Below, piece by piece: positions 1-64,000 of a DNA stretch of 64,000 nucleotides. This stretch comes from Serpula lacrymans var. lacrymans S7.9 (taxonomy: Eukaryota; Basidiomycota; Agaricomycetes; Boletales; Serpulaceae). The stretch is from contig NW_006763301.1 of NCBI RefSeq assembly GCF_000218685.1, positions 496,001-560,000 of the forward strand. The letters run 5' to 3'. A model generated the notes under the pieces. The model did not search any database. It worked only from the letters and a program-made list of their open reading frames with translations, and was not told the DNA's origin. The stretch's first letter is position 1, and every line of letters begins with the position of its first letter. The position numbers and the translations under genes were made by a program.

Positions 1-46
1 CAACCATTTGTTCACTACCCTCCACACGCCCTAAAATAATTTCATC

Positions 47-468
47 ATGAATGCCCGTCCCCATAAGCAATCTATGTCTGAGCTGAAGCTGCGGCGGCTT
101 GCAGAGCACAATCAACGGCTGCGAGAGGATTTAGCACGGCCAAGGCTAAGAGTGAGCGAGGCTAGTACAAGGTCCGCTACATTTTCTACGTTTCTTGATC
201 AGCGCTCCTAACGTCTAAACCACAGCCTCATTCGGTACTGCAAAACGACCAAAGATCATCTGGTACGTCAGTTCTCTCAACGCCCAGTCTCCATTCAGGA
301 GACACCTGGCTATGCTTCTCGCTCTCATATTTTTAACTCGGGCGCCTTTCTTTTTTCTGCGTCCTCATTCTCTTTATTGTATAGGTACCATCCGTATGGG
401 GGCCCGTGGGTAAGGGTGAAGACCCATACGCACCTCCAGCTCAAGGTTGCAACTGCATTGTGATGTAA
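47..468 (+). CDS. G-protein gamma subunit (Ste18-like)
   Basis: This gene encodes a small (81 aa) gamma subunit of the heterotrimeric G protein, which partners G-beta and in fungi carries pheromone or nutrient signals at the plasma membrane. I read three exons, 47-171, 226-262 and 385-468, joined at GT-AG introns. The first exon gives a basic, coiled-coil-like start ([19 protein letters not shown]) typical of gamma subunits. The end is CNCIVM-stop: a CaaX box (CIVM) for farnesylation, with an upstream Cys for possible palmitoylation. Length, helix and CaaX tail all fit the family. The start codon is the first ATG, only 46 bases into the window, so an upstream start cannot be excluded. Confidence 0.9.
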
Positions 469-1385
469 TACTCACTATACCCCATTGTCTCGACATACCC
501 GACAATATGTTACGCTTGCGTCCTGTCGTATCTCTACGAAGAAGTCAGGTTCTGTTCGGGCGTGTCAGGTGTTACACTGCCCAGAAAGGCGATAGTCATC
601 ATACCCTACCACATTCGCCATACCATTATCACCCTACGTTCCTTGCGTCCCATCGTATCGTAATTTTTCTTACAATGATATCAAAACAACGAACATTGGC
701 CTGACATCTACTTCCTGATCTACTGCATGGATCCAGTCCCCTACCGCCATGCCTCTTGGCTCTTACACCTTCAAATCTTCCTGTTTACATCGGTCTGTCA
801 TCATCCATCTTGGGAGCGGTTTTTATAGTATTATTTTTTCTTCCCGGATTTCCATTAGTATATTGTTTATTTACCCTTTCAGAGGACTGGAGACGTAGCA
901 TGGGATGTAACTGTTACCACAATCATATTCGACAGTTTTCTACATCTTAATCACCGTCAATCAGATAGGAACAGCTATGCGCCCTGGGCCGTCATTGCCA
1001 GCTCATATAAGCCACGTGTTGAATTTATTGCCACATGTTCGTTTCAAGTTAGCCTCGATTGAACTTGAAAACGATGCTGCAACATGTCCCAGTGCTCTTT
1101 GTTCTTTGGCACCTTGTTTCAACATCATAACTGCATTTCTTGTCTCTCTGATTTTGTCTGTGCTGATGTCCTTTAATCTCACACAGAATAGTCAACCCTA
1201 ACCTCGATTTCGTGTATGGATCTGAATGTTCGAATCTCGGAACCTGATGAACGGGGGAACTGCGCGTCTATACGTAAGGGCCGACTGGGGATCTTTGTGA
1301 AACTAGCACGAACCCCCATAGCCATAGGCAAAATCCTACAAAAGAACCTTCCGGACCACTTCCAGGTGTCTCCAGGTGTCTTGCA
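469..1385. other. Intergenic stretch, no supported gene
   Basis: This 0.9 kb lies between the G-gamma stop and the TLC-domain start. Several open frames of 60-100 codons exist on both strands, but none resembles a known family or joins convincingly across introns. It probably holds the 3' UTR of G-gamma and the promoter and 5' UTR of the next gene. An upstream non-conserved exon of the TLC gene here cannot be ruled out. Confidence 0.5.
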
Positions 1386-2711
1386 TTGACCACCATGGTA
1401 CACGACTCAACCGTGCTACACCAGGTCAGGACGTATGTGCGCGAGCTTTCAAAGCCCTTGGCAGACATAACTGGAGTTCCCAATATTTCGCAACACGCGG
1501 ACGTCATTCTCGTGTCGTGTCTATGCTTTACCTTCGTCCGTCTCGTGCTTTCTCCCATTCTCAGCACGGTGTTCTTTCCGATATCCTATGGCCAGACGGG
1601 AAAAAGGGCTAAACATAACTGGTAAGCATTCTTTGACCAATGGTTCTTGAGTAAGTATTAATATAATCTGCCCGCATAACTTCCATATCTTCGACATGGT
1701 CCAGGGATGTCCATGTTGTTTCCCTCGTGAATGCAGTCGTTATTATCTATCTCGCCGGGCGGTGTCTCAACATTCCCATCCTGGACGAGGACCGTGCCTT
1801 TGGTTGGCACGACGAGGCCTGCTTCGTACAGGCTGTGGCCTGTGGGTGCGCATCTGCCAGAGTTCATCACACGAATATCCTCTTAATCCATTTTTAACGT
1901 GTATCCTCAGATACTTTTTATGGGATTCAGCAGATTCCCTCATTCACTTTACAGACATAGGATTCGTTTTTCATGGTGAGTTGGTTGATATGTTCCAGTA
2001 AGTGTTGGTGCTGAGTGGTACTGACAGGATTTTCGTGTCTTGCTATATACGGCCTGGGACTTGTGAATAATTTTGTTCGCAGCTTTTCCATCTTATCTGA
2101 CCTTTGTGATCGCAGAAACCATTTTTATTTTACTACGGCGTGCGCTTTTTATTCTGGGAGCTGTGCGTCCGACCTATCCTTGATAGCCGCTGATTGGCTG
2201 ATGTAAATATCATAGGAGTACCATTTTCTTGAATATCCACTGGTTAGTTCTCCCATATACATACCCGACTTAACACCAGAAATGATATCAAATTCCTCTG
2301 AAGGTTCTTGGACAAGACTGGGAAAACCGGTAGTATTCTCCAACTCGTGAACGGTGCCTTCCTCCTGTGCAGTTTTGCCTCCGTCCGGCTGATATGGGGC
2401 GGTAAAATGGTGAGCATGCTTCAGGCTCAAATTAACTTATCTCAAGCCTCGGTTTTAGTCCTACGAATTTTTCCAAACCTTGTACTCTGTTCGTAATCAA
2501 ATACCCTTCACATTTGTTATTGTGTATGGTGTAGGCAACATCGTCCTCCAGACCTTGAACTGGCTATGGCAAGTTATTTATGGTTGTACGCGCCCACAAC
2601 GTTTCACACACTCTGTCTAGGTTCATGAAGATGATATCCGCACTACGCAAGCGGTTTCCCTCTAAGCCCAGTAATAGAAGTGTCACCAATGGGAATGGTA
2701 AACATAAATAG
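1386..2711 (+). CDS. TLC-domain (TRAM/LAG1/CLN8-like) membrane protein
   Basis: This is a multi-pass membrane protein with a TLC domain, of the TMEM56/DUF887 branch rather than a classical ceramide synthase. I read at least seven exons. Key pieces in order are an N-terminal hydrophobic stretch around ILVSCLCFTFVRLVL, the segment HVVSLVNAVVIIYLAGR, the conserved YFLWDSADSLIHFTDIGF, then KPFLFYYGVRFLFWEL, STIFLNIHWFLDKTGKTGS, VNGAFLLCSFASVRLIWGG and SYEFFQTLYSVRN. The tail is basic and Ser/Asn-rich. The protein is expected in the ER or another endomembrane; a lipid-related role is inferred from the family only. The start at 1386 or 1395 is a guess (two in-frame ATGs). It converges on the next gene with 63 bases between stop codons. 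Confidence 0.82.
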
Positions 2712-2774
2712 CGCACCTAATGGTCAAAAGTTATATAGCCATTTTATTCGAGTATAACAAACCACAGGTATCGA

Positions 2775-3731
2775 CTACGAAGCAGCGTGGAACGCTGCTT
2801 GCACTTGTGTTCGTACTTTACGCTCCCATGTAACTAGATTTACACGCCGTGATACCTCTATACGAAGTGCATCTTTAGACTGGAGAATGGTGTGTAGATA
2901 TGCAAATGCGAGAGCATCCAAAGCAGTGGGATTCCTTAAGTGCTGGAGATAAGAAGACGTGCTTTGACGTGAAGACTGTGTGCTTACTCTGAACCGAGGA
3001 ACCATTTGTCTTTCCCAAGACGCTCTGAAAGGGCTCCGATAGCTTCTGTGTAACGAGCTTGAACGGAAGAAGACTGGATATGCGTGCCAAATGGTGGTAT
3101 CAAGGAACTCAATCCGGAGAAGAAGGCAGGAGGAGGGTTGGTCAAGGATTCGATAGGTCTTCCCGTTTTGCTTTCGAAGTTTACGAGACGCGTAAAAAGA
3201 CTGGACTGGGGCTGAGAGAGCATCTACAGAAGAGTGAGTAAAGTGAGAAAGGAACCATGAAGAAAATAATCTGACCAGGGAGACATGAACGGGACCCTCG
3301 AGAAGGGTAACCCATGCGTGACTTTCGTCCCTCAGAGCCGCGTCTCTATACCCTTCCAGCGGATCAAGGTTGCTTGCAAGCTTCCCATCAACCCATCCGG
3401 GTATCATATGTGCTGCTAGCAGCTGTGGGACTTCTTCTTCTCTAGAAATGGGTATCTGTAGGTTTGGAAGTATCCTGCCTAATGCACCTTCTGGAGCAAC
3501 ATCCCAGCGAACTGCAACGTTGGACAGACCTCGGAGTGCAAGGTACGCCTGCCATTTCAGGCATTCGACATCGCTGCTCAAGAAATCTACCTCAGGGTTT
3601 CTGGGCGGGGCGACCCATATGGTTGGATTCGACAAGCGGTACTTTGGAGGAAAGGATATTGCAGGATAAGAATGCACAGGGAAATAGTTGAAAAATGTCC
3701 TCAAGGGAGCAGGCAAGGTAAGAGCGTCCAT
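2775..3731 (-). CDS. Metaxin/Sam37-like mitochondrial outer-membrane import protein
   Basis: This appears to be a metaxin-family (Sam37/Tom37) component of the sorting and assembly machinery that inserts beta-barrel proteins in the mitochondrial outer membrane. One frame is open over the whole span, but homology shifts frame, so I infer three exons with introns at about 3227-3278 (52 bases) and 2945-2991. The N-terminal half carries the metaxin thioredoxin-fold signature: SFPPKYRLSNPTIWVAPP followed by LSSDVECLKWQAYLALRGL. The middle exon (SQPQSSLFTRLVNFESK) and the last exon (ALDALAFAYLHTIL) match the GST-C-like part. No C-terminal membrane anchor is obvious. It is divergent from VPS54 across a 341-base promoter region. 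Confidence 0.8.
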   Translation of the reverse strand: MDALTLPAPLRTFFNYFPVHSYPAISFPPKYRLSNPTIWVAPPRNPEVDFLSSDVECLKWQAYLALRGLSNVAVRWDVAPEGALGRILPNLQIPISREEEVPQLLAAHMIPGWVDGKLASNLDPLEGYRDAALRDESHAWVTLLEGPVHVSLVRLFSSWFLSHFTHSSVDALSAPVQSFYASRKLRKQNGKTYRILDQPSSCLLLRIEFLDTTIWHAYPVFFRSSSLHRSYRSPFRASWERQMVPRFRVSTQSSRQSTSSYLQHLRNPTALDALAFAYLHTILQSKDALRIEVSRRVNLVTWERKVRTQVQAAFHAAS

Positions 3732-4072
3732 GTAAGCCCGAGGTTAGGGTTTCGGACAGGTTGCTTTGGATTGGATTCCGAATGCATATTTGCTTGTGCC
3801 TGCCTTTAGAAAGCACACACTTCGCACAGTACTTTTAGCGCAACAGTATATTCTGCATTTCTTTGCTGCAACCAAAGTACGCTTATTCTAGGTCTCTTGA
3901 GCCCTACAAATATCTAGAGAGCGCGTTCAATAGCGTTTTCTGTTCCTTGTGTTTTGACCACGCATTTCCAAGGAGGAGTTCATGACAGGTGGTCTGTCGG
4001 CTCAAGTTGCACCGATATCATCGTAACATTATATGTTTAGGAGAAGTGCATCCTTGCAGCTTGAATTTTTAG
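3732..4072. promoter_or_regulatory. Divergent intergenic/promoter region (metaxin / VPS54)
   Basis: This is the 341 bases between the start codons of the metaxin-like gene (-) and VPS54 (+). It contains no open frame of note and must hold both promoters. I see no clear TATA box or known motif. Confidence 0.5.
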
Positions 4073-7000
4073 ATGTCTGATTATACTTCAAGTCCATCGA
4101 GGCCTGCTTCACCTGTCGGCGCCCTACCCGAAATACCCACAGCTCGTCCGTATAGGTTCGCCTGGGATGCATCTACTCGAAGGCAGGGACCAGGCAGCGT
4201 CTCTGAAACAACAGAGGGTCGTGGAGGCGACTATTTTACCACTCCCGCCCGTCTTGACTTCCTCAATACTTCGTCGTTGAACCTTACACTCGGCGCATTA
4301 CCTTCCGAATGGAGCAGTTCTAAGCATGGGTTCAATGGTAAGTAAGCCATATCCGACAGTTTGAAGCCGTGCTAATCGTCGACAGCTATCTCTACGGTGT
4401 TGAACAACCCTCGCAAGCATGCTGCTCCACCAAAGGCACATTCATCGTTGCCCGCTGTCCTACCGGCTGATCTTCCTCGTGTCAAGCGAAAAGATTTCGA
4501 TTCATATCTTCGTGCCGTTACTCCGGGTTGGGAGAAGTTCGAGAGAAACAGAGACCTAGGTCGAGATGGTACTGTTCAGGTGGACATGACGCCTACACCG
4601 CGTAGTTCTATCACTATTGATACACCCATAAGCCCGCGTACGCCTCGATCAGGAAGGCTAATGCCGCCTCTCAACACAGTACCTTCTGTCTTTTTTGACC
4701 CTCAGTTCAATCTGGGAGAGCCGCGCGTATTCGATGCAGTCACGGAACGTCAGGATGGAGACACGGACGGTTCAGATCCATCGCTACTATCCTATTCCTT
4801 ACCATTACTCGAGAAGTTGTCACATCACGCTGATACTATCGAACAGCATCTCGTCCGTGAGATATCCCTTCGCTCCACTTCCTTTTTTGCAGCTCTTTCC
4901 AACCTGCAGGATCTTCAGACCGAATCAGAGGAGTGTCTTGATCGAATATCAAAGCTTCGCGCCCTTCTCAACGATGTGGATGAGAAGAGTGCTAAGCGAG
5001 GATTAGAAGTTGTACGAAAGGAGACCAAGCTTCGGAATCTGTACTCTGTCTCGGAGGGTGTTAAAGATATCAAAGGCGTAATGGAGATGACTGCAGTCGC
5101 TAAAGGCCTGGTTACTGCTGGTCAGTGGGGTGAGGCTTTGGATGTCATCGATGAAATGGAGTCCCTTTGGGACCCACCGCCTCAGAAGACCAATAACACT
5201 AAAGCTTCACAGGTGGCAGTTCCTACTACTAGTAACGGGCGACTATCTCCTTTGCCTCCTACTCCCGAGTCCCCCGTGCCGGATGCTACGAAAAGGATTT
5301 CGCCATTGGTACCTCTTTCAACGCTTAATTCATTTGCCTCGTTACCCTCACATCTTCGAACGCTTACGATGGAAGTCGCTTCTTCGTTGACTACAGACCT
5401 CGTCAGTGTCCTAAAAGCAGATTTCTCTGACCGTGTCAATGGGGGCTCCAAAATCTTATCGAACAAGGCAAATATGGAGATAACTTTGAAAGACAGATTA
5501 CGCCCTCTCCTTCAAGGGGTAGTCCGAACAAAGAGTGTTCGAGACGCTGTCGTTTCATGGAGAGAGGTAGTGATGAATGATGTGAGGGGGATTATAAAAC
5601 GAGTATGTTCGCATTTTGCACATATTGTTTTCCAGTATTTAGCACTCAGCTTCAGCACCTACCGTCTTTCAATTTGGACGAAGATAATCCGAAAGCTTCA
5701 AAAGGGAGCGCAGAATCAGAAAAAGGGTGAGGTAGTTGTGCCTATACTCCGGGTCTTGTCTTTGACCATATTTCTTCTGCTCATAGTGGACTAGCCAATC
5801 ATCTACGATCAAAATCGCATGAAGAATTCATGGCTCTTATCTCACTGATATATGAAGACTGTCTAAACGGCGCGGAAAGCATACGATCTCAAGGTTCCGT
5901 TTTGTTAGAAGTATTAGGATCTCTACCGTGCGCTCTGATCAGACGGATACTTCGATTTGTCTCACATATTATTTTTATAGAAATTCAAATCCACTGGTGG
6001 ATATCCCTGCGCTCCAAGAAGATTTTGCAGACATCTTGTCTTCCTCCGTGGAGCTAGTAAATAAGCTAGTAGCAAAAGTAGTTGGATATCGCTCGGAGCA
6101 GCACGCTGCGCTAGACCTTGTCAAATTCTTGGCCTTGTTCAATGAATCTTGGGGATTTGTCGTGAAGTGTGAGGTCATGTGCCGACGCATGATTGTGGGA
6201 CTAAGGGGTACAATTCTTAGTCAGGTTAGTGCTACAAAATATATTCTCTTCTCTTTTTTTCTACAATACTGACTCTTCAATCACTACACAGGCAAAGCTG
6301 TTCCTACAAAATTTCCATCAGACTCGTATCAATCAATCTGCAAAGCTTGTTGAAGATGAACAATGGAACCCAGCCGAGATATCACCATCTGTACAGCACA
6401 TGGCTGATGTTTTGTCCGACTCCGCTGTTCGAGACTCCCCAGAACTGGTTTTGAACGTCAACAAGTCACCCGCGGGTCAACCCAGCAATGGTGCTTCGAC
6501 TTCTTTGGTTTCACCAACGGGTTCTGGCAAGCTGAATGGAGCGAGTTCCTCGTCAAAGCACCTGTATATTGAAGAGCGACCTTACTTTTGCGTTTCCGCG
6601 ACGGCAGAGGTACTTGCGCTCCTTTTGGATTACCTCAAGGTGGTAGTGAACCTTTCCATGTTAAACACCGATACCATGAGTCGCATTATCGAGTTCCTGA
6701 AGGCCTTCAATTCACGTACATGCCAAGTGGTTTTGGGCGCTGGTGCTATGAGGTCTGCTGGTTTGAAGAACATCACTGCAAAGCATCTCGGTATGTTGAG
6801 CCTTTGTAGATTATTATGCGCTGGGCTGATGTTCAAACCGGTCTTCGATTTCTGTTGTAGCTCTGGCATCGCAGTCTCTGTCAATAATGATTGTCCTAAT
6901 ACCATATGTACGAGAGACATTCAGACGTCACTTGAGCCCGAATCAAGCTGTCATGCTCGTAGAATTCGACAAATTGAAAAGGGTATTTTTTACATTCACT

Positions 7001-8109
7001 TCAACTTTAATAATGATATAACTATTACTACTAGGATTTCCAAGAACATCAGAATGAGATCCACTCGAAGTTGATCGCTATCATGGGTGATAGGATTAGT
7101 GCGCATGTCAAGTCATTGCAGGTCAGTGCGCTTGCTTATCTTATGTTACTTTGCCTTGCGTTGTGGTGCAGACCGAAACTGTCGTGTTAATTCATTTGTC
7201 TTCCAGGCCGTAAATTGGGATGCACTGAAACAAGGGCAAGGCATCAATGACTATATGGACCTTTTAACCAAGGAGACCGTCACCTTACACAAAGTGTTGT
7301 CACGGTACCTTTCTGCCCCTGTCGTCGAGGTGATTTCCGTCTGACAAGCATGCAACCAAGTGGCCACTGATTATATTGAATGTTTATGTAGTATGTTATG
7401 ACGCAAGTCTTCGCCGCTATTAATCACCGACTATCCGAGGAATATGCCGCGATTGAATTACCCAGCCAAGAGGCAAAGGACAGGTCATATTCTCTCATAG
7501 TCTCTTCATAGTTTCAAGCTAATGTACTGCAATGACAGACTGCTCGCTGATGCGCGATATCTGCACCAAAAGTTCTCGGGGCTTAAGAATGTTGGCGCGC
7601 CAACCAACATGCTGGAGACGGTTGTGTCCGAGAAGCCAGTACCCCGCAAATCTGTGCTGAACAACATACGGGCAAGTGCAAGTCCGAATGAGCGAATCAA
7701 GGGTCTCCTATCACGGAGGAACAGCCAGATGCCGGAAAAGCCTCTTCCTATTCCCATAACTTCGGCATCTCCGTCTCCCACACCGCCTCTGATAAATGTT
7801 ATTAATGACAGCACCGTCGACCTCGGGGAACAACCAGCCACAGATGTTCCAAGCATATCAACGCCGCCACCAGGGGCGGGGGGCGCTGGAGAGGAAGGTC
7901 GACCTGGGTTCAAGCAGGTTGAGGAACCTGACGCTGCACCGAATTTAGAAAAGGTTGAGGAGGTAGAGCAGCAGAATGGTTCCTCAGGGGAGGTTGATAG
8001 TAAACCCACAACTGCGGTGTCACAGAGTGTGGTAGGTGAGGATGAGGGTAACAACGGTGGTCGCGATGGCCACGAGGTTACCACTTTGTCGACTAATGGT
8101 AGTGGCTGA
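4073..8109 (+). CDS. VPS54: Vps54-like subunit of the GARP tethering complex
   Basis: This is a large multi-exon gene for Vps54, which with Vps51-53 tethers endosome-derived vesicles at the trans-Golgi. The N-terminus is disordered and Ser/Pro-rich. The conserved N-terminal region includes VPSVFFDPQFNLGEPRVFDA and the coiled-coil stretch LSHHADTIEQHLVREISLRS, then AKGLVTAGQWGEALDVIDEM. The C-terminal Vps54 domain starts near 6560 (YFCVSATAEVLALLLDYLK, then NTDTMSRIIEFLKAFNSRTC) and continues through NWDALKQGQGINDYMDLLTK and EYAAIELPSQEAKDRLLADA. About nine introns of roughly 50-70 bases interrupt it. The last about 170 codons are a low-complexity Ser/Pro/Glu tail that looks variable. Start and stop are well placed. 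Confidence 0.9.
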
Positions 8110-8994
8110 TTAGTGGAGACAACTATCTTGGTTTATTTTATTTGCTAGCATTTGTGTATGCAGTGAGGCTCAGTTATCATCGATATATCAATCCATCCGT
8201 TGATGATTTACTGCAATGAGGTGGGCATCACATTCGAAAGCCCCTGAGCCGGGTGGACGGTCCAGACCAGCCTATTTAGGTATCCCGGCCTTTTTCGAGA
8301 CCGTAATCGCCGTTCTTTAGACTCAAACTGTTTGCTTCTCACTACGTAGTTCGCAGAGCTTTGTTACTTCTAGGTACGTGTCGCTCTGGCTGAATCACAC
8401 TTTTATGTTAAGTGATAAGTGGGATTAGGGCCAGATCCATGTGGTTGTAGCGCGGTCATGAAGAAGCGCGAGAATTACCCAATGACTGCAGACCGGGTGG
8501 TTCGCATCAGAAGAGCCTGCTGCGAAAAACGTGTAGGACTGCTGCACAAGGATTTTATAAGCTCGGCAAGCCAGCGACAGATGACAGGAAACGTTTTCCT
8601 CGCAAAAGATATATGACACCGAGGGACCCCGATAAAAGTGGCACTTGCTGAAGGCGTTTTGGCTGAACCAAAGGTGCCACTCTTGCACGACGGGGTGCTA
8701 TTTTCTTTGTATTCTCGGATAGATAAGCTGCTTTACAGGAAGGATAACCTTCTTGATGTCCTTTACATATTAGATATATTATTGTTGCAACGTTTTTTGA
8801 AAGAAATGCCTGTTCTCGGCGCCTCTGCGTGCGAATGCTGGCCCGCGAGGCCGGCTTGCCTGAAGAGGGAGTAAGGCTGCAGCCTCCTCAGCCTCTTCTC
8901 CAACCAGCTCCTAGTCTCATACGCACTATCTTTTGTTCCCCAACCACCACCACCAGTCCAGCTCGTTGCCCTTAGTCTTACTTCCACGCGTTGA
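8110..8994. other. Intergenic stretch, no supported gene
   Basis: This is 0.9 kb between VPS54 and the WDR26-like gene. Short open frames exist on both strands but none looks coding. The region must contain the VPS54 3' UTR and the promoter and 5' leader (possibly including a 5' non-coding exon) of the WD40 gene. Confidence 0.45.
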
Positions 8995-9026
8995 ATGAGC
9001 TTTATCTATCCAACAACGCTGATATT

Positions 9027-12000
9027 TTGCCACCATTGATTCTATTACTCACCTGAACGCTACACGGGACAATCGTCCTGGACGCCCTGAAGAGTCCTCA
9101 GCTCTGGAATCAGCAACGCCAGAGAGCACCGCCCTTTCGTTAGCTTCTGAGTCGAGGACTACCACCCTTCAACCCCATACATTCCCTTCTGTAGTTCCAT
9201 TGACTCGTAATAGGTCGCAGCTAGAAGAGTTCGAGTCCGATCTACTCGCTGCTACACGTACAGGTCTGTTATCCGATCGCTGCGAATTCATTTTATTTCT
9301 AATATTCTCTATTTATCGCCTACGCTCTGTATTGTCTATCCTAGATCAAGAATTCTCAAGGGCCCGCAAGAGACAAAGGATTGACAGCTCCTGCACAGAC
9401 GCTTCTTCCTCTACATCTCTAACAACCATAGACCAAAGTCTCCGCGTGCCCGAATCACCTGCAACAAACATGCGTATCCCAGAATCAGACAAAGATTCAT
9501 CCCTGTCAGTGTCTTTAGACTCTGCTCCCGAGGCAGGCCCGTCGTGTGTGCTCATGGACAGAATTCCCGCCTCTAATGGCCATACCAATGGGAATGGATT
9601 ATCTTCTCCAATCGCTAATGGCTCTTCACCATTGGGCAATGGTGTGCAGAAGCATGGCTCGTCTATCGCCCGAGTCTCCCTACCTGGTTCTACGCTATAT
9701 GATGATTCATACATTGATCGGCAGGAGTTTGTTAGACTAGTCATTCAAAGCTTGCGAGATGTGGGATATATGTTAGTATTGCGTTATGCTCTCCTTATTG
9801 TAATGTTTCTGATGGTACCTGCTAACAGAGAATCTGCCGCGACTCTCGAGGCAGAATCCGGTTACTCGTTAGAAGCGCCTGAAGTATCTGAGTTTAGGCA
9901 ATATATCCTTAACGCTTCCTGGGGCAGCGCCGAAGCACTTCTGGTCCGACTAGGTGTCGCTGACGAGGAGTCACTCTGGGTAAATGTCCTGCATATTCTT
10001 TTACTGGTTTTGGTTTGATCCTTCTTCTTCGACAGGAGGCCAGGTTTCTTATTGGACAGCAGAAATACCTCGAACTATTGGAGGCTCGGAAGACTGCTGC
10101 AGCATTGCAAGTTTTGAGGAACGAATTAGCGCCCCTCAATGTTGATCCTGATCAACTACATCTGTTATCGAGGTATAGCATTTTGCGATGTACAATTCCT
10201 GTAGCTTCTCATCATTTGTTTTTTGCTAGCTTGATGATGAGCTCGGATCCCGAGGACCTGCGGCGACGAGCGGGATGGGACGGCGCGTCCGGAGCCTCTC
10301 GGCAGCAACTTCTTGCCGAATTACAGCGTCAGTCGTTTTATTCCTCTTACTTCGAGTTTGGAGAAGGGCGTGTCGTGGTAGATGGCAATGCCATTAATAT
10401 TTCGAAGCCTGGCCTGATGCATAATATTTAAAGGAATTGAGAGCTAATTTTTACATTAAAATACAGGTTACATACCTTCCACGATAATGATCCCACAGCG
10501 CCGTTTCTCAACGCTTCTTGATCAAGCTCGGCAATATCAACGACAGAGTTGTATTTATCATAATCCGCCTGAGAACACGATTGCGTTCTCACTACTTATG
10601 GATCATCAATGTGACAAGAGTGCTTTCCCACGCGTAACGACAATGATATTGGAAGTGCATGCCGATGAAGTATGGAACATAGCTTGGAGTCATAACGGAG
10701 AATATTTGGCAAGCGCGAGTAAGGACAAGACAGCCATTATATGGCGAATTGGGGTATGTGCCCTTTTTGTCTTCGCCGAGCACGAGATACTCATAAGATG
10801 GGTTTTACAGTCCGAATCAGAACCTTCGATGCGGGAGTGTGCCCCGGAGTTGATCCTGCGAGATCATCCGTACTCAGTCGGCTGCGTTGCATGGTCACGG
10901 GACGATGCAATCCTGCTTACAAGTGCAGACCACCTCATAAAGATGTGGGACGCAAGGGTACGGTTGATTTCACGCTATTGTAGATAATGCTAAATACCTC
11001 TAATTCAGAGTGGAATATGTCTGCGAACGCTCGATGCTCATTCTGAGACAGTTTCAGCCCTTACCTGGCTTCCAGACGGCTCTGGATTCATTTCTGGCGG
11101 TCTAGATCGCAAGATTATTCTATGGGTACGCAGTACCATTGTTATTCTTGTGGTGGATACCTTGCTTCAACTTTTGACTTTAGGATGCAGAAGGAAAGCA
11201 GCGGGACTCATGGGGCATAACAGCTATGCGCGTGACAGACCTTGCAGTTAGTCCTGATTTCTCACGCTTGGTATCCGTGGGCATGGACTATGTCGCACCT
11301 ACGCCACCAGCACACGAATTTGAACATGGCCATGGGCGGGATACATCGCCACCTATATCAGGAAGCGGGAACGGCGCATCGATAGCAAACGTGCCAAGAA
11401 GCCCAGAGAACTGGATGATTATATATGATCTGGCTTCAAAGCAGATGGAGTCGTATGTGCTATTCGTTTCGTGCGTCAAGTGGGCTGCTGACATCTTGAC
11501 TTCTGTAGATCCATACGACTTGACGGCGAGCTAACTAGTATCAAGATATCTGACGACTCGCGCTATGCTCTTTTTAACCGTTCTCCTGACGTGAGATGTC
11601 CTTCGGTTTCTACGAAACCTTTCATGCTAACGTTGATACAGGAAATACATCTATGGGACCTTGCTGCAGGTCAACTTGTTCGAAAGCTAACAGGACAACG
11701 TCAAGAGCACAATGTTATCCGGAGTTGTTTTGGAGGTATTGATGGTAATTTCATCGTCAGTGGCAGTGAAGGTAAAGTCAACAGTCGTTAGTTGTGTTTG
11801 TCACTAAATCGATTTTTTGTCAGATGGTAATGTATATGTGTGGCATAGAGATAGCGGGTCACTTCTCGAAGTGCTATCTGGCCACGGTGAGGGAAGCGTC
11901 AATTCTGTGGCCTGGAATCCGCGCAATGAACGGATGTTTGCATCATGTTCCGACGACAACACTATCCGCATATGGGAGGTCCCTCCTACTGACGCGTTCG

Positions 12001-12089
12001 AGCTATCATCTGGTCGTGCAGATTATTCTCAACTAGAGCCAAGCGGCAAAGGGAAAGGCAAAGTTAACCAGCAATGGGATGGTGCTTAG
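9027..12089 (+). CDS. GID7: WDR26/Gid7-like LisH-CTLH-WD40 protein
   Basis: This is the homologue of WDR26 (yeast Gid7), a scaffold of the GID/CTLH E3 ubiquitin ligase that degrades metabolic enzymes. After a disordered Ser-rich region (9350-9690), the LisH-CTLH part reads [34 protein letters not shown], then [19 protein letters not shown]. The WD40 propeller begins near 10650 ([20 protein letters not shown]) and runs to the last blade with [12 protein letters not shown]. At least eight introns are visible. The 5' end is unresolved. The coding frame is open from just after a TGA at about 9024 but has no ATG before 9472; an ATG at 8995 lies in another frame. A missing first exon or a later start is therefore likely. 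Confidence 0.88.
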
Positions 12090-12662
12090 CGAGAGGACGC
12101 ACGCTTTGACAATTTTGTATTCTTGCCTGCTGCTAGGACAATTCGTAAACATATCTCACATCTATCGTGAAAGCTTTTCCGATTATTCACTTCAAATCGA
12201 ATTCAACTCAAACTCACGACATGTCACGCATAGTATTAGACTGTTACAATAGCATTCCTAACGGGAACGTAAAGATACTGTTATATATATTTCAACTATC
12301 CTTGCTTTTTGGCTCGAATTATGGATTTTTTGAATTAAATGCATCAACTTGTTGATGTCTTGCTAAATTATGTTAGAGAATGATATCTGATGAGCGCTCA
12401 TAACTTGTAAAGATCTAGAATCGAACACAGCTGAACAGAATCAACTGAGGGAAGCGATGAGTACGAAGGATACGAGCATATATACATGGTGCGGATTGGA
12501 ACGCTGTTTGCATTGTAATAAATATACCTAATGAAATTCAACAGCATATCGATATTTACATGATAGTCCTAGGACGATGGGGATGATGGTAAGGAGAGCA
12601 GCGACGGAGATACATAGGATGAGACAACATAAGCAAGTATCAAAGTGTCTCCGAGGGGGTGA
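12090..12662. other. Intergenic stretch between convergent genes
   Basis: This is 573 AT-rich bases between the stops of the WDR26-like gene (+) and the FunK1-like gene (-). I see no coding signal; it should hold the two 3' UTRs. Confidence 0.5.
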
Positions 12663-14237
12663 TTAAACTGGGCTTTCGAACACTTCGTCCCAGGTCTTGG
12701 GCAGTGATGGCAGTGCATCTTGGAAAGCTTTGAACCACAACTCGTAAAATTCGTCGCCGAGTGTTGTTAGAGACTCAACCATGTTGTTTGAATCGAGATC
12801 ATCAACATCCAGGGCAGCTTTCCATATAAGCGGTATGATGTCCGCGAAGAAGGGTTTGAAAACCTTCAAAACAGGGGAAAGTTTGTACGTTCGTTTCGGG
12901 AATAAGTCCTTCAGCATCCCCAGCGTGGCTCCTTTAACTACGTCACCCCAGTCAGGATCGTGTGCAGTCAGTATTTCTCGAAGCCATTGTGCCTCGTCAT
13001 AGGTTAAACTTTCACGTTCGTCGCCGATGTTTAACAGCATGCATAATATGACCCAGAAGAAAGATTCCAAGTCATCCGCAAATGTGTGAAGCACGGCTTG
13101 ACCCCTATCCCACGCTCTCAGCAATCGCATAGACATGTAAGGAAACGTTTCCTGAAGAGATTCAAAGACTGGATAACAGGCTAGCCCGGAGATGAGCCAC
13201 TTACGGAACGGTGCTCCTCGTGCTTGAGCTCTAGTAGTTCTCGCCATTTGATCGCTTGGTCGCCGTCAAAGATTATACTCGCGCACTTTGTCAAGTCCTG
13301 GGTGAACTTGAACCTAGAATAGTTTAACATCAATACTGCCTTTTAGTTCGTTATCGATTTATAAAGACTTACCGTGTCGGGGGCTTTTGTATTTCAGGCT
13401 CTGATAACAATAAAATGTTACTGTCGCTGACTTTGCGGTGCAGCCATCCATCCACATACATATTGTAGTGACCTATAAACGGAGGATCAGTCCTATGGTG
13501 CTGAAAAAGGGGAAATATTCACCTATCATTCCATGAAACAGGCCTTCTAATAACTGGTAGGGGCCCGCAGCCGTCCGTAGCATGTGGCACTTTTTTTTTG
13601 ATATCAATTGCTTGTGTATTCTGTTCTCCATGTTCACGTCTTGCTTGTGTTCTTCCTTCTCAGATTGTGTTCTCTTCTCCGCCTGAATGTTGGGCTCCTT
13701 CAATTGCGTATATTTTGGCGCATTGAATATTTCCAATGTTTCCAAATTGCGTTGAGTGCTACGAAAAACTTGAATCTCGTCACGGCCGTCCAGGGGCCAT
13801 GCGTCTTTCAGAACAAAGAAAAGTGGTGCAGGAAGGTTTTCGAGTTTAATGATGAATGGAGGATGGTCAGATTCTTTGTTGCGATCAATTGTTTGCCATT
13901 CAGGCTTCTCTGAGACTTGATCCTGCTTGCCCGGTGCTACTGGGAGATCAGAGTGTGGCTTATGACGCTTGCTGGTTCCAGATTCAGTGACATCTTCGTG
14001 TGATCGTTTCCCAATATTTGGGACGTAAGAGGTTTGAGTGGAAGAGGGTGTGACGACTTCGATGTGATGTTGAGCAGCGGAAGTATCTGTACTCGAAAGG
14101 TCTATGGGAGTGTCATTTAATAACTTTTCCGTGTCATCGACCTTTCTCAAAGAATAAACATGGATGACACGGCCACGAATAGACTGACGACAACAGAGTA
14201 AGGCAATGGCCTTGTAGAGACTCCAGTTTGGCCCCAT
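12663..14237 (-). CDS. FunK1-family protein kinase, catalytic Asp replaced
   Basis: This belongs to the fungus-specific FunK1 kinase family, which is expanded in Agaricomycetes. The first large exon (14237-13500) carries the N-lobe: NWSLYKAIALLCCRQSIRG, then FIIKLENLPAPLFFVLKDAW, which holds the likely ATP-binding Lys. A second exon encodes the catalytic loop as WLHRKVSDSNILLL. In the family this is HRD; here Asp is Lys. The activation-segment Asp looks kept (IIFDGDQAIKW). The last exon has the FunK1 signature YMSMRLLRAW followed by TFADDLESFFWVIL. Three short introns separate the exons. The 5' end is uncertain: the ATG at 14237 directly follows a CAG that could be a splice acceptor, and a transposon begins only about 145 bases upstream. 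It is either a pseudokinase or a decaying gene. Confidence 0.75.
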
Positions 14238-14382
14238 CTGGAAGTAGCGATCAATCCTGCGAAGTATTTTTTTCCATGAAAAACATTCCCACTAATCTGT
14301 CTTTAGACTCAGCGCAGAGCTATATCCACGACCCTACCCCAAGAGACGAGCACGCCCGATATGGTCTCGTCTTCGCTATATT

Positions 14383-14396
14383 GGCTGCGTTCAGAG
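14383..14396 (+). repeat. Left terminal inverted repeat of the Harbinger-like element
   Basis: GGCTGCGTTCAGAG matches the reverse complement of 20993-21006 at 12 of 14 positions. It directly abuts the ATT target duplication. Confidence 0.7.
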
Positions 14397-14605
14397 TGTA
14401 AGCGAAGCTGGGGGGAAGTCCTCCAGAGAGGATTTTAAGACTAACGAAGCGAAGCCCCTGGCGTTCGGTAAAGATAACCGAGGAATAACTCGGGGTAGAT
14501 TCCATTTAGGTTTAGAAATACAAAATGAAAATACACTGAAAATACATCTTCTACCTCATATATAAGATCAAAACGAGATTTGAAAAATGCTAATCTACCC
14601 CCATC

Positions 14606-17600
14606 ATGCCCACAGCTCTCACTCGAAACTGTCTGACTATCCGCCAGCAACGGTGCCAGCAGTTAGATAAAACCGTTAAAAAAATCCTTCACCAACTAAT
14701 CCATTGTTGTCGCACTGTCAGCGACGATGATGATGATGACGACGAGGACAACCTCTCTATCCACTCTTCAGCCTCACCATCTGATCAGAGCATCAGCTCC
14801 CGCTAGTTCTGACAGCACAGGTAATCATAGTGTATCGATGTCGGTATCTTCTATATCAAGCAGGATCCCATCAGAGCTGCGTATTGGATGCGCCAAGATT
14901 AGCCATATTAGGCTGGTGATTACTAAATACCGCCACTTACGTCAGCAAATTCAGAAAACACGCGTTTTCACAGTGCACCCACCTGCACCACGTGAACCCC
15001 AGTTTAATTTATTGGCATGGTCCAGAAACCACAATCAGACCCGTTTCCAACATCAATTGAGGGTATATCCCTCCACTTTTGACGCAATACTTGCCTGAGT
15101 ACGCGACCACCCTATTTACCACAATAATTCAAATAATGAGCAAATTCCGGTTGAGGTCCAATTGGCCATATTCCTTACCTGATTAGGCCATTATGGCAAC
15201 AGGACTTCGGTGGCTGACATTGCCGATTGGTCTGGCATTTCCGTGGGAGGCGTTGAGTTATGCACAAAGCGGTGCATGATTGCGATCATCTCCCTCCATG
15301 ATGATGTCATTAAGGCACCAACTCCCGCTGAAAAAGAAGCCGCTAAATGTTGGGTCGAGAAACAGGTCTGTCCTGCTTGGCAAAATGGGTATTTGTCCAT
15401 AGATGGGACAACCTTCAATTTATTTCAAAAACCTAGCCATTATGGAGAGACTTTCTATGATAGGAAGTCTAATTATTCCATTAATGCACAGGTAATTTTA
15501 TTTGATAGAAACTGTTTTTCATGTTCTAATTTTTATATGTAATAAATATAGGTTGTGACTCTCCCACATAATCTGAAAATTGTTGATTATTGTGTTGGTC
15601 ACACGGTGTCGATGATGAGAACTGTTGTTAGAAAACCACACACAAAAACAAACTAACACACAATCCTCCCAGATTCCACGGAACTTGTTTATGGGCTTTG
15701 CCTCCTAGAACAGTGGAGTGGTCTGGTTGTTCGTGGGGTGGTACGTATAAAGATCCTTCAAAGTAAAACCCAGAGGTGTATGAGTGTGGGTTTTGAGGAG
15801 GAGGGATAGTTGAATTTATAGAAAGATAGGGGCTTTGTGGCGAGTATAGATGAGCACTACCTTGCTAATCGTAGCACAAGGTAGGTTTGAGAACAACGAG
15901 GATGACGAGGTGACGAGGTTCCCAGTGATAGCAGGCTCCTGACGCACAAACTGTAGTGCTCAGAAGGACTCTAATCGAAGGGGATGACAATCACTTTCAA
16001 AAGTGACGAGTGACGATGACAGCAGTTAACAGTGGTAGAAGTGGGAAGTGTTGTGACCACACTGGATCACAAGTAGCAGAGTAGTGAACTTGAGAGTAGA
16101 GAAGAAGTTGTGAGGCAACGATAAACTATAACAAAAACTAAACCTATCTCCTTCTGCACTTGCAGGGAGTAAGGGTTCAATGAGCTTGAGGTCGACAGAC
16201 GCTAGCAAATATAGCGAGTAGAGGACTTTGAGAGGTAAGCTTCAAAGGTTCTTGTTGAGGAGTAAAGCGGGTAAATTCAGTAATAGAAAACTAAAGAGCC
16301 ATACATGAATAGGTAAGGCTTTATATAGGGAACTGTCTGTTCCTCAGACCGAAAGGAGAATATATGAAAAGTGGTCTGAGGAATTAATCAACCAATAAGA
16401 AAAAGGGAGAGTAACTATCGTACGACTTTTGACTTTGATTAATCAGCAGGTGAGAGACTTGTACTAATAATAGAGAATTGTCACGCGTGTTCAGGAACCG
16501 TATCCTCATGATGAGGTACGATCCTAAATAAGGCGTTATTAGTATTACCAGGCTTTACTGGGGCTTGGAGCTGGTTGGCGAGATGCCTACTACCAGTCCC
16601 TACCCAGTGTGCTGGCTGGCTGGGAGCGATACCCAGTCTCTGATCTGTGATATAAAATGGTAGCGATGGTTAAGAAAGCCTGTGAGGGCTATGAGAAGTA
16701 AAACGGCAAAGGATACCTCTAGCCCTAGAGCCAGAGGTGTAACGGGAAAAGCGTTCGATAACCAAGACATAGCAAAGATAGGAAAATAATGAAATGGTCC
16801 TTACAGAAGTCTGGATTGGATTTCTTGTTTTTTTTTACAAGGTAAAATACAGGGGTTTATATAGTAAAAGAAAAGTAGGCTATGCACAGTATAGCTGTGC
16901 AAAAAGAATGAGAAAGAATATGAAGGAAGGAATGTACGCTGACGAATCCTGCGTAGGTAGTACAGGATAAGATTGTCAAAAAAAGGAAAAGAAAAGGATA
17001 GAACAATGAATGCTGTGAGTAATGTCACAGGTTTGTACAGCCATAAAGTAAAGTCCAATAGCAAAAAGAGAGCAGGAAAATCATGATGTCATAGGAAGAT
17101 GCTGTAAAAAAAAGGGCAAGGCAAAACACTATCAGTATCAACACAGTTCCTTTATTGTCAGTCAGGCATTCTAAAAAATATGTGTCCATAAAAATGATTC
17201 AAAAATCAAAAATAATCGCACTGTAAATGAATGTTCTGCTGAAGAAAAAGAAACTGGAGCCACCGGTCCACCACCTAGTCCAAATCCGACAGTTCCATGG
17301 CCTTACCAATGGACTGGTTGTGTTGGACCACCTGATCAAATGAGGGAGGGAGAGGAGTAGTTCCAATTTGGAACAAGTGAGTCCCAGGCAGCGTGTGATA
17401 GGTGTAGCTGTAGCGAAGACAATGGACAAAAGATAAGTGTACCCAAGTGAATGGGACAGTGATGAACATGGGCGACAACGCAAGGGGATGAACCTTCTCC
17501 AGCTCAAAACCTACCCACCCACGCTCCAACCAGGCAAGACGAGCGACCGATGTTTTGATAGTATATGATGGCAGATCGATGTCATGAAGATGGACCTGTT

Positions 17601-18673
17601 GCCCTATTTGGACCGGCCGCATGCTGATATCAGCAGTGGCACGTGGTAGTCAACGGATCGGTGATGGAAGCGGATAGGAAGTGGTGACATCAGAAATGGT
17701 GGGGGTGCAAATAAGATGAGGAGGAGGAGGGTGGAGGTGACAAAAAAGTGGATTAGAATGGGGATCCAGAAACGACCGTCAGGTGAGAATAAAAAGGAGA
17801 GGAAGGGGCCCATGGTGGGGCTAGGCAAAGGAAGGGGAGTAAGGGAAACGACAAAAGCGAGGGCGTAATGCAATGTGTAGCCAGCGGCGACGTGAAAATT
17901 TGCCGAAATGCCGAAACACGGAAAGTACCGAATGGAAAAGCAAAGGTGAGCGTGACTGGATTGCCTAATAGAGGTGATGCTAATCAGCCACAAGTTCGAA
18001 AAAGGCAATATTAATTACTATTCCACATGGCACTGTGCCTGTGTGGCGCAAAGGCGAGTCTTTTTGAATATTCGCTTCGTTATTGACACCTGTCCATGCT
18101 ACCAATCAACTTTGGTGCATGACAACAGGTAGTATCCATGATGCTTCAGCATTTCTCGACACTGGCCTGAGAACGCAACCAGAATTGTATTTGGGACCAG
18201 GGGAGTGGATTTGGGCTGACTCAGCTTATCCACTTTCAGCCACATGTGTCCCACCCTTCAAGCAGCCACCTAATGGGGCTCTGACGCGCTGACAGCGGCA
18301 CTTCAATTATCACCTATCCCGTGTCCGCATTCGGTCTGAGCACGCAATCGGACTTCTGAAAATTCGCTTCCAGTCACTGAAGGAACTCCAAATTCAAGTC
18401 AGCTCAGTTCACCGACTCAGTTACACCAAACTCTGGATTCGGTGTTGCTTCATTCTTCACAATATTCTTCACAATATGATCATAGAAATAGAGGGAAATA
18501 AAAGTAAGATAGACAGGGACTGGCGGAGAGAACTAAATGATATCTTAGAAGGGTCAACTGATGGGGACTTGGAAAAATCGGACCAGGAGGAGGACCTTGA
18601 AATAGATGCCACATCAGAGAACCTTAGAGACACCCTTTCAGCCGCTCTTTTCGCTAGCCACTTACATAGATAA
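14606..18673 (+). pseudogene. Harbinger-type DDE transposase, broken
   Basis: The reading frame resembles fungal PIF/Harbinger transposases (DDE_Tnp_4). The N-terminal part (14606-15100) is acidic and leads to TRFQHQLRVYPSTFDAIL. The core resumes with DIADWSGISVGGVELCTKR, LSIDGTTFNLF and NLKIVDYCVGH. It is then cut near 15606 and resumes near 18124 with GSIHDASAFLDT, EWIWADSAYPLS (catalytic Asp) and RIRSEHAIGLLKIRFQSL. At least three in-frame TGA stops are present (about 15096, 15180 and 18290), plus the 2.5 kb insertion. The protein cannot be made. One possible intron is seen at about 15491-15551. Confidence 0.8.
15607..18123 (-). mobile_element. Degenerate LTR-type insertion inside the Harbinger transposase
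   Basis: This block splits the transposase codons: homology stops in GGTCAC and resumes in ACAGGTAGT. Its left 1.2 kb resembles, at low identity and in reverse orientation, the LTR of the gypsy element at 22211. Shared blocks include the TATATAG region near 16320, the paired Gly-Pro-type GGTCTGA/TCAGACC motifs near 16345-16380, and a region near 16720-16790 like the LTR start. The rest (about 16815-18100) has no recognisable protein on either strand. The borders are approximate, and the right part could be a second nested insertion. Confidence 0.55.
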
Positions 18674-18775
18674 ATCAGAGAACGCAGCATAACCATTCAT
18701 TCATACATTGTAAGCATACATATAACACTAGACATTGGTAAAACAACATGGACATATCTACACGCAAGCAGAAAG

Positions 18776-20793
18776 TTATGCAATAACATTGTTCTCATCA
18801 TAAATAGTGTCCCCACTGTGATAGTCCCCTTGAAAAATGGATGGTGTTTGGGTTGACGGATGATGATGATGGCCGGATGAGGTAGATGCGTACTGACTAG
18901 ACATATCAGCATCATCATAATTCATGTCAGCAGAGGGAGTTAGGGTCTGCAAGAGGCTCTGCATATCAGTGAGACCTGAAGGTGATGACGGTGCAACCCC
19001 AGATATGTCTGCAGTCTGCGAGGGAGCAAACTCAGGGGGAGAGGGAAGATTAACCGAGGATCCTAGCAGGCCACGTGACATGTTAAGTTGTTGGTTTCCG
19101 CCTTGGTTTCCAAATACGCCCAGACATGCCAACAACTCAAATTTCCTCATCTCCATGTCGTTCTTTGCATCGTTCTCCATCTTGTGTGTATTCACCTTAT
19201 CTCCTCCATCTTCAGGTCCCGCTCCACCTGCAACTTAGCAATCTCAATCTGTTCTTGTTTCTTCGTCTCGTCTATCTTAGATTGCACTTTGAGACTCTTG
19301 TACCGTATGACATCGCTTCCGTGAACTAGTTTCAGCCGCTTGACCTCCAATGCTGCAGCCTCTTGCTCTTTTGCAGACTGAATGATTGGCTGCATGAAAT
19401 CTTCCATCTGATCAGCTTCGGAGGGGCGAGTGCTGTCAGGCAACAAATACGAAGCTATATAACAAAGCACAATGCCTGGTCAAGTCCTTGCTGGAAGGCA
19501 GTGAATCAGGGTATGAGAATGAAGAGTATCGGTATGAGCGCAAATCCAAACTAATATTGAACTAGAGAACAATACATCGAATATGTACTTCTTTATATAG
19601 TGAACGGCGATGGTCAGACCGAGAAAGGGAAGAACTGAGAAAGTGGTCTGACCAGCTAGCTAACCAATAAGAAAAAAGGAGAAGGTGGTCCGATCTATCG
19701 TATTTACTAATTGTATGAGAAAATGTATTGGTAAGGGATGTGCGATTGGCTGTATCAGTAAGCCCATGAGAAGGCGCTGACTCACAACCTTCTTCGCTTA
19801 TCAATATTCCTCCGAAGTATTCCCAGACATAGCACTGGTTTGTGGCTATGTCATCTGGATATCTTCTCGAGGGTCGACAACAAGTCTACCTTGTCGTAGG
19901 TACGATAGGACGTGAGTGTGAATAGAGAATAAGAAGAAAAAGGATAAAAGTAATAAGACACCTGCTGTAATCTCTAGTCCAAGGGCAAGAGGAGTGACGG
20001 GGATCGAGTCTGTTAACCACGACATGACGGGAATGCGATAAGAAAAATTGATTCCTCACAACCATCTGAATTGCCCACGCACTTTCTCTAAATGTAGATA
20101 TTTATATGCTTCCATTCTAAAATCCCAACTGATTCAAAACTCACCAATAGGGTTGCTAAAACCCGATGAAGCCAACTCTTCAGCAGGCAATCCAGCACCT
20201 GTACCTGACAAGCTACACACACACTCCTTATACTTTTCCCCAAGGCTTCAAAAGTATTCATCATGTTGATATCATTATGTCTGTTAAAAATAATATATAA
20301 ATATGTACTGGTCGAGTCTTGATTGCACTGATTCTCCAAATTGCTTGCGGTGATGGTCAACTGCAATACAAAATTCTTCCTTTGAGTCGTTCTTGAAGAC
20401 ATGTCGAGCAATTCTTCTGACGATTGGGACCCTGACACTCTTGGTGTTCCTCACAACTGGCCGGTTTTCTCCCCTAGCTACAGATAATGAATCAGAAAAA
20501 AGCATTTGATGTCGCACAGGATGTTTCTCGAGCCAATCCATTATGCGGTCAGTACGTTTGTTTGACCAAGTAATGCGAGATAGAGCCGGGGGATTGCCTT
20601 GGGACGCAAGAGTCTGCACTGATCCTGTCTTGCAACTTGTAAGAGTCCTAGCAATGCTGTGGCCTTCACCAGATAGTTGTTGGCTCTGATTGTCGTTGTC
20701 AGAGATGTCGTCGATGCTGTGGGACGACATGAGGAACCTCGAGGTTGGAAGCAGGGCTGCTAGTGGGTCATCGGTATGGAGGGGCGTCCCCAT
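18776..20793 (-). pseudogene. Second ORF of the Harbinger-like element (Myb/SANT-like), interrupted
   Basis: Read on the minus strand, the N-terminal piece (20793-20280) is disordered and then gives ITWSNKRTDRIMDWLEKHP. This fits the DNA-binding accessory protein that accompanies Harbinger transposases. The C-terminal pieces (19430-18776) contain a charged coiled coil (SLKVQSKIDETKKQEQIEIA) and a Ser/Pro-rich tail. The two parts are separated by a solo LTR at 19434-20060. The function (nuclear import or end binding with the transposase) is inferred from element architecture. Confidence 0.6.
19434..20060 (-). repeat. Solo LTR of a gypsy element, reverse orientation
   Basis: This 627-base block starts TGTCAGGCAACAAATACG and ends GATTCCTCACA. 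It is the reverse complement of the 628-base LTR at 22211-22838, with visible scattered differences. No internal retrotransposon sequence is attached. The flanking pentamers (AGTGC and ACCAT) do not match, so no target duplication is visible. It interrupts the antisense ORF of the Harbinger-like element. Confidence 0.85.
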
Positions 20794-21194
20794 CGATTAA
20801 GGGATTGAATTGGCGCTTCAATATACTAGCTTTCCCATGAGTATCCGCCTCCGCAAAATTGGGTTTGCGACGAATATTTTTTGGATTTCTATCCACAAAA
20901 ATACCCTAGGGTTTGAGGTAAGGCCATTCAGGTAGCGATGACGTGGCCTGTACAGCAGCTACGCGAAAACAGTCTGTAGCTATGCGAGGATGCTCTGAAC
21001 AGAGCTATTCATCCAATTCGTGTGAACCATATTGACCACTGTATAATTAGAATATGTTATTTTATTACTCCAGTACATAATAAAACTAAGTGAAACTCAG
21101 CCGCTGCCCGAGAGGCTATAGAAACGACTGAGGTATTCCTATACTAAACCCCCTACTACTTATAGTCGGAGGTGCTACTCGCTACAGTATAATG

Positions 21195-21267
21195 ACTCCT
21201 AGGAGTACAATTGTGCTCCTAGGAGAACAATGGTTACTCCATGGAGTGGTGGCTATGCTCCATGGAG
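21195..21267. repeat. Four spaced palindromes (CTCCTAGGAG / CTCCATGGAG)
   Basis: Two CTCCTAGGAG cores (21195-21206 and 21216-21225) are followed by two CTCCATGGAG cores (21236-21247 and 21258-21267), spaced about 20-22 bases apart. The first and third extend to perfect 12-base palindromes. The arrangement looks like two successive duplications of one palindromic unit. Its role is unknown. Confidence 0.8.
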
Positions 21268-21787
21268 AACAATGGCTGCTTCGGCAGAGACCGGGTTTAT
21301 CCGGTTTTGTCAATTCTATCATGACCGAGTGGTTCATGTAAGTTATTTTCATTTTGCTGCAAATTTTCTAACCAATGATACAAATAAACTACAGCCTCTA
21401 CCAAATAAGACTGGAGTGCGAGAAAAGCACCAATCAAAGTGCCCTGCAAAGAGACCGCCATCCCATGCATTGTCAGATCATAGCTCCTCGCACAGGGACA
21501 AAGGCAAAGGTAAGCGAGTGAAGCAGAGCACTACAACATTCTCCCAGAAGGAGCTCTCACAAGCAAAGGAGACAATGGAAAAGGACTGCCTATTCACCAA
21601 TGGGATGCCTCCTTCAGGGTGGTCTGCTTCTTGGGCCAAAGAAATACTGACTCAAATTGCATTGGATTGCGGCGATGGTAAGTCTCTATTATTTCTCCTT
21701 TATTTATCTAATTTTTTTCCACTAGATTCAGACAACATCACCATCAACCAGCTTAATGTACAAAATATCAGCAACTCAGCTACCTGA
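21260..21787 (+). pseudogene. Possible fragment of an unrecognised agaric gene
   Basis: An open frame with a lysine/serine-rich stretch is followed by more protein-like text (FTNGMPPSGWSASWAKEIL). A likely intron separates it from a short last piece ending ISNSAT. I do not recognise the family. The region lies between the Harbinger-like element and the gypsy element. It may be the 5' portion of the gene whose remnant appears after the retrotransposon at about 30680-30936. Confidence 0.3.
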
Positions 21788-22205
21788 ACTCGAGCTGTCT
21801 TTCAAAACAACGTAAGTGGGTTGGCCAGGATGTTTATGGGTTGCAGCCAAGGCCAGGGCAACCACTACAAATGCACTATGAATACCATTCTCCGCTTTAA
21901 CCTTTTACTGTACTCTGTGCCATGCGGCACTTTCCTTTTTGTTCTAATTCCACTTTCTTGCGCGGCACTGCCTTTATTTTTCTTTTAGACACAAAGTCTC
22001 ACACGCAGTGGAGCTGGTCACACAGGCTGCGCCCCCTGACATTATCAGCCACTGTTTTTATCAACTATATAGTACATACGTACAAACAAACCTGTAACAG
22101 TATATAAACCCCAATAGATCCAGGAGACTCCTCAGCAAGTCCTCCTGTTGTTAACCAACAAACTCTCTGCAGCCTAAGGGGTAACCACTCCCTCCTCACT
22201 ACCTT
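21788..22205. other. Non-coding stretch 5' of the gypsy retrotransposon
   Basis: This is about 420 bases with no convincing gene. It contains a TATATAAACC-like motif near 22100. Together with 30491-30540, which ends in TTGTTACA, it could be the two halves of an older LTR split by the gypsy insertion. That idea rests only on the terminal sequence and is weak. Confidence 0.3.
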
Positions 22206-22210
22206 TATAG

Positions 22211-22838
22211 TGTGAGGAATCGATTTTTCTTATCGCATTCCCGTCATGTCGTGGTTAGCAGATTCGATCCCCATCACTCCTCTTGCCCTTGAACTAGAGA
22301 TTACAGCCGGTGTCTTATTACTTTTATCATTCTTCTTCTTATTCTCTCTTCATACTCACGTTCTATCGTACCTACAACGAGGTAGACTCGTTGTCGACCC
22401 TCAAGAAGATATCCAGATGACGTAGCCACGATCCAGTGCTATGTCTGGGAATACTTCGGAGGAATATTGATAAGCGAAGAAGGTAGTGAATCAGCGCCTT
22501 CTCATGGGCTTACTGATACAGCCAATCGCATATCCCTTACTCATACGTTTTCTTATACGATTAGTAAACACGATAGATCGGACCACTTCCTCTCTTTTTT
22601 CTTATTGGTTAGTTAGTTGGTCAGACCACTTTCCCAGTATTTCCCTTTCTCGGTCTGACCATCGCCGTTCACTATATAGAGAAGTATGTACTCGATGTAT
22701 TGTTCTCTAGTTCAATATTAGTTTGGATTTGCGCTCTTACCGATACTCTTCATTCTCATACTCTGATTCACCGCCTTCAAGGAAGGACTTGACCAGACAT
22801 TGAGCTTTGTTATATAGCTTCGTATTTGTTGCCTGACA
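22211..22838 (+). repeat. 5' LTR of the gypsy element
   Basis: It begins TGTGAGGAATC and ends GCCTGACA. A TATATAG box near 22674 lies about 35 bases upstream of AGTTCAATATT (22709-22719), the predicted RNA start (see the primer site). The U3/R border is therefore near 22709. Confidence 0.95.
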
Positions 22839-22839
22839 A

Positions 22840-22850
22840 AATATTGAACT
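22840..22850 (+). promoter_or_regulatory. Self-priming primer-binding site
   Basis: AATATTGAACT, one base after the LTR, is the exact reverse complement of AGTTCAATATT at 22709-22719 in the LTR. It shows no obvious match to a tRNA 3' end. This is the arrangement used by Tf1-type elements, where the RNA 5' end folds back and primes minus-strand synthesis. Confidence 0.8.
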
Positions 22851-22999
22851 CACCTACCTCGAATCCTTTTCCAGAGCCCCTCTTTGGAAAACCGTTTCCT
22901 TACACCCTGAAAAAGACTGTCGTTGCCACTGCACCGGTCTAAACCTTCATCATCACCTTCTCCACCTCTCTACCATCCCTATCCCTCTCCTCACTATCG

Positions 23000-24578
23000 T
23001 CATCGACCTCTCACTATCCACCCCATTACACCTATTGTCGTTCAGTCTTCTCAAACTGGACGCCTTCTCTACCATCACCACTCTCGTCCAATTCTTTGCG
23101 TTCTTTGCCATCATCAGATACCTACAAACCGGACTCGTCAGCGACGTCGTGTACCTCCATCGTGTCTACCTCCCAACAGTTCTCAGAAGAGTGGGTATCA
23201 GAAGCGGACCGCAGACACCAGAAAGATTTCCTCGCAGCTCTCAACAAACCGCTCCCGGTCCTCCCCGTCCCTACCGAAGCCCGTACTCCAGACGCGGAAG
23301 GAACGATCGAACAGATCACTGAGTTGTATCAAGACTCCTCTGCTTCGTCTTCACCAATTGATCCGATCGAGGATATCATCCTCGACATAAACGACGCACT
23401 CGCTCTCACCCAATCCATCTTTTACCATTCCGCCATCTGTAGGAGAAATTCTCGCAGTCTCGAGGAGATACTCCAACATCTCCGACAGAGCACGGAGAGA
23501 ACTTTTAATCTTCATATCCCTGCGGCACGAACAAATTCCGTTGATAGACTACTTCGAGAGCCTAGTACGCCCGAGTTACGAGAACACTCAGAGGGTTAAG
23601 CTTTTAAAAGGAATAGCCAACGTACAAGAACGAATCCTGCAACTTATTTTGCAGAGCCACATCCCAGATCTTCTCGATCTTTATCGAATCCGCCCTCTCA
23701 TTTTTCCAGACATACCCAGCCGCCTCCTCCCTTACGACTTCGAACACACCTTGCTTTGTGGCATTGTGTTAAGGAAGAGGCCTAACGAGGAACCTACCTA
23801 CGATATCACGTCCTCATTTTTTACATCTGACTACTACGACACCTACTCCGCCTCTCCTGTCAGTTACCAACCCATCCAGTACTTCTGCATCGGCAATCAT
23901 CTGGACCACCTTTCTATTGTCCAATATCTGACACGACTTCGCCGAACTCTCTACCTCCCTGAAGTCCACGATCTTGACGCATTCGGGCCGCGGTTTGGTC
24001 TTCAACACAGCACTTCTATTATCATTGTCACGCCCTCTACTAAAGATCATATTCGACGAGTTGTTGCTGCATTAGCACGATTTGATCAGCTCATCGCAAC
24101 TGCTCAGAGGAAATCCCGTGACGGAGAAGACTACACAACCGAAATCGACAACATTCGACATGTTTCAGAATACGTCGACGAATATTACTGGATCCTAGAA
24201 ATCCTCACTCCATTCGTTGTTAACCAACAATCTGATCACCCCGAACGTTTCATTGTTACAGTACTCCAAAGCGATTTCTGGGCCGTTATCAACCATAGCT
24301 CACGAACTCGTATCTATTCGCAGTACTCTTACACCTACCAAGGTCGGAGAGGAGAAGCACCGCTCATCCCGTCGGTTGAACAACTTTTTGCACCTTGCGC
24401 AGAAAGGATAGAACGAGAAACAGGAAGTTCATTAACAGATATACTTGGAGGAGAATCTAGCAGCGAAACCGAGTCGGAAAGTGAAGAGTCTACTCAAAGC
24501 GTAGAATACTGGAGACCCCGAGAAGCAGAAGGAGGAGACTTCCCTAGTAATTTTACGTTTGACCCAGACTTTGAGTAA
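23000..24578 (+). CDS. Extra ORF region upstream of gag (ORF0), unknown function
   Basis: Two overlapping open frames precede gag. One (to 23599) is disordered and acidic with the stretch DIILDINDALALTQSIFYH. The other (about 23541-24578, 345 codons) is a well-behaved protein with SHIPDLLDLYRIRPLIFPD, IQYFCIGNHLDHLSIVQYL and DEYYWILEILTPFVVNQQS, ending in an acidic tail. The frames overlap by about 200 bases, so an intron, a frameshift or a sequencing/mutation event joins them, or only the second is used. I recognise no domain and see no zinc knuckle. It may be an N-terminal extension of the Gag polyprotein or a separate accessory protein. Confidence 0.55.
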
Positions 24579-24596
24579 ATAAAAAAAAAAAAGACC

Positions 24597-24680
24597 AGTT
24601 ATCTAGAAAGACTTGTTATCTAAACCCGTTATCTAACCCGTTGAAATCTAAACCCGTTATCTAACCCGTTGAAAATCTGG
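24597..24680 (+). repeat. Short tandem repeats between ORF0 and gag
   Basis: The segment repeats a GTTATCTAA(A)CCC-type unit several times, including two near-identical copies of GTTATCTAACCCGTTGAAA. It follows an A-run at 24582-24593. The gag frame becomes open immediately after it, so the repeat may have expanded in a once-coding linker. Confidence 0.7.
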
Positions 24681-24895
24681 AGCCCTATCGAGAACCCCGT
24701 CCTCTGGTCACTCCCGACACACCTCCCCCACAATCTCTAGGAGCTGCGGCTGAAGCTCTAGAACCAGACGATCTGTATCAATCAGCAGGACCAGAAAACT
24801 TTCCTCCCCCACCTCCAACTCCAGAACTTGAAAACCAACCCGACGATTGGCTCGATCAGGAATCTTTGGACCTTGAACCTGATCTAGCAGCAGCA

Positions 24896-25957
24896 ATGGC
24901 CGACGAAACAAATCAAGGAAGTAAAGCTGTCCTTGCCACTCCTCCATTCGAATTCATCGGTAAAAAGGAAACATACGTTGACTGGAAGAACGCATTAGCA
25001 AACTACTTTTTCGCCTATCCCAGAAGTTTCCAAACCAACTCCTCCAAAATCCTCTTTGCACTATCCCGGATCTCGTCCGATAAAGCCAATGACGCCTGTC
25101 ACACATGGAAGGCAAATTTCAACAACAAAACCGCAGTGCTAGGAGACCTATTTGCACCGCGAAATTGGGGAACTATCTCAGAATTCATCAAGGAATTAGA
25201 TAACGAATTCTTGGACCCCCATCTCAAATTGAAAGCAGAGATTGCCCTTCACGATTACGAACAGCGAGAGATGACGGTAGACGCATATTTTGGAGGACTC
25301 GAATCCAAACTCATGGAAGCGGGATTACCACCAGACGCAGATGAAAGTTATCCGTTCATTCACAGTATCCTTCGCCGCAACCTCTCTCAATTCCTTCGTG
25401 ATCGTATCTCGCAACAGGAAAACCTACCCACCACGTACTTAGAGTGGAAGGCAGCGGCAAGGAAATGGGAACAGCGAAATGAAGAGCTTAATCTGGAAAG
25501 GAGGAGAGATAAACCACCTCAACAGAGGCTGCCAATTCAGTACCAACGATATCAACCGCGCTATCAGCAGAACCAACACTACCCTCCGCCACAGCATCGA
25601 CAGACAGTACCGCGAACAGAGACGCGAAGACCACAGTATATCCAACAGCGACCGTATTATACTCCATCTCATAGACCACCGCCCCAGAATGCAGTCCATC
25701 CAAACACAGCAGGAACGTTTGGAGGATCAGGTGTACCTATGGAGATTGGGAGTTCCAACACGCAGAGACAACATCGGCCCAACCCGAATGTTACTTGTTA
25801 CAACTGTGGCGAACGAGGCCACATTGCTAGAAATTGCCCACATGGAAAGATGGCAATACGATATATGGAAACGGAGGAAACCAAAGACACTCCCACTACA
25901 TCGTCATTAAAAGAAATTGAAGCACCCCCGAAGGATTTTCAGAAAGGTCAGGAGTAA
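24896..25957 (+). CDS. gag: Gypsy gag polyprotein with CCHC zinc knuckle
   Basis: The ORF is open from about 24665, with the first ATG at 24896. It shows the Ty3/gypsy capsid pattern (KKETYVDWKNALANYFF, then RNWGTISEFIKELDNEF and REMTVDAYFGGLESKL), a Gln/Pro/Arg-rich linker, and one CCHC knuckle (CYNCGERGHIARNCP) that binds RNA. The open, Pro- and acid-rich stretch before the ATG reads like protein, so the true N-terminus may lie further upstream. The stop TAA at 25957 overlaps the pol frame. Confidence 0.88.
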   Translation: MADETNQGSKAVLATPPFEFIGKKETYVDWKNALANYFFAYPRSFQTNSSKILFALSRISSDKANDACHTWKANFNNKTAVLGDLFAPRNWGTISEFIKELDNEFLDPHLKLKAEIALHDYEQREMTVDAYFGGLESKLMEAGLPPDADESYPFIHSILRRNLSQFLRDRISQQENLPTTYLEWKAAARKWEQRNEELNLERRRDKPPQQRLPIQYQRYQPRYQQNQHYPPPQHRQTVPRTETRRPQYIQQRPYYTPSHRPPPQNAVHPNTAGTFGGSGVPMEIGSSNTQRQHRPNPNVTCYNCGERGHIARNCPHGKMAIRYMETEETKDTPTTSSLKEIEAPPKDFQKGQE

Positions 25958-28900
25958 GCACGGACTCTCTGACCCGAAATGTTGTATTTAACCCTCGTAC
26001 ATTACCAACGACTGCAATAAAACGAGTTGATCAACATCTACGTGCTGTAACCGAAACCTACGCGAAGCCACATTCACCGGAATGGCTGGCCAGACGAATC
26101 AAAGACCAGAAACCAGAAAGAGCAAGAGCTCTGTTACGAAACTGGGCCCATAAAGATCACTACGAGCATATCACCCTGCAGGCGATACAGATGCTGAGGA
26201 ACCACGACGAAGAGAACATTATAGAACGCATCCATGCTTACACCTCGCCGCACCACCCTACGTCAAAACGAAGCCTCCATATCATTTCTCAAGTCACTAC
26301 CATAGACGACAGACAGACATTCACCGTCCCAACCCTTATCGACTCTGGTTGCACCAACTCGGTTATCGATCGAAGCCTGGTTGACAAGTATACCCTCAAT
26401 ACTACGCCTCTGCCCGTCCCTCTTGACGCTGCAGGAGCCGATGGTCGATCCCAGAAAGTAACACACTATATCACTCTTCACATCAATGTGAAAGGGAAAG
26501 AACATTTGATAGATGTCATCGTAGCATCTCTACTTTCACCACGCATACTGCTTGGATACGACTGGTTGATACTGACGAATCCAACAATTGATTGGTGGAC
26601 CAACAAGATTACCTTCCCTGCTGATGATCCGGAGTATCATCCTGAAGAAGGGGATAAAGTTCTAGCCGTCGATCTCGAAACACGAATTATGGAGATAACA
26701 CAGCTAGAATTGAACGCATTTGCCACTAAAAGTCAACAAATCGCCGAATCCTCCGAAAAGGCAAAGTCAAAGCTTACTTTCCGAGATGTCGTTCCTCCAA
26801 TCTACCATGAATTCGAACCCGTCTTCACCAAAGAATCATTTGACAAACTTCCCCCGAAACGTCCTTGGGACCATGCAATTGAGTTAATACCCGAGGCTAA
26901 TGGTCTTGACTGCAAAATGTACCCTCTTAGCCGAGACGAACAACACCATCTAGACGAATTCCTTAACGAAAATCTAACAAGTGGACGGATTCGAGTATCC
27001 AAATCACCTTACGCATCGCCATTCTTCTTTATCAAAAAGAAAGATGGCTCACTACGCCCTGTCCAAGATTATCGCAAGCTGAATGAGCTTACCATAAAGA
27101 ATCGCTACACCCTCCCCCTCATATCCGAACTCATCGATAAACTCAAAGGTGCCAATTACTTCACGAAACTAGACGTACGATGGGGATACAACAACGTCCG
27201 AATCCAAGAAGGAGACGAACACAAGGCCGCTTTCAGGACCAATCGCGGCCTGTTCGAACCCCTCGTCATGTTTTTCGGACTTACCAACTCGCCGGCAACC
27301 TTCCAGACCATGATGGACCACCTCCTAAGAGAACTGATCACGGAAGGAAAAGTTATTGTATATTTAGAGGATATTATGATCTTCACGGAAACACTCGAAG
27401 AACATCGTCAAATAGTCACCAAAGTCCTCCGTATCCTGCAACAAAATCAGTTGTATCTCAAACCAGAGAAGTGCGAATTCGAGAAACAGGAAGTCGAGTA
27501 TTTAGGCATGATCATCTCCAAAGACACTATCCGTATGGATCCGTTAAAAGTCGCAGCGGTCGCTGACTGGCCCGCACCAAAGAACAAAAGAGAACTCCAA
27601 TCATTCTTAGGGTTCTCCAATTTCTATCGACGATTTATCAAAGTCTACGGACGAATTGCGAAACCACTCACTGTGCTCACCGGAAAAGTTGACTGGACCT
27701 GGAAAGACGAACAAGAAACGTCCTTTGAAACGTTGAAGAAAACGCTTACTACTGCCCCCACCCTTGCTATACCAAACGACGACAACCCATTCAAACTAGA
27801 AACTGACGCCTCTGACTTCGCTGTAGGAGCCGTCCTATCCCAGAAACAAAACGACAAATTCAGACCCATAGCATTCCTCTCGAAAGCCCTTACCGCTGCA
27901 GAACGAAACTATGAAATTTACGACAAAGAGATGCTCGCAGTCATGATGGCGTTAGATGAATGGCGACATCACCTTATAGGATCGAAACACCCCTTCACCA
28001 TCTTCACAGATCACCAAAACCTCCTCTACTTCCGTCAACCTCAGAAATACAATCGACGCCAAGCTCGATGGTCATCCCAGCTTGCAGATTATAATTTTAA
28101 GATGGAACACGTCAAAGGAAATCAGAATACGAAGGCCGACCTGTTAAGCAGACGGATCGATCATCCTAAAGGCACAAACGATAATGAGGATCAGATACTT
28201 CTCCCAGACGTACATTTCGAATTACTTGACACCAACGAAGGATACCTACCAGATATACGTCAAAGCTTCCAGAAACAAGACGACGTAGTAAAGAAGAACT
28301 TGAGAGAGAAGCCGGATACCTGGAAGATGAAGGATAGGATCGTCTGGATCAAGAGAGAGTCCGCGACGAGTTCCTACCCGATCCCTTTAGCTGACCGAGT
28401 ATACGTTCCCCGAAATCACGAACTAAGGGCGCGAATATTGAAAGATCATCACGACGAAGCCCTAGCCGGGCACCCAGGAGAAAGAACGATGTTTGAACGA
28501 GTAAACCGAGAGCTCTGGTGGCCAAGTCTTCGTACAGATATCAGACGGTATGTACGAGGATGCGAGAGTTGTCAACGCACCAAGGCACATCGGACAAAGA
28601 CTAACGCCCCTCTACACCCGAACCCGATACCAGATCGGCCTTGGCAGATTATCACCACCGATCTCATAGGCGCATTACCGGAATCCAAGGGCTACACCGC
28701 CGTTCAGGTCTTTGTTGACCGATTTAGTAAAATGGCCCATTTTGTCCCCACCTTCGTCACTCTCGACTCGGCCGGTTATGCACGTCAACTCCGAGATAAT
28801 GTAATACAACTCCACGGAATTCCTGAAAAGATCGTCTCTGATCGAGGTCCTCAATTCATGTCTCGATTCACAAAAGACTTCTACGACCTAATGGGGATAA

Positions 28901-29850
28901 CACCAGGCCTCTCTACAGGCTATCACCCTCAAACAGACGGACAATCCGAACGGATCAACCAGGATCTAGAGCACTACCTCCGCGTTTTTATAAATCATCG
29001 ACAAGATGACTGGGCAGACTGGCTCTCCATTGCTGAGTTTACATACAACAACCACCTCCATACCGCAACGAATCAAACGCCTTTCTTTTTGAACTATGGG
29101 TTACACCCAAGAACGAATATCACCACCACGTCGTCCCCTCGCTCCGCTTCTGCAGCAGAATTTAGCGAACAAATGAAAAAACTCCACGATATCACGAAAT
29201 CCTCCCTTCTTGTAGCAAACGAGAATCTGAAGAAGTATTACGACCGCAAGAAGTCCCCCTCCCAGGAGTACCAAGTTGGCGACAAAGTCTGGTTAGAAGG
29301 GCATAACATCACAACGAATAGACCAATGAAGAAATTGGACGATAAACGCTTCGGACCTTTCAAAGTCACCCAAAAGGTCGGACCCTCCGCATACCAACTC
29401 GACATCCCTAAAAGTTGGAAGTCCATTCACCCCGTATTCAACGAAGCCATCCTCTCACCATACCACGCTCCCGAATTCCTCAATCAACCAATTTCCTCAC
29501 GACCACCACCCGAGATTGTGGAAGGAATAGACGAATACGAAGTAGAGAGTATAATCGCTTCTAGACCGACTAAACTGAAAGGTAGTAAGCTCGACTACCT
29601 AATTCACTGGCATGGTTATCCAGTCTCCGAATGCACTTGGGAACCCGACACCAATCTTACGCATGTCACTGATTTACTCGCCACCTTCCACAAAACAAAT
29701 CCCGCCGCCCCTCGTATTATTACCGCTTCTCTTCACTTCCGTCCTTACGAAAACTACACCGCCACTTCTAAACCGCCGATGCTTTTTGATTGGATTAGTA
29801 ATAAGTTCCAAAGTGCCGCATCCGGACTCATGAGGACACGAGTCTTATAA
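25921..29850 (+). CDS. pol: Gypsy pol: protease, RT, RNase H, integrase, chromodomain
   Basis: A single uninterrupted frame, in the -1 phase relative to gag, overlaps the gag end by about 35 bases; the first ATG is at 26191. Domains in order are: protease (LIDSGCTNSVID); reverse transcriptase (KLDVRWGYNNVRI, FFGLTNSPATFQ, and an active-site motif read as YLEDIMI where Y-x-D-D is canonical); RNase H (ETDASDFAVGAVL); integrase HHCC zinc domain (GHPGERTMFERV to CESCQRTK); DDE core (TTDLIGALP, SDRGPQFMS, TDGQSERI); and a C-terminal chromodomain (DYLIHWHGYPVSECTWEP). Length and order are complete. The changed RT motif (first Asp to Glu) may reduce or abolish activity. Confidence 0.93.
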   Translation, partial: STPEGFSERSGVSTDSLTRNVVFNPRTLPTTAIKRVDQHLRAVTETYAKPHSPEWLARRIKDQKPERARALLRNWAHKDHYEHITLQAIQMLRNHDEENIIERIHAYTSPHHPTSKRSLHIISQVTTIDDRQTFTVPTLIDSGCTNSVIDRSLVDKYTLNTTPLPVPLDAAGADGRSQKVTHYITLHINVKGKEHLIDVIVASLLSPRILLGYDWLILTNPTIDWWTNKITFPADDPEYHPEEGDKVLAVDLETRIMEITQLELNAFATKSQQIAESSEKAKSKLTFRDVVPPIYHEFEPVFTKESFDKLPPKRPWDHAIELIPEANGLDCKMYPLSRDEQHHLDEFLNENLTSGRIRVSKSPYASPFFFIKKKDGSLRPVQDYRKLNELTIKNRYTLPLISELIDKLKGANYFTKLDVRWGYNNVRIQEGDEHKAAFRTNRGLFEPLVMFFGLTNSPATFQTMMDHLLRELITEGKVIVYLEDIMIFTETLEEHRQIVTKVLRILQQNQLYLKPEKCEFEKQEVEYLGMIISKDTIRMDPLKVAAVADWPAPKNKRELQSFLGFSNFYRRFIKVYGRIAKPLTVLTGKVDWTWKDEQETSFETLKKTLTTAPTLAIPNDDNPFKLETDASDFAVGAVLSQKQNDKFRPIAFLSKALTAAERNYEIYDKEMLAVMMALDEWRHHLIGSKHPFTIFTDHQNLLYFRQPQKYNRRQARWSSQLADYNFKMEHVKGNQNTKADLLSRRIDHPKGTNDNEDQILLPDVHFELLDTNEGYLPDIRQSFQKQDDVVKKNLREKPDTWKMKDRIVWIKRESATSSYPIPLADRVYVPRNHELRARILKDHHDEALAGHPGERTMFERVNRELWWPSLRTDIRRYVRGCESCQRTKAHRTKTNAPLHPNPIPDRPWQIITTDLIGALPESKGYTAVQVFVDRFSKMAHFVPTFVTLDSAGYARQLRDNVIQLHGIPEKIVSDRGPQFMSRFTKDFYDLMGITPGLSTGYHPQTDGQSERINQDLEHYLRVFINHRQDDWADWLSIAEFTYNNHLHTATNQTPFFLNYGLHPRTNITTTSSPRSASAAEFSEQMKKLHDITKSSLLVANENLKKYYDRKKSPSQEYQVGDKVWLEGHNITTNRPMKKLDDKRFGPFKVTQKVGPSAYQLDIPKSWKSIHPVFNEAILSPYHAPEFLNQPISSRPPPEIVEGIDEYEVESIIASRPTKLKGSKLDYLIHWHGYPVSECTWEPDTNLTHVTDLLATFHKTNPAAPRIITASLHFRPYENYTATSKPPMLFDWISNKFQSAASGLMRTRVL

Positions 29851-29862
29851 AAGGGGAGCTAA
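29849..29862 (+). promoter_or_regulatory. Polypurine tract of the gypsy element
   Basis: AAAAGGGGAGCTAA directly precedes the 3' LTR. This is the normal position of the plus-strand primer, overlapping the end of pol. Confidence 0.7.
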
Positions 29863-30490
29863 TGTGAGGAATCAATTTTTCTTATCGCATTCCCGTCATG
29901 TCGTGGTTAGCAGATTCGATCCCCATCACTCCTCTTGCCCTTGAACTAGAGATTACAGCCGGTGTCTTATTACTTTTATCATTCTTCTTCTTATTCTCTC
30001 TTCATACTCACGTTCTATCGTACCTACAACGAGGTAGACTCGTTGTCGACCCTCAAGAAGATATCCAGATGACGTAGCCACGATCCAGTGCTATGTCTGG
30101 GAATACTTCGGAGGAATATTGATAAGCGAAGAAGGTAGTGAATCAGCGCCTTCTCATGGGCTTACTGATACAGCCAATCGCATATCCCTTACTCATACGT
30201 TTTCTTATACGATTAGTAAACACGATAGATCGGACCACTTCCTCTCTTTTTTCTTATTGGTTAGTTAGTTGGTCAGACCACTTTCCCAGTATTTCCCTTT
30301 CTCGGTCTGACCATCGCCGTTCACTATATAGAGAAGTATGTACTCGATGTATTGTTCTCTAGTTCAATATTAGTTTGGATTTGCGCTCTTACCGATACTC
30401 TTCATTCTCATACTCTGATTCACCGCCTTCAAGGAAGGACTTGACCAGACATTGAGCTTTGTTATATAGCTTCGTATTTGTTGCCTGACA
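29863..30490 (+). repeat. 3' LTR of the gypsy element
   Basis: It is 628 bases, identical by eye to 22211-22838 except A at 29874. It ends GCCTGACA before the TATAG target duplication. Confidence 0.95.
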
Positions 30491-30495
30491 TATAG

Positions 30496-31527
30496 TGTGT
30501 TCCTGTGTGCGCCGGAGTAACTAACTCTTGGTTGTTACACTGGACCCAATCCATTATTTCCCCACCCAAGCGTAAATGTAAGCTCTCATTTTCTCGGACT
30601 TATGATCATGTACTGACCTGCTATCTACTATTCTCTTAGGGCCGCATTCAGTGGTTTCGTCACCAGACGGTTATTTCAGTGGCCATTGATTCGCTATTCC
30701 AAACCTAGGAAATATTTGGGTTGGCATATGCACTCAATCTCGAAGCCAATGACTACCTCAACATGGATAGCATCATCGCAATGGCCGCTACTGCACTGTA
30801 CACCGCTCTTCAAGATTTCCGTGGTGGGTTCTATGTTCCAATTTCATTCAAAAGTGCTACCTACCGCAAATTTTACACCGCATATCTGACTCAAATCCGC
30901 CAACAAATTTGCAATGATACTTCGGACAGGGAATAATATTTAGAGCTGGTACATTTTATCCTGGAGAGTGGTTGAGCTGTCGAAACTTGCTGCATAATAT
31001 ATTCTACTAATTACTTTCTACTAGTTTACCTGATGATGTGTTAGAAGCACATCATCAAGAAGCTTGTGATGACAACAATGCTGATCCATAGATAAGACTT
31101 TTTTGTAGATTTTTGTAGATTTTTTGAACGCTTTTCATATCTTTGTATCTTTGTCATCTTATCTATGGTGATAATTGTAATCTAGTACTCTAAAGATACG
31201 CTCTGAGATATTTTCGTTGGCCTTGATAATCTCGGACTAAGCTCAAATTGGTATTATTTCATGTTAAAATACAATTTTCTTTGTTACGCCTTATAGGTGC
31301 AGCCTCCAGGCGGCTCAAGGCCACTTGAGGCTGACATTTTTATGCGGATGTATATTTTGTCGTTTCCGACTGGGAAATTTGAGGATTGTAAGTCGGAGCA
31401 AGATTCTCTGGTGGCGCTACCTTCCCTTTTCTTCACACAAGCATGCATGCCGCATGTTGTAGTAAATCCATTGCAGGTACAAGTACTTCGCGGAGACTAA
31501 TTCAGAAAACCCTTCTCAACCTGAGCC
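30496..31527 (+). pseudogene. Gene remnant and non-coding stretch 3' of the gypsy element
   Basis: Around 30690-30936 an open frame reads GLAYALNLEANDYLNMDS, AMAATALYTALQDFRGG and YRKFYTAYLTQIRQQI. It resembles the C-terminal part of a domain common in agaric hypothetical proteins (DUF6532-like). No complete gene can be assembled around it. From 30937 to 31527 I see AT-rich sequence without a supported gene. Confidence 0.35.
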
Positions 31528-32796
31528 ATGATGTTGCTGGATCTTAAAAGCCGAGTGTTTTCCATACTGTTTTCCATACAACGCTACCTTGCCCCAAAGT
31601 TTCACATCATGGAGCGCAAGGAACCATACACTTGTATCGATGCGCTTTTTCAAGACAACATTCACAAGTACCCAGTTGCTCAATGGCAAGATATGATGAC
31701 GCGGTTACCCGAGGACGTTGCATCTCGCTGCTTCGTTCATACGCTCGAGTTCTGTAAGGAAAGCAGAGGTGCAGAACATGAGTTTTTGTTGGCATATATC
31801 CGCCATCCAAACCCCAATGTTTCCACTCGCTCGTTGGTAAAGATAGAGCGCTTCGTTAGCACTGATCAGCGCCAAGCACAGAAGAGGGAAGGTGAGAGCG
31901 AGTCAGGGGATCCGAGGAAGACAATCGCGCAGCTATCGTCCTCCGTTGATAAACCAGCCTATGATTCGATGACTGTCGTTACGGAGGGCGCAGAAGGACG
32001 AGCAATGTTGGCTGCCACCCAACCGTATGAGTGCCTTGGCACAATCATTTATCCTCACCAAGTTGACACTCCTATACCCAATGTCTATCACCTCTCCATA
32101 CTTGCTGGTATTATCAGTGGATATTCGCCCTACAAACTATATGGAAGCCAATGCTACTGGTTTGCGCACACACTCTGGGGGAGTCTGTCCAGACTTTTTC
32201 CAAATGTCAAATTTATTGACAACCAAAGAGCATCTGAACGCTCAAAGTGGAGAATAATACCCGTTATAGTTAACGATGATGTGGACGAAGTGTGCGAGAA
32301 GTATCACATAGTTTGGCGAACGTTTCAGGAACGAAAGGAAGAAGAACAAAACCGTCACCAGGAAGTAAGTCTCCTAATGTATGTCTTCTCAAGTTTTCAT
32401 TAAACTGACTGTTCGAAACAGCACACTCAACAAGTCTGGCAAGGAGGCCGAGAAGAAGGCCTGCAAGAAGGCCGAGAAGAAGGCCTGCAAGAAGGCCGAG
32501 AAGAAGGCCTGCAACAAGGCCGAGAAGAAGGCCTGCAACAAGGCCTGCAACAAGGTCTGCAACAAGGCCGGCAACAAAATCAAGACGAAATTGATCGGCT
32601 GCAACGACAGCGCCAACAGGACAAGGAGCAGGTGCGACGAAAATATGAGGAGCAGCTGCAACGACAGCGTCAAGAGGACAAGGAGCAGCTGCAACGACAG
32701 CGCCAAGAGGACAAGGAGCAGCTGCAACGACAGCGCCAAGAGGACATGGATCAGTTATATCAACGGTTTAAACGGGAACGAGAAGAACGGGAGTAG
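31528..32796 (+). CDS. Unknown protein with C-terminal Gln/Glu-rich coiled-coil repeats
   Basis: Exon 1 (31528-32364) encodes a globular-looking domain with LPEDVASRCFVHTLEFCKES and SILAGIISGYSPYKLYGSQC. I cannot assign it, though such proteins are common in Agaricomycetes. A clear intron (32365-32421, GTAAGT...CAG) joins exon 2. Exon 2 opens with repeated heptads of the QEGREEGL type and continues with about three copies of an RQRQEDKEQLQ unit, forming a long charged coiled coil to the stop at 32796. The start could also be the in-frame ATG at 31609. Repeat units are nearly identical at DNA level, so copy number may vary between strains. Confidence 0.6.
32422..32760 (+). repeat. In-frame minisatellites encoding the coiled coil
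   Basis: There are two tandem arrays. The first (about 32440-32575) has a 24-base GGCCGAGAAGAAGGCCTGCAAGAA-type unit that decays to shorter units. The second (about 32600-32750) has a 30-33-base CAGCTGCAACGACAGCG-type unit. Both keep the reading frame. Confidence 0.8.
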
Positions 32797-33055
32797 CTTT
32801 TGAAGGCGAAGGAAGAAGGGCACGGAACCTCAGGAGGGCTGACTGGGTAGCACTAATATACCACTCAATCTGTAGCTCGCATGTAACTTCATCTTTTCCA
32901 AAGCTTTAGCACTGTAGTATCGATCAGAGTAGACTCACATGTACAATATTGCATTCTTGGCCAAGTGCTGGGAGACTTCCAAGAAAACTTCTGTGATTAT
33001 GATGTATTGAGGATAGCATTGTTGCACGAATACACAAGCGGGAACAAACGTGATC

Positions 33056-33241
33056 TCAAGTATCTGTATTCAGAAGGTCTATGGGAGTATCATCGAATAA
33101 CTTTTCCACATCATCGACGTTTCTCAAAGAATAAACATGGATGACACGGCCACGAATAGACTGACGACAGCAGAGTAAGGCAATGGCCTTGTAGAGACTC
33201 CAGTCTGGCAGTATTTTCCATGAAAATGTTCCCACTACCAA
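33056..33241 (-). pseudogene. Duplicated fragment of the FunK1-like gene
   Basis: The minus strand repeats the N-terminal part of the FunK1 gene at 14237 (SLYKAIALLCCRQSIRG, then VIHVYSLRNVDDVEKL). It stops after about 60 codons without the rest of the kinase. Nucleotide identity to 14086-14240 is high by eye. It is a truncated by-product of the segmental duplication that also carries the WD40 copy next door. Confidence 0.8.
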
Positions 33242-33390
33242 CCTCTGTCTTTAGACTCGGCGCAGAGGTGCAACTTGAAATCAACTCCACGTCTCATCTT
33301 CGCTATATTCATCCGATTCGAGATCGTGTGAACCACGTTGACCATTGTATAATTAGAACACGATTGCTATTTTATTACTCCAGTACACAT
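33225..33390. other. Uninterrupted copy of the Harbinger target site
   Basis: This stretch aligns with 14280-14382 on its left and with 21007-21080 on its right, running straight through CTATATTCATCC. It is the paralogous empty site for the 6.6 kb Harbinger-like insertion. The right end meets the WD40 copy near the shared string GAACACGATTGC. Confidence 0.75.
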
Positions 33391-34792
33391 GGACCTTCAG
33401 TACGACAAGAATACTTTACCACGTGTAACAACCTCCATATTGCAAGTGCATACAGATGAAGTATGGAGCATAGCTTGGAGTCATACCGGTGAATACTTGG
33501 CAAGCGCAAGTAAAGATAAGACAGCCATTATATGGCGGATTGGAGTACGTACACTTTCCCAGCATTCACCAACCACCATAAGATGATTTTTTCAGTCCAA
33601 GTCAGAACCATCAGTGCGGGAATGTGCCCCAGAATTAACCTTGCGAGATCACCCGTACTCGGTTGGCTGCATTGCATGGTCGCGGGATGATTCAATCCTA
33701 CTTACAAGTGCAGACCACCTCATAAAGATGTGGGACGCAAAAGTACGATTGTTTTCACGCTATTGTAGACGATGCTAAATCCAAATTCAGAGTGGAATAT
33801 GTTTGCGAACACTCGATGCTCATTCTGAGACAGTTTCAGCCCTTACCTGGCTTCCAGACGGCTCTGGTTTCATTTCGGGTGGGCTAGATCGCAAGATTAT
33901 TCTATGGGTACGCAGTGCCATCGTTATTTTTGTGGTGGACACATTGCTTCAACTTTTGACTTTAGGATGCTGAGGGAAAGGAGCAGGACTCATGGGGCAT
34001 AACAGCTATGCGCGTGACAGACCTTGCAGTTAGTCCTGATTCATTGCGCTTGGTATCCGTGGGCATGGACTACGTCGCACCTACGCCACCAGCTCACGAC
34101 TCTGAGCATGGCCATGGGCGGGATACCTCACTTCCTACTGTAAAAGACGGAAGCGGCGCACCAATAGCAAACATGCCAAAAGGCCCAGAGAACTGCATGA
34201 TTATCTATGATCTGGCTTCAAAGCAGATGGAGTCGTATGTGCTATTCGTCTCGTGCGTCAAGTGTGGCTGTTGATGTCTTGACTCCTGTAGATCCATACG
34301 ACTAGACGGCCAGCCGACTAGTATCAAGATATCTGACGACTCGCGTTATGCTCTCTTCAACCATGCTCCTGACGTGAGATGTCCTTCGGTTTCTACGAAA
34401 GCTTTTGTGCTAATGTTGATACAGGAAATACATCTATGGGACCTTGCTGCAGGTCAACTTGTTCGAAAGCTAACAGGACAACGTCAAGAGAGCATTGTTA
34501 TCCGGAGTTGTTTTGGAGGCATTGACGGCAATTTCATCGTCAGTGGCAGCGAAGGTAAAGTCAACTATCATCAGCTACGTATATCGCTAACTTGACTGAT
34601 TGTTTTTCAGATGGCAATGTATATGCGTGGCATAGAGACAGCGGGTCACTTCTCGAAGTACTATCTGGCCATGGTGAGGGAAGCGTCAACTCTGTGGCTT
34701 GGAATCCACGCAACGAGCAGATGTTTGCATCGTGCTCCGACGACAAAACTATTCGCATTTGGGAAGTCCCTTCTACTGGCACACTTGAATGA
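33389..34792 (+). CDS. Truncated WDR26/Gid7 paralogue (WD40 domain only)
   Basis: This is a DNA-level duplicate of the 3' half of the WDR26-like gene (10598-12000). All introns are at the same places, and every exon frame is open. The ATG at 33389 corresponds to an internal Met of the parent. The propeller is complete, from [20 protein letters not shown] to [15 protein letters not shown], with stop at 34792. The LisH and CTLH regions are absent, so it should not join the GID complex in the normal way. The open frame suggests either recent origin or continued use. It has no parental promoter; the 5' flank comes from the FunK1 upstream region. Confidence 0.75.
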
Positions 34793-35162
34793 TTATCTAG
34801 TCGTGTAGGCTCTCAGCCAGAGCCGACCTCTTGATGCATTGCTGTATCATCTTGGAACGTTGTCTGTAGAGTTGTGAACCTGTGAACAAAATTCTTGGCT
34901 GGCAATATTTCTATTTGTCGTATGCCTCTCAAAATGTGTACAAATTATAATTAAATACCATTAACCGTGATAAGTTATTGCATTTTATTGTACAGTGCGA
35001 CAGGGACAGGGGTCGGTAATATTCAACTACGGGCGATGTGCTAAGCTTGATCGAAATCCTGGCTAGTGGCTACAGAACAAATACTGAATAGTCGACCAAT
35101 AGTTTAATATGCGAGGAGTCGAATAATGGTGAAGGTGTGAAAGTGTAGAGTCTACAAACGGA
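34793..35162. other. Intergenic stretch between convergent genes
   Basis: This is 370 AT-rich bases with no coding signal. It should hold the 3' ends of the WD40 paralogue (+) and elongin A (-). Confidence 0.5.
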
Positions 35163-36483
35163 TCATTTATCTAACGTGGTACGTGTAGAAGTCGTCGTCT
35201 TTCCGGTCAGTTGGGAGTGAGCGCGATGTTTTGGCATAAAAAGAGAGGCCATGGGGTCTTTTTTGGGCACTGTCGGCGCTTTGGACGGTCGGGTTTCGGA
35301 AGATAAAGACGGCAGCTGTAACGAAGATAGCGCCACCTTTGTCGGTGAAGACAGGACAGAAAGGGACTTTTCTGGCGTGGCGGAGTTCTTTGCATTGGGG
35401 CGTTGGGGTGACAGAGGGGTCGTCGAAGAGCTAGGACTGGTGTGAGGTTGATATTGGCGATATGTTATTGTCCTGGCTGTCATTTCGCCACCAGATGAAG
35501 TCGACGTGGGGGGAGGAGGCTTAGCGCTAGGTGCGCCGGGAAGGACACGCTGCCTCTTGCCTTGGATCATAGGAGGAACCATGCGTGAGGTGTACATAGT
35601 CCGTTGGAGTTTAGACGCTTCGGACTTTGTCTTCTGAAATAAGGTTTTCACGATAGGGCCTGTTGACCCTGCGACGAAAAATGAGGGGCCATGATGTTAT
35701 AAATATAACTCATAGTGAACTTACAGCTGGAGCCGCCAGTACGGGAGCGTTTTGTAGGAGGCAGCCGATCCGTTAGTTTGACTTCTCGTTCTTTCTTGCG
35801 CTCTTCGGCTTCCATGCGTTGACTACGGAGTCGAGAAGCGACCTCTTCGAGTCTTCGTGCTTCAGCAGCGCGGAGGATCTGTGAGTTTGGAATAAGATCG
35901 TCGACGAGTTGAAAGGGCGTGATGTTAAATACATAGTATTGGTCCCGCCATGAGGTTGGCTCTTCTAATTCCCCAAGTTGATAGCGGTCTTTCGTTAAGG
36001 GATAAGACTTGAAGCACAGCTGTTTCCATAGATCTGTGGACAATAGGTGATTACTACGAAGAAAACAAAAGATGAATCATAATCACTGACCACACGTATC
36101 TTCCTGGATGTACTACGCGGCAACTGTCAGATGGGAAGCAGCGTAACAAAAGGGGATGCTTACAGGAGACGATTGTTCAAGGCGAAGAAGGGTATCTGCA
36201 GAGCAGCTTTCAAGTATGGGCTCGATAAGTTCATACCGTAAATCCTGAGAGTCACCGAAACCGCTGATAACTAGAGATTGCCAGCTGATCAGTCATGATA
36301 GGAGTTTGAAGATGGAAGAAAGTAGTGAATTACATTCTACATGTGAGGCAGCAACTAAAGCCATAGTAATGCCGTCAGCTGACGCTTAACGCTGGTAAGG
36401 AATCGAAAAAGGAACTGACCTCGTTGACAGTATTGGACAAGACTCAGCACACGGCGGGGTGGCGGTTCCACTTCAGAGGACAT
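35163..36483 (-). CDS. Elongin A-like RNA polymerase II elongation factor
   Basis: Elongin A stimulates transcript elongation and, with elongins B/C and a cullin, can act as a ubiquitin ligase on stalled polymerase. The minus-strand gene starts at 36483 (SSEVEPPPRRVLSLVQYCQR). Small exons give GFGDSQDLRYELIEPILESC and then TLLRLEQSS, which form the BC-box/F-box-like part. The large exon reads TDLWKQLCFKSYPLTKDRY, WRDQYYVFN and a long Arg/Glu helix (ARRLEEVASRLRSQRMEAEE), as in the elongin A domain. The C-terminal exon is Ser/Pro-rich and disordered. About five short introns are present. Confidence 0.82.
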
Positions 36484-36742
36484 TACAACAATAATAACAC
36501 GGAGCAATAAGGATATAGATAGGTTCAGAGAACGTTCAGGTCAAGTTGCTGGAGCACATATATATTTCCCGTCAATCGAGGTGCTTTAATAGTGTCCTTC
36601 CACGTGGCTTTAATACTTCCACACTGTCCCTTTTGGCAGTTGCCGTGAGCGTGGCTGTTCCTACCAGACGCCTCCCAGCCCAAAACACTGTGGGCCACAG
36701 GTATTCTCCGGGATCACTGGCAATGAGTCTTGTGGGAAGGGA
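36484..36742. promoter_or_regulatory. Residual upstream region of elongin A
   Basis: Only 259 bases separate the elongin A start codon from the target duplication of a 7.3 kb transposon. The native promoter is therefore confined to this stretch or has been displaced. Confidence 0.5.
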
Positions 36743-36990
36743 TACGGTGGATGATTGGTTACGGCTCAACTTTCGAGCCCGGCCAATGTCCGGCATAATA
36801 TTTTTCAAAATCCGATGTACCTTCAGCTATTATATTTGTATTTAGCAAAATTCGAGCAAGGCCTTTGATGGGCGATCAACGAAAATACATTTTAATTAAT
36901 TTCTTTGATCCAGCGAGTGTGATTTGGGCAAAAGCCAGTGTGATGAGAGATCGAGCGAGCGTGCAATTCAACATGTCAACATAGGATTTC
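36743..36990 (+). repeat. Left terminal inverted repeat of the 7.3 kb transposon
   Basis: It is inverted and almost identical to 43801-44049; I see about three single-base differences. It ends just before the 3' end of the alpha-kinase gene. Confidence 0.93.
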
Positions 36991-37032
36991 AAGCGATACA
37001 GTAAGTACATGTCATGTAAAAAAAAATCCCTC

Positions 37033-39860
37033 TCAGCCACGAACACGACTGGACATGATGTCAATCTCTTGTGATGTTCTCATCTTTGTAGCCGAACTCT
37101 GTGAAAAAAGAGGTGACATGAGATGTAGTAGAAAGGATCCATCAGAAAAAGAAAACATACTGCTGTCTGCAAGGAAGGGAGTCCGAAATATACACAATAC
37201 TGGTTGCATTTGTGCAACAAGGGGAAGTTGTCTAACGTCGCCGTCCAGTTTCCTTCGCCAAAATTATCGGCAAAGTCTCTGGGAAAGGATGAGAACCAAC
37301 CACATGGAGGTAATAGAGCCTTACTTGGTAGTGATAACCTGGCAGTCAGTCAATATTCCACCGGACCCTGACAAGTCAAATGTAAGTACGAAAAGGAAAG
37401 CAAAAGAGACTAGCTTATATTAACTTACCTTGAAAATCTGAGATGAACACAAGGCCTTGCGAGAAATGATATTGAGTGTGTTGTGCGAAGCATAGGAAGG
37501 TTGCAATCTCCAGTTCAGGCGGAGCAAGTTTGTGCCGAGGAGCTGCACTATTGTTATTGATATACTTCACGAAGTTACCGTTTATCTTCTCCTCGAGAAG
37601 ATAAACGGCATTACGCAACTCTCTGCTGTCTTGGGGGATGGCCAAAGCGGCGTGGACGACTCGAAGTCGGGGGATTGCCGGGGGAGGACAGTCAAGGGGC
37701 CTTCGAATAAGCTTGTCGTCGACGAAGTTATAAACTAAAGCCAACAGGCTTGTTGCCCAGTAAAGGCAGTTAGCCTCGTCGAGCATCTTCATTAGCTCAT
37801 CCTTGATGGCCAGTCGTTTGCGCCCGCCTGAAGGACTTGATGGTGTACCACTCTTTTCGGCTCCCTGTACTGTTTCTCTGTAAAAGCAACGTTTTGCTAC
37901 TATAGCCTCTACCTGTAGAATATTTTCCTCTGCTGGCAGAGCTTCAGTTAGATCATATGACGCTGGGTGGCATGTCTTGAAGCTACCGGCTGGCCCCAGC
38001 ATTGCTTTTGAGCTGCAGTCAACTGTTAAAGTGACTAGAGGGCGATTGACCTTGCTCATGACATCGAAAGGGACCCGCTTCTTTAGAAGCTCAGTGAATG
38101 GGATCGAAGGGACGAGGAACAGGACATAGATTCCTATGTCCGTATTTACTTCACTAGCACGTTAATAGATGTTTTAGATAGAAATATAGGTTGACTTACA
38201 TATCGGCTTTGCTAGGCGTCGAACATCTCCTTGTGCCTTCATGACACGCTCAAGAACTGCCTTGTCAGGCATGCTGAATGGCGGGATATTGGGATTAGTA
38301 GCAGCCTTGGAGAAAAGTCTTGAGGGCAGTGATTGGCTGCTAGAGCTTGAGGGAGTGAGGGGGCGTAGTTCAGACGTCTTGATGGAGTGTTTGCTGTGGA
38401 ATAGGCTTGACATTGATGCTGTGCTGCGTGTATTGTTACTACGACTGTCATATTCACCCTACATGTGGTAAGTATCGTCTCCAATAATGTGAGGGCCATT
38501 GGCATACCTCCTCTGACACTGGTGCTTTTGAACGCACAGATACCGACTCACGTGCGGGGATGGAAGATTGGCCTGGCGCCTTTCGCACACGAGTCTTTCT
38601 AGCTCGTTTCCCACCACGTGTTGCTGCAAGGAATATCTAGTAAGGCCAGTTGCTGTAAGTATAGCGCAGTAAAAGTAAGTAAAATGTATAACCTTGTCCA
38701 TCGGACCACCAATATCATCATCGTCTGACGATATTCCGGGGCTCTGAACCTCTTCATTGCGTGAGCGTGCTTTGGCATGCCTATCTTCTTCCTTCCATAG
38801 CAAGACATCTTCAAATTCCTCCTTTGACATCAAGAGAATGATGGGAACTTTCACGTTTGGTGAAAACTTGGGCATGTTGTCCTTTGCTGATGTGCGGAAG
38901 AAAAAATCGTGAAGGACCAGCCGCTCAGAGTATTGATGAGGCTCTTCGGGGTCGTAAATGAGGAGTAATGGAGCCTTCAGCATCTGTAAAGACTCGAGTG
39001 CCAGCTGATGGTCACAAGACCAGACCACCCACAAACGCTTCAGGTGTTCAATCACTATGTTGCGTAGTTGGCCACATTTAATAGAGAGCGGTACTGTAAT
39101 GTCTCGTTCAATATTCTCAAATAATAGTACATGTGAGTATCCTTGAAATATTGAAGTACCCAAAGACTCACCCCAACCAGCTCTGTTCCAGATTTTCCTT
39201 CGTCCTTCACATGATGGAGAGCTATCCGGATTGTGACTTGACGTTGAGGAGCTACTGTTGATGCTAGCATTTTCGTGCGGTGGTGGGCGTGGAATGCATG
39301 GTTCTGAGTATATCCTATGGCTTGGGAGACGCTATCAGCACTGACACTAGCAGACGAGGGGATAAGAGGGGGAGGCATAACGCTAGATGTAGCATGTCCC
39401 ACCCCAATATGCTGCCTAGGGAATGACTGTTCTGGGATTTCATAATGTGTGTTTGGTAAGTAACTTGAACACGCACAGGTGAGCTGGAAATTTTACTCAC
39501 CGCCACGTTGTGCGGCCGAAGAAGCCTTGACAAGAGCCTGGCGCGAGTCGGCATCAACACCATGTGCCCGGGAAGCCACTTTCGTGAAATCTAGATTTGA
39601 TCCTTAACATATACATTGAATTACAGAAGACAATCAGACATACCGACAATTTCACCAGATATTGCACTGGTACTATGACCATGACGTTCTCCAGTTTCCG
39701 CACGCTTGCGCTGATAATGCTCGACGCAATCTGAACAGCAGTGGCGACCGGTCCCATCCCTACCCTTGATATACAAGAACCGGACAGACTTATCAAATTC
39801 TGTACGACAACGATGACAACTTTTAGTTGGTGGGCCTTCGATAGTGGGTGTGAAGTCCAT
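37033..39860 (-). CDS. Alpha-type protein kinase with N-terminal zinc motif (transposon cargo)
   Basis: This is a multi-exon minus-strand gene inside the transposon. The N-terminus has paired cysteines (SCHRCRTEF ... RHCCSDCVEHY), likely a small zinc-binding domain. The middle is disordered, with a conserved-looking block ITVPLSIKCGQLRNIVIEHL and LKRLWVVWSCDHQL. The C-terminal third is an alpha-kinase domain: KRCFYRETVQ, MLDEANCLYWATSLLALVYN, AVYLLEEKINGNFVKYINN, EIATFLCFAQHTQYHFSQG, the catalytic-region FISDFQG, a glycine segment GSGGILTDCQV, and the zinc-coordinating end LLHKCNQYCVYFGLPSL. These are the landmarks of the MHCK/eEF2K family and all appear kept. Substrate and role are unknown. 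Confidence 0.8.
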
Positions 39861-40444
39861 GGCGGCTAATTTACTTACTGTTCTCCCCCCATTCCTGGTG
39901 TAGTTTATATGGATCCTTGAAGATGAGTTGTAGTCCGAATGGATTTGGGTCGAGTCGAGTCAAATTTGAGAACTCCTCGGCACAAAGATAACAATGAGGA
40001 CTTTGCCAATCTGAGTGGCTGGCGACTCACCAATGGGCCATCCTCGAACAACACGCGGACAAGGATCAATATGGATATGTCAAAGCTGGTGATTGCAAAT
40101 TGACATGAGGAGATGGGAGATCTTTGCGGAGATAATGTCAGTGAAAACAAATGAGGAAGAGGCAGGCACCGGTTAAATGAATTGCGTGCAAACACGATCT
40201 GATTAGCCTTACGGTTTTGTCTGAAGTGCGTATCCAAGTGTCTATTGAGCGGATCTTCCATATCCTTTCTGCCCATAGGATCACTTGAAGAACTGACTCC
40301 ACTGCTTACACTGAACAGGCTGTGGATCAAATAGGAAGTGTACTATTGGACTGTGCATCCTATAGGTGAGTGTTCAAATTGCAGTGCCCCACGTGCATCA
40401 GCCAAGTGCTAACGCTATCCAGGACTGTCAACGCCCTGCAGGCC
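39861..40444. other. Divergent region between kinase and transposase genes
   Basis: This is 584 bases between the start of the alpha-kinase gene (-) and the first exon of the transposase gene (+), inside the transposon. An antisense open frame at 39905-40330 has no recognisable homology. The stretch probably serves as a shared promoter. Confidence 0.45.
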
Positions 40445-42214
40445 ATGCCTAACCCTCAAGGTACCAATGGGTATAAGGTATCCCCTGGTAGGCTTGCATA
40501 AACGACACTCCAAGGGTGTAATGCTCACTTTCTGTCCTTTTCTCACAGCTCCAGACATTTTAATCCGACCATTGGTGGAACAATTCGTCGCAGATGGATA
40601 CACAAATCCAGAAATTGTCACTAAACTCAAGGACTACTATGACACGGACCGCTACTCATTTTCGTAAGCCTTCTAGCTGTAATACTACAATACACTGACA
40701 CATTTGATTAACTATAGTCTCGCTTTACTGAAGAAAAAACGGATGGTTTGGGGCTTGAAGAGTGCTCGGGGCCAGGCACACTCAGTTGATAGTGTGGGGC
40801 CTACCATTGAACGTGTTCGTGAGCGGTTCCCTCACCAGGGGTCACACGATATGAGAGTGACTTTGCGACAAGAGGAAAGGGTGATGGTGCCTCGGTAAGT
40901 TGTTTCACTTTTCACACAGTGGCAGTCACAAGGACGTTAGTATACTAGGCAGGTAATACTAGACTACATGAATCTACACCATCCAGACGAAGTAAAAGGA
41001 CGTCGAAAACGCCGGCTGAAGCGTAGTTATTTCTGGACAGCAGGTGTCAATGAACTGTGGTGTTTTGACCAGCATGATAAGTGGAGACGCTTTCAGCTTT
41101 TTTTTCACGTTGGACTCGAGCCCTTCTCCGGCTATGTACTCTGGCTCAAAGTCTGGTGGACTAACCATAATCCGCGTCTGATATGTGGATGGTATTGTGA
41201 TGTCGTGGAGAGATTGGGTGGTGAGTCTCTTTCTCCGGTGTTTCAACTGCTTGGCTGCCAATTGCTGACTTATACTAGGGATGCCTCTAATCACACAAAG
41301 TGACCCCGGCACTGAAAACAATGGTATCGCAAACGGCCATACATTACTTCGTCATATGCAAGACCCGGCTTTAGACAAGACCCTGCAACATACGTTCAAA
41401 GGATCTCACCGGAACATTAAGCCTGAGATCTTTTGGGGCCAATTTCGAAGACGTTGGGCGCCGGGATTTGAGGCTCTCCTTGACTGGGGGGTCAACGAGG
41501 GCCTTTATGATGCTGACGATGCTCTTCAACGGTTGCGTATATCCATTTACCTAAGCAAAGCGGCCACAACTGACACAAACCTGTAGACTAGTCTTCCACT
41601 ATGTATTTATCCCCTGGATACAGCAAGAACTCAACTGCTTCATTGAGAGGTTCAACGGTTCAAAGCCCCGACGAAACTCACACAAGTTACTACCTCATGG
41701 ACGCCCTGTAGATATCTTCAAGAACCCGGAGCTTTTTGAGTCACGCAATTTTGCTGTAAGTTCATAGTATCATTTCCACTTTGTCATATACTTATAATAC
41801 ATACATCTACAGGTTAAGGTGCATCCGCCGTATCTAACAGAAGTGCGAGACAAGTATGCACCACCCGATCACCCTGTTTTTCATCTGGTCCCGCCGGCCT
41901 TTTCGTTACAGGCACGCACATTCTGGGATGCTGCCAACTACCCTCAAGTTGGCCGAGAAAACATATGGGACATCTATTTACACTTACTCCAGCAGTTCCG
42001 AGATCAGCCAAACAACATGGAGTTGCGTACTGTGATGGCCCTTTCAGTGAACTCTAATGAGGAGGATGAGTCCGAATTCATGCCAGTCATGGAGCTTCCA
42101 CCCCACCGGCAACGGAGGCGCGTTGTAGGAGATGCACCACAGAACACCGGGGGCTACTCATCTGACGAAGCTGATACAGATTTTGAGTATGAGTGGACAG
42201 ACGACTCGGATTAG
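40445..42214 (+). CDS. Integrase-core DDE transposase
   Basis: This is a spliced gene, first exon 40445-40487. The N-terminal helix-turn-helix-like part reads RPLVEQFVADGYTNPEIVTK. The catalytic core contains LWCFDQHDKWRRFQLFFHV (first Asp), LITQSDPGTENNGIANGH (second Asp) and IKPEIFWGQFRRRWAPGFE (Glu about 41 residues after the second Asp), giving a DD-about-40-E triad. Downstream come WIQQELNCFIERFNGSKPRR and a short acidic tail to 42214. This type of integrase-core protein is widespread in agaric genomes and in some animals. No frame is broken, so the enzyme may be active. It should bind the 248-base inverted repeats. Confidence 0.82.
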
Positions 42215-42928
42215 CTTAGGCCTTTTAGTATGTGTTCTGGTCTTTCTTGTTTTCTTGAAATGCACTTTGGATATCAAATCATTGTATTGTACATAGAATA
42301 GCTAAATACAACAATGAATGTTTCTATGGAATCATGCTTTGGGCCCGAGAACTTGAGTTCTGGAATGCACAACTGTGCAGATGCTGTAAGGAGCAACTCA
42401 CACCGAGTTTATTTGTAATTTAATATGGGAATTGTACCTTCCAGTCTCTTTGAGATCTCCTTGATCCTCCAAGCATGTGAGTACAATGGGATTCCATTGT
42501 GCGTCGGCGGAGACCATTGTTTTGGCTTTGCGTTGAATCATTTGGTTAGTGCGGGCTAATATGAGACATATGACCACAAGAAAGAGCTGGAACTGACTGT
42601 GCATTACTGTATTGGCGTGAGCATGTGGTTGACGCGAAGCTCTTCAAGAATGTGTCGCCAGAATTGCATGAAAAGATTTACAGTGCTGTCTGAACAGCTG
42701 ATTATTCCGAGATCGTGAAGTACACACGTGATGTTGATTTGTTGGACCTTAGCTATTGTTCTCACGCATGAAAATTCTGCAACTCTGTCAGACTGCCGTG
42801 TTTGTAGATCTCAATAATTGTCAACTATGGGCTGTAAGTCTATGCTGCCTCAAGCAAACAGCTATAAAAGGTACGGGTGAGTTCACAATTATCATCCAGA
42901 CATACTTACCTCCTCCTTCCAAATTGCA
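42215..42928. other. Stretch between transposase and viroplasmin-domain genes
   Basis: This is 714 bases inside the transposon without a supported gene. A TATA box (TATAAAAG, 42863-42870) lies about 60 bases before the next start codon. Confidence 0.5.
42863..42870 (+). promoter_or_regulatory. TATA box of the viroplasmin-domain gene
   Basis: TATAAAAG sits 59 bases upstream of the ATG at 42929, a sensible distance for a core promoter. Confidence 0.55.
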
Positions 42929-43742
42929 ATGACTCAATCTCCTCCCCCTGGTCGTTCAAACTCTTCCAAGCAGCCTGAACGCTCCGTGAGTGAAGATTGC
43001 CTCAGCGACGAGGAAGAAACTATGAGTAAGGCCTTCTCATGTTTCTGATTATTGCACTAACTTACGTGTACCTCCAGACATCCTCCTTTCTCTCCTCTCA
43101 TCCGTAACCTTGAGTAGGAGCAACGCTATGCTCATGATGTCCGCTGTTCTTGGCAGTGCCCGCCCTTCAACTCCATCAAGTCCCATATACACCAGCTCTT
43201 CCCCATCTTCCTCAATAGTTCAAGGGTCGCTTGCCGCCAGCTCTACTGTGGTATCTGGTCCTTCAGCTGCTGCTTCTTCACGCACTCCTGCTTTGGGTGC
43301 CGCCTCTTCTCCGCTTACTCCTGCTTTGGGTGCCAGTGCTTATGCGACAGTTTCTCCGATCACCACCAGCTCTCCTCTTTTCACCACAGCACTTGGCTCG
43401 CTCGCTACCCCTGCCGCTCCACCTGGAGGTAATGTGCCAAATGCCTCACAGGCTATCACTCGCACATACCTCGGCCAGGTTTATGAGGTTCCTGATGCTG
43501 GGACAGCTGGTCCCTTCTATTTGGTCACCAGAGGACGTAGAATTGGTATCTTTGCTGCGTGGTAAGTGACCTTTGACTCGTCGACTTCGAAACTGTCTCA
43601 TCTCTATTTTCTCAGGCAGTCTACCTCTCCTCTCGTTATCGCTGTCAGCCGCGCCGTTTTTACTCGCTGTCCTTCTATTTCCGCCGGTATCACAGCCATG
43701 CAGAACACAATCGAAGCGGGTGAGGTGGAGATCTTACCTTGA
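42929..43742 (+). CDS. Viroplasmin/RNase H1 N-like domain protein (transposon cargo)
   Basis: Three exons encode a protein of about 230 residues. The N-terminal two thirds are Ser/Ala/Pro-rich and disordered, with a repeated RTPALGAASSPLTPALGAS-like unit. The C-terminal part crosses an intron at about 43562-43616 and reads FYLVTRGRRIGIFAAW, then AVSRAVFTRCPSISAGI. This fits the small viroplasmin (Cauli_VI) fold found at the N-terminus of RNase H1, which binds RNA-DNA hybrid or double-stranded RNA. The gene lies just inside the right inverted repeat. The role in the element is unknown. Confidence 0.65.
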
Positions 43743-43800
43743 GGAGAGGGGTTGTCAGTATATGTGTAATACTTGTAATTTCTTGATGTATTTGGACGCT

Positions 43801-44049
43801 TGAAATCCTATGTTGACATATTGAATTGCACGCTCGCTCGATCTCTCATCACACTGGCTTTTGCCCAAATCACACTCGCTGGATCAAAGAAATTAATTAA
43901 AATGTATCTTCGTTGATCGCCCATCAAAGGCCTTGCTCGAATTTTGCTAAATACAAATATAATAGCTGAAGGTACATCGGATTTTGAAAAATATTATGCC
44001 GGACATTGGCCGGGCTCGAAAGTTGAACCGTAACCAATCATCCACCGTA
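43801..44049 (-). repeat. Right terminal inverted repeat of the 7.3 kb transposon
   Basis: This is the inverted partner of 36743-36990. It ends CCACCGTA directly before the AAGGGA target duplication. Confidence 0.93.
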
Positions 44050-44055
44050 AAGGGA

Positions 44056-44609
44056 GTAGTACTTTAGCCATCACAACCCTCATTTTACAGATTTACAGAA
44101 GAGTCCCCCGGTAGTACTCTTACGGACCTACCCGACGTGGTACAGATCTTTCACTTTCCGAGTCATATTTTTGAGATAGAAGCAACCTCACAGGAGAACC
44201 ATTGATGTGGTGCATATTCCTGTGACGACAGATAACGATCAGGAAAGTTCATTCTTAGCTTATCCTTTCAAAGAATCATCTTCACTGGAAGCTCACCAGT
44301 AGCTGTGACTCGGGAGCTCCACGTTTTGATGGTAAATAGGACTGAGTGTTTCAGATACTCGTCAGGTACTCGAAAGTATCTACGCTGTAGGTGGGAGTTC
44401 TCTGATATGACAGAATCATGATTACTATGAGACTGTCAGTCAAAAAGGTGGTGTGGTGAATGATCAAGGTAGATTTACTCACGAGTAAATCACACAGATA
44501 CAATCCCAGAACCAGCAGAGTTCGCAAACGAAAGCATTAGATATGTAGTTATGTCTAGAATACAGAGGTGATATACAGGCGATGCCGCTAGTAACACTAG
44601 CTTTTGATT
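44056..44609. other. Intergenic stretch, no supported gene
   Basis: This is about 550 bases between the transposon and the 3' end of the cwf18 gene. I see no open frame with protein-like content and no known site. Confidence 0.5.
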
Positions 44610-45253
44610 TCAGTCTTCTTCGTCCTCGAGTCGACTTTCCTGGTCCTGCACCTGCTGTTGCGCATTCATGGCGCCCAAAATGTCATCGGATTGACCCTTT
44701 TGAGCAGCAAGACGTTGTCCTAGAGGACCAAAGACTCGAACGAGGTAACGTGGCAAGAATAGAAGAACCACTCACGAATGAGAGTATGTACGGCTTCTTG
44801 CGTCTTTCTTTCGAGTTTGGCTAGTTTCTTATCCATCTCTCGTTTCAAATCCCAATTTGGTCGTTTGGGAGCAATATTGAAAACATCCTATTGGGTACAG
44901 AAAATAAGTCGGTGCGTGACTTGAGATAGTTCTCAAAGCACTCACCAGCTCCTGTTCTCTGCGCTGTTCGTCCTCGGCAATTATCATCTGAGCCATGCCC
45001 TCGACATTCTTTTCCACAGTATCCTCCAGAAGTGGGTCATTGCGAGTATGTTTTCGCAGTGTACGAGATTCGGGATCGAAGTTGCGATTGCGAATTACAG
45101 AAAGCGACTCCCTAGAGGTTGTAGTTAGACATACAGGATAGTTTGAAAGAGAACAGCAACATACCCATTTTCGTCGACAGCCTCACCTGCTTTTCGCTTT
45201 CTGAGAGCGATAAGACGTGCCTTTCTAGCCTCTGATGCCTCTTGGAGAGACAT
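44610..45253 (-). CDS. cwf18: cwf18/CCDC12-like spliceosome component
   Basis: This encodes a small nuclear pre-mRNA splicing factor of the Cdc5/NineTeen-complex-associated cwf18/CCDC12 family. Four exons are read on the minus strand: SLQEASEARKARLIALRKRK; then SRTLRKHTRNDPLLEDTVE with MAQMIIAEDEQRREQEL; then the family hallmark APKRPNWDLKREMDKKLAKL; and a final LAAQKG-type tail ending in acidic residues. Introns are at about 45115-45167, 44888-44945 and 44719-44774. An upstream ATG at 45471 opens a longer antisense frame, but the family match begins at 45253. Confidence 0.88.
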
Positions 45254-45399
45254 GGGTTTGGCAAGTCCCAATTTGAAAGGCGCTCAACCCGTGCAATAGG
45301 CAGGGTGACTAAGCGGCTCCTGCCTTTTTGCGACCTCGATCGTTGAAACATTTCCAGCTGAAAACGAAAACCTGGTTTTGCATCCATCGCCTCTAAGGG
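45254..45399. promoter_or_regulatory. Bidirectional promoter cwf18 / GUF1
   Basis: The two start codons are only 146 bases apart and point away from each other, so the core promoters must overlap. No TATA box is evident. Confidence 0.6.
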
Positions 45400-48300
45400 A
45401 TGCTCCCTGTCTGGCGCAAAGTATGTCTTAACGTGTTCCGCAGATATTCGCTTTCTTCTTGCTATACACAATGCTTTAGCACTTCCTCACATGTTCATGC
45501 TGGTGCGCGGAAAGTTCTCCGAATGGAGGACTTTCCTTGCGATGTTATACGGTACGTGTCAGGTTAACATGTATTGAAGAGAATGGCTCAACTCTGCATA
45601 TAGAAACTTCTCTATCATCGCTCACATAGGTACTAAAAGCTTTTCAAGGGCTGGTTTTGACCGCTCACAACTATCGTTTGCATTTCAGACCACGGAAAAT
45701 CAACCTTGGCTGATCGGTATGTTAGCAAAATCTACTAAAGGAAATATATGCTGATGCGAGTTCTCCTGCTCCCTTGTAGCCTTCTAGAGGTATACAGATA
45801 TCAACGTCCTAAAGAGTTACTGTATAGTACTGACATAGCTATACAGCTTACAGGGACCATTCAGAAGAAGACATCGGGAAATAACCAACAAGTTTTAGAT
45901 AAACTGAAGGTAGAGCGTGAACGTGGAATTACTGGTTTGGAATATTCATTTGTTGGGTTATATTTTTGGCTTATGAAATGCGCAACGCAAACAGTCAAAG
46001 CACAGACAGCCAGGTAATGACATGTCATGCTTAATGACTCTCCTACGTGTGTTGAACGCGATCTTTTCTCCAGCATGGTTCATACAGTGGATGGGAAGTC
46101 TCATCTATTGAACCTAATCGACACACCTGTGAGTCCAAAACGGTTTAATGCTATTTTTCTTGTCCACCTGAATTGATCTCAACACCGAACCGAAAGGGCC
46201 ACGTCGATTTCGCGTGGGAGGTATCGCGTTCATTAGCTGCTTGTCAAGGTGCACTATTGCTAGTCGATGCTACCCAGGGCGTCCAAGCGCAGTCCATCTC
46301 TGTCTTTCACGTCGCGAAAGAAAGAGGTTTGGAAATTATTCCAGTGCTTAACAAGGTCCCAAAATTCAAGAAATCAATGATTCGTATCCCAAGTTAATTG
46401 TTTAACTAGATAGACTTACCTGCATCGCAGCCAGAAAGGATAGCCGCACAAATGCAGTCGACTTTTGGTATCGACCCATCGAATATCCTTCAAATATCTG
46501 CCAAGACAGGGAAGGGTGTTGAGGCCGTACTACAAGCGATAATCGAAAGGATACCACCTCCTAAGGGGGTCACGGATAAGCCGCTCAAGGCTTTTCTTTT
46601 TGATTCCCTGTCAGAGATATCCTCAGACTCCACGATAAATTTTTCTGACAACTGACTTTCAGATACGACCGTTACCGGGGTGTGATCTCGCTCATAAATG
46701 TCCAGGACGGTATTCTGCGCAAAGGTGGGTTGCCTAGCAGTCGTAATCTAACTGCAATTCTCCTGACCCTGTAATCTAGGCGATAAAATAACATCCTGTC
46801 ATACCCGCAAGAGATACGAAGTTACTGAAGTTGGTATAATGCACCCTGAAGAAGTTCATACAGGGACCCTGCAGCCTGGTCAAGTGGGCTTCATAGCCTG
46901 TAACATGAAAGAATCGTCTGAAGGTAAGATCCCCAGGATGAGTAGTTTGTATTTTCTCATCCTCGTTTCAGCCCATATCGGAGATACCCTGCATCGTACT
47001 GGGGAGCCTGTAGATTCTATGCCTGGTTTCCAGCCAACGAAAGCAATGGTAACTGTCAATGCCCTAACTCTCGAATTATTACTTATTTGTGAACTATACA
47101 AACAGGTATATGCAGGGATATTTCCTGTAGACAGTAATGACTTCATCAAACTAGAGGAATCGATTAAAAGGGTAAATCCATTTTATCGGTACTCCTCTTG
47201 TTATTGACAATAATCCTAGCTTACTTTAACCGACCGAAGTGTTACAATACAGCGCGAGTCGTCTACAGCACTAGGCCAAGGGTGTCGATTAGGGTTTCTA
47301 GGAACATTACACATGGATGTTTTTCGTCAGCGCCTTGAAGATGAATATGACGCCAACATCATAATCACTGCGCCAACGGTACCGTACAAAGGTAAACATA
47401 GGTTGTTATGACTGAGTCGTTAAAGGCTGATCTATATCATAGTGATATACAGGGATAGAACTGTCATGATCAGTAATCCCACAGAATTCCCTGATGTTAC
47501 AGATCCTGCTTCCAAGGTTAAAGAAGTTCAGGAACCCATCGTCAAGGCTTCTATAATTGTACCGGAAGGCTAGTGATTCATACTTTTGCAATGCTTCCTC
47601 TTTATCTTATAGCATACATATCCAACAGAGCATTTAGGAGAAATGATGGACTTGTGTTTCTCTCATCGAGCAGAGGATTTAGACCACCGATACCTTGATT
47701 CGGGAACTGCATTATCGTCCCGTGCTATATTAACGTGTACTCTTCCACTGAGTGAAATAGTCACCGACTTTTTCGATCAGCTCAAGGGCAGAAGTTCGGG
47801 CTTCGCGAGTTTCGAGTGAGTGCTTCGTCGGTTGCGGTGGTATGAATCTAATATTTATTTAGTTATGAGGATGCTGGATATAGAGCTAGCAATTTAGCGA
47901 AGGTGTTTATTTGGCATGTTGTTTCCAGTTAAATCTAAGCTAACATCTCCCAGATGGTATTTTTGCTTAATGGAAAGCCTGTGGATGCACTTGCCTTGAT
48001 CGTTCATCGTTCGGCACAACAGAACATTGGTAGAATATGGGTAAAGAAGCTACGTAAGTGGCTATTGAGCATTCCAGACTTATGAGCCAGGGGGATGTTC
48101 ATCTTCTCCCTCGTTTTCTAGATAAGGTCATCCCTCGACAGCTCTTCGAAGTGCCAATTCAAGCCGCGGTTGGTAAGAAGATCATCGCACGAGAGAATTT
48201 ATCTGCGTTGCGTGCTGATGTCACAGCGGGGCTCTATGGTGGTAAGCTATCCCAGAATATGATTGAAAAAGCCTTGTCACGATCGTAATTTACAGGTCAC

Positions 48301-48423
48301 TACGAACGCAAAATGAAACATTTAGAGAACCAAAAGGAGGGTAAACGTCGCATGAAGAAGTTTGGCACAGTAGAGCTTCCACAAGAGGCCTTCTTTGACA
48401 TTCTAGGCTCGAAGGGACGTTAA
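45400..48423 (+). CDS. GUF1: Mitochondrial translation factor GUF1 (EF4/LepA)
   Basis: GUF1 is a mitochondrial GTPase that back-translocates or rescues stalled ribosomes. I chose the ATG at 45400 because it opens a 45-residue Arg/Ser-rich presequence ([15 protein letters not shown], then CFSTSS) in frame with the GTPase. The first G-domain motifs follow across introns: RNFSIIAHI, then [10 protein letters not shown]; next [24 protein letters not shown], and the NK-motif PVLNKIDLPAS. Domain II ([19 protein letters not shown]) and the LepA-specific C-terminus ([40 protein letters not shown]) complete it. About fifteen small introns are present. Internal stops in any single frame are explained by introns. 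Confidence 0.92.
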
Positions 48424-48815
48424 TACCATATGCAATAATAATATAATTCTTGCAGTAAGGACACACCTCTGGACATCCGAGACCTGAAGTGGCAGCCAGC
48501 AGATCTAACAGGAGGGAAACTGTAGATTATACTAGTTGGTACTGTACATGCAAACAGGATATACTTTCTCGCATTTCCACAACAATCGGATCCACGATCG
48601 ACTTCACTATTGACTGGTAGATGATAATATTTTCCCAGCATCTAGTTTACAATATCATTGTAGAATCGCATAAAAATAATTCGCAGACTAATGCTATCGT
48701 ACAATAACCGAACAACAGCCACTGGTTTCTAATGCGTCGCATTTGGTATAGTACCAGCGTTCCAGCGGTAGTAGGATGCCAAGACTTGACAGGTGAAGGA
48801 CTGTATTAGCCTATG
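48424..48815. other. Intergenic stretch between convergent genes
   Basis: This is 392 bases between the stops of GUF1 (+) and eIF2B-beta (-). I see no coding signal. Confidence 0.5.
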
Positions 48816-50218
48816 TTATAGCTCATGGTCCTCATCATCATATGCTTCCTTCATGAGTCGGTAGACGGACGATGGTGGGTGATCGCCACTGCACACAAGC
48901 ATAAGGATCGGAGATGAACTAAGTAATGAACAGACTCACTCGTTCGTTATGAAGGCATCAACAAATTCTGGGCGGACATAGTCGTAATATGGGTTCACCA
49001 CATCCACCTTATCGACTAGATCACCTTCTTCAAAGCCAAGCACACTACTTGGATCTGCAAAATCCAACGCTCCATACTCGTGGTATAGGTTCCATTGTGG
49101 TGTCAGTTTAAATTGGCCAGTACACACTACGACAGGTGTGCTGTGTGCACGTGCGGCCGATGCGGCCAGTAGTGAGCCCGTGATCGCAAACATGCCTCCA
49201 TTGGCAAGAATCGCATGAGCTCCGAGTATTACTTTATTAACCCGGGACATAAGGGCATAAATCGATGAATCGGGAACGAGGACCGTTGAAATGCCAGCTG
49301 ATGAAAGCGATTGAGCCATGTCGTGCCCGGTGTATCTAATAAGAAACAAGTCGTAAAGATATATTAAAGACTGAGTGATACTGATGAACTAACGATGGTG
49401 CAGTTTCTGCAACGATGACAGTGAATTTTCGGTAATGTGCGGCAGACTTCAAAAAAGCTTCAACTGTTGCTGATTTTCCGATCGTCAAAATGATCTCACT
49501 TGGTAGAATTAGCTTTCACCAACGAAAAATAGACAATGCTGAGACTTACTCAGAATGTATGTGATCTTTCGCATTTTTGGATACGTTGTCATACACAGTC
49601 TCTAGCTCATCAAGGACATCTTGTATAGCTTCCATGAGCACAGGCTTCAAACCTCGTGCGAAGGAATCTGGATCATCTGGATCGTTTTCTTTGAGAGTAC
49701 CCTTGGCGTCTGCCGAGGTTTTAAGTAGGGCATTTTGCTTCCGTGGTTGACCTTGAAGGACAAATCTTGATATTGAAAGGGTATTTTTCGAAGAGGAGGC
49801 TAGGACAGTTCCTTGCGTGGCCGTATGATATTCTTCTCTAATATGATGTAGAACTTTTCGTACAGTGTTCCCTACAGTGTGCTCTGTAATATTTGACAAT
49901 ATGAAGAGATTAGATCCGATGTATGATACACGGGGAAACGATCTGCACCTTTAGGTTGTGCGTCCACGAGCTTTCGCCCTACAGAGCGGATGACCTCCAC
50001 CAGCTGATCGATGTTAGAGAAACGAGCTTTGGATACGACTTGACGGAGAACGAGGACTGTTTCAAGTGCTGTTTCTCTAGATCCCACCACTTGCCTGTCA
50101 AATCCAGTTAATGATCGGAGTACATTTATGGGCCGTGTGGAACTGACCGTCTACGAAGCTTTGAAGCAAGATTTTCGACCACTCGTTGGTTTGCGACACT
50201 ATGTCCCTCTGTACCCAT
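48816..50218 (-). CDS. GCD7: Translation initiation factor eIF2B subunit beta
   Basis: This is a regulatory subunit of the eIF2B guanine-nucleotide exchange factor, which recycles eIF2-GDP and senses eIF2-alpha phosphorylation. The minus-strand exons read [99 protein letters not shown] and [18 protein letters not shown]. The end is [20 protein letters not shown]. The order and length fit the eIF2B alpha/beta/delta family, and this subunit is beta by its C-terminus. About six introns are present. Confidence 0.92.
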
Positions 50219-50491
50219 GTTGATATGATGAAAGTTTGTACTGCGGATTGAAACTGAGATTTTCAGAAAGTACTGAACGTTTACTGGCTGGATGGCGGCT
50301 GAAACAAACCGAGTCAAAGGCCAGTCCTGCCTTTTTTGGTAATCAGGGTTTTACTGCAACTGCAACTTTCATCAGGGTTTCACATGTTCGCACTGGATAA
50401 CAGTTTCACTTGGCAGAAGCCGGTAGAACCAAATTGACATAATTTACAGCTATACAAGATTCCAATTACAACACCCTGTCTATTCCAGAAT

Positions 50492-53053
50492 CTATACGTG
50501 CCAGTCCAGTTTATCCGCCCATTTTCCAGGAAGAAGCTGGGATATCTGCTCCACATCCTTGTCTCCTCTACCTGATAAACACTGATAGGACACATTAGCA
50601 CATATGAACAACGCAAGAGGCAGTGATACTCACGATGACAAGATCGATCTCCTTCGGCAATGTCTTCGCCACACGAACACCTTCCCAGACAGCATGCGAT
50701 GACTCTAAGGCCGGAATAATCCCTTCGAGCTGTGTGATCATACGGAAACCTCTCAGAGCCTCCTCGTCGGTAGCAGCAACGTACTCGGCTCTGCCTGAGT
50801 CTTTGAGCCACGCGTGCTCAGGGCCTACTCCGGGGTAGTCGAGACCGGCACTGATAGAGTGAGTCTCTATGATTTGGCCTGCGGTGGATTGAAGGATGTA
50901 CGTTCGCACCCCGTGCAAGACTCCTGGTTGGCCTTTTGCCAAGGTAGCACTGTGACGCTCCCCATCAAGGCCTAAAATAATGGATGAATAACTAAGTGGT
51001 CAATCAAGCATTTCACATATAACGAACCTTCTCCGCCTGCTTCCACTCCAATCAAACGAACGTTTTTGTCTGGAATGAAATCATAGAAGGTACCGATGGC
51101 ATTGCTACCACCACCGACACACGCCACGACAACATCAGGTAGTTTCCCTTTGATCTCATGCAGCTGGGACTTGATTTCTTGACCGATTACTTTTTGGAAG
51201 TCTCGAACAATGGTTGGGAAGGGATGTGGCCCAATGCAGGAACCGACCAAATAATGAGTGGTTGACAGGTTGGTTACCCAATCACGCATCGCTTCGTTAA
51301 CAGCATCTTTCAAAGTACGTGAACCCGACTCCACTGGGATAACCTTATCTCGTGTCAGTTGAGAAGTGGATGATGGAACGAGGATAGACAATGCTCACCG
51401 TTGCGCCCAACATGCGCATTCGGAAAACGTTCAGAGCTTGACGTTCGACGTCGACTGCACCCATATATACGATACACTCCATGCCAAATTTCGCGCATAC
51501 CGTGGCAGTCGCGACACCATGCTGGCCTGCACCTGTCTCTGCTATGATGCGCTTCTTTCCCAATCGGCGTGCCAGTAAAATCTGGCCAATTGCATTGTTG
51601 ATTTTATGCGATCCAGTATGATTCCTAGAGACACTGTCAACATGTATAGAGGACGACCCAAAGAAACAACTCACAAATCCTCTCGCTTGAGCCAAATCTG
51701 CGCACCGCCTGCATGTTTTGTCAAACTTTCAGCAAAGTACAGCTTTGATGGTCGGTTCATGTATCCATAATGACCCTGGAACTCTTTCCAGAACTCTGGA
51801 TCGTTGACCGCAGAGTTGTGAGCCTCCTCAAGCTCTATAAGGCAATCGAAGAGAGCCTCCGGAACGTACTGCCCACCAAATTGGCCAAATCGATGTGGTA
51901 ATACAGATAAAGTCACGGGCTTCGACGGTTTCGCACCAGCACTTGGAGTGGATGGCTTGGACGTAGGGGTGGACCGTGCTCTAACGGGTTGTCCCTTCAA
52001 GCTGATCTCGCGACAGTACTGCTCAACTCGCTGAGGGACTTGATCTTTAGGTGCTTCTTTCATGATAGTGACCAGGCGACTGCCGATGACAACACCGTCT
52101 GCACCTGCGTCTGCGACGGCGTCGAAATGTTCACGGGTTGCTACTCCAAAACCAACAGCCAGAGGAACCTTTGCATATTCTCGCACGCGAGCAATAATGT
52201 CTGGGAGCTCGGTATTCATAGAACCACCTACAGACGATCCGGTAGTCCCCATCTGCAGAGTGGTGTAAGTTGATCGTAAGTCTTAAGAATATTAAGGACA
52301 TACCTTAGATACGACGTAGATAAAGGAATCTGCAATGGACGAAAGGAACTCGATTCGGTGTAGTGTAGTAGATGGTGCGATCAGTGGTACATATGATAAG
52401 CTGCAAATTGTTTAGTAAAATAGCCTAAGTAGCTCGGTAAATGTGACTGACTCTGCCTTGGTACATTTCTCTCGGAAACCAATGGCCTCTTCGGGTGGCA
52501 GATCGACCATAATAAAGCCGTTAGCACCAGCTTCGCGTGCATCATGAATGGCCTTTTCTTCTCCATACGCTAACATTGGGTTGTAGTAGCCTACATTCGA
52601 GAGAATATTAGGTGATGGTGAATCAAGGAGAGGAAGTACGGCTTACCCATGAGAAGCAGAGGAGTTTTGAGCCCACGAACGCGGGCTTCTCTGACTTGGC
52701 CGAGGACTGTAGCATATTCTATATCGTTTTGAATCGCAACCTGGTATGATGTTACTTATAGATTCGATGCACGGGATGTATGGGAACGGACCGTATTAGT
52801 TTCTTGAATCGCAGGCCCATCCGCGATGGGATCTGAAAAGGGTACACCAAGCTCGATGATGTCTGCACCTCCTTCCTGCATTGCGAGCAAGATGGGTACG
52901 GTATCATTTTTCTTTGGATATCCTGCAGTGACAAAGGTCACCAACGCTGGACTACCCTGAAATAAGCCAATAAGTCCAGGCTAGTAAAGTTTAGAGTCAA
53001 AATTAACACACCTCAGCCTTTTTTGCTTCGAATACTGCTTTAATGGCATCCAT
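50492..53053 (-). CDS. TRP5: Bifunctional tryptophan synthase (alpha-beta fusion)
   Basis: This enzyme performs the last two steps of tryptophan synthesis: cleavage of indole-3-glycerol phosphate (alpha) and condensation of indole with serine (beta, PLP-dependent). As in other fungi, both are on one chain. The alpha half has [20 protein letters not shown] (active-site Glu and Asp), [12 protein letters not shown] and [21 protein letters not shown] Ser/Pro-rich linker (about 51930-52000) joins the beta half: [40 protein letters not shown] (PLP Lys), [34 protein letters not shown] and a closing LSGRGDKDV. The alpha half is split by several introns; the beta half by about five. Confidence 0.95.
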
Positions 53054-53318
53054 GTTGACGTATGGAGAAAATGGGAGTTGTTTATGAGTCACTTGCTGGT
53101 AAAGTTGACTCTTATACTATCTAACCGAGATGTGGCTGAACAGATCGGAAATTTCTGTGTTCGGATTTGTTGTAGCGCGGCCGAATGGTTAGAACGCCTC
53201 AACGCCTCATCAGCTCTGCCTCCTTGTACATACATTGACCCGCATCCATCAGATACTCAGGATACTAGTTGGCGCATCTCTCAGAATCAGCATCAAGGGC
53301 TGATACAAAACAACGACA
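53054..53318. promoter_or_regulatory. Divergent promoter region (tryptophan synthase / asparaginase)
   Basis: This is 265 bases between divergent start codons of two amino-acid metabolism genes. I see no clear Gcn4-type TGACTCA site on either strand, only TGAGTCA-like partial strings near 53085 (TGAGTCAC). Confidence 0.4.
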
Positions 53319-55802
53319 ATGGAACTTTCACAGCCGTCAGATGAGTCCAGGGTGCTGGTCATATACACCGGTGGAACCATCGGGATGCTTGTCGGCCAAC
53401 AAGGCTATGTCCCAGTGCCATATTTCTTGACAGAAACGCTCCGGAGCCAGAAACGTTTTCATGATCCGTTTCAAGACTCGTTATTCTCCAATGCGGCGTC
53501 TGTAGAAGGATACAGAGAATGGAGCAGCAGTGGCAGATCAAGCCCGACTTCCCTCGGAGGTCTTTCTTCACCAGCCCTTTCACATCAACCTACACTGCTC
53601 GTCCGGTCATCACGTCCCATTGGAGTCACGACAACACTGGCGCCCACCGCCAAACCTGCGCTAATTGAGCAGCCCATCTGCAAGAAGGTATCTGATGGAT
53701 TATATGAAGCACACCTGCGCAGCCTAGTGACACCAAGGAGCTCAGTTCCTGGTGGGACCGGTAGCAAACGCATTCGATACGCTATACTAGAGGTACGAGT
53801 ATGTTGTTGCCCTTTTCAGCATATCCCTAGACTTGGTTGCTAGTGGAATCCATTACTGGATAGCAGTAATATTGAAATAGACGGTGCTTAAGCCTCACCT
53901 CGCTTAGTTTTCTCCAGCTCATTATTCATGCATAGAATAGATTGGATTCGGATAGCCACTGAAATAGAATTAAACTATGCATCTTTTGACGCATTCGTTG
54001 TCCTCCATGGCACAGACACTATGTCTTATACCTCAAGTGCCTTGAGCTTCTTACTGGAAGATTTGGGGAAAACAGTTGTGGGTAGTCCGTCTCTTCACTT
54101 TTTGTTCACAACTTACACCTACAAAGATCGTGTCAGGCGCTCAAATCCCTTTATCTCAATTACGGAACGATGCTGTAGATAATCTTATGGGTGCTTTGTC
54201 GATTGCTGGTCATTATATTATACCAGGTATGTCTATAAATCTTTGGTAAATCACAATGAGCTGAATCAGTGACTGTAGAATGCAGCTTGTTTTTCAATCA
54301 CACGTTATTTCGCGGTAATAGGGTTTCCAAGGCGTCGTCCTACGACCTGAATGCTTTCAATAGCCCTAATTTTCCACCTCTCGTCAATGGTACGAGCTCT
54401 GTATTAATTTATCATGTTCTCAAGCTTATAATCTTTACAGTTGGAATTGACATTGTAGTCAACTGGAACGATGTTATTCGACAAACTAGCTTGAGACGCT
54501 TTAGGGCTTACAAGCGTGAGCTAGATACATTGTAATATGAGCAGATACTTACACCTTACTCCTGATTGTAGAAATGAGCCCTCATGTCGGTGGGTGATCG
54601 TCTTGTTCTTTCTCCCTTGATATACCTTTCGATGTGTTCTACAGCTACTCTCCGTCTTTTCCCTGGTATAACGGCTGCAACTGTCCGAGCTTTTCTTATG
54701 CCTCCTATCCGTGGAGTCGTTCTAGAAACCTATGGCGCTGGAAATGCGCCTCAGCGTGCTGATCTGATGGAATCTCTCAAGGAAGCTTGCAATCGTGGAG
54801 TAGTCATAGTTGCCATCTCGCAATGCGCAAAGGGATCCGTATCTGATGCATATGAAACGGGTAGGACATTACTTCAAACTGGTGTCGTTGCAGGTGGTGA
54901 TATGACGCCTGAGGTAAGCCAGATTCTGCAAGTTCGCGTTTCTACATCTCACGATAACATGATACTAGTGCGCACTTACTAAACTCAGCTATCTTCTATC
55001 AAAACAGGATTTGTCTGTTCCAGAAGTTCGGGACCTAATTGGGACACCACTTCGTGGTGAACTAACGCGTCCATCCGTTTCAGCACCTACACACCCTACA
55101 ATGGATCAAAATCTGGAGAATATCCAGGGATTGTTGTCCCAATTTGTGCGGCTTTCTAATGCGAGTCGCCGAACTCCGAAAATTGTCGTTTCACCCAATC
55201 CGCTCGATGAAAGTGCACAAGCTGCAGCCGCGCCATGGTCGTGGACAGCTGCTGAGGCCGGCTCAACCGAAGCAGCATTACTTCCATTCTTGATTCACAT
55301 GGCATCAGCAAAAAATGACGTTGAGAGCTTGACATATTGCCTGACATCATTCAATGGTAAAGATCAGGACGGTCAGAACGTTGGGACTATTGCTGGAGGT
55401 ATCGTCAATTGTTTGGAACCTGGGTCTGGAAGGTCTCCATTACATGTAGCCTCTTTGAATGGGAGTATCAACTGTGTTACCTTGCTACTTGCATCCGGTG
55501 CCTTAGTACACCTGCGAGATACTCTTGGACATACGGCTCTGTATTACGTGAGTTATTTTTACTTATTCTAGAATTTTCGTTCATTGTACGTGCAGGCTGC
55601 TCGTCAAGGTCATGAAGCTGTGGTGGACATTCTGGTCACTGCAGGAGCCAACCTTGGCGGGATTGAAAATGAATCAGGCTTCGCGGCACTTGTATTGAAG
55701 AACGCTATACAGACGGGAGATCGGACAGCGTACAAGATATGGTCAAAGACTGGTATGAAATCACTCCCCGAACAAGATGCTGGCCAAGCACCTCAGACAT
55801 GA
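53319..55802 (+). CDS. L-asparaginase with C-terminal ankyrin repeats
   Basis: This is a cytosolic-type (type I) asparaginase that hydrolyses asparagine to aspartate and ammonia. N-terminal catalytic motif: VLVIYTGGTIGML (nucleophilic Thr). The second motif is AFVVLHGTDTMSYTSSALSF, followed by SLFFNHTLFRGNRVSK, RGVVLETYGAGNAPQ and ECALTKLSYLL (catalytic Lys region). There is no signal peptide. After 55060 a linker leads to ankyrin repeats: GRSPLHVASLNGSINCVTLL, LGHTALYYAARQGHEAVVDI and VTAGANLGGIENESGF. This asparaginase-ankyrin layout is known from animal and fungal type I enzymes. At least eight introns are present; a low-complexity Ser-rich insert (about 53520-53640) interrupts the first domain. 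Confidence 0.9.
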
Positions 55803-55892
55803 ACCCCAAATTACAACAGTTGATAGTTAAGTACACCGTGCGTTTGTAAACCGCAGTAAAACCAATAAGGAAAGAGCAATAGGCAAAAATAA

Positions 55893-57648
55893 TTATGGTG
55901 TTCCCTCTTCCTCGTCGGAACCATTGAAAGCTCGGTCTAATTGGTCGCGCACCGTCTTGAGGAAGAGAGCTAATTGTGATCTAGGAAAAGTAAAAGCATC
56001 ATTTAAGAACTCGAGTTTTTTTACGAATTCCTCTGATTCTTTATCCAACTCCAATGGCGTGTATTTGACGCGCTGTTGTTTGGGCCCTCCTGCCGTCAAA
56101 AATTCACTTGCTTCGTCGACGAGATCATAAAATATACGCAATGTGAAGCTGATGCCTGATGTAAATTTTCGTCAATGAATTCACCGCACTATTCAAATAG
56201 AGCTAACTGACTCTTTTCTCGCCACTCTGGCGTATTTTTGGGGATGTCTTCGGGGGAAACGTAAGTGTAGACGCAAGTGAAAGTCGTATCATCTTCAGAT
56301 GTATAGTATTGGTTGGGCTCGAATTTTAGACTTGGAACGAGCAAGTTGGTTAAATCCTCGTAGAACTTTATCACTTCCACGTGTTTGGGATCATCTGCTC
56401 CCAACGGTCTTCGAGCTGGAACGCGAGAGGCAGAAGGGGGTGGGTTTCGGGACACTTTAGCTAAAAGCTCCTTCGACCTGTCGATTTCTGCCTCGAGTTC
56501 AAGACGGGAGTCTTTTACTAATGAATAGCAAGAGTTATGATCAGCGATAACGACGACGGAAGATACATGATGTACCCGATTTCTCGAGGTCATTTATTTG
56601 ACCTGTTTTCTCGGTTAAGAGGTTGTCCTTCTTTTTGACGACGCTTCGCAACTGTTCCATTTCTTCTTCGAGGGTCCTTTTTTCCTCGTCGGCTGCCTCT
56701 CGTGTAAGGAAATGCAGCGCGGCCGTTTGTGCAGTACGAGCTAACGGTTCGACTCTCGCTAGCTGTGATGTCAATTCTTTGACGAGGCTCTCTTGCGCTA
56801 CAGAAGTGAGATTAACTAAGGGTCAATTGACTTGAATATGGGACCTTGCCTTTTATCCTCGTTTCATATTGTAGTGTGAGATGTTGGACTGCTTGCTCGG
56901 CCTCAGTGTGTCTGATAAGGAAAAGTTCTTCCAATTGTTTGGAGAGTGCATCTTTCTGAGATTCAAGCTAGGCACAGTAATGAGTCAATTTTAGCACATA
57001 AACAAGATTGCAGAAGGGTGGCTCACGTCAGTCGCCTTTTGCTTCCAGCGATCTACTTCGTTCGACAGAGATGCTACTTTATCTCTGGAAGGTCTAAAAG
57101 GAACCTTTGGCTTTGGGCTCTGACCTGCTTCTTCGCGCACTGCTGGCTGAGGCTGATAAGTAACTTCATCTTCGCTCTCAATCTCTTCAGGCATAACAAC
57201 GTCCATCGATGCAGTAGTGCTCGCAGCACCCTTGCGAGACGACTTCGACCCTCCAACGGGAGCTTTGCCTTTCGCAGAACTTCTCTTACTATTCACTGTA
57301 GTAGTTTCGACGACTTTTTGACGTGATTTCCCTTTATTTCCCTTCATGTTCTGCGGTGGATCGATGGCTATTATATCAGGATCTTCTTCTAGCACAGATG
57401 AGCTACCATGAGGCTCTGGTACTAGACCAGGTCTCCGTGTGCCGCTTGGTCGTGGGGAAGTCCTTGTCACGTTCTTTCGAGCCTGAGACCGACCGTTCGA
57501 AGGAGGATGCCTACTAGTAGTACGGGCAGGCGCTTCCTCTTGCAAAACAACATCTGTGGGTAGTGGGCTGAGTAAAGAATGCATTTGCAAGACATTCATT
57601 CACAGATATTGAAAAACATCACATACTCATTTCATCGTCAGAAGACAT
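55893..57648 (-). CDS. CSM1: Csm1/Pcs1-like monopolin kinetochore protein
   Basis: Csm1/Pcs1 is the coiled-coil dimer of the monopolin complex, which clamps microtubule sites at kinetochores and organises rDNA. The start at 57648 (SSDDEM) joins across an intron to PLPTDVVLQEEAPARTTS. The N-terminal half is basic and disordered. The middle is coiled coil (KVASLSNEVDRWKQKAT; LTREAADEEKRTLEEEMEQL; DSRLELEAEIDRSKELLAKV). The C-terminal globular domain reads VEVIKFYEDLTNLLVPSLKF, FTCVYTYVS and FTLRIFYDLVDEASEFL, as in the Csm1 C-terminal fold. It ends in acidic residues. Seven or so short introns are present. The assignment rests mainly on the C-terminal domain. Confidence 0.72.
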
Positions 57649-57791
57649 GATTCTTGGTTCACCAAGGACGTTGAACTTGGAAGTTGTGCAATAATATGTT
57701 CCAGCGCGTGCCCACGTGATGCAGCCCGAGTGGGTGGCGTTGATCTGCGGTTTCGTACTTTCAACCTGAACCGTATTGTTGTCCTTCAGCC

Positions 57792-60006
57792 ATGCCTTCG
57801 CTGGAAGAATATGCAGCAAAGCGCGCTGCTCTCATGAAAACTGATAGAGGTTTTCGTATCGACCATGCCAAATCTGCGAGCGAGTCTGCCACTGAGATTG
57901 AGGCCGATAGGATCATACGACAAATTCGAGAGATAGAGGCGAAATCCATCTGGAGCGCAGAACACGATAATATACCTCATCCATTTCCTGGCATGGAATT
58001 TCTGACCGGTAAAACACCTACGAGACGTCAGTTACTTGATGTCATATTCTAAAAAGCCACCTTGAAGGGAGGAACATCATCGTCAAAACCAGACTCTTTC
58101 GACTATTGAGCAAGGTAAAAGTGTTGACTACGTCATTTAATTCAACTAACACTATACACAGATGCCAAAAGGTGCACTACTACATGCTCATCTAGATGTG
58201 ACCGTTAACGCAAGCACACTGCTTAAACTGGCCCTCCAACAATCTGCCATCCATATCCGTGTCCCGACACCCGTCAGTATCGGCGTGCCACTTTCTGCAA
58301 TTGTTCCAGATTTCAGCGTTCAGCATCACGATTTTCATGCTGAATTCTTATCATTGTGTGACGTATCTTATGTACCAAATGCGTGGGTGTCATTGAGAAA
58401 GGCGCGGGAGATGTTTTCGCCCACTCTTGGTGGGCCAGACGGCTTTGAACAATGGATCATCGGTGCTTTGTCTATTAATGCAACTGAAGCTTACTTGACA
58501 CATAACACCAATGCCAAAGTAGGTTTCTCGCACAAGTTTTTGAACACTGACGAGACTATTATTCTGTATAGATCTGGAAGAAATTTACAGACGCAATTGC
58601 ACTCTCTTCGGTATTGCTCAAGTTTACCTTGCCACCGATGGTGCATTGTCTGATACGACAGTTTATCTGCTAGAAACTGGTTTACTATGCTCCTATTTGG
58701 TCAGCTTACATTCGACAATTCCTTGTGGATAATATCGCAGATGGTGTATCTTACATCGAAGTTCGTGTGAACTTCACGCCCAAGTAATCTATTCTACCTC
58801 GTCATGTTTTCCAAGCTGACTGTAGCTCTTCATAAGATATATGTTTGGTGCTGATGGACGGGAAGATGTACCTCACCGAGATTGGCTTGTTGCATTTGAT
58901 CAGGTTTGCAATGAAATCAAACAGGACTTACACGATGAAGGACGAGATGATGACTTTTTTGGTGCTAAAGTGCGTATTGGATGTAAATGCTCCATCCCTC
59001 GCTAACCATGCATCATATCGTCATATATCAAGATTATATACACAGCGATCAAAACGGTTGAACCAGCAGGCCTAGACTGGTACCTTGAAGATTGCATTGC
59101 TCTAAAGCAGGAGTTTCCCTATCTCGTCGCTGGTTTCGATCTTGTAGGCGACGAAAATCTACTCAGACCTCTCATTGACTATCTGGAGCCGTTTTTGCGT
59201 TTTGAAGAACGCAAAAAGGAACTTGGCCTTGATATTCCGTTCATTTTCCATGCTGGCGAAACATGTGGTGATGGTACAGTGGCTGACAACAACTTATATG
59301 ATGCCATATTACTAGGTACTAAACGTATAGGACATGGGTACGATTGTTGTCTCGACTTGTTTCCTGTCTGACGTGATCAACTCGTCCAGTTTCTCATTAG
59401 TCAAACACCCCAGTCTCTTGCAGATCTGCAGAGAGAAAGGAATTTTGGTAGAGGTCTGCCCTATCTCGTACGTAGGCCACGTTCATTGTACGTAGCTTTA
59501 TCCCTCTTGTTGACATCCAATACAGGAACGAGATATTGGTATTTGACTGTTGTTCCATACCTCATGAGTTCATTTCTAACATGATTCTAGCGCTTGACTT
59601 CATCAATGCCAATGCATCCGCTTCCCGTCCTTGTCAATAATGGTATACCAGTCGCTCTTAGTTCAGATGATCCAGCAGTATTCGGGAACATGGGTTTAAC
59701 GTATGACTTTTTTCAGGTAAGAAGCAAATCAACTATCAGCTGTAGGGTGCTGGATTAGCATACACCACTGCAGGTGCTTGTTGCCAGCGAGATTACTGGT
59801 TTGATTATGCTTGGTCACTTTGCGCGGGATAGTATCACTGTGAGTTCACTCGTCATCATCGCGCGATAGAGGTCGCGAATTTCTGGTTTGTATTCCAGTA
59901 TTCGACTCTCAATGACACGGAAAAGTCGCTTGTTATGGGGGCATGGGAAAAACGTTGGGCAAAGTTTGTAAAGGAGATAGTGGAGTTTTCTGAAGACCTT
60001 CAATGA
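57792..60006 (+). CDS. Adenosine deaminase-related (ADGF-type) hydrolase, copy 1
   Basis: This is a metal-dependent deaminase of the ADGF/CECR1 branch of adenosine deaminases. The N-terminal helix region reads EIEADRIIRQIREIEAKSIW. The zinc motif MPKGALLHAHLD (His-x-His) follows an intron. Later come DIPFIFHAGETCGDG (His and catalytic Glu), LLGTKRIGHGFSL (His) and VALSSDDPAVFGNMGLTYDF (paired Asp), so all metal and catalytic residues seem present. It ends SEDLQ-stop at 60006. Unlike secreted animal ADGFs it starts without a signal peptide (PSLEEYAAKRAALMKTDR), so an intracellular role in purine salvage is more likely. About ten introns are present. Confidence 0.88.
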
Positions 60007-60446
60007 AGGTCTTTCGGTTTTTGGCGATTACTTTTACTCCAGAACTGCTCCACTTGAACTATCGTGATCAACGATAGTACCTTTTCTCTGGTCCCTTCAA
60101 CTGGATCCTTCCATTTTGTTTCTTCCCTTGTGATCAAAGGACTGACCACCATTTCTCCGGGAAAACGTGGAGTCCTCGGTCTGCCGTCCCTCAACGGATG
60201 CTCTTCTGCTTTGACTCCTCTCGGTACTCAGTTTGAATCCAGCTAACTGGTTCCAGTTGAACTTGCAACATGTATTCGTATCCCTCGCTTGCTTGGTACA
60301 ATATCAAATCTTGGCCCGTTCTTTGTTGTCGGCCGCTGGGTTTGTTTTCTCCCATCTTTGGCAGCATACGGAGTCTGCCGGAAGATCATGATATTTGAAG
60401 GCTCGGTCACAATGACTCGAATGCCAGGGTTACCTCTACGACTACG
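60007..60446. other. Intergenic stretch between the tandem ADGF genes
   Basis: This is 440 bases with short open frames that have no protein-like content. It holds the 3' end of copy 1 and the promoter of copy 2. Confidence 0.5.
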
Positions 60447-62685
60447 ATGCTATCGAATTCAATCGATATTGCTGGCTATGAACGAAGTCGAGTCCAGCTA
60501 ATTGACGAAGACCGTGCACTCCGAGTCGATCATCCTAGAACAGTCAAATTCACCGCCGCTGAAATTGAGGCTGATCGTATAGTTCGCAACATTCGCTCAC
60601 TGGAAACTCAGTCGATATGGGGCGCTGATCATGAAGACATTCCTCACGTGTTCCCTGGAATGGAATTTCTAACTGGTGCATGAATTTATTGTCCTCAATC
60701 TCGCATCTCTAAACAAGTCTCGACTTATAGCAAAGGATATCATTGTAAAGACAAAACTCTTTCAGATATTAACCAGAGTAAGCAAGAACCGTTAATATAC
60801 CCACTTGAGAGCGTCATTGATTGTCATGCCCGCACAGATGCCAAAGGGCGCTCTCCTTCATATTCACCAGGGTGCATCAGTTGATGCGAGTGTCATGCTT
60901 CGTCTCGCTCTCCAGCAACCTGCCATTCACATTAGCTGTCCTAATGTGATAAACGCATCGACAATACTTTCCACATCCCCTAGATTCAAGGCTTTCCCCG
61001 AAGATCGATATTTCGATGCTTATGGTTTAACTGAGCTTTCGTATATACCAAACACTTGGGTTTCTGTCCAAAAAGCAAGAGAAAATTTTGACTCAGCCCT
61101 TGGTGGGCCAGAAGGTTTTGACCGATGGGTAGTTGGGGCTATGACAATCAATCCCACTGAGGCCTACGGATCTCACAATACAGTTAAAAAGGTAGCGTTC
61201 TATGAGCTCTGATGTTCATATCTAGTCTAACAGGGTGATGCCATGATGAGATATGGCAGAAGTTCGGCGACGCTTTCATGGTTTTGGATGTGAGTCTTCA
61301 CGCCCACCATGCTACATCCAGGACTAATGGCGGTATAGCCTCTCATAAGATTCCTGCCAATCTGGGCAGAGCATTTACGAGCGTTCTTATTGGCCTGCAT
61401 TGACGATGGGATATCGTACACTGAAATTCGTACCAATACTTTCGCTAAGTGCACTTCTTTTGACCCTGCCTACACGTACGAGATTGCAGCGGATGGCCAG
61501 TCCTCTGTCTCACGGAGAGAACTTTTCCTCATCTTTGACAAAGTCGTGAACGATATCAGGTCAGAAATGAAAGTGCAAGGTAGGGGGGATGAGTTTATAG
61601 GAGCGAAGGTATACATATTTGTCTTTCTCCGATGATCTATAGCTGATGCTATACTAGATTATCTACGTCTTGCAGAGATTTGTGGACAACAAGGCGCTAG
61701 ATGCAGAACTTGAGCAATGCCTTTCTATGAAATTGGAGTTCCCTCACTTGATCGTTGGTCCGGTCCTGCAATGCTGTTCTCTGAGATGATGTGGACTCAA
61801 TCCTTATATTTCAGGTTTTGACCTTGTCGGAGATGAAGAAGCGCACAAGCCGTTGATTGATTACCTTGAGCCATTGCTACGATTCAAGCAGCGCCAACAA
61901 GAGCTTGGTGTGGATATACCCTTTTTCTTCCATGCAGGGGAAACCCTCGGGGATGGCTCCAAAGCGGATATGAATCTCTATGATGCTATCCTATTGGGAA
62001 CCAAACGCATAGGTCACGGGTGAAGTGATCTAACGTCCGATACTTTCGAATCATGTTGACAGTGGTGCTGCCAGGTTCTCTCTAGTCAAACATCCGAAAT
62101 TAATGGAGATCTGCAGAGAAAAGCGCATAGCGCTTGAAGTTTGCCCTATATCGTGAGTTTAGTGCGTGTCATCTTTGATCATTTATTCACAAAGCATCTG
62201 GCAGGAATGAAGTCTTGGTAAAGGCTAACCTATGTTTTACGCCGCTCACTCTGACGTTCAATCTAAGCGCTTGACATCATCGATGCCAATGCATCCTCTT
62301 CCGATTTTTATGAACAATGGAATTCCAGTGGTACTCTGCTCTGATGATCCGGGTATCTTCGGTAATATGGGACTTTCGTTTGATTTCTTTCAGGTGGGTT
62401 ATATTTTGTGGTGAGTTTTTTCTTGCAAGGCCAAACGCTACACGAATTGCACAGGTCTTGGTGTCGAGCGAGGTCACCGGACTGCTGACTCTTGGCCAGA
62501 TGGCTCGTGATAGCATCGAGGTGATTACGGTATTTCTTATCTTCCAGGCTGTAGCTCTGACTTATTGGGCATAGTGCTCTACACTCGTCGGAGAGGAAAA
62601 ACAACGTGCAATGTTGGCATGGGAAAGACGATGGGCGATGTTCATCAAGGAGATAGTCCAGATGGAGGCAGAGTACCTCAATTAG
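60447..62685 (+). CDS. Adenosine deaminase-related (ADGF-type) hydrolase, copy 2
   Basis: This is a tandem paralogue of the gene at 57792, with the same exon plan. It has EIEADRIVRNIRSLETQSIW, MPKGALLHIHQGASVD (His-x-His kept, though the usual Ala-His-Leu context is changed), DIPFFFHAGETLGDGSKAD, LLGTKRIGHGFSL and VVLCSDDPGIFGNMGLSFDF. It ends in AEYLN-stop at 62685. The first ATG at 60447 gives no signal peptide. The two proteins differ at many positions, so the duplication is old. Changes around the zinc His and at the Asp-Asp motif (PG for PA) may alter substrate preference. Confidence 0.87.
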
Positions 62686-63238
62686 TGGTGCTACTGCTGT
62701 GTCGATTTTGACGCCCCCTCTCACGATTGCTGTCATATTGCAACTGGCATTGACAGACAACCAATGTTTGTACGACTATTGTAATGATTGAATTTTTGAA
62801 CCATATGCATGAGAAGGGCATGATGTGGCTGTAATGTTGGCCCGTGTTTGCCCGCCTGTCTTACCAGATTGAAACGATAACCCCCGCTTGCCTGTTGCTG
62901 TACTCCGACGTGTTAGCCTTTGGGAGCGCCTTTCTTGCCAGGGTACGGGAGAATTGACATTCCATACGGCCAGTTAGTATTGACATTGTGCTGAAGCTCA
63001 AAAAAGTCTTATTTCAAGTGCAGAATAGCGAGCTAATAGCTTGGTTTCCAAGGTAAGTCCATGTCTGTCTCTGTCAGTGCCCCCTTCCAACCTCGCATCC
63101 CCCATCCTTGCCTTCCCCCGTCCTCTTTCCGTCAGACATCCCGAATCCTCCCCTTTCCAAGCCCCATACATCACCTAATTACAAGGCCCTCACTCCACCC
63201 CGTCTGCTTAACCCAAAAAATAATAAACTGAATTGGCC
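62686..63238. promoter_or_regulatory. Intergenic/promoter region with CT-rich tract
   Basis: This is about 550 bases. The last 170 (63070-63230) are strongly pyrimidine-rich on the + strand, as often seen just upstream of highly expressed basidiomycete genes. No other feature is seen. Confidence 0.5.
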
Positions 63239-64000
63239 ATGGCAGAAGCTGACTCCACACGCAAGAGGTCGCGCTCACCCTCCGACAGTGAGCAGCAGAA
63301 ACACCACAAACGTGCAAATACAGGCGCTACGGCACCCTCGGATGAATCACCAGCCAACAACCACCACCAGGGCTCCGGTTCAGCTACTGCTTCCTCTATG
63401 ACTCATGATGTTACTATGACGGAAGCTCCCGCTTCCGTAGCAGACACCGCTGCATCTACTCCTTCTCCACACGCATCCTCCTCCGAACGCAAAGGCGACA
63501 AGTCCCGCAACGGCAACGACGACGTGGGCAAATCCTCGGCGACCACTTCCGCAGCACCTTCTTCGTCAACAAGTTCTACCACCCCTCCCTCAGCCATGAT
63601 TCACATGCGCTGTCTTATTGTCACCCAGGATGCATCTATCATTATCGGAAAGGGAGGTTCGCACGTTAACGAAATCAGAGAGAAGAGTGGGGCGCGTGTG
63701 ATGGTTTCCGAAAGCATCCCCGGAAACCCAGAGAGAATTCTTAATGTTAGCGGGCCTCTCGATGCAGTATCCAAGGTTGGGATAACCTCTTTATGCTCGC
63801 ATATATGTCTTGCTTCATCTTTTTACATTCACTAGGCATTTGGCCTGATAGTCCGAAGGATTAACGACGAACCATTTGACGTACCTTCAGTTCCCGGCAG
63901 TCGCGCAGTTACCATTAAGTTTATGATTCCAAATTCTCGCATGGGGTCCGTCATAGGAAAACAAGGATCCAAGATAAAAGAGATCCAAGATGCTAGTGGT
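63239..64000 (+). CDS. KH-domain RNA-binding protein (PCBP/Hek2-like), 5' part
   Basis: The gene runs off the window. A Ser/Pro-rich disordered N-terminus of about 110 residues precedes the first KH domain: HMRCLIVTQDASIIIGKGGS with the GxxG loop GKGG, then VNEIREKSGARVMVSESI and RILNVSGPLDAV. After an intron (about 63775-63834) the second KH domain begins: VTIKFMIPNSRMGSVIGKQG, then SKIKEIQDASG at the end. This arrangement is that of poly(C)-binding proteins and yeast Hek2/Pbp2, which bind mRNA for stability and localisation. Confidence 0.88.

Follow-up and report, generated by a model that had tools for sequence, protein, structure and literature searches.

A probable IS3EU-type DNA transposon of Serpula lacrymans with an alpha-kinase gene co-inherited with its transposase

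The window analysed here is a stretch of 64,000 nucleotides from the genome of Serpula lacrymans S7.9, a dry-rot fungus of the Boletales and not, as the original prediction supposed, an agaric in the narrow sense. Positions 36743–44049 constitute a cut-and-paste DNA element of 7,307 bp, bounded by inverted repeats of 253 bp, flanked by a target duplication of 6 bp, and encoding three genes: an alpha-kinase (KIN), a DDE/integrase-type transposase (TP), and a third gene (G3). The features are as follows.

36737..36742, no strand: left target site duplication AAGGGA, 6 bp
36743..36995, plus strand: left terminal inverted repeat, beginning TACGG, 253 bp, with 3 mismatches against the right arm
37080..39860, minus strand: KIN, 9 exons (39644-39860, 39501-39602, 39172-39431, 38693-39115, 38508-38636, 38200-38458, 37429-38148, 37325-37367, 37080-37278), 783-aa model from gene modelling and profile search, last ~25 residues uncertain
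40445..42214, plus strand: TP, 7 exons (40445-40487, 40549-40663, 40718-40894, 40949-41220, 41279-41531, 41587-41755, 41813-42214), 476-aa DDE/integrase-type transposase with D152/D211/E252, from gene modelling and profile search
42929..43742, plus strand: G3, 3 exons (42929-43025, 43078-43561, 43616-43742), 235-aa gene model
43797..44049, minus strand: right terminal inverted repeat, finishing CCGTA, 253 bp
44050..44055, no strand: right target site duplication AAGGGA, 6 bp

The arms of the inverted repeats are 99% complementary over 253 nt; they are near-identical, as had been proposed, although the length given then was 248 nt. The duplication AAGGGA flanks the element on both sides, as predicted. 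The kinase gene, placed earlier at 37033–39860, is indeed multi-exon and carries the PF02816 domain, and its upper bound stands; the lower bound of our model is 37080. KIN and TP lie in opposite orientations, with 584 bp separating their coding parts.

KIN matches the alpha-kinase profile PF02816 with an E-value of 2.9e-17 and 63.8 bits, above the curated cut-off of 21.3. The kinase domain is C-terminal (about residues 500–760), and the window model contains the VAK lysine (547–549), DFQG (701–704), LTD (709–711) and H-x-C-x3-C (740–746) motifs. When the window was aligned with nine further lineages, the VAK lysine and DFQ were kept in 10/10 rows, and LTD and H-x-C-x3-C in 8/10. We take these motifs to have their usual catalytic and zinc roles in KIN; part of them was aligned here to TRPM7. 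The N-terminal Cys-pair motif noted previously is present in the gene model as two zinc-type pairs, C15xxC18 and C41C42xxC45, and residues from about 165 to 300 possibly form a ubiquitin-like domain. The predicted structure is of low confidence (mean pLDDT 52), and eEF2K is among the nearest solved structures.

Over 476 aa, the TP model shows no difference from a database protein of S. lacrymans S7.9, and it matches the integrase core PF24764 (E 1.9e-12). Among 22 aligned homologues, out of 120 listed, D152 and D211 are kept in all and E252 in 21. Seven fold matches were recovered (E up to 0.001), to TnsB/Tn7-type and IstA complexes, with low TM-scores. G3, which is absent from the earlier description, has a Ser/Thr/Pro-rich stretch and a C-terminal segment weakly resembling the RNase H1 N-terminal (Cauli_VI) domain (PF01693, E 0.004, under the cut-off); relatives of it are present in other lineages.

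Twenty-two matches to the inverted repeat were found in the genome: twenty form ten pairs, one is an unpaired end (C6), and one, at the diverged copy c15, is weak. Three of the ten two-ended copies contain N and are assessable only in part, and nine of the ten have a perfect 6-bp target duplication. The remaining seven are gap-free; these share the same ends (TACGGTGGATGA..TCATCCACCGTA), five are letter-identical over 7,307 bp, and the kinase is present in all seven, which was the check proposed with the original prediction. Short non-autonomous or kinase-less copies of the window family were not seen among the 22 matches, of which the three pairs that contain N and the unpaired end are only partly assessable. 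The seven gap-free copies rule out that repeats came to flank a host gene by chance.

More diverged relatives, c13, c14 and c15, retain matching inverted-repeat cores of 36, 37 and 32 bp, respectively. Both c14 (ends TACGG and TACAG) and c15 (TATGG and TACGG) contain kinase, transposase and perfect 6-bp duplications. The decayed copy c13 has a duplication that matches at five of six bases if one changed end base is allowed, and its ends, TACAG and CACGG, depart from the TA..TA and TAYGG..CCRTA patterns. The window family itself has the 6-bp target duplication, TA..TA ends and inverted repeats longer than 30 bp by which IS3EU elements are recognised. The element is a recently mobile DNA transposon, very probably of the IS3EU type, that carries its own three genes and is probably autonomous; structure, profiles and the six further gap-free copies agree with the earlier view of a DNA transposon with an alpha-kinase and a transposase inside.

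Thirty kinase loci were found in the genome, 29 of which match the element's kinase by sequence. For 21 of the 30, a related transposase lies no more than 15 kb away, against 0.6 expected under an even placement across the genome that transposons do not obey; with the window family counted once, the figure is 14/22. These counts derive from match midpoints compiled by hand, and transposase loci that are broken into fragments, on C7 and C17, enter the count in separate pieces. With so many kinase loci close to such a transposase, the expanded alpha-kinases of this genome are for the most part a family of transposon genes, and the suggestion that transposition accounts for the expansion holds for most loci here. 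In the nine Serpula loci where both genes could be read, the kinase adjoins the transposase in opposite orientation.

The other nine kinase loci have no listed transposase within 15 kb. Two of them (L030 and L032) have G3 in its expected place, and a third (L037) has a G3-like match too weak to be counted (E 7e-4, 52 aa); about 1 kb from L036 there is a distant transposase match (E 6e-6, 27% over 128 aa), for C9:1021k a transposase lies about 19 kb off, and the kinase copy at C21:117k runs into N. At L029, L033 and L038 neither a transposase nor G3 was found with confidence within the 5–7.5 kb inspected. Conversely, for five transposase loci (L034, L035, C1:1324k, C1:2309k and C1:2762k) no kinase is listed within about 20 kb, but inspection of L034 (C1:5457k) revealed kinase pieces 2–58 and 66–193. 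In Boletus and Suillus, 5/11 kinase relatives lie on a contig equal in length to one that bears a listed transposase relative.

Transposons capture host genes, and the kinase could be a passive passenger, a gene of the host that became trapped between the repeats and does nothing for the element; the transposase fragment at L035, with no kinase match in the 7.5 kb inspected, would fit such a history. We consider this extremely improbable, as it is largely refuted by substitution ratios and co-descent. Between lineages, the kinase has dN/dS values of 0.119–0.160 in five comparisons, near those of the transposase (0.092–0.174), the ratios being rough because dS is 0.7–1.3. The tightest parts of KIN are the kinase domain (residues 461–760, 0.076–0.098) and residues 194–336 (0.074–0.091), and the loosest is the linker at 337–460 (0.219–0.373). 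The order kinase–transposase–G3 is the same in 5/5 diverged loci where all three were found. In 13 linked pairs, kinase and transposase distances correlate strongly (Mantel r 0.915, p 0.0001), and the kinase has co-diversified with the transposase. The term cargo used in the original prediction is correct in that the kinase lies inside the element, but it understates what the evidence points to, a gene inherited together with the transposase and under element-level selection.

Three clades, each with an unchanged inner order, recur in the kinase and transposase trees (the window with c13–c15, c2 with c12b, and Boletus with Suillus), but the two trees disagree on where c4, c17 and the c2/c12b clade belong at depth, with support values reaching 0.92. 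Such disagreement might reflect independent, repeated capture of alpha-kinases by different elements, as Kojima describes for TET/JBP genes, which move between fungal transposon superfamilies (PMC12730594). The shared clades, the distance correlation and the constant divergent arrangement in Serpula disfavour this within the Boletales, and we regard it as very improbable.

A further alternative is that the kinase benefits the host, in signalling, stress or translation control, and that the element spreads by carrying it. The translation regulator eEF2K is a member of the alpha-kinases, and its place among the nearest structures speaks for this idea. Between the decayed sister copies c13 and c14, however, the kinase has a dN/dS of 0.895 (95% bootstrap 0.607–1.452), and is thus kept no better than the transposase (0.759; 0.449–1.392); this neutral value rests on one copy pair. 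In c13, c14 and c15 the kinase alignment includes stop codons, some of which could be exon-edge alignment errors in these diverged copies. Nearly all kinase loci match the element's kinase, as noted above, and no clearly domesticated copy was seen in this genome. A benefit to the host is therefore improbable. The kinase is constrained between lineages, and such constraint is not seen between the two stranded copies.

It is highly probable that this is an IS3EU-type element with a core kinase. What is new here is that the kinase looks like a core gene of long standing, inherited together with the transposase and under element-level selection, and not like incidental cargo. From co-descent, and from between-lineage constraint that is absent in stranded copies, we infer that the kinase serves the element in trans, within the transposition cycle; that it serves the element rather than the host is probable. 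Its most likely task is to license the element that encodes it to move or to be expressed. In the mechanism we favour, the N-terminal region, with its zinc-type and ubiquitin-like parts, would bind the kinase to the transposase or to a host partner from chromatin or repair; phosphorylation would then license excision or integration, or relieve host silencing. As the substrate we tentatively propose a protein of the element, either the transposase or another one; a similarly tentative candidate is a host factor of silencing, the cell cycle or translation.

Alpha-kinase expansions are also found in mushrooms. One may go further and imagine a eukaryotic cut-and-paste transposon whose own alpha-kinase, through phosphorylation, acts as a gate on transposition and has been an indispensable second enzyme from before the time when the sampled Boletales lineages parted, and, by extension, alpha-kinase expansions of rusts and mushrooms that consist of transposon genes rather than host signalling genes; we hold this broad proposal to be doubtful. 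In rusts the alpha-kinase family is described as highly expanded (PMC4469406), a wheat-rust domain table with enrichment values includes it (PMC5295586), and one rust alpha-kinase is named among genes under diversifying selection (PMC4150398). If the kinase is kept functional for the transposon itself, it offers a new handle on the regulation of eukaryotic transposition; it is also a warning that alpha-kinases counted as fungal host kinase families can be transposon genes.

Compared with the alpha-kinases MHCK-A, eEF2K and TRPM7, KIN is alike in family profile, motifs and nearest solved structures, and differs in being transposon-encoded and in having a Cys-pair N-terminus, and possibly a ubiquitin-like domain, joined to the kinase domain. 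The giant Starship cargo transposons are likewise mobile elements with non-transposase genes, but they use a tyrosine recombinase captain and are far larger, whereas the Serpula element has terminal inverted repeats, a DDE transposase and a length of 7.3 kb. No such captain was found in it, its three gene models matching only an integrase core, an alpha-kinase and, weakly, Cauli_VI.

With the IS3EU/GingerRoot superfamily (PMC10045372) the element shares TA..TA termini, the usual 6-bp target duplications and a DDE transposase that may be IS3/IS481-like; the word "kinase" does not occur in the main text of that paper. The original prediction held a eukaryotic element with a kinase passenger to be undescribed, but the kind is already in print: Kojima (2025; PMC12730594) reports that all TET-bearing IS3EU families, from rust fungi and Tuber, encode an alpha-kinase and, in the opposite orientation, a transposase, the main text using the word "kinase" only twice, in one passage. 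Those elements and ours have in common 6-bp target duplications, TAYGG..CCRTA ends, inverted repeats longer than 30 bp and the divergent transposase and alpha-kinase. They differ in that the TET-bearing elements have a TET/JBP gene between transposase and kinase (PMC12730594), whereas a TET profile gave no match in the three gene models or six ORFs of the window element. The window element has G3 after its transposase, and its host belongs to the Boletales.

The window element, an IS3EU-type DNA transposon at window positions 36743-44049, is bounded by terminal arms of 253 nt that are 99% complementary and is flanked on either side by AAGGGA. Three genes lie within it:

KIN, minus strand: alpha-kinase, 9 exons, 783-aa model, PF02816 (E 2.9e-17)
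TP, plus strand: transposase, 7 exons, 476 aa, integrase core PF24764 (E 1.9e-12)
G3, plus strand: third gene, 3 exons, 235 aa, RNase H1 N-terminal domain (E 0.004, under the family cut-off)

The TP model is identical over 476 aa to database protein P0008 of Serpula lacrymans var. lacrymans S7.9, the dry-rot fungus, of the Boletales. The arrangement described in the original prediction – a kinase and a transposase between inverted repeats with an AAGGGA duplication – is borne out. Elsewhere in the window there is a chromovirus-type Gypsy LTR element (24866-29850), with a zinc-knuckle ORF followed by a 1,219-aa pol ORF (protease, reverse transcriptase, RNase H, integrase and chromodomain), and, at 32438-32754, a pair of short tandem repeats, one built of 24-bp units and the other of 33-bp units.

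The window repeat has 22 matches in the S7.9 genome, and the whole element has seven full-length matches, counting the window itself; five of the seven, the window among them, are letter-identical. Copy L014 differs from the window by 13 substitutions, and the sole difference in L013 is an apparent pair of compensating one-base shifts in the last TP exon. These shifts (window 41819-41877) are about 58 bases apart and would alter about 19 TP residues; they may reflect either a real variant or an assembly error. All seven gap-free copies contain the kinase between the repeats, a check that the original prediction had proposed. L015, L016 and L017 have both ends but are interrupted by N, and in L018 a single end is present, again with N; the N stretches in these four copies span 2.0-5.9 kb. 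Nine of the ten two-ended copies are flanked by perfect 6-bp duplications, each of different sequence, and the presence of identical copies at different sites indicates recent movement. The exception is L009, which has no 6-bp duplication and shares its right flank with L017, so that L009 has probably been rearranged; ectopic recombination or segmental duplication between the copies is the likely cause. Both reside on the small contig C21 (L009 at 160256-167562, L017 at 116403-124651), their right flanks are alike over the 20 bases compared, and only L017 has a 6-bp duplication matching that flank.

Three related loci are 71-75% identical in DNA to the window element over the genes, and their ends and duplications are as follows:

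c15: ends TATGG/TACGG, duplication GGCCTG
c14: ends TACGG/TACAG, duplication CAATCT
c13: ends TACAG/CACGG, flanks CTAACG/CTAATG

Two of these are oversized (c15, 13.6 kb; c14, 15.4 kb) because other DNA sits in their kinase genes. All three loci have short repeats, with only about 32-37 bp common to two ends whose inner parts are unlike, whereas both ends of the window family are copies of the same end, and it seems that one end replaced the other. In the window element, the pair so formed would be the long 253-bp arms at 36743-36995 and 43797-44049. Another pair of inverted arms, about 300 bp long and 81% alike, overlaps with c13 (L021, 1556-1908 and 8461-8844); with one arm inside c13 and one outside, it probably represents two opposite copies of another repeat. 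KIN and TP are also present in the more diverged c2, c4, c12b and c17, and G3 was detected in c13, c14, c15, c2, c4, L032 and L030. The five three-gene loci among these share the order kinase, oppositely directed transposase, G3.

Across the genome we compared 30 kinase loci with about 30 transposase loci. A transposase lies within 15 kb of 21 of the 30 kinase loci, where 0.63 is expected under even placement; with the nine window-family loci counted once, the figure is 14 of 22. Two kinase loci without a transposase within 15 kb (L030 and L032) retain G3, another (C9:1021k) lies about 19 kb from a transposase, and the copy at C21:117k runs into N. In the DNA read around L029, L033, L037 and L038, neither transposase nor G3 was recognised with confidence. 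L036, with a distant transposase match (E 6e-6) about 1 kb away, is the sole kinase locus found by Pfam profile only; the other 29 of 30 match the element's KIN by sequence. Reciprocally, a kinase lies no more than 15 kb from 23 of the 30 transposase loci, and about 19-21 kb from two of the other seven; of the remaining five, two were read, with kinase pieces inside L034 and no kinase in the 7.5 kb seen at L035. No alpha-kinase resembling a separate host gene was seen among the best-scored candidates of the S7.9 genome. In this genome the alpha-kinase family has expanded mainly by transposon copy number, as the original prediction had proposed more generally.

Kinase and transposase distances were compared for 13 linked pairs: eight are Serpula loci, and the other five come from Boletus edulis and three Suillus species, where kinase and transposase relatives on equal-sized contigs were taken to be linked. 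The distances are strongly correlated (r 0.915, permutation p 0.0001), and both trees contain the clades window plus c13-c15, c2 plus c12b, and Boletus plus Suillus, with the same inner order; they disagree on the deep joining of these clades, c4 and c17 (support 0.34 to 0.92). Against the best 120 of 127 transposase relatives, five of the 11 kinase relatives from outside Serpula can be given a partner in this way, and one of the six unpartnered lies on a contig of just 2.5 kb.

The proposed comparison of kinase dN/dS among copies was made by NG86 with stop codons excluded and bootstrap intervals. Kinase values for the window family are 0.125 (0.095-0.161) against c13, 0.119 (0.090-0.151) against c14 and 0.152 (0.116-0.193) against c15, with transposase values of 0.109, 0.110 and 0.092; for the pair c13-c15 the kinase stands at 0.160 and the transposase at 0.174, and for c14-c15 at 0.159 and 0.171. 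Between c13 and c14, in contrast, which are decayed sister copies, the kinase ratio is 0.895 (0.607-1.452) and the transposase ratio 0.759 (0.449-1.392), this neutral value coming from a single pair and the between-lineage dS being 0.7-1.3. The kinase is tightest at residues 461-760 (0.076-0.098) and 194-336 (0.074-0.091) and loosest in the linker, 337-460 (0.219-0.373). The kinase is thus constrained between lineages with no constraint detectable between stranded copies, as for the transposase, the pattern expected from element-level rather than host-level selection.

Alpha-kinases are reported, in the available portions of the sources, as highly expanded in rusts and absent from Microbotryomycetes (PMC4469406), as a family in a table of wheat rust domains (PMC5295586), and in one rust case among diversifying-selection genes (PMC4150398). 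IS3EU elements have TA..TA ends and usually 6-bp duplications (PMC10045372, in part), and the available text recording them from Ganoderma and Phlebopus genomes mentions no kinase link. The one publication found to join alpha-kinase, DNA transposon and transposase is Kojima 2025 (PMC12730594), in whose main text "kinase" appears just twice. The original impression that such an element might be undescribed does not hold, since the available parts of that paper put the kinase-bearing kind in print. As far as the literature was searched, three points go beyond print: the kinase has the behaviour of a core gene that is co-inherited and under element-level selection, G3 accompanies it, and the S7.9 kinase expansion is mainly of transposon origin. 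The window element is a new Boletales member of the published kind and, minus the TET gene, fits the plan given there for TET-bearing fungal IS3EU, with transposase and alpha-kinase in opposite orientations.
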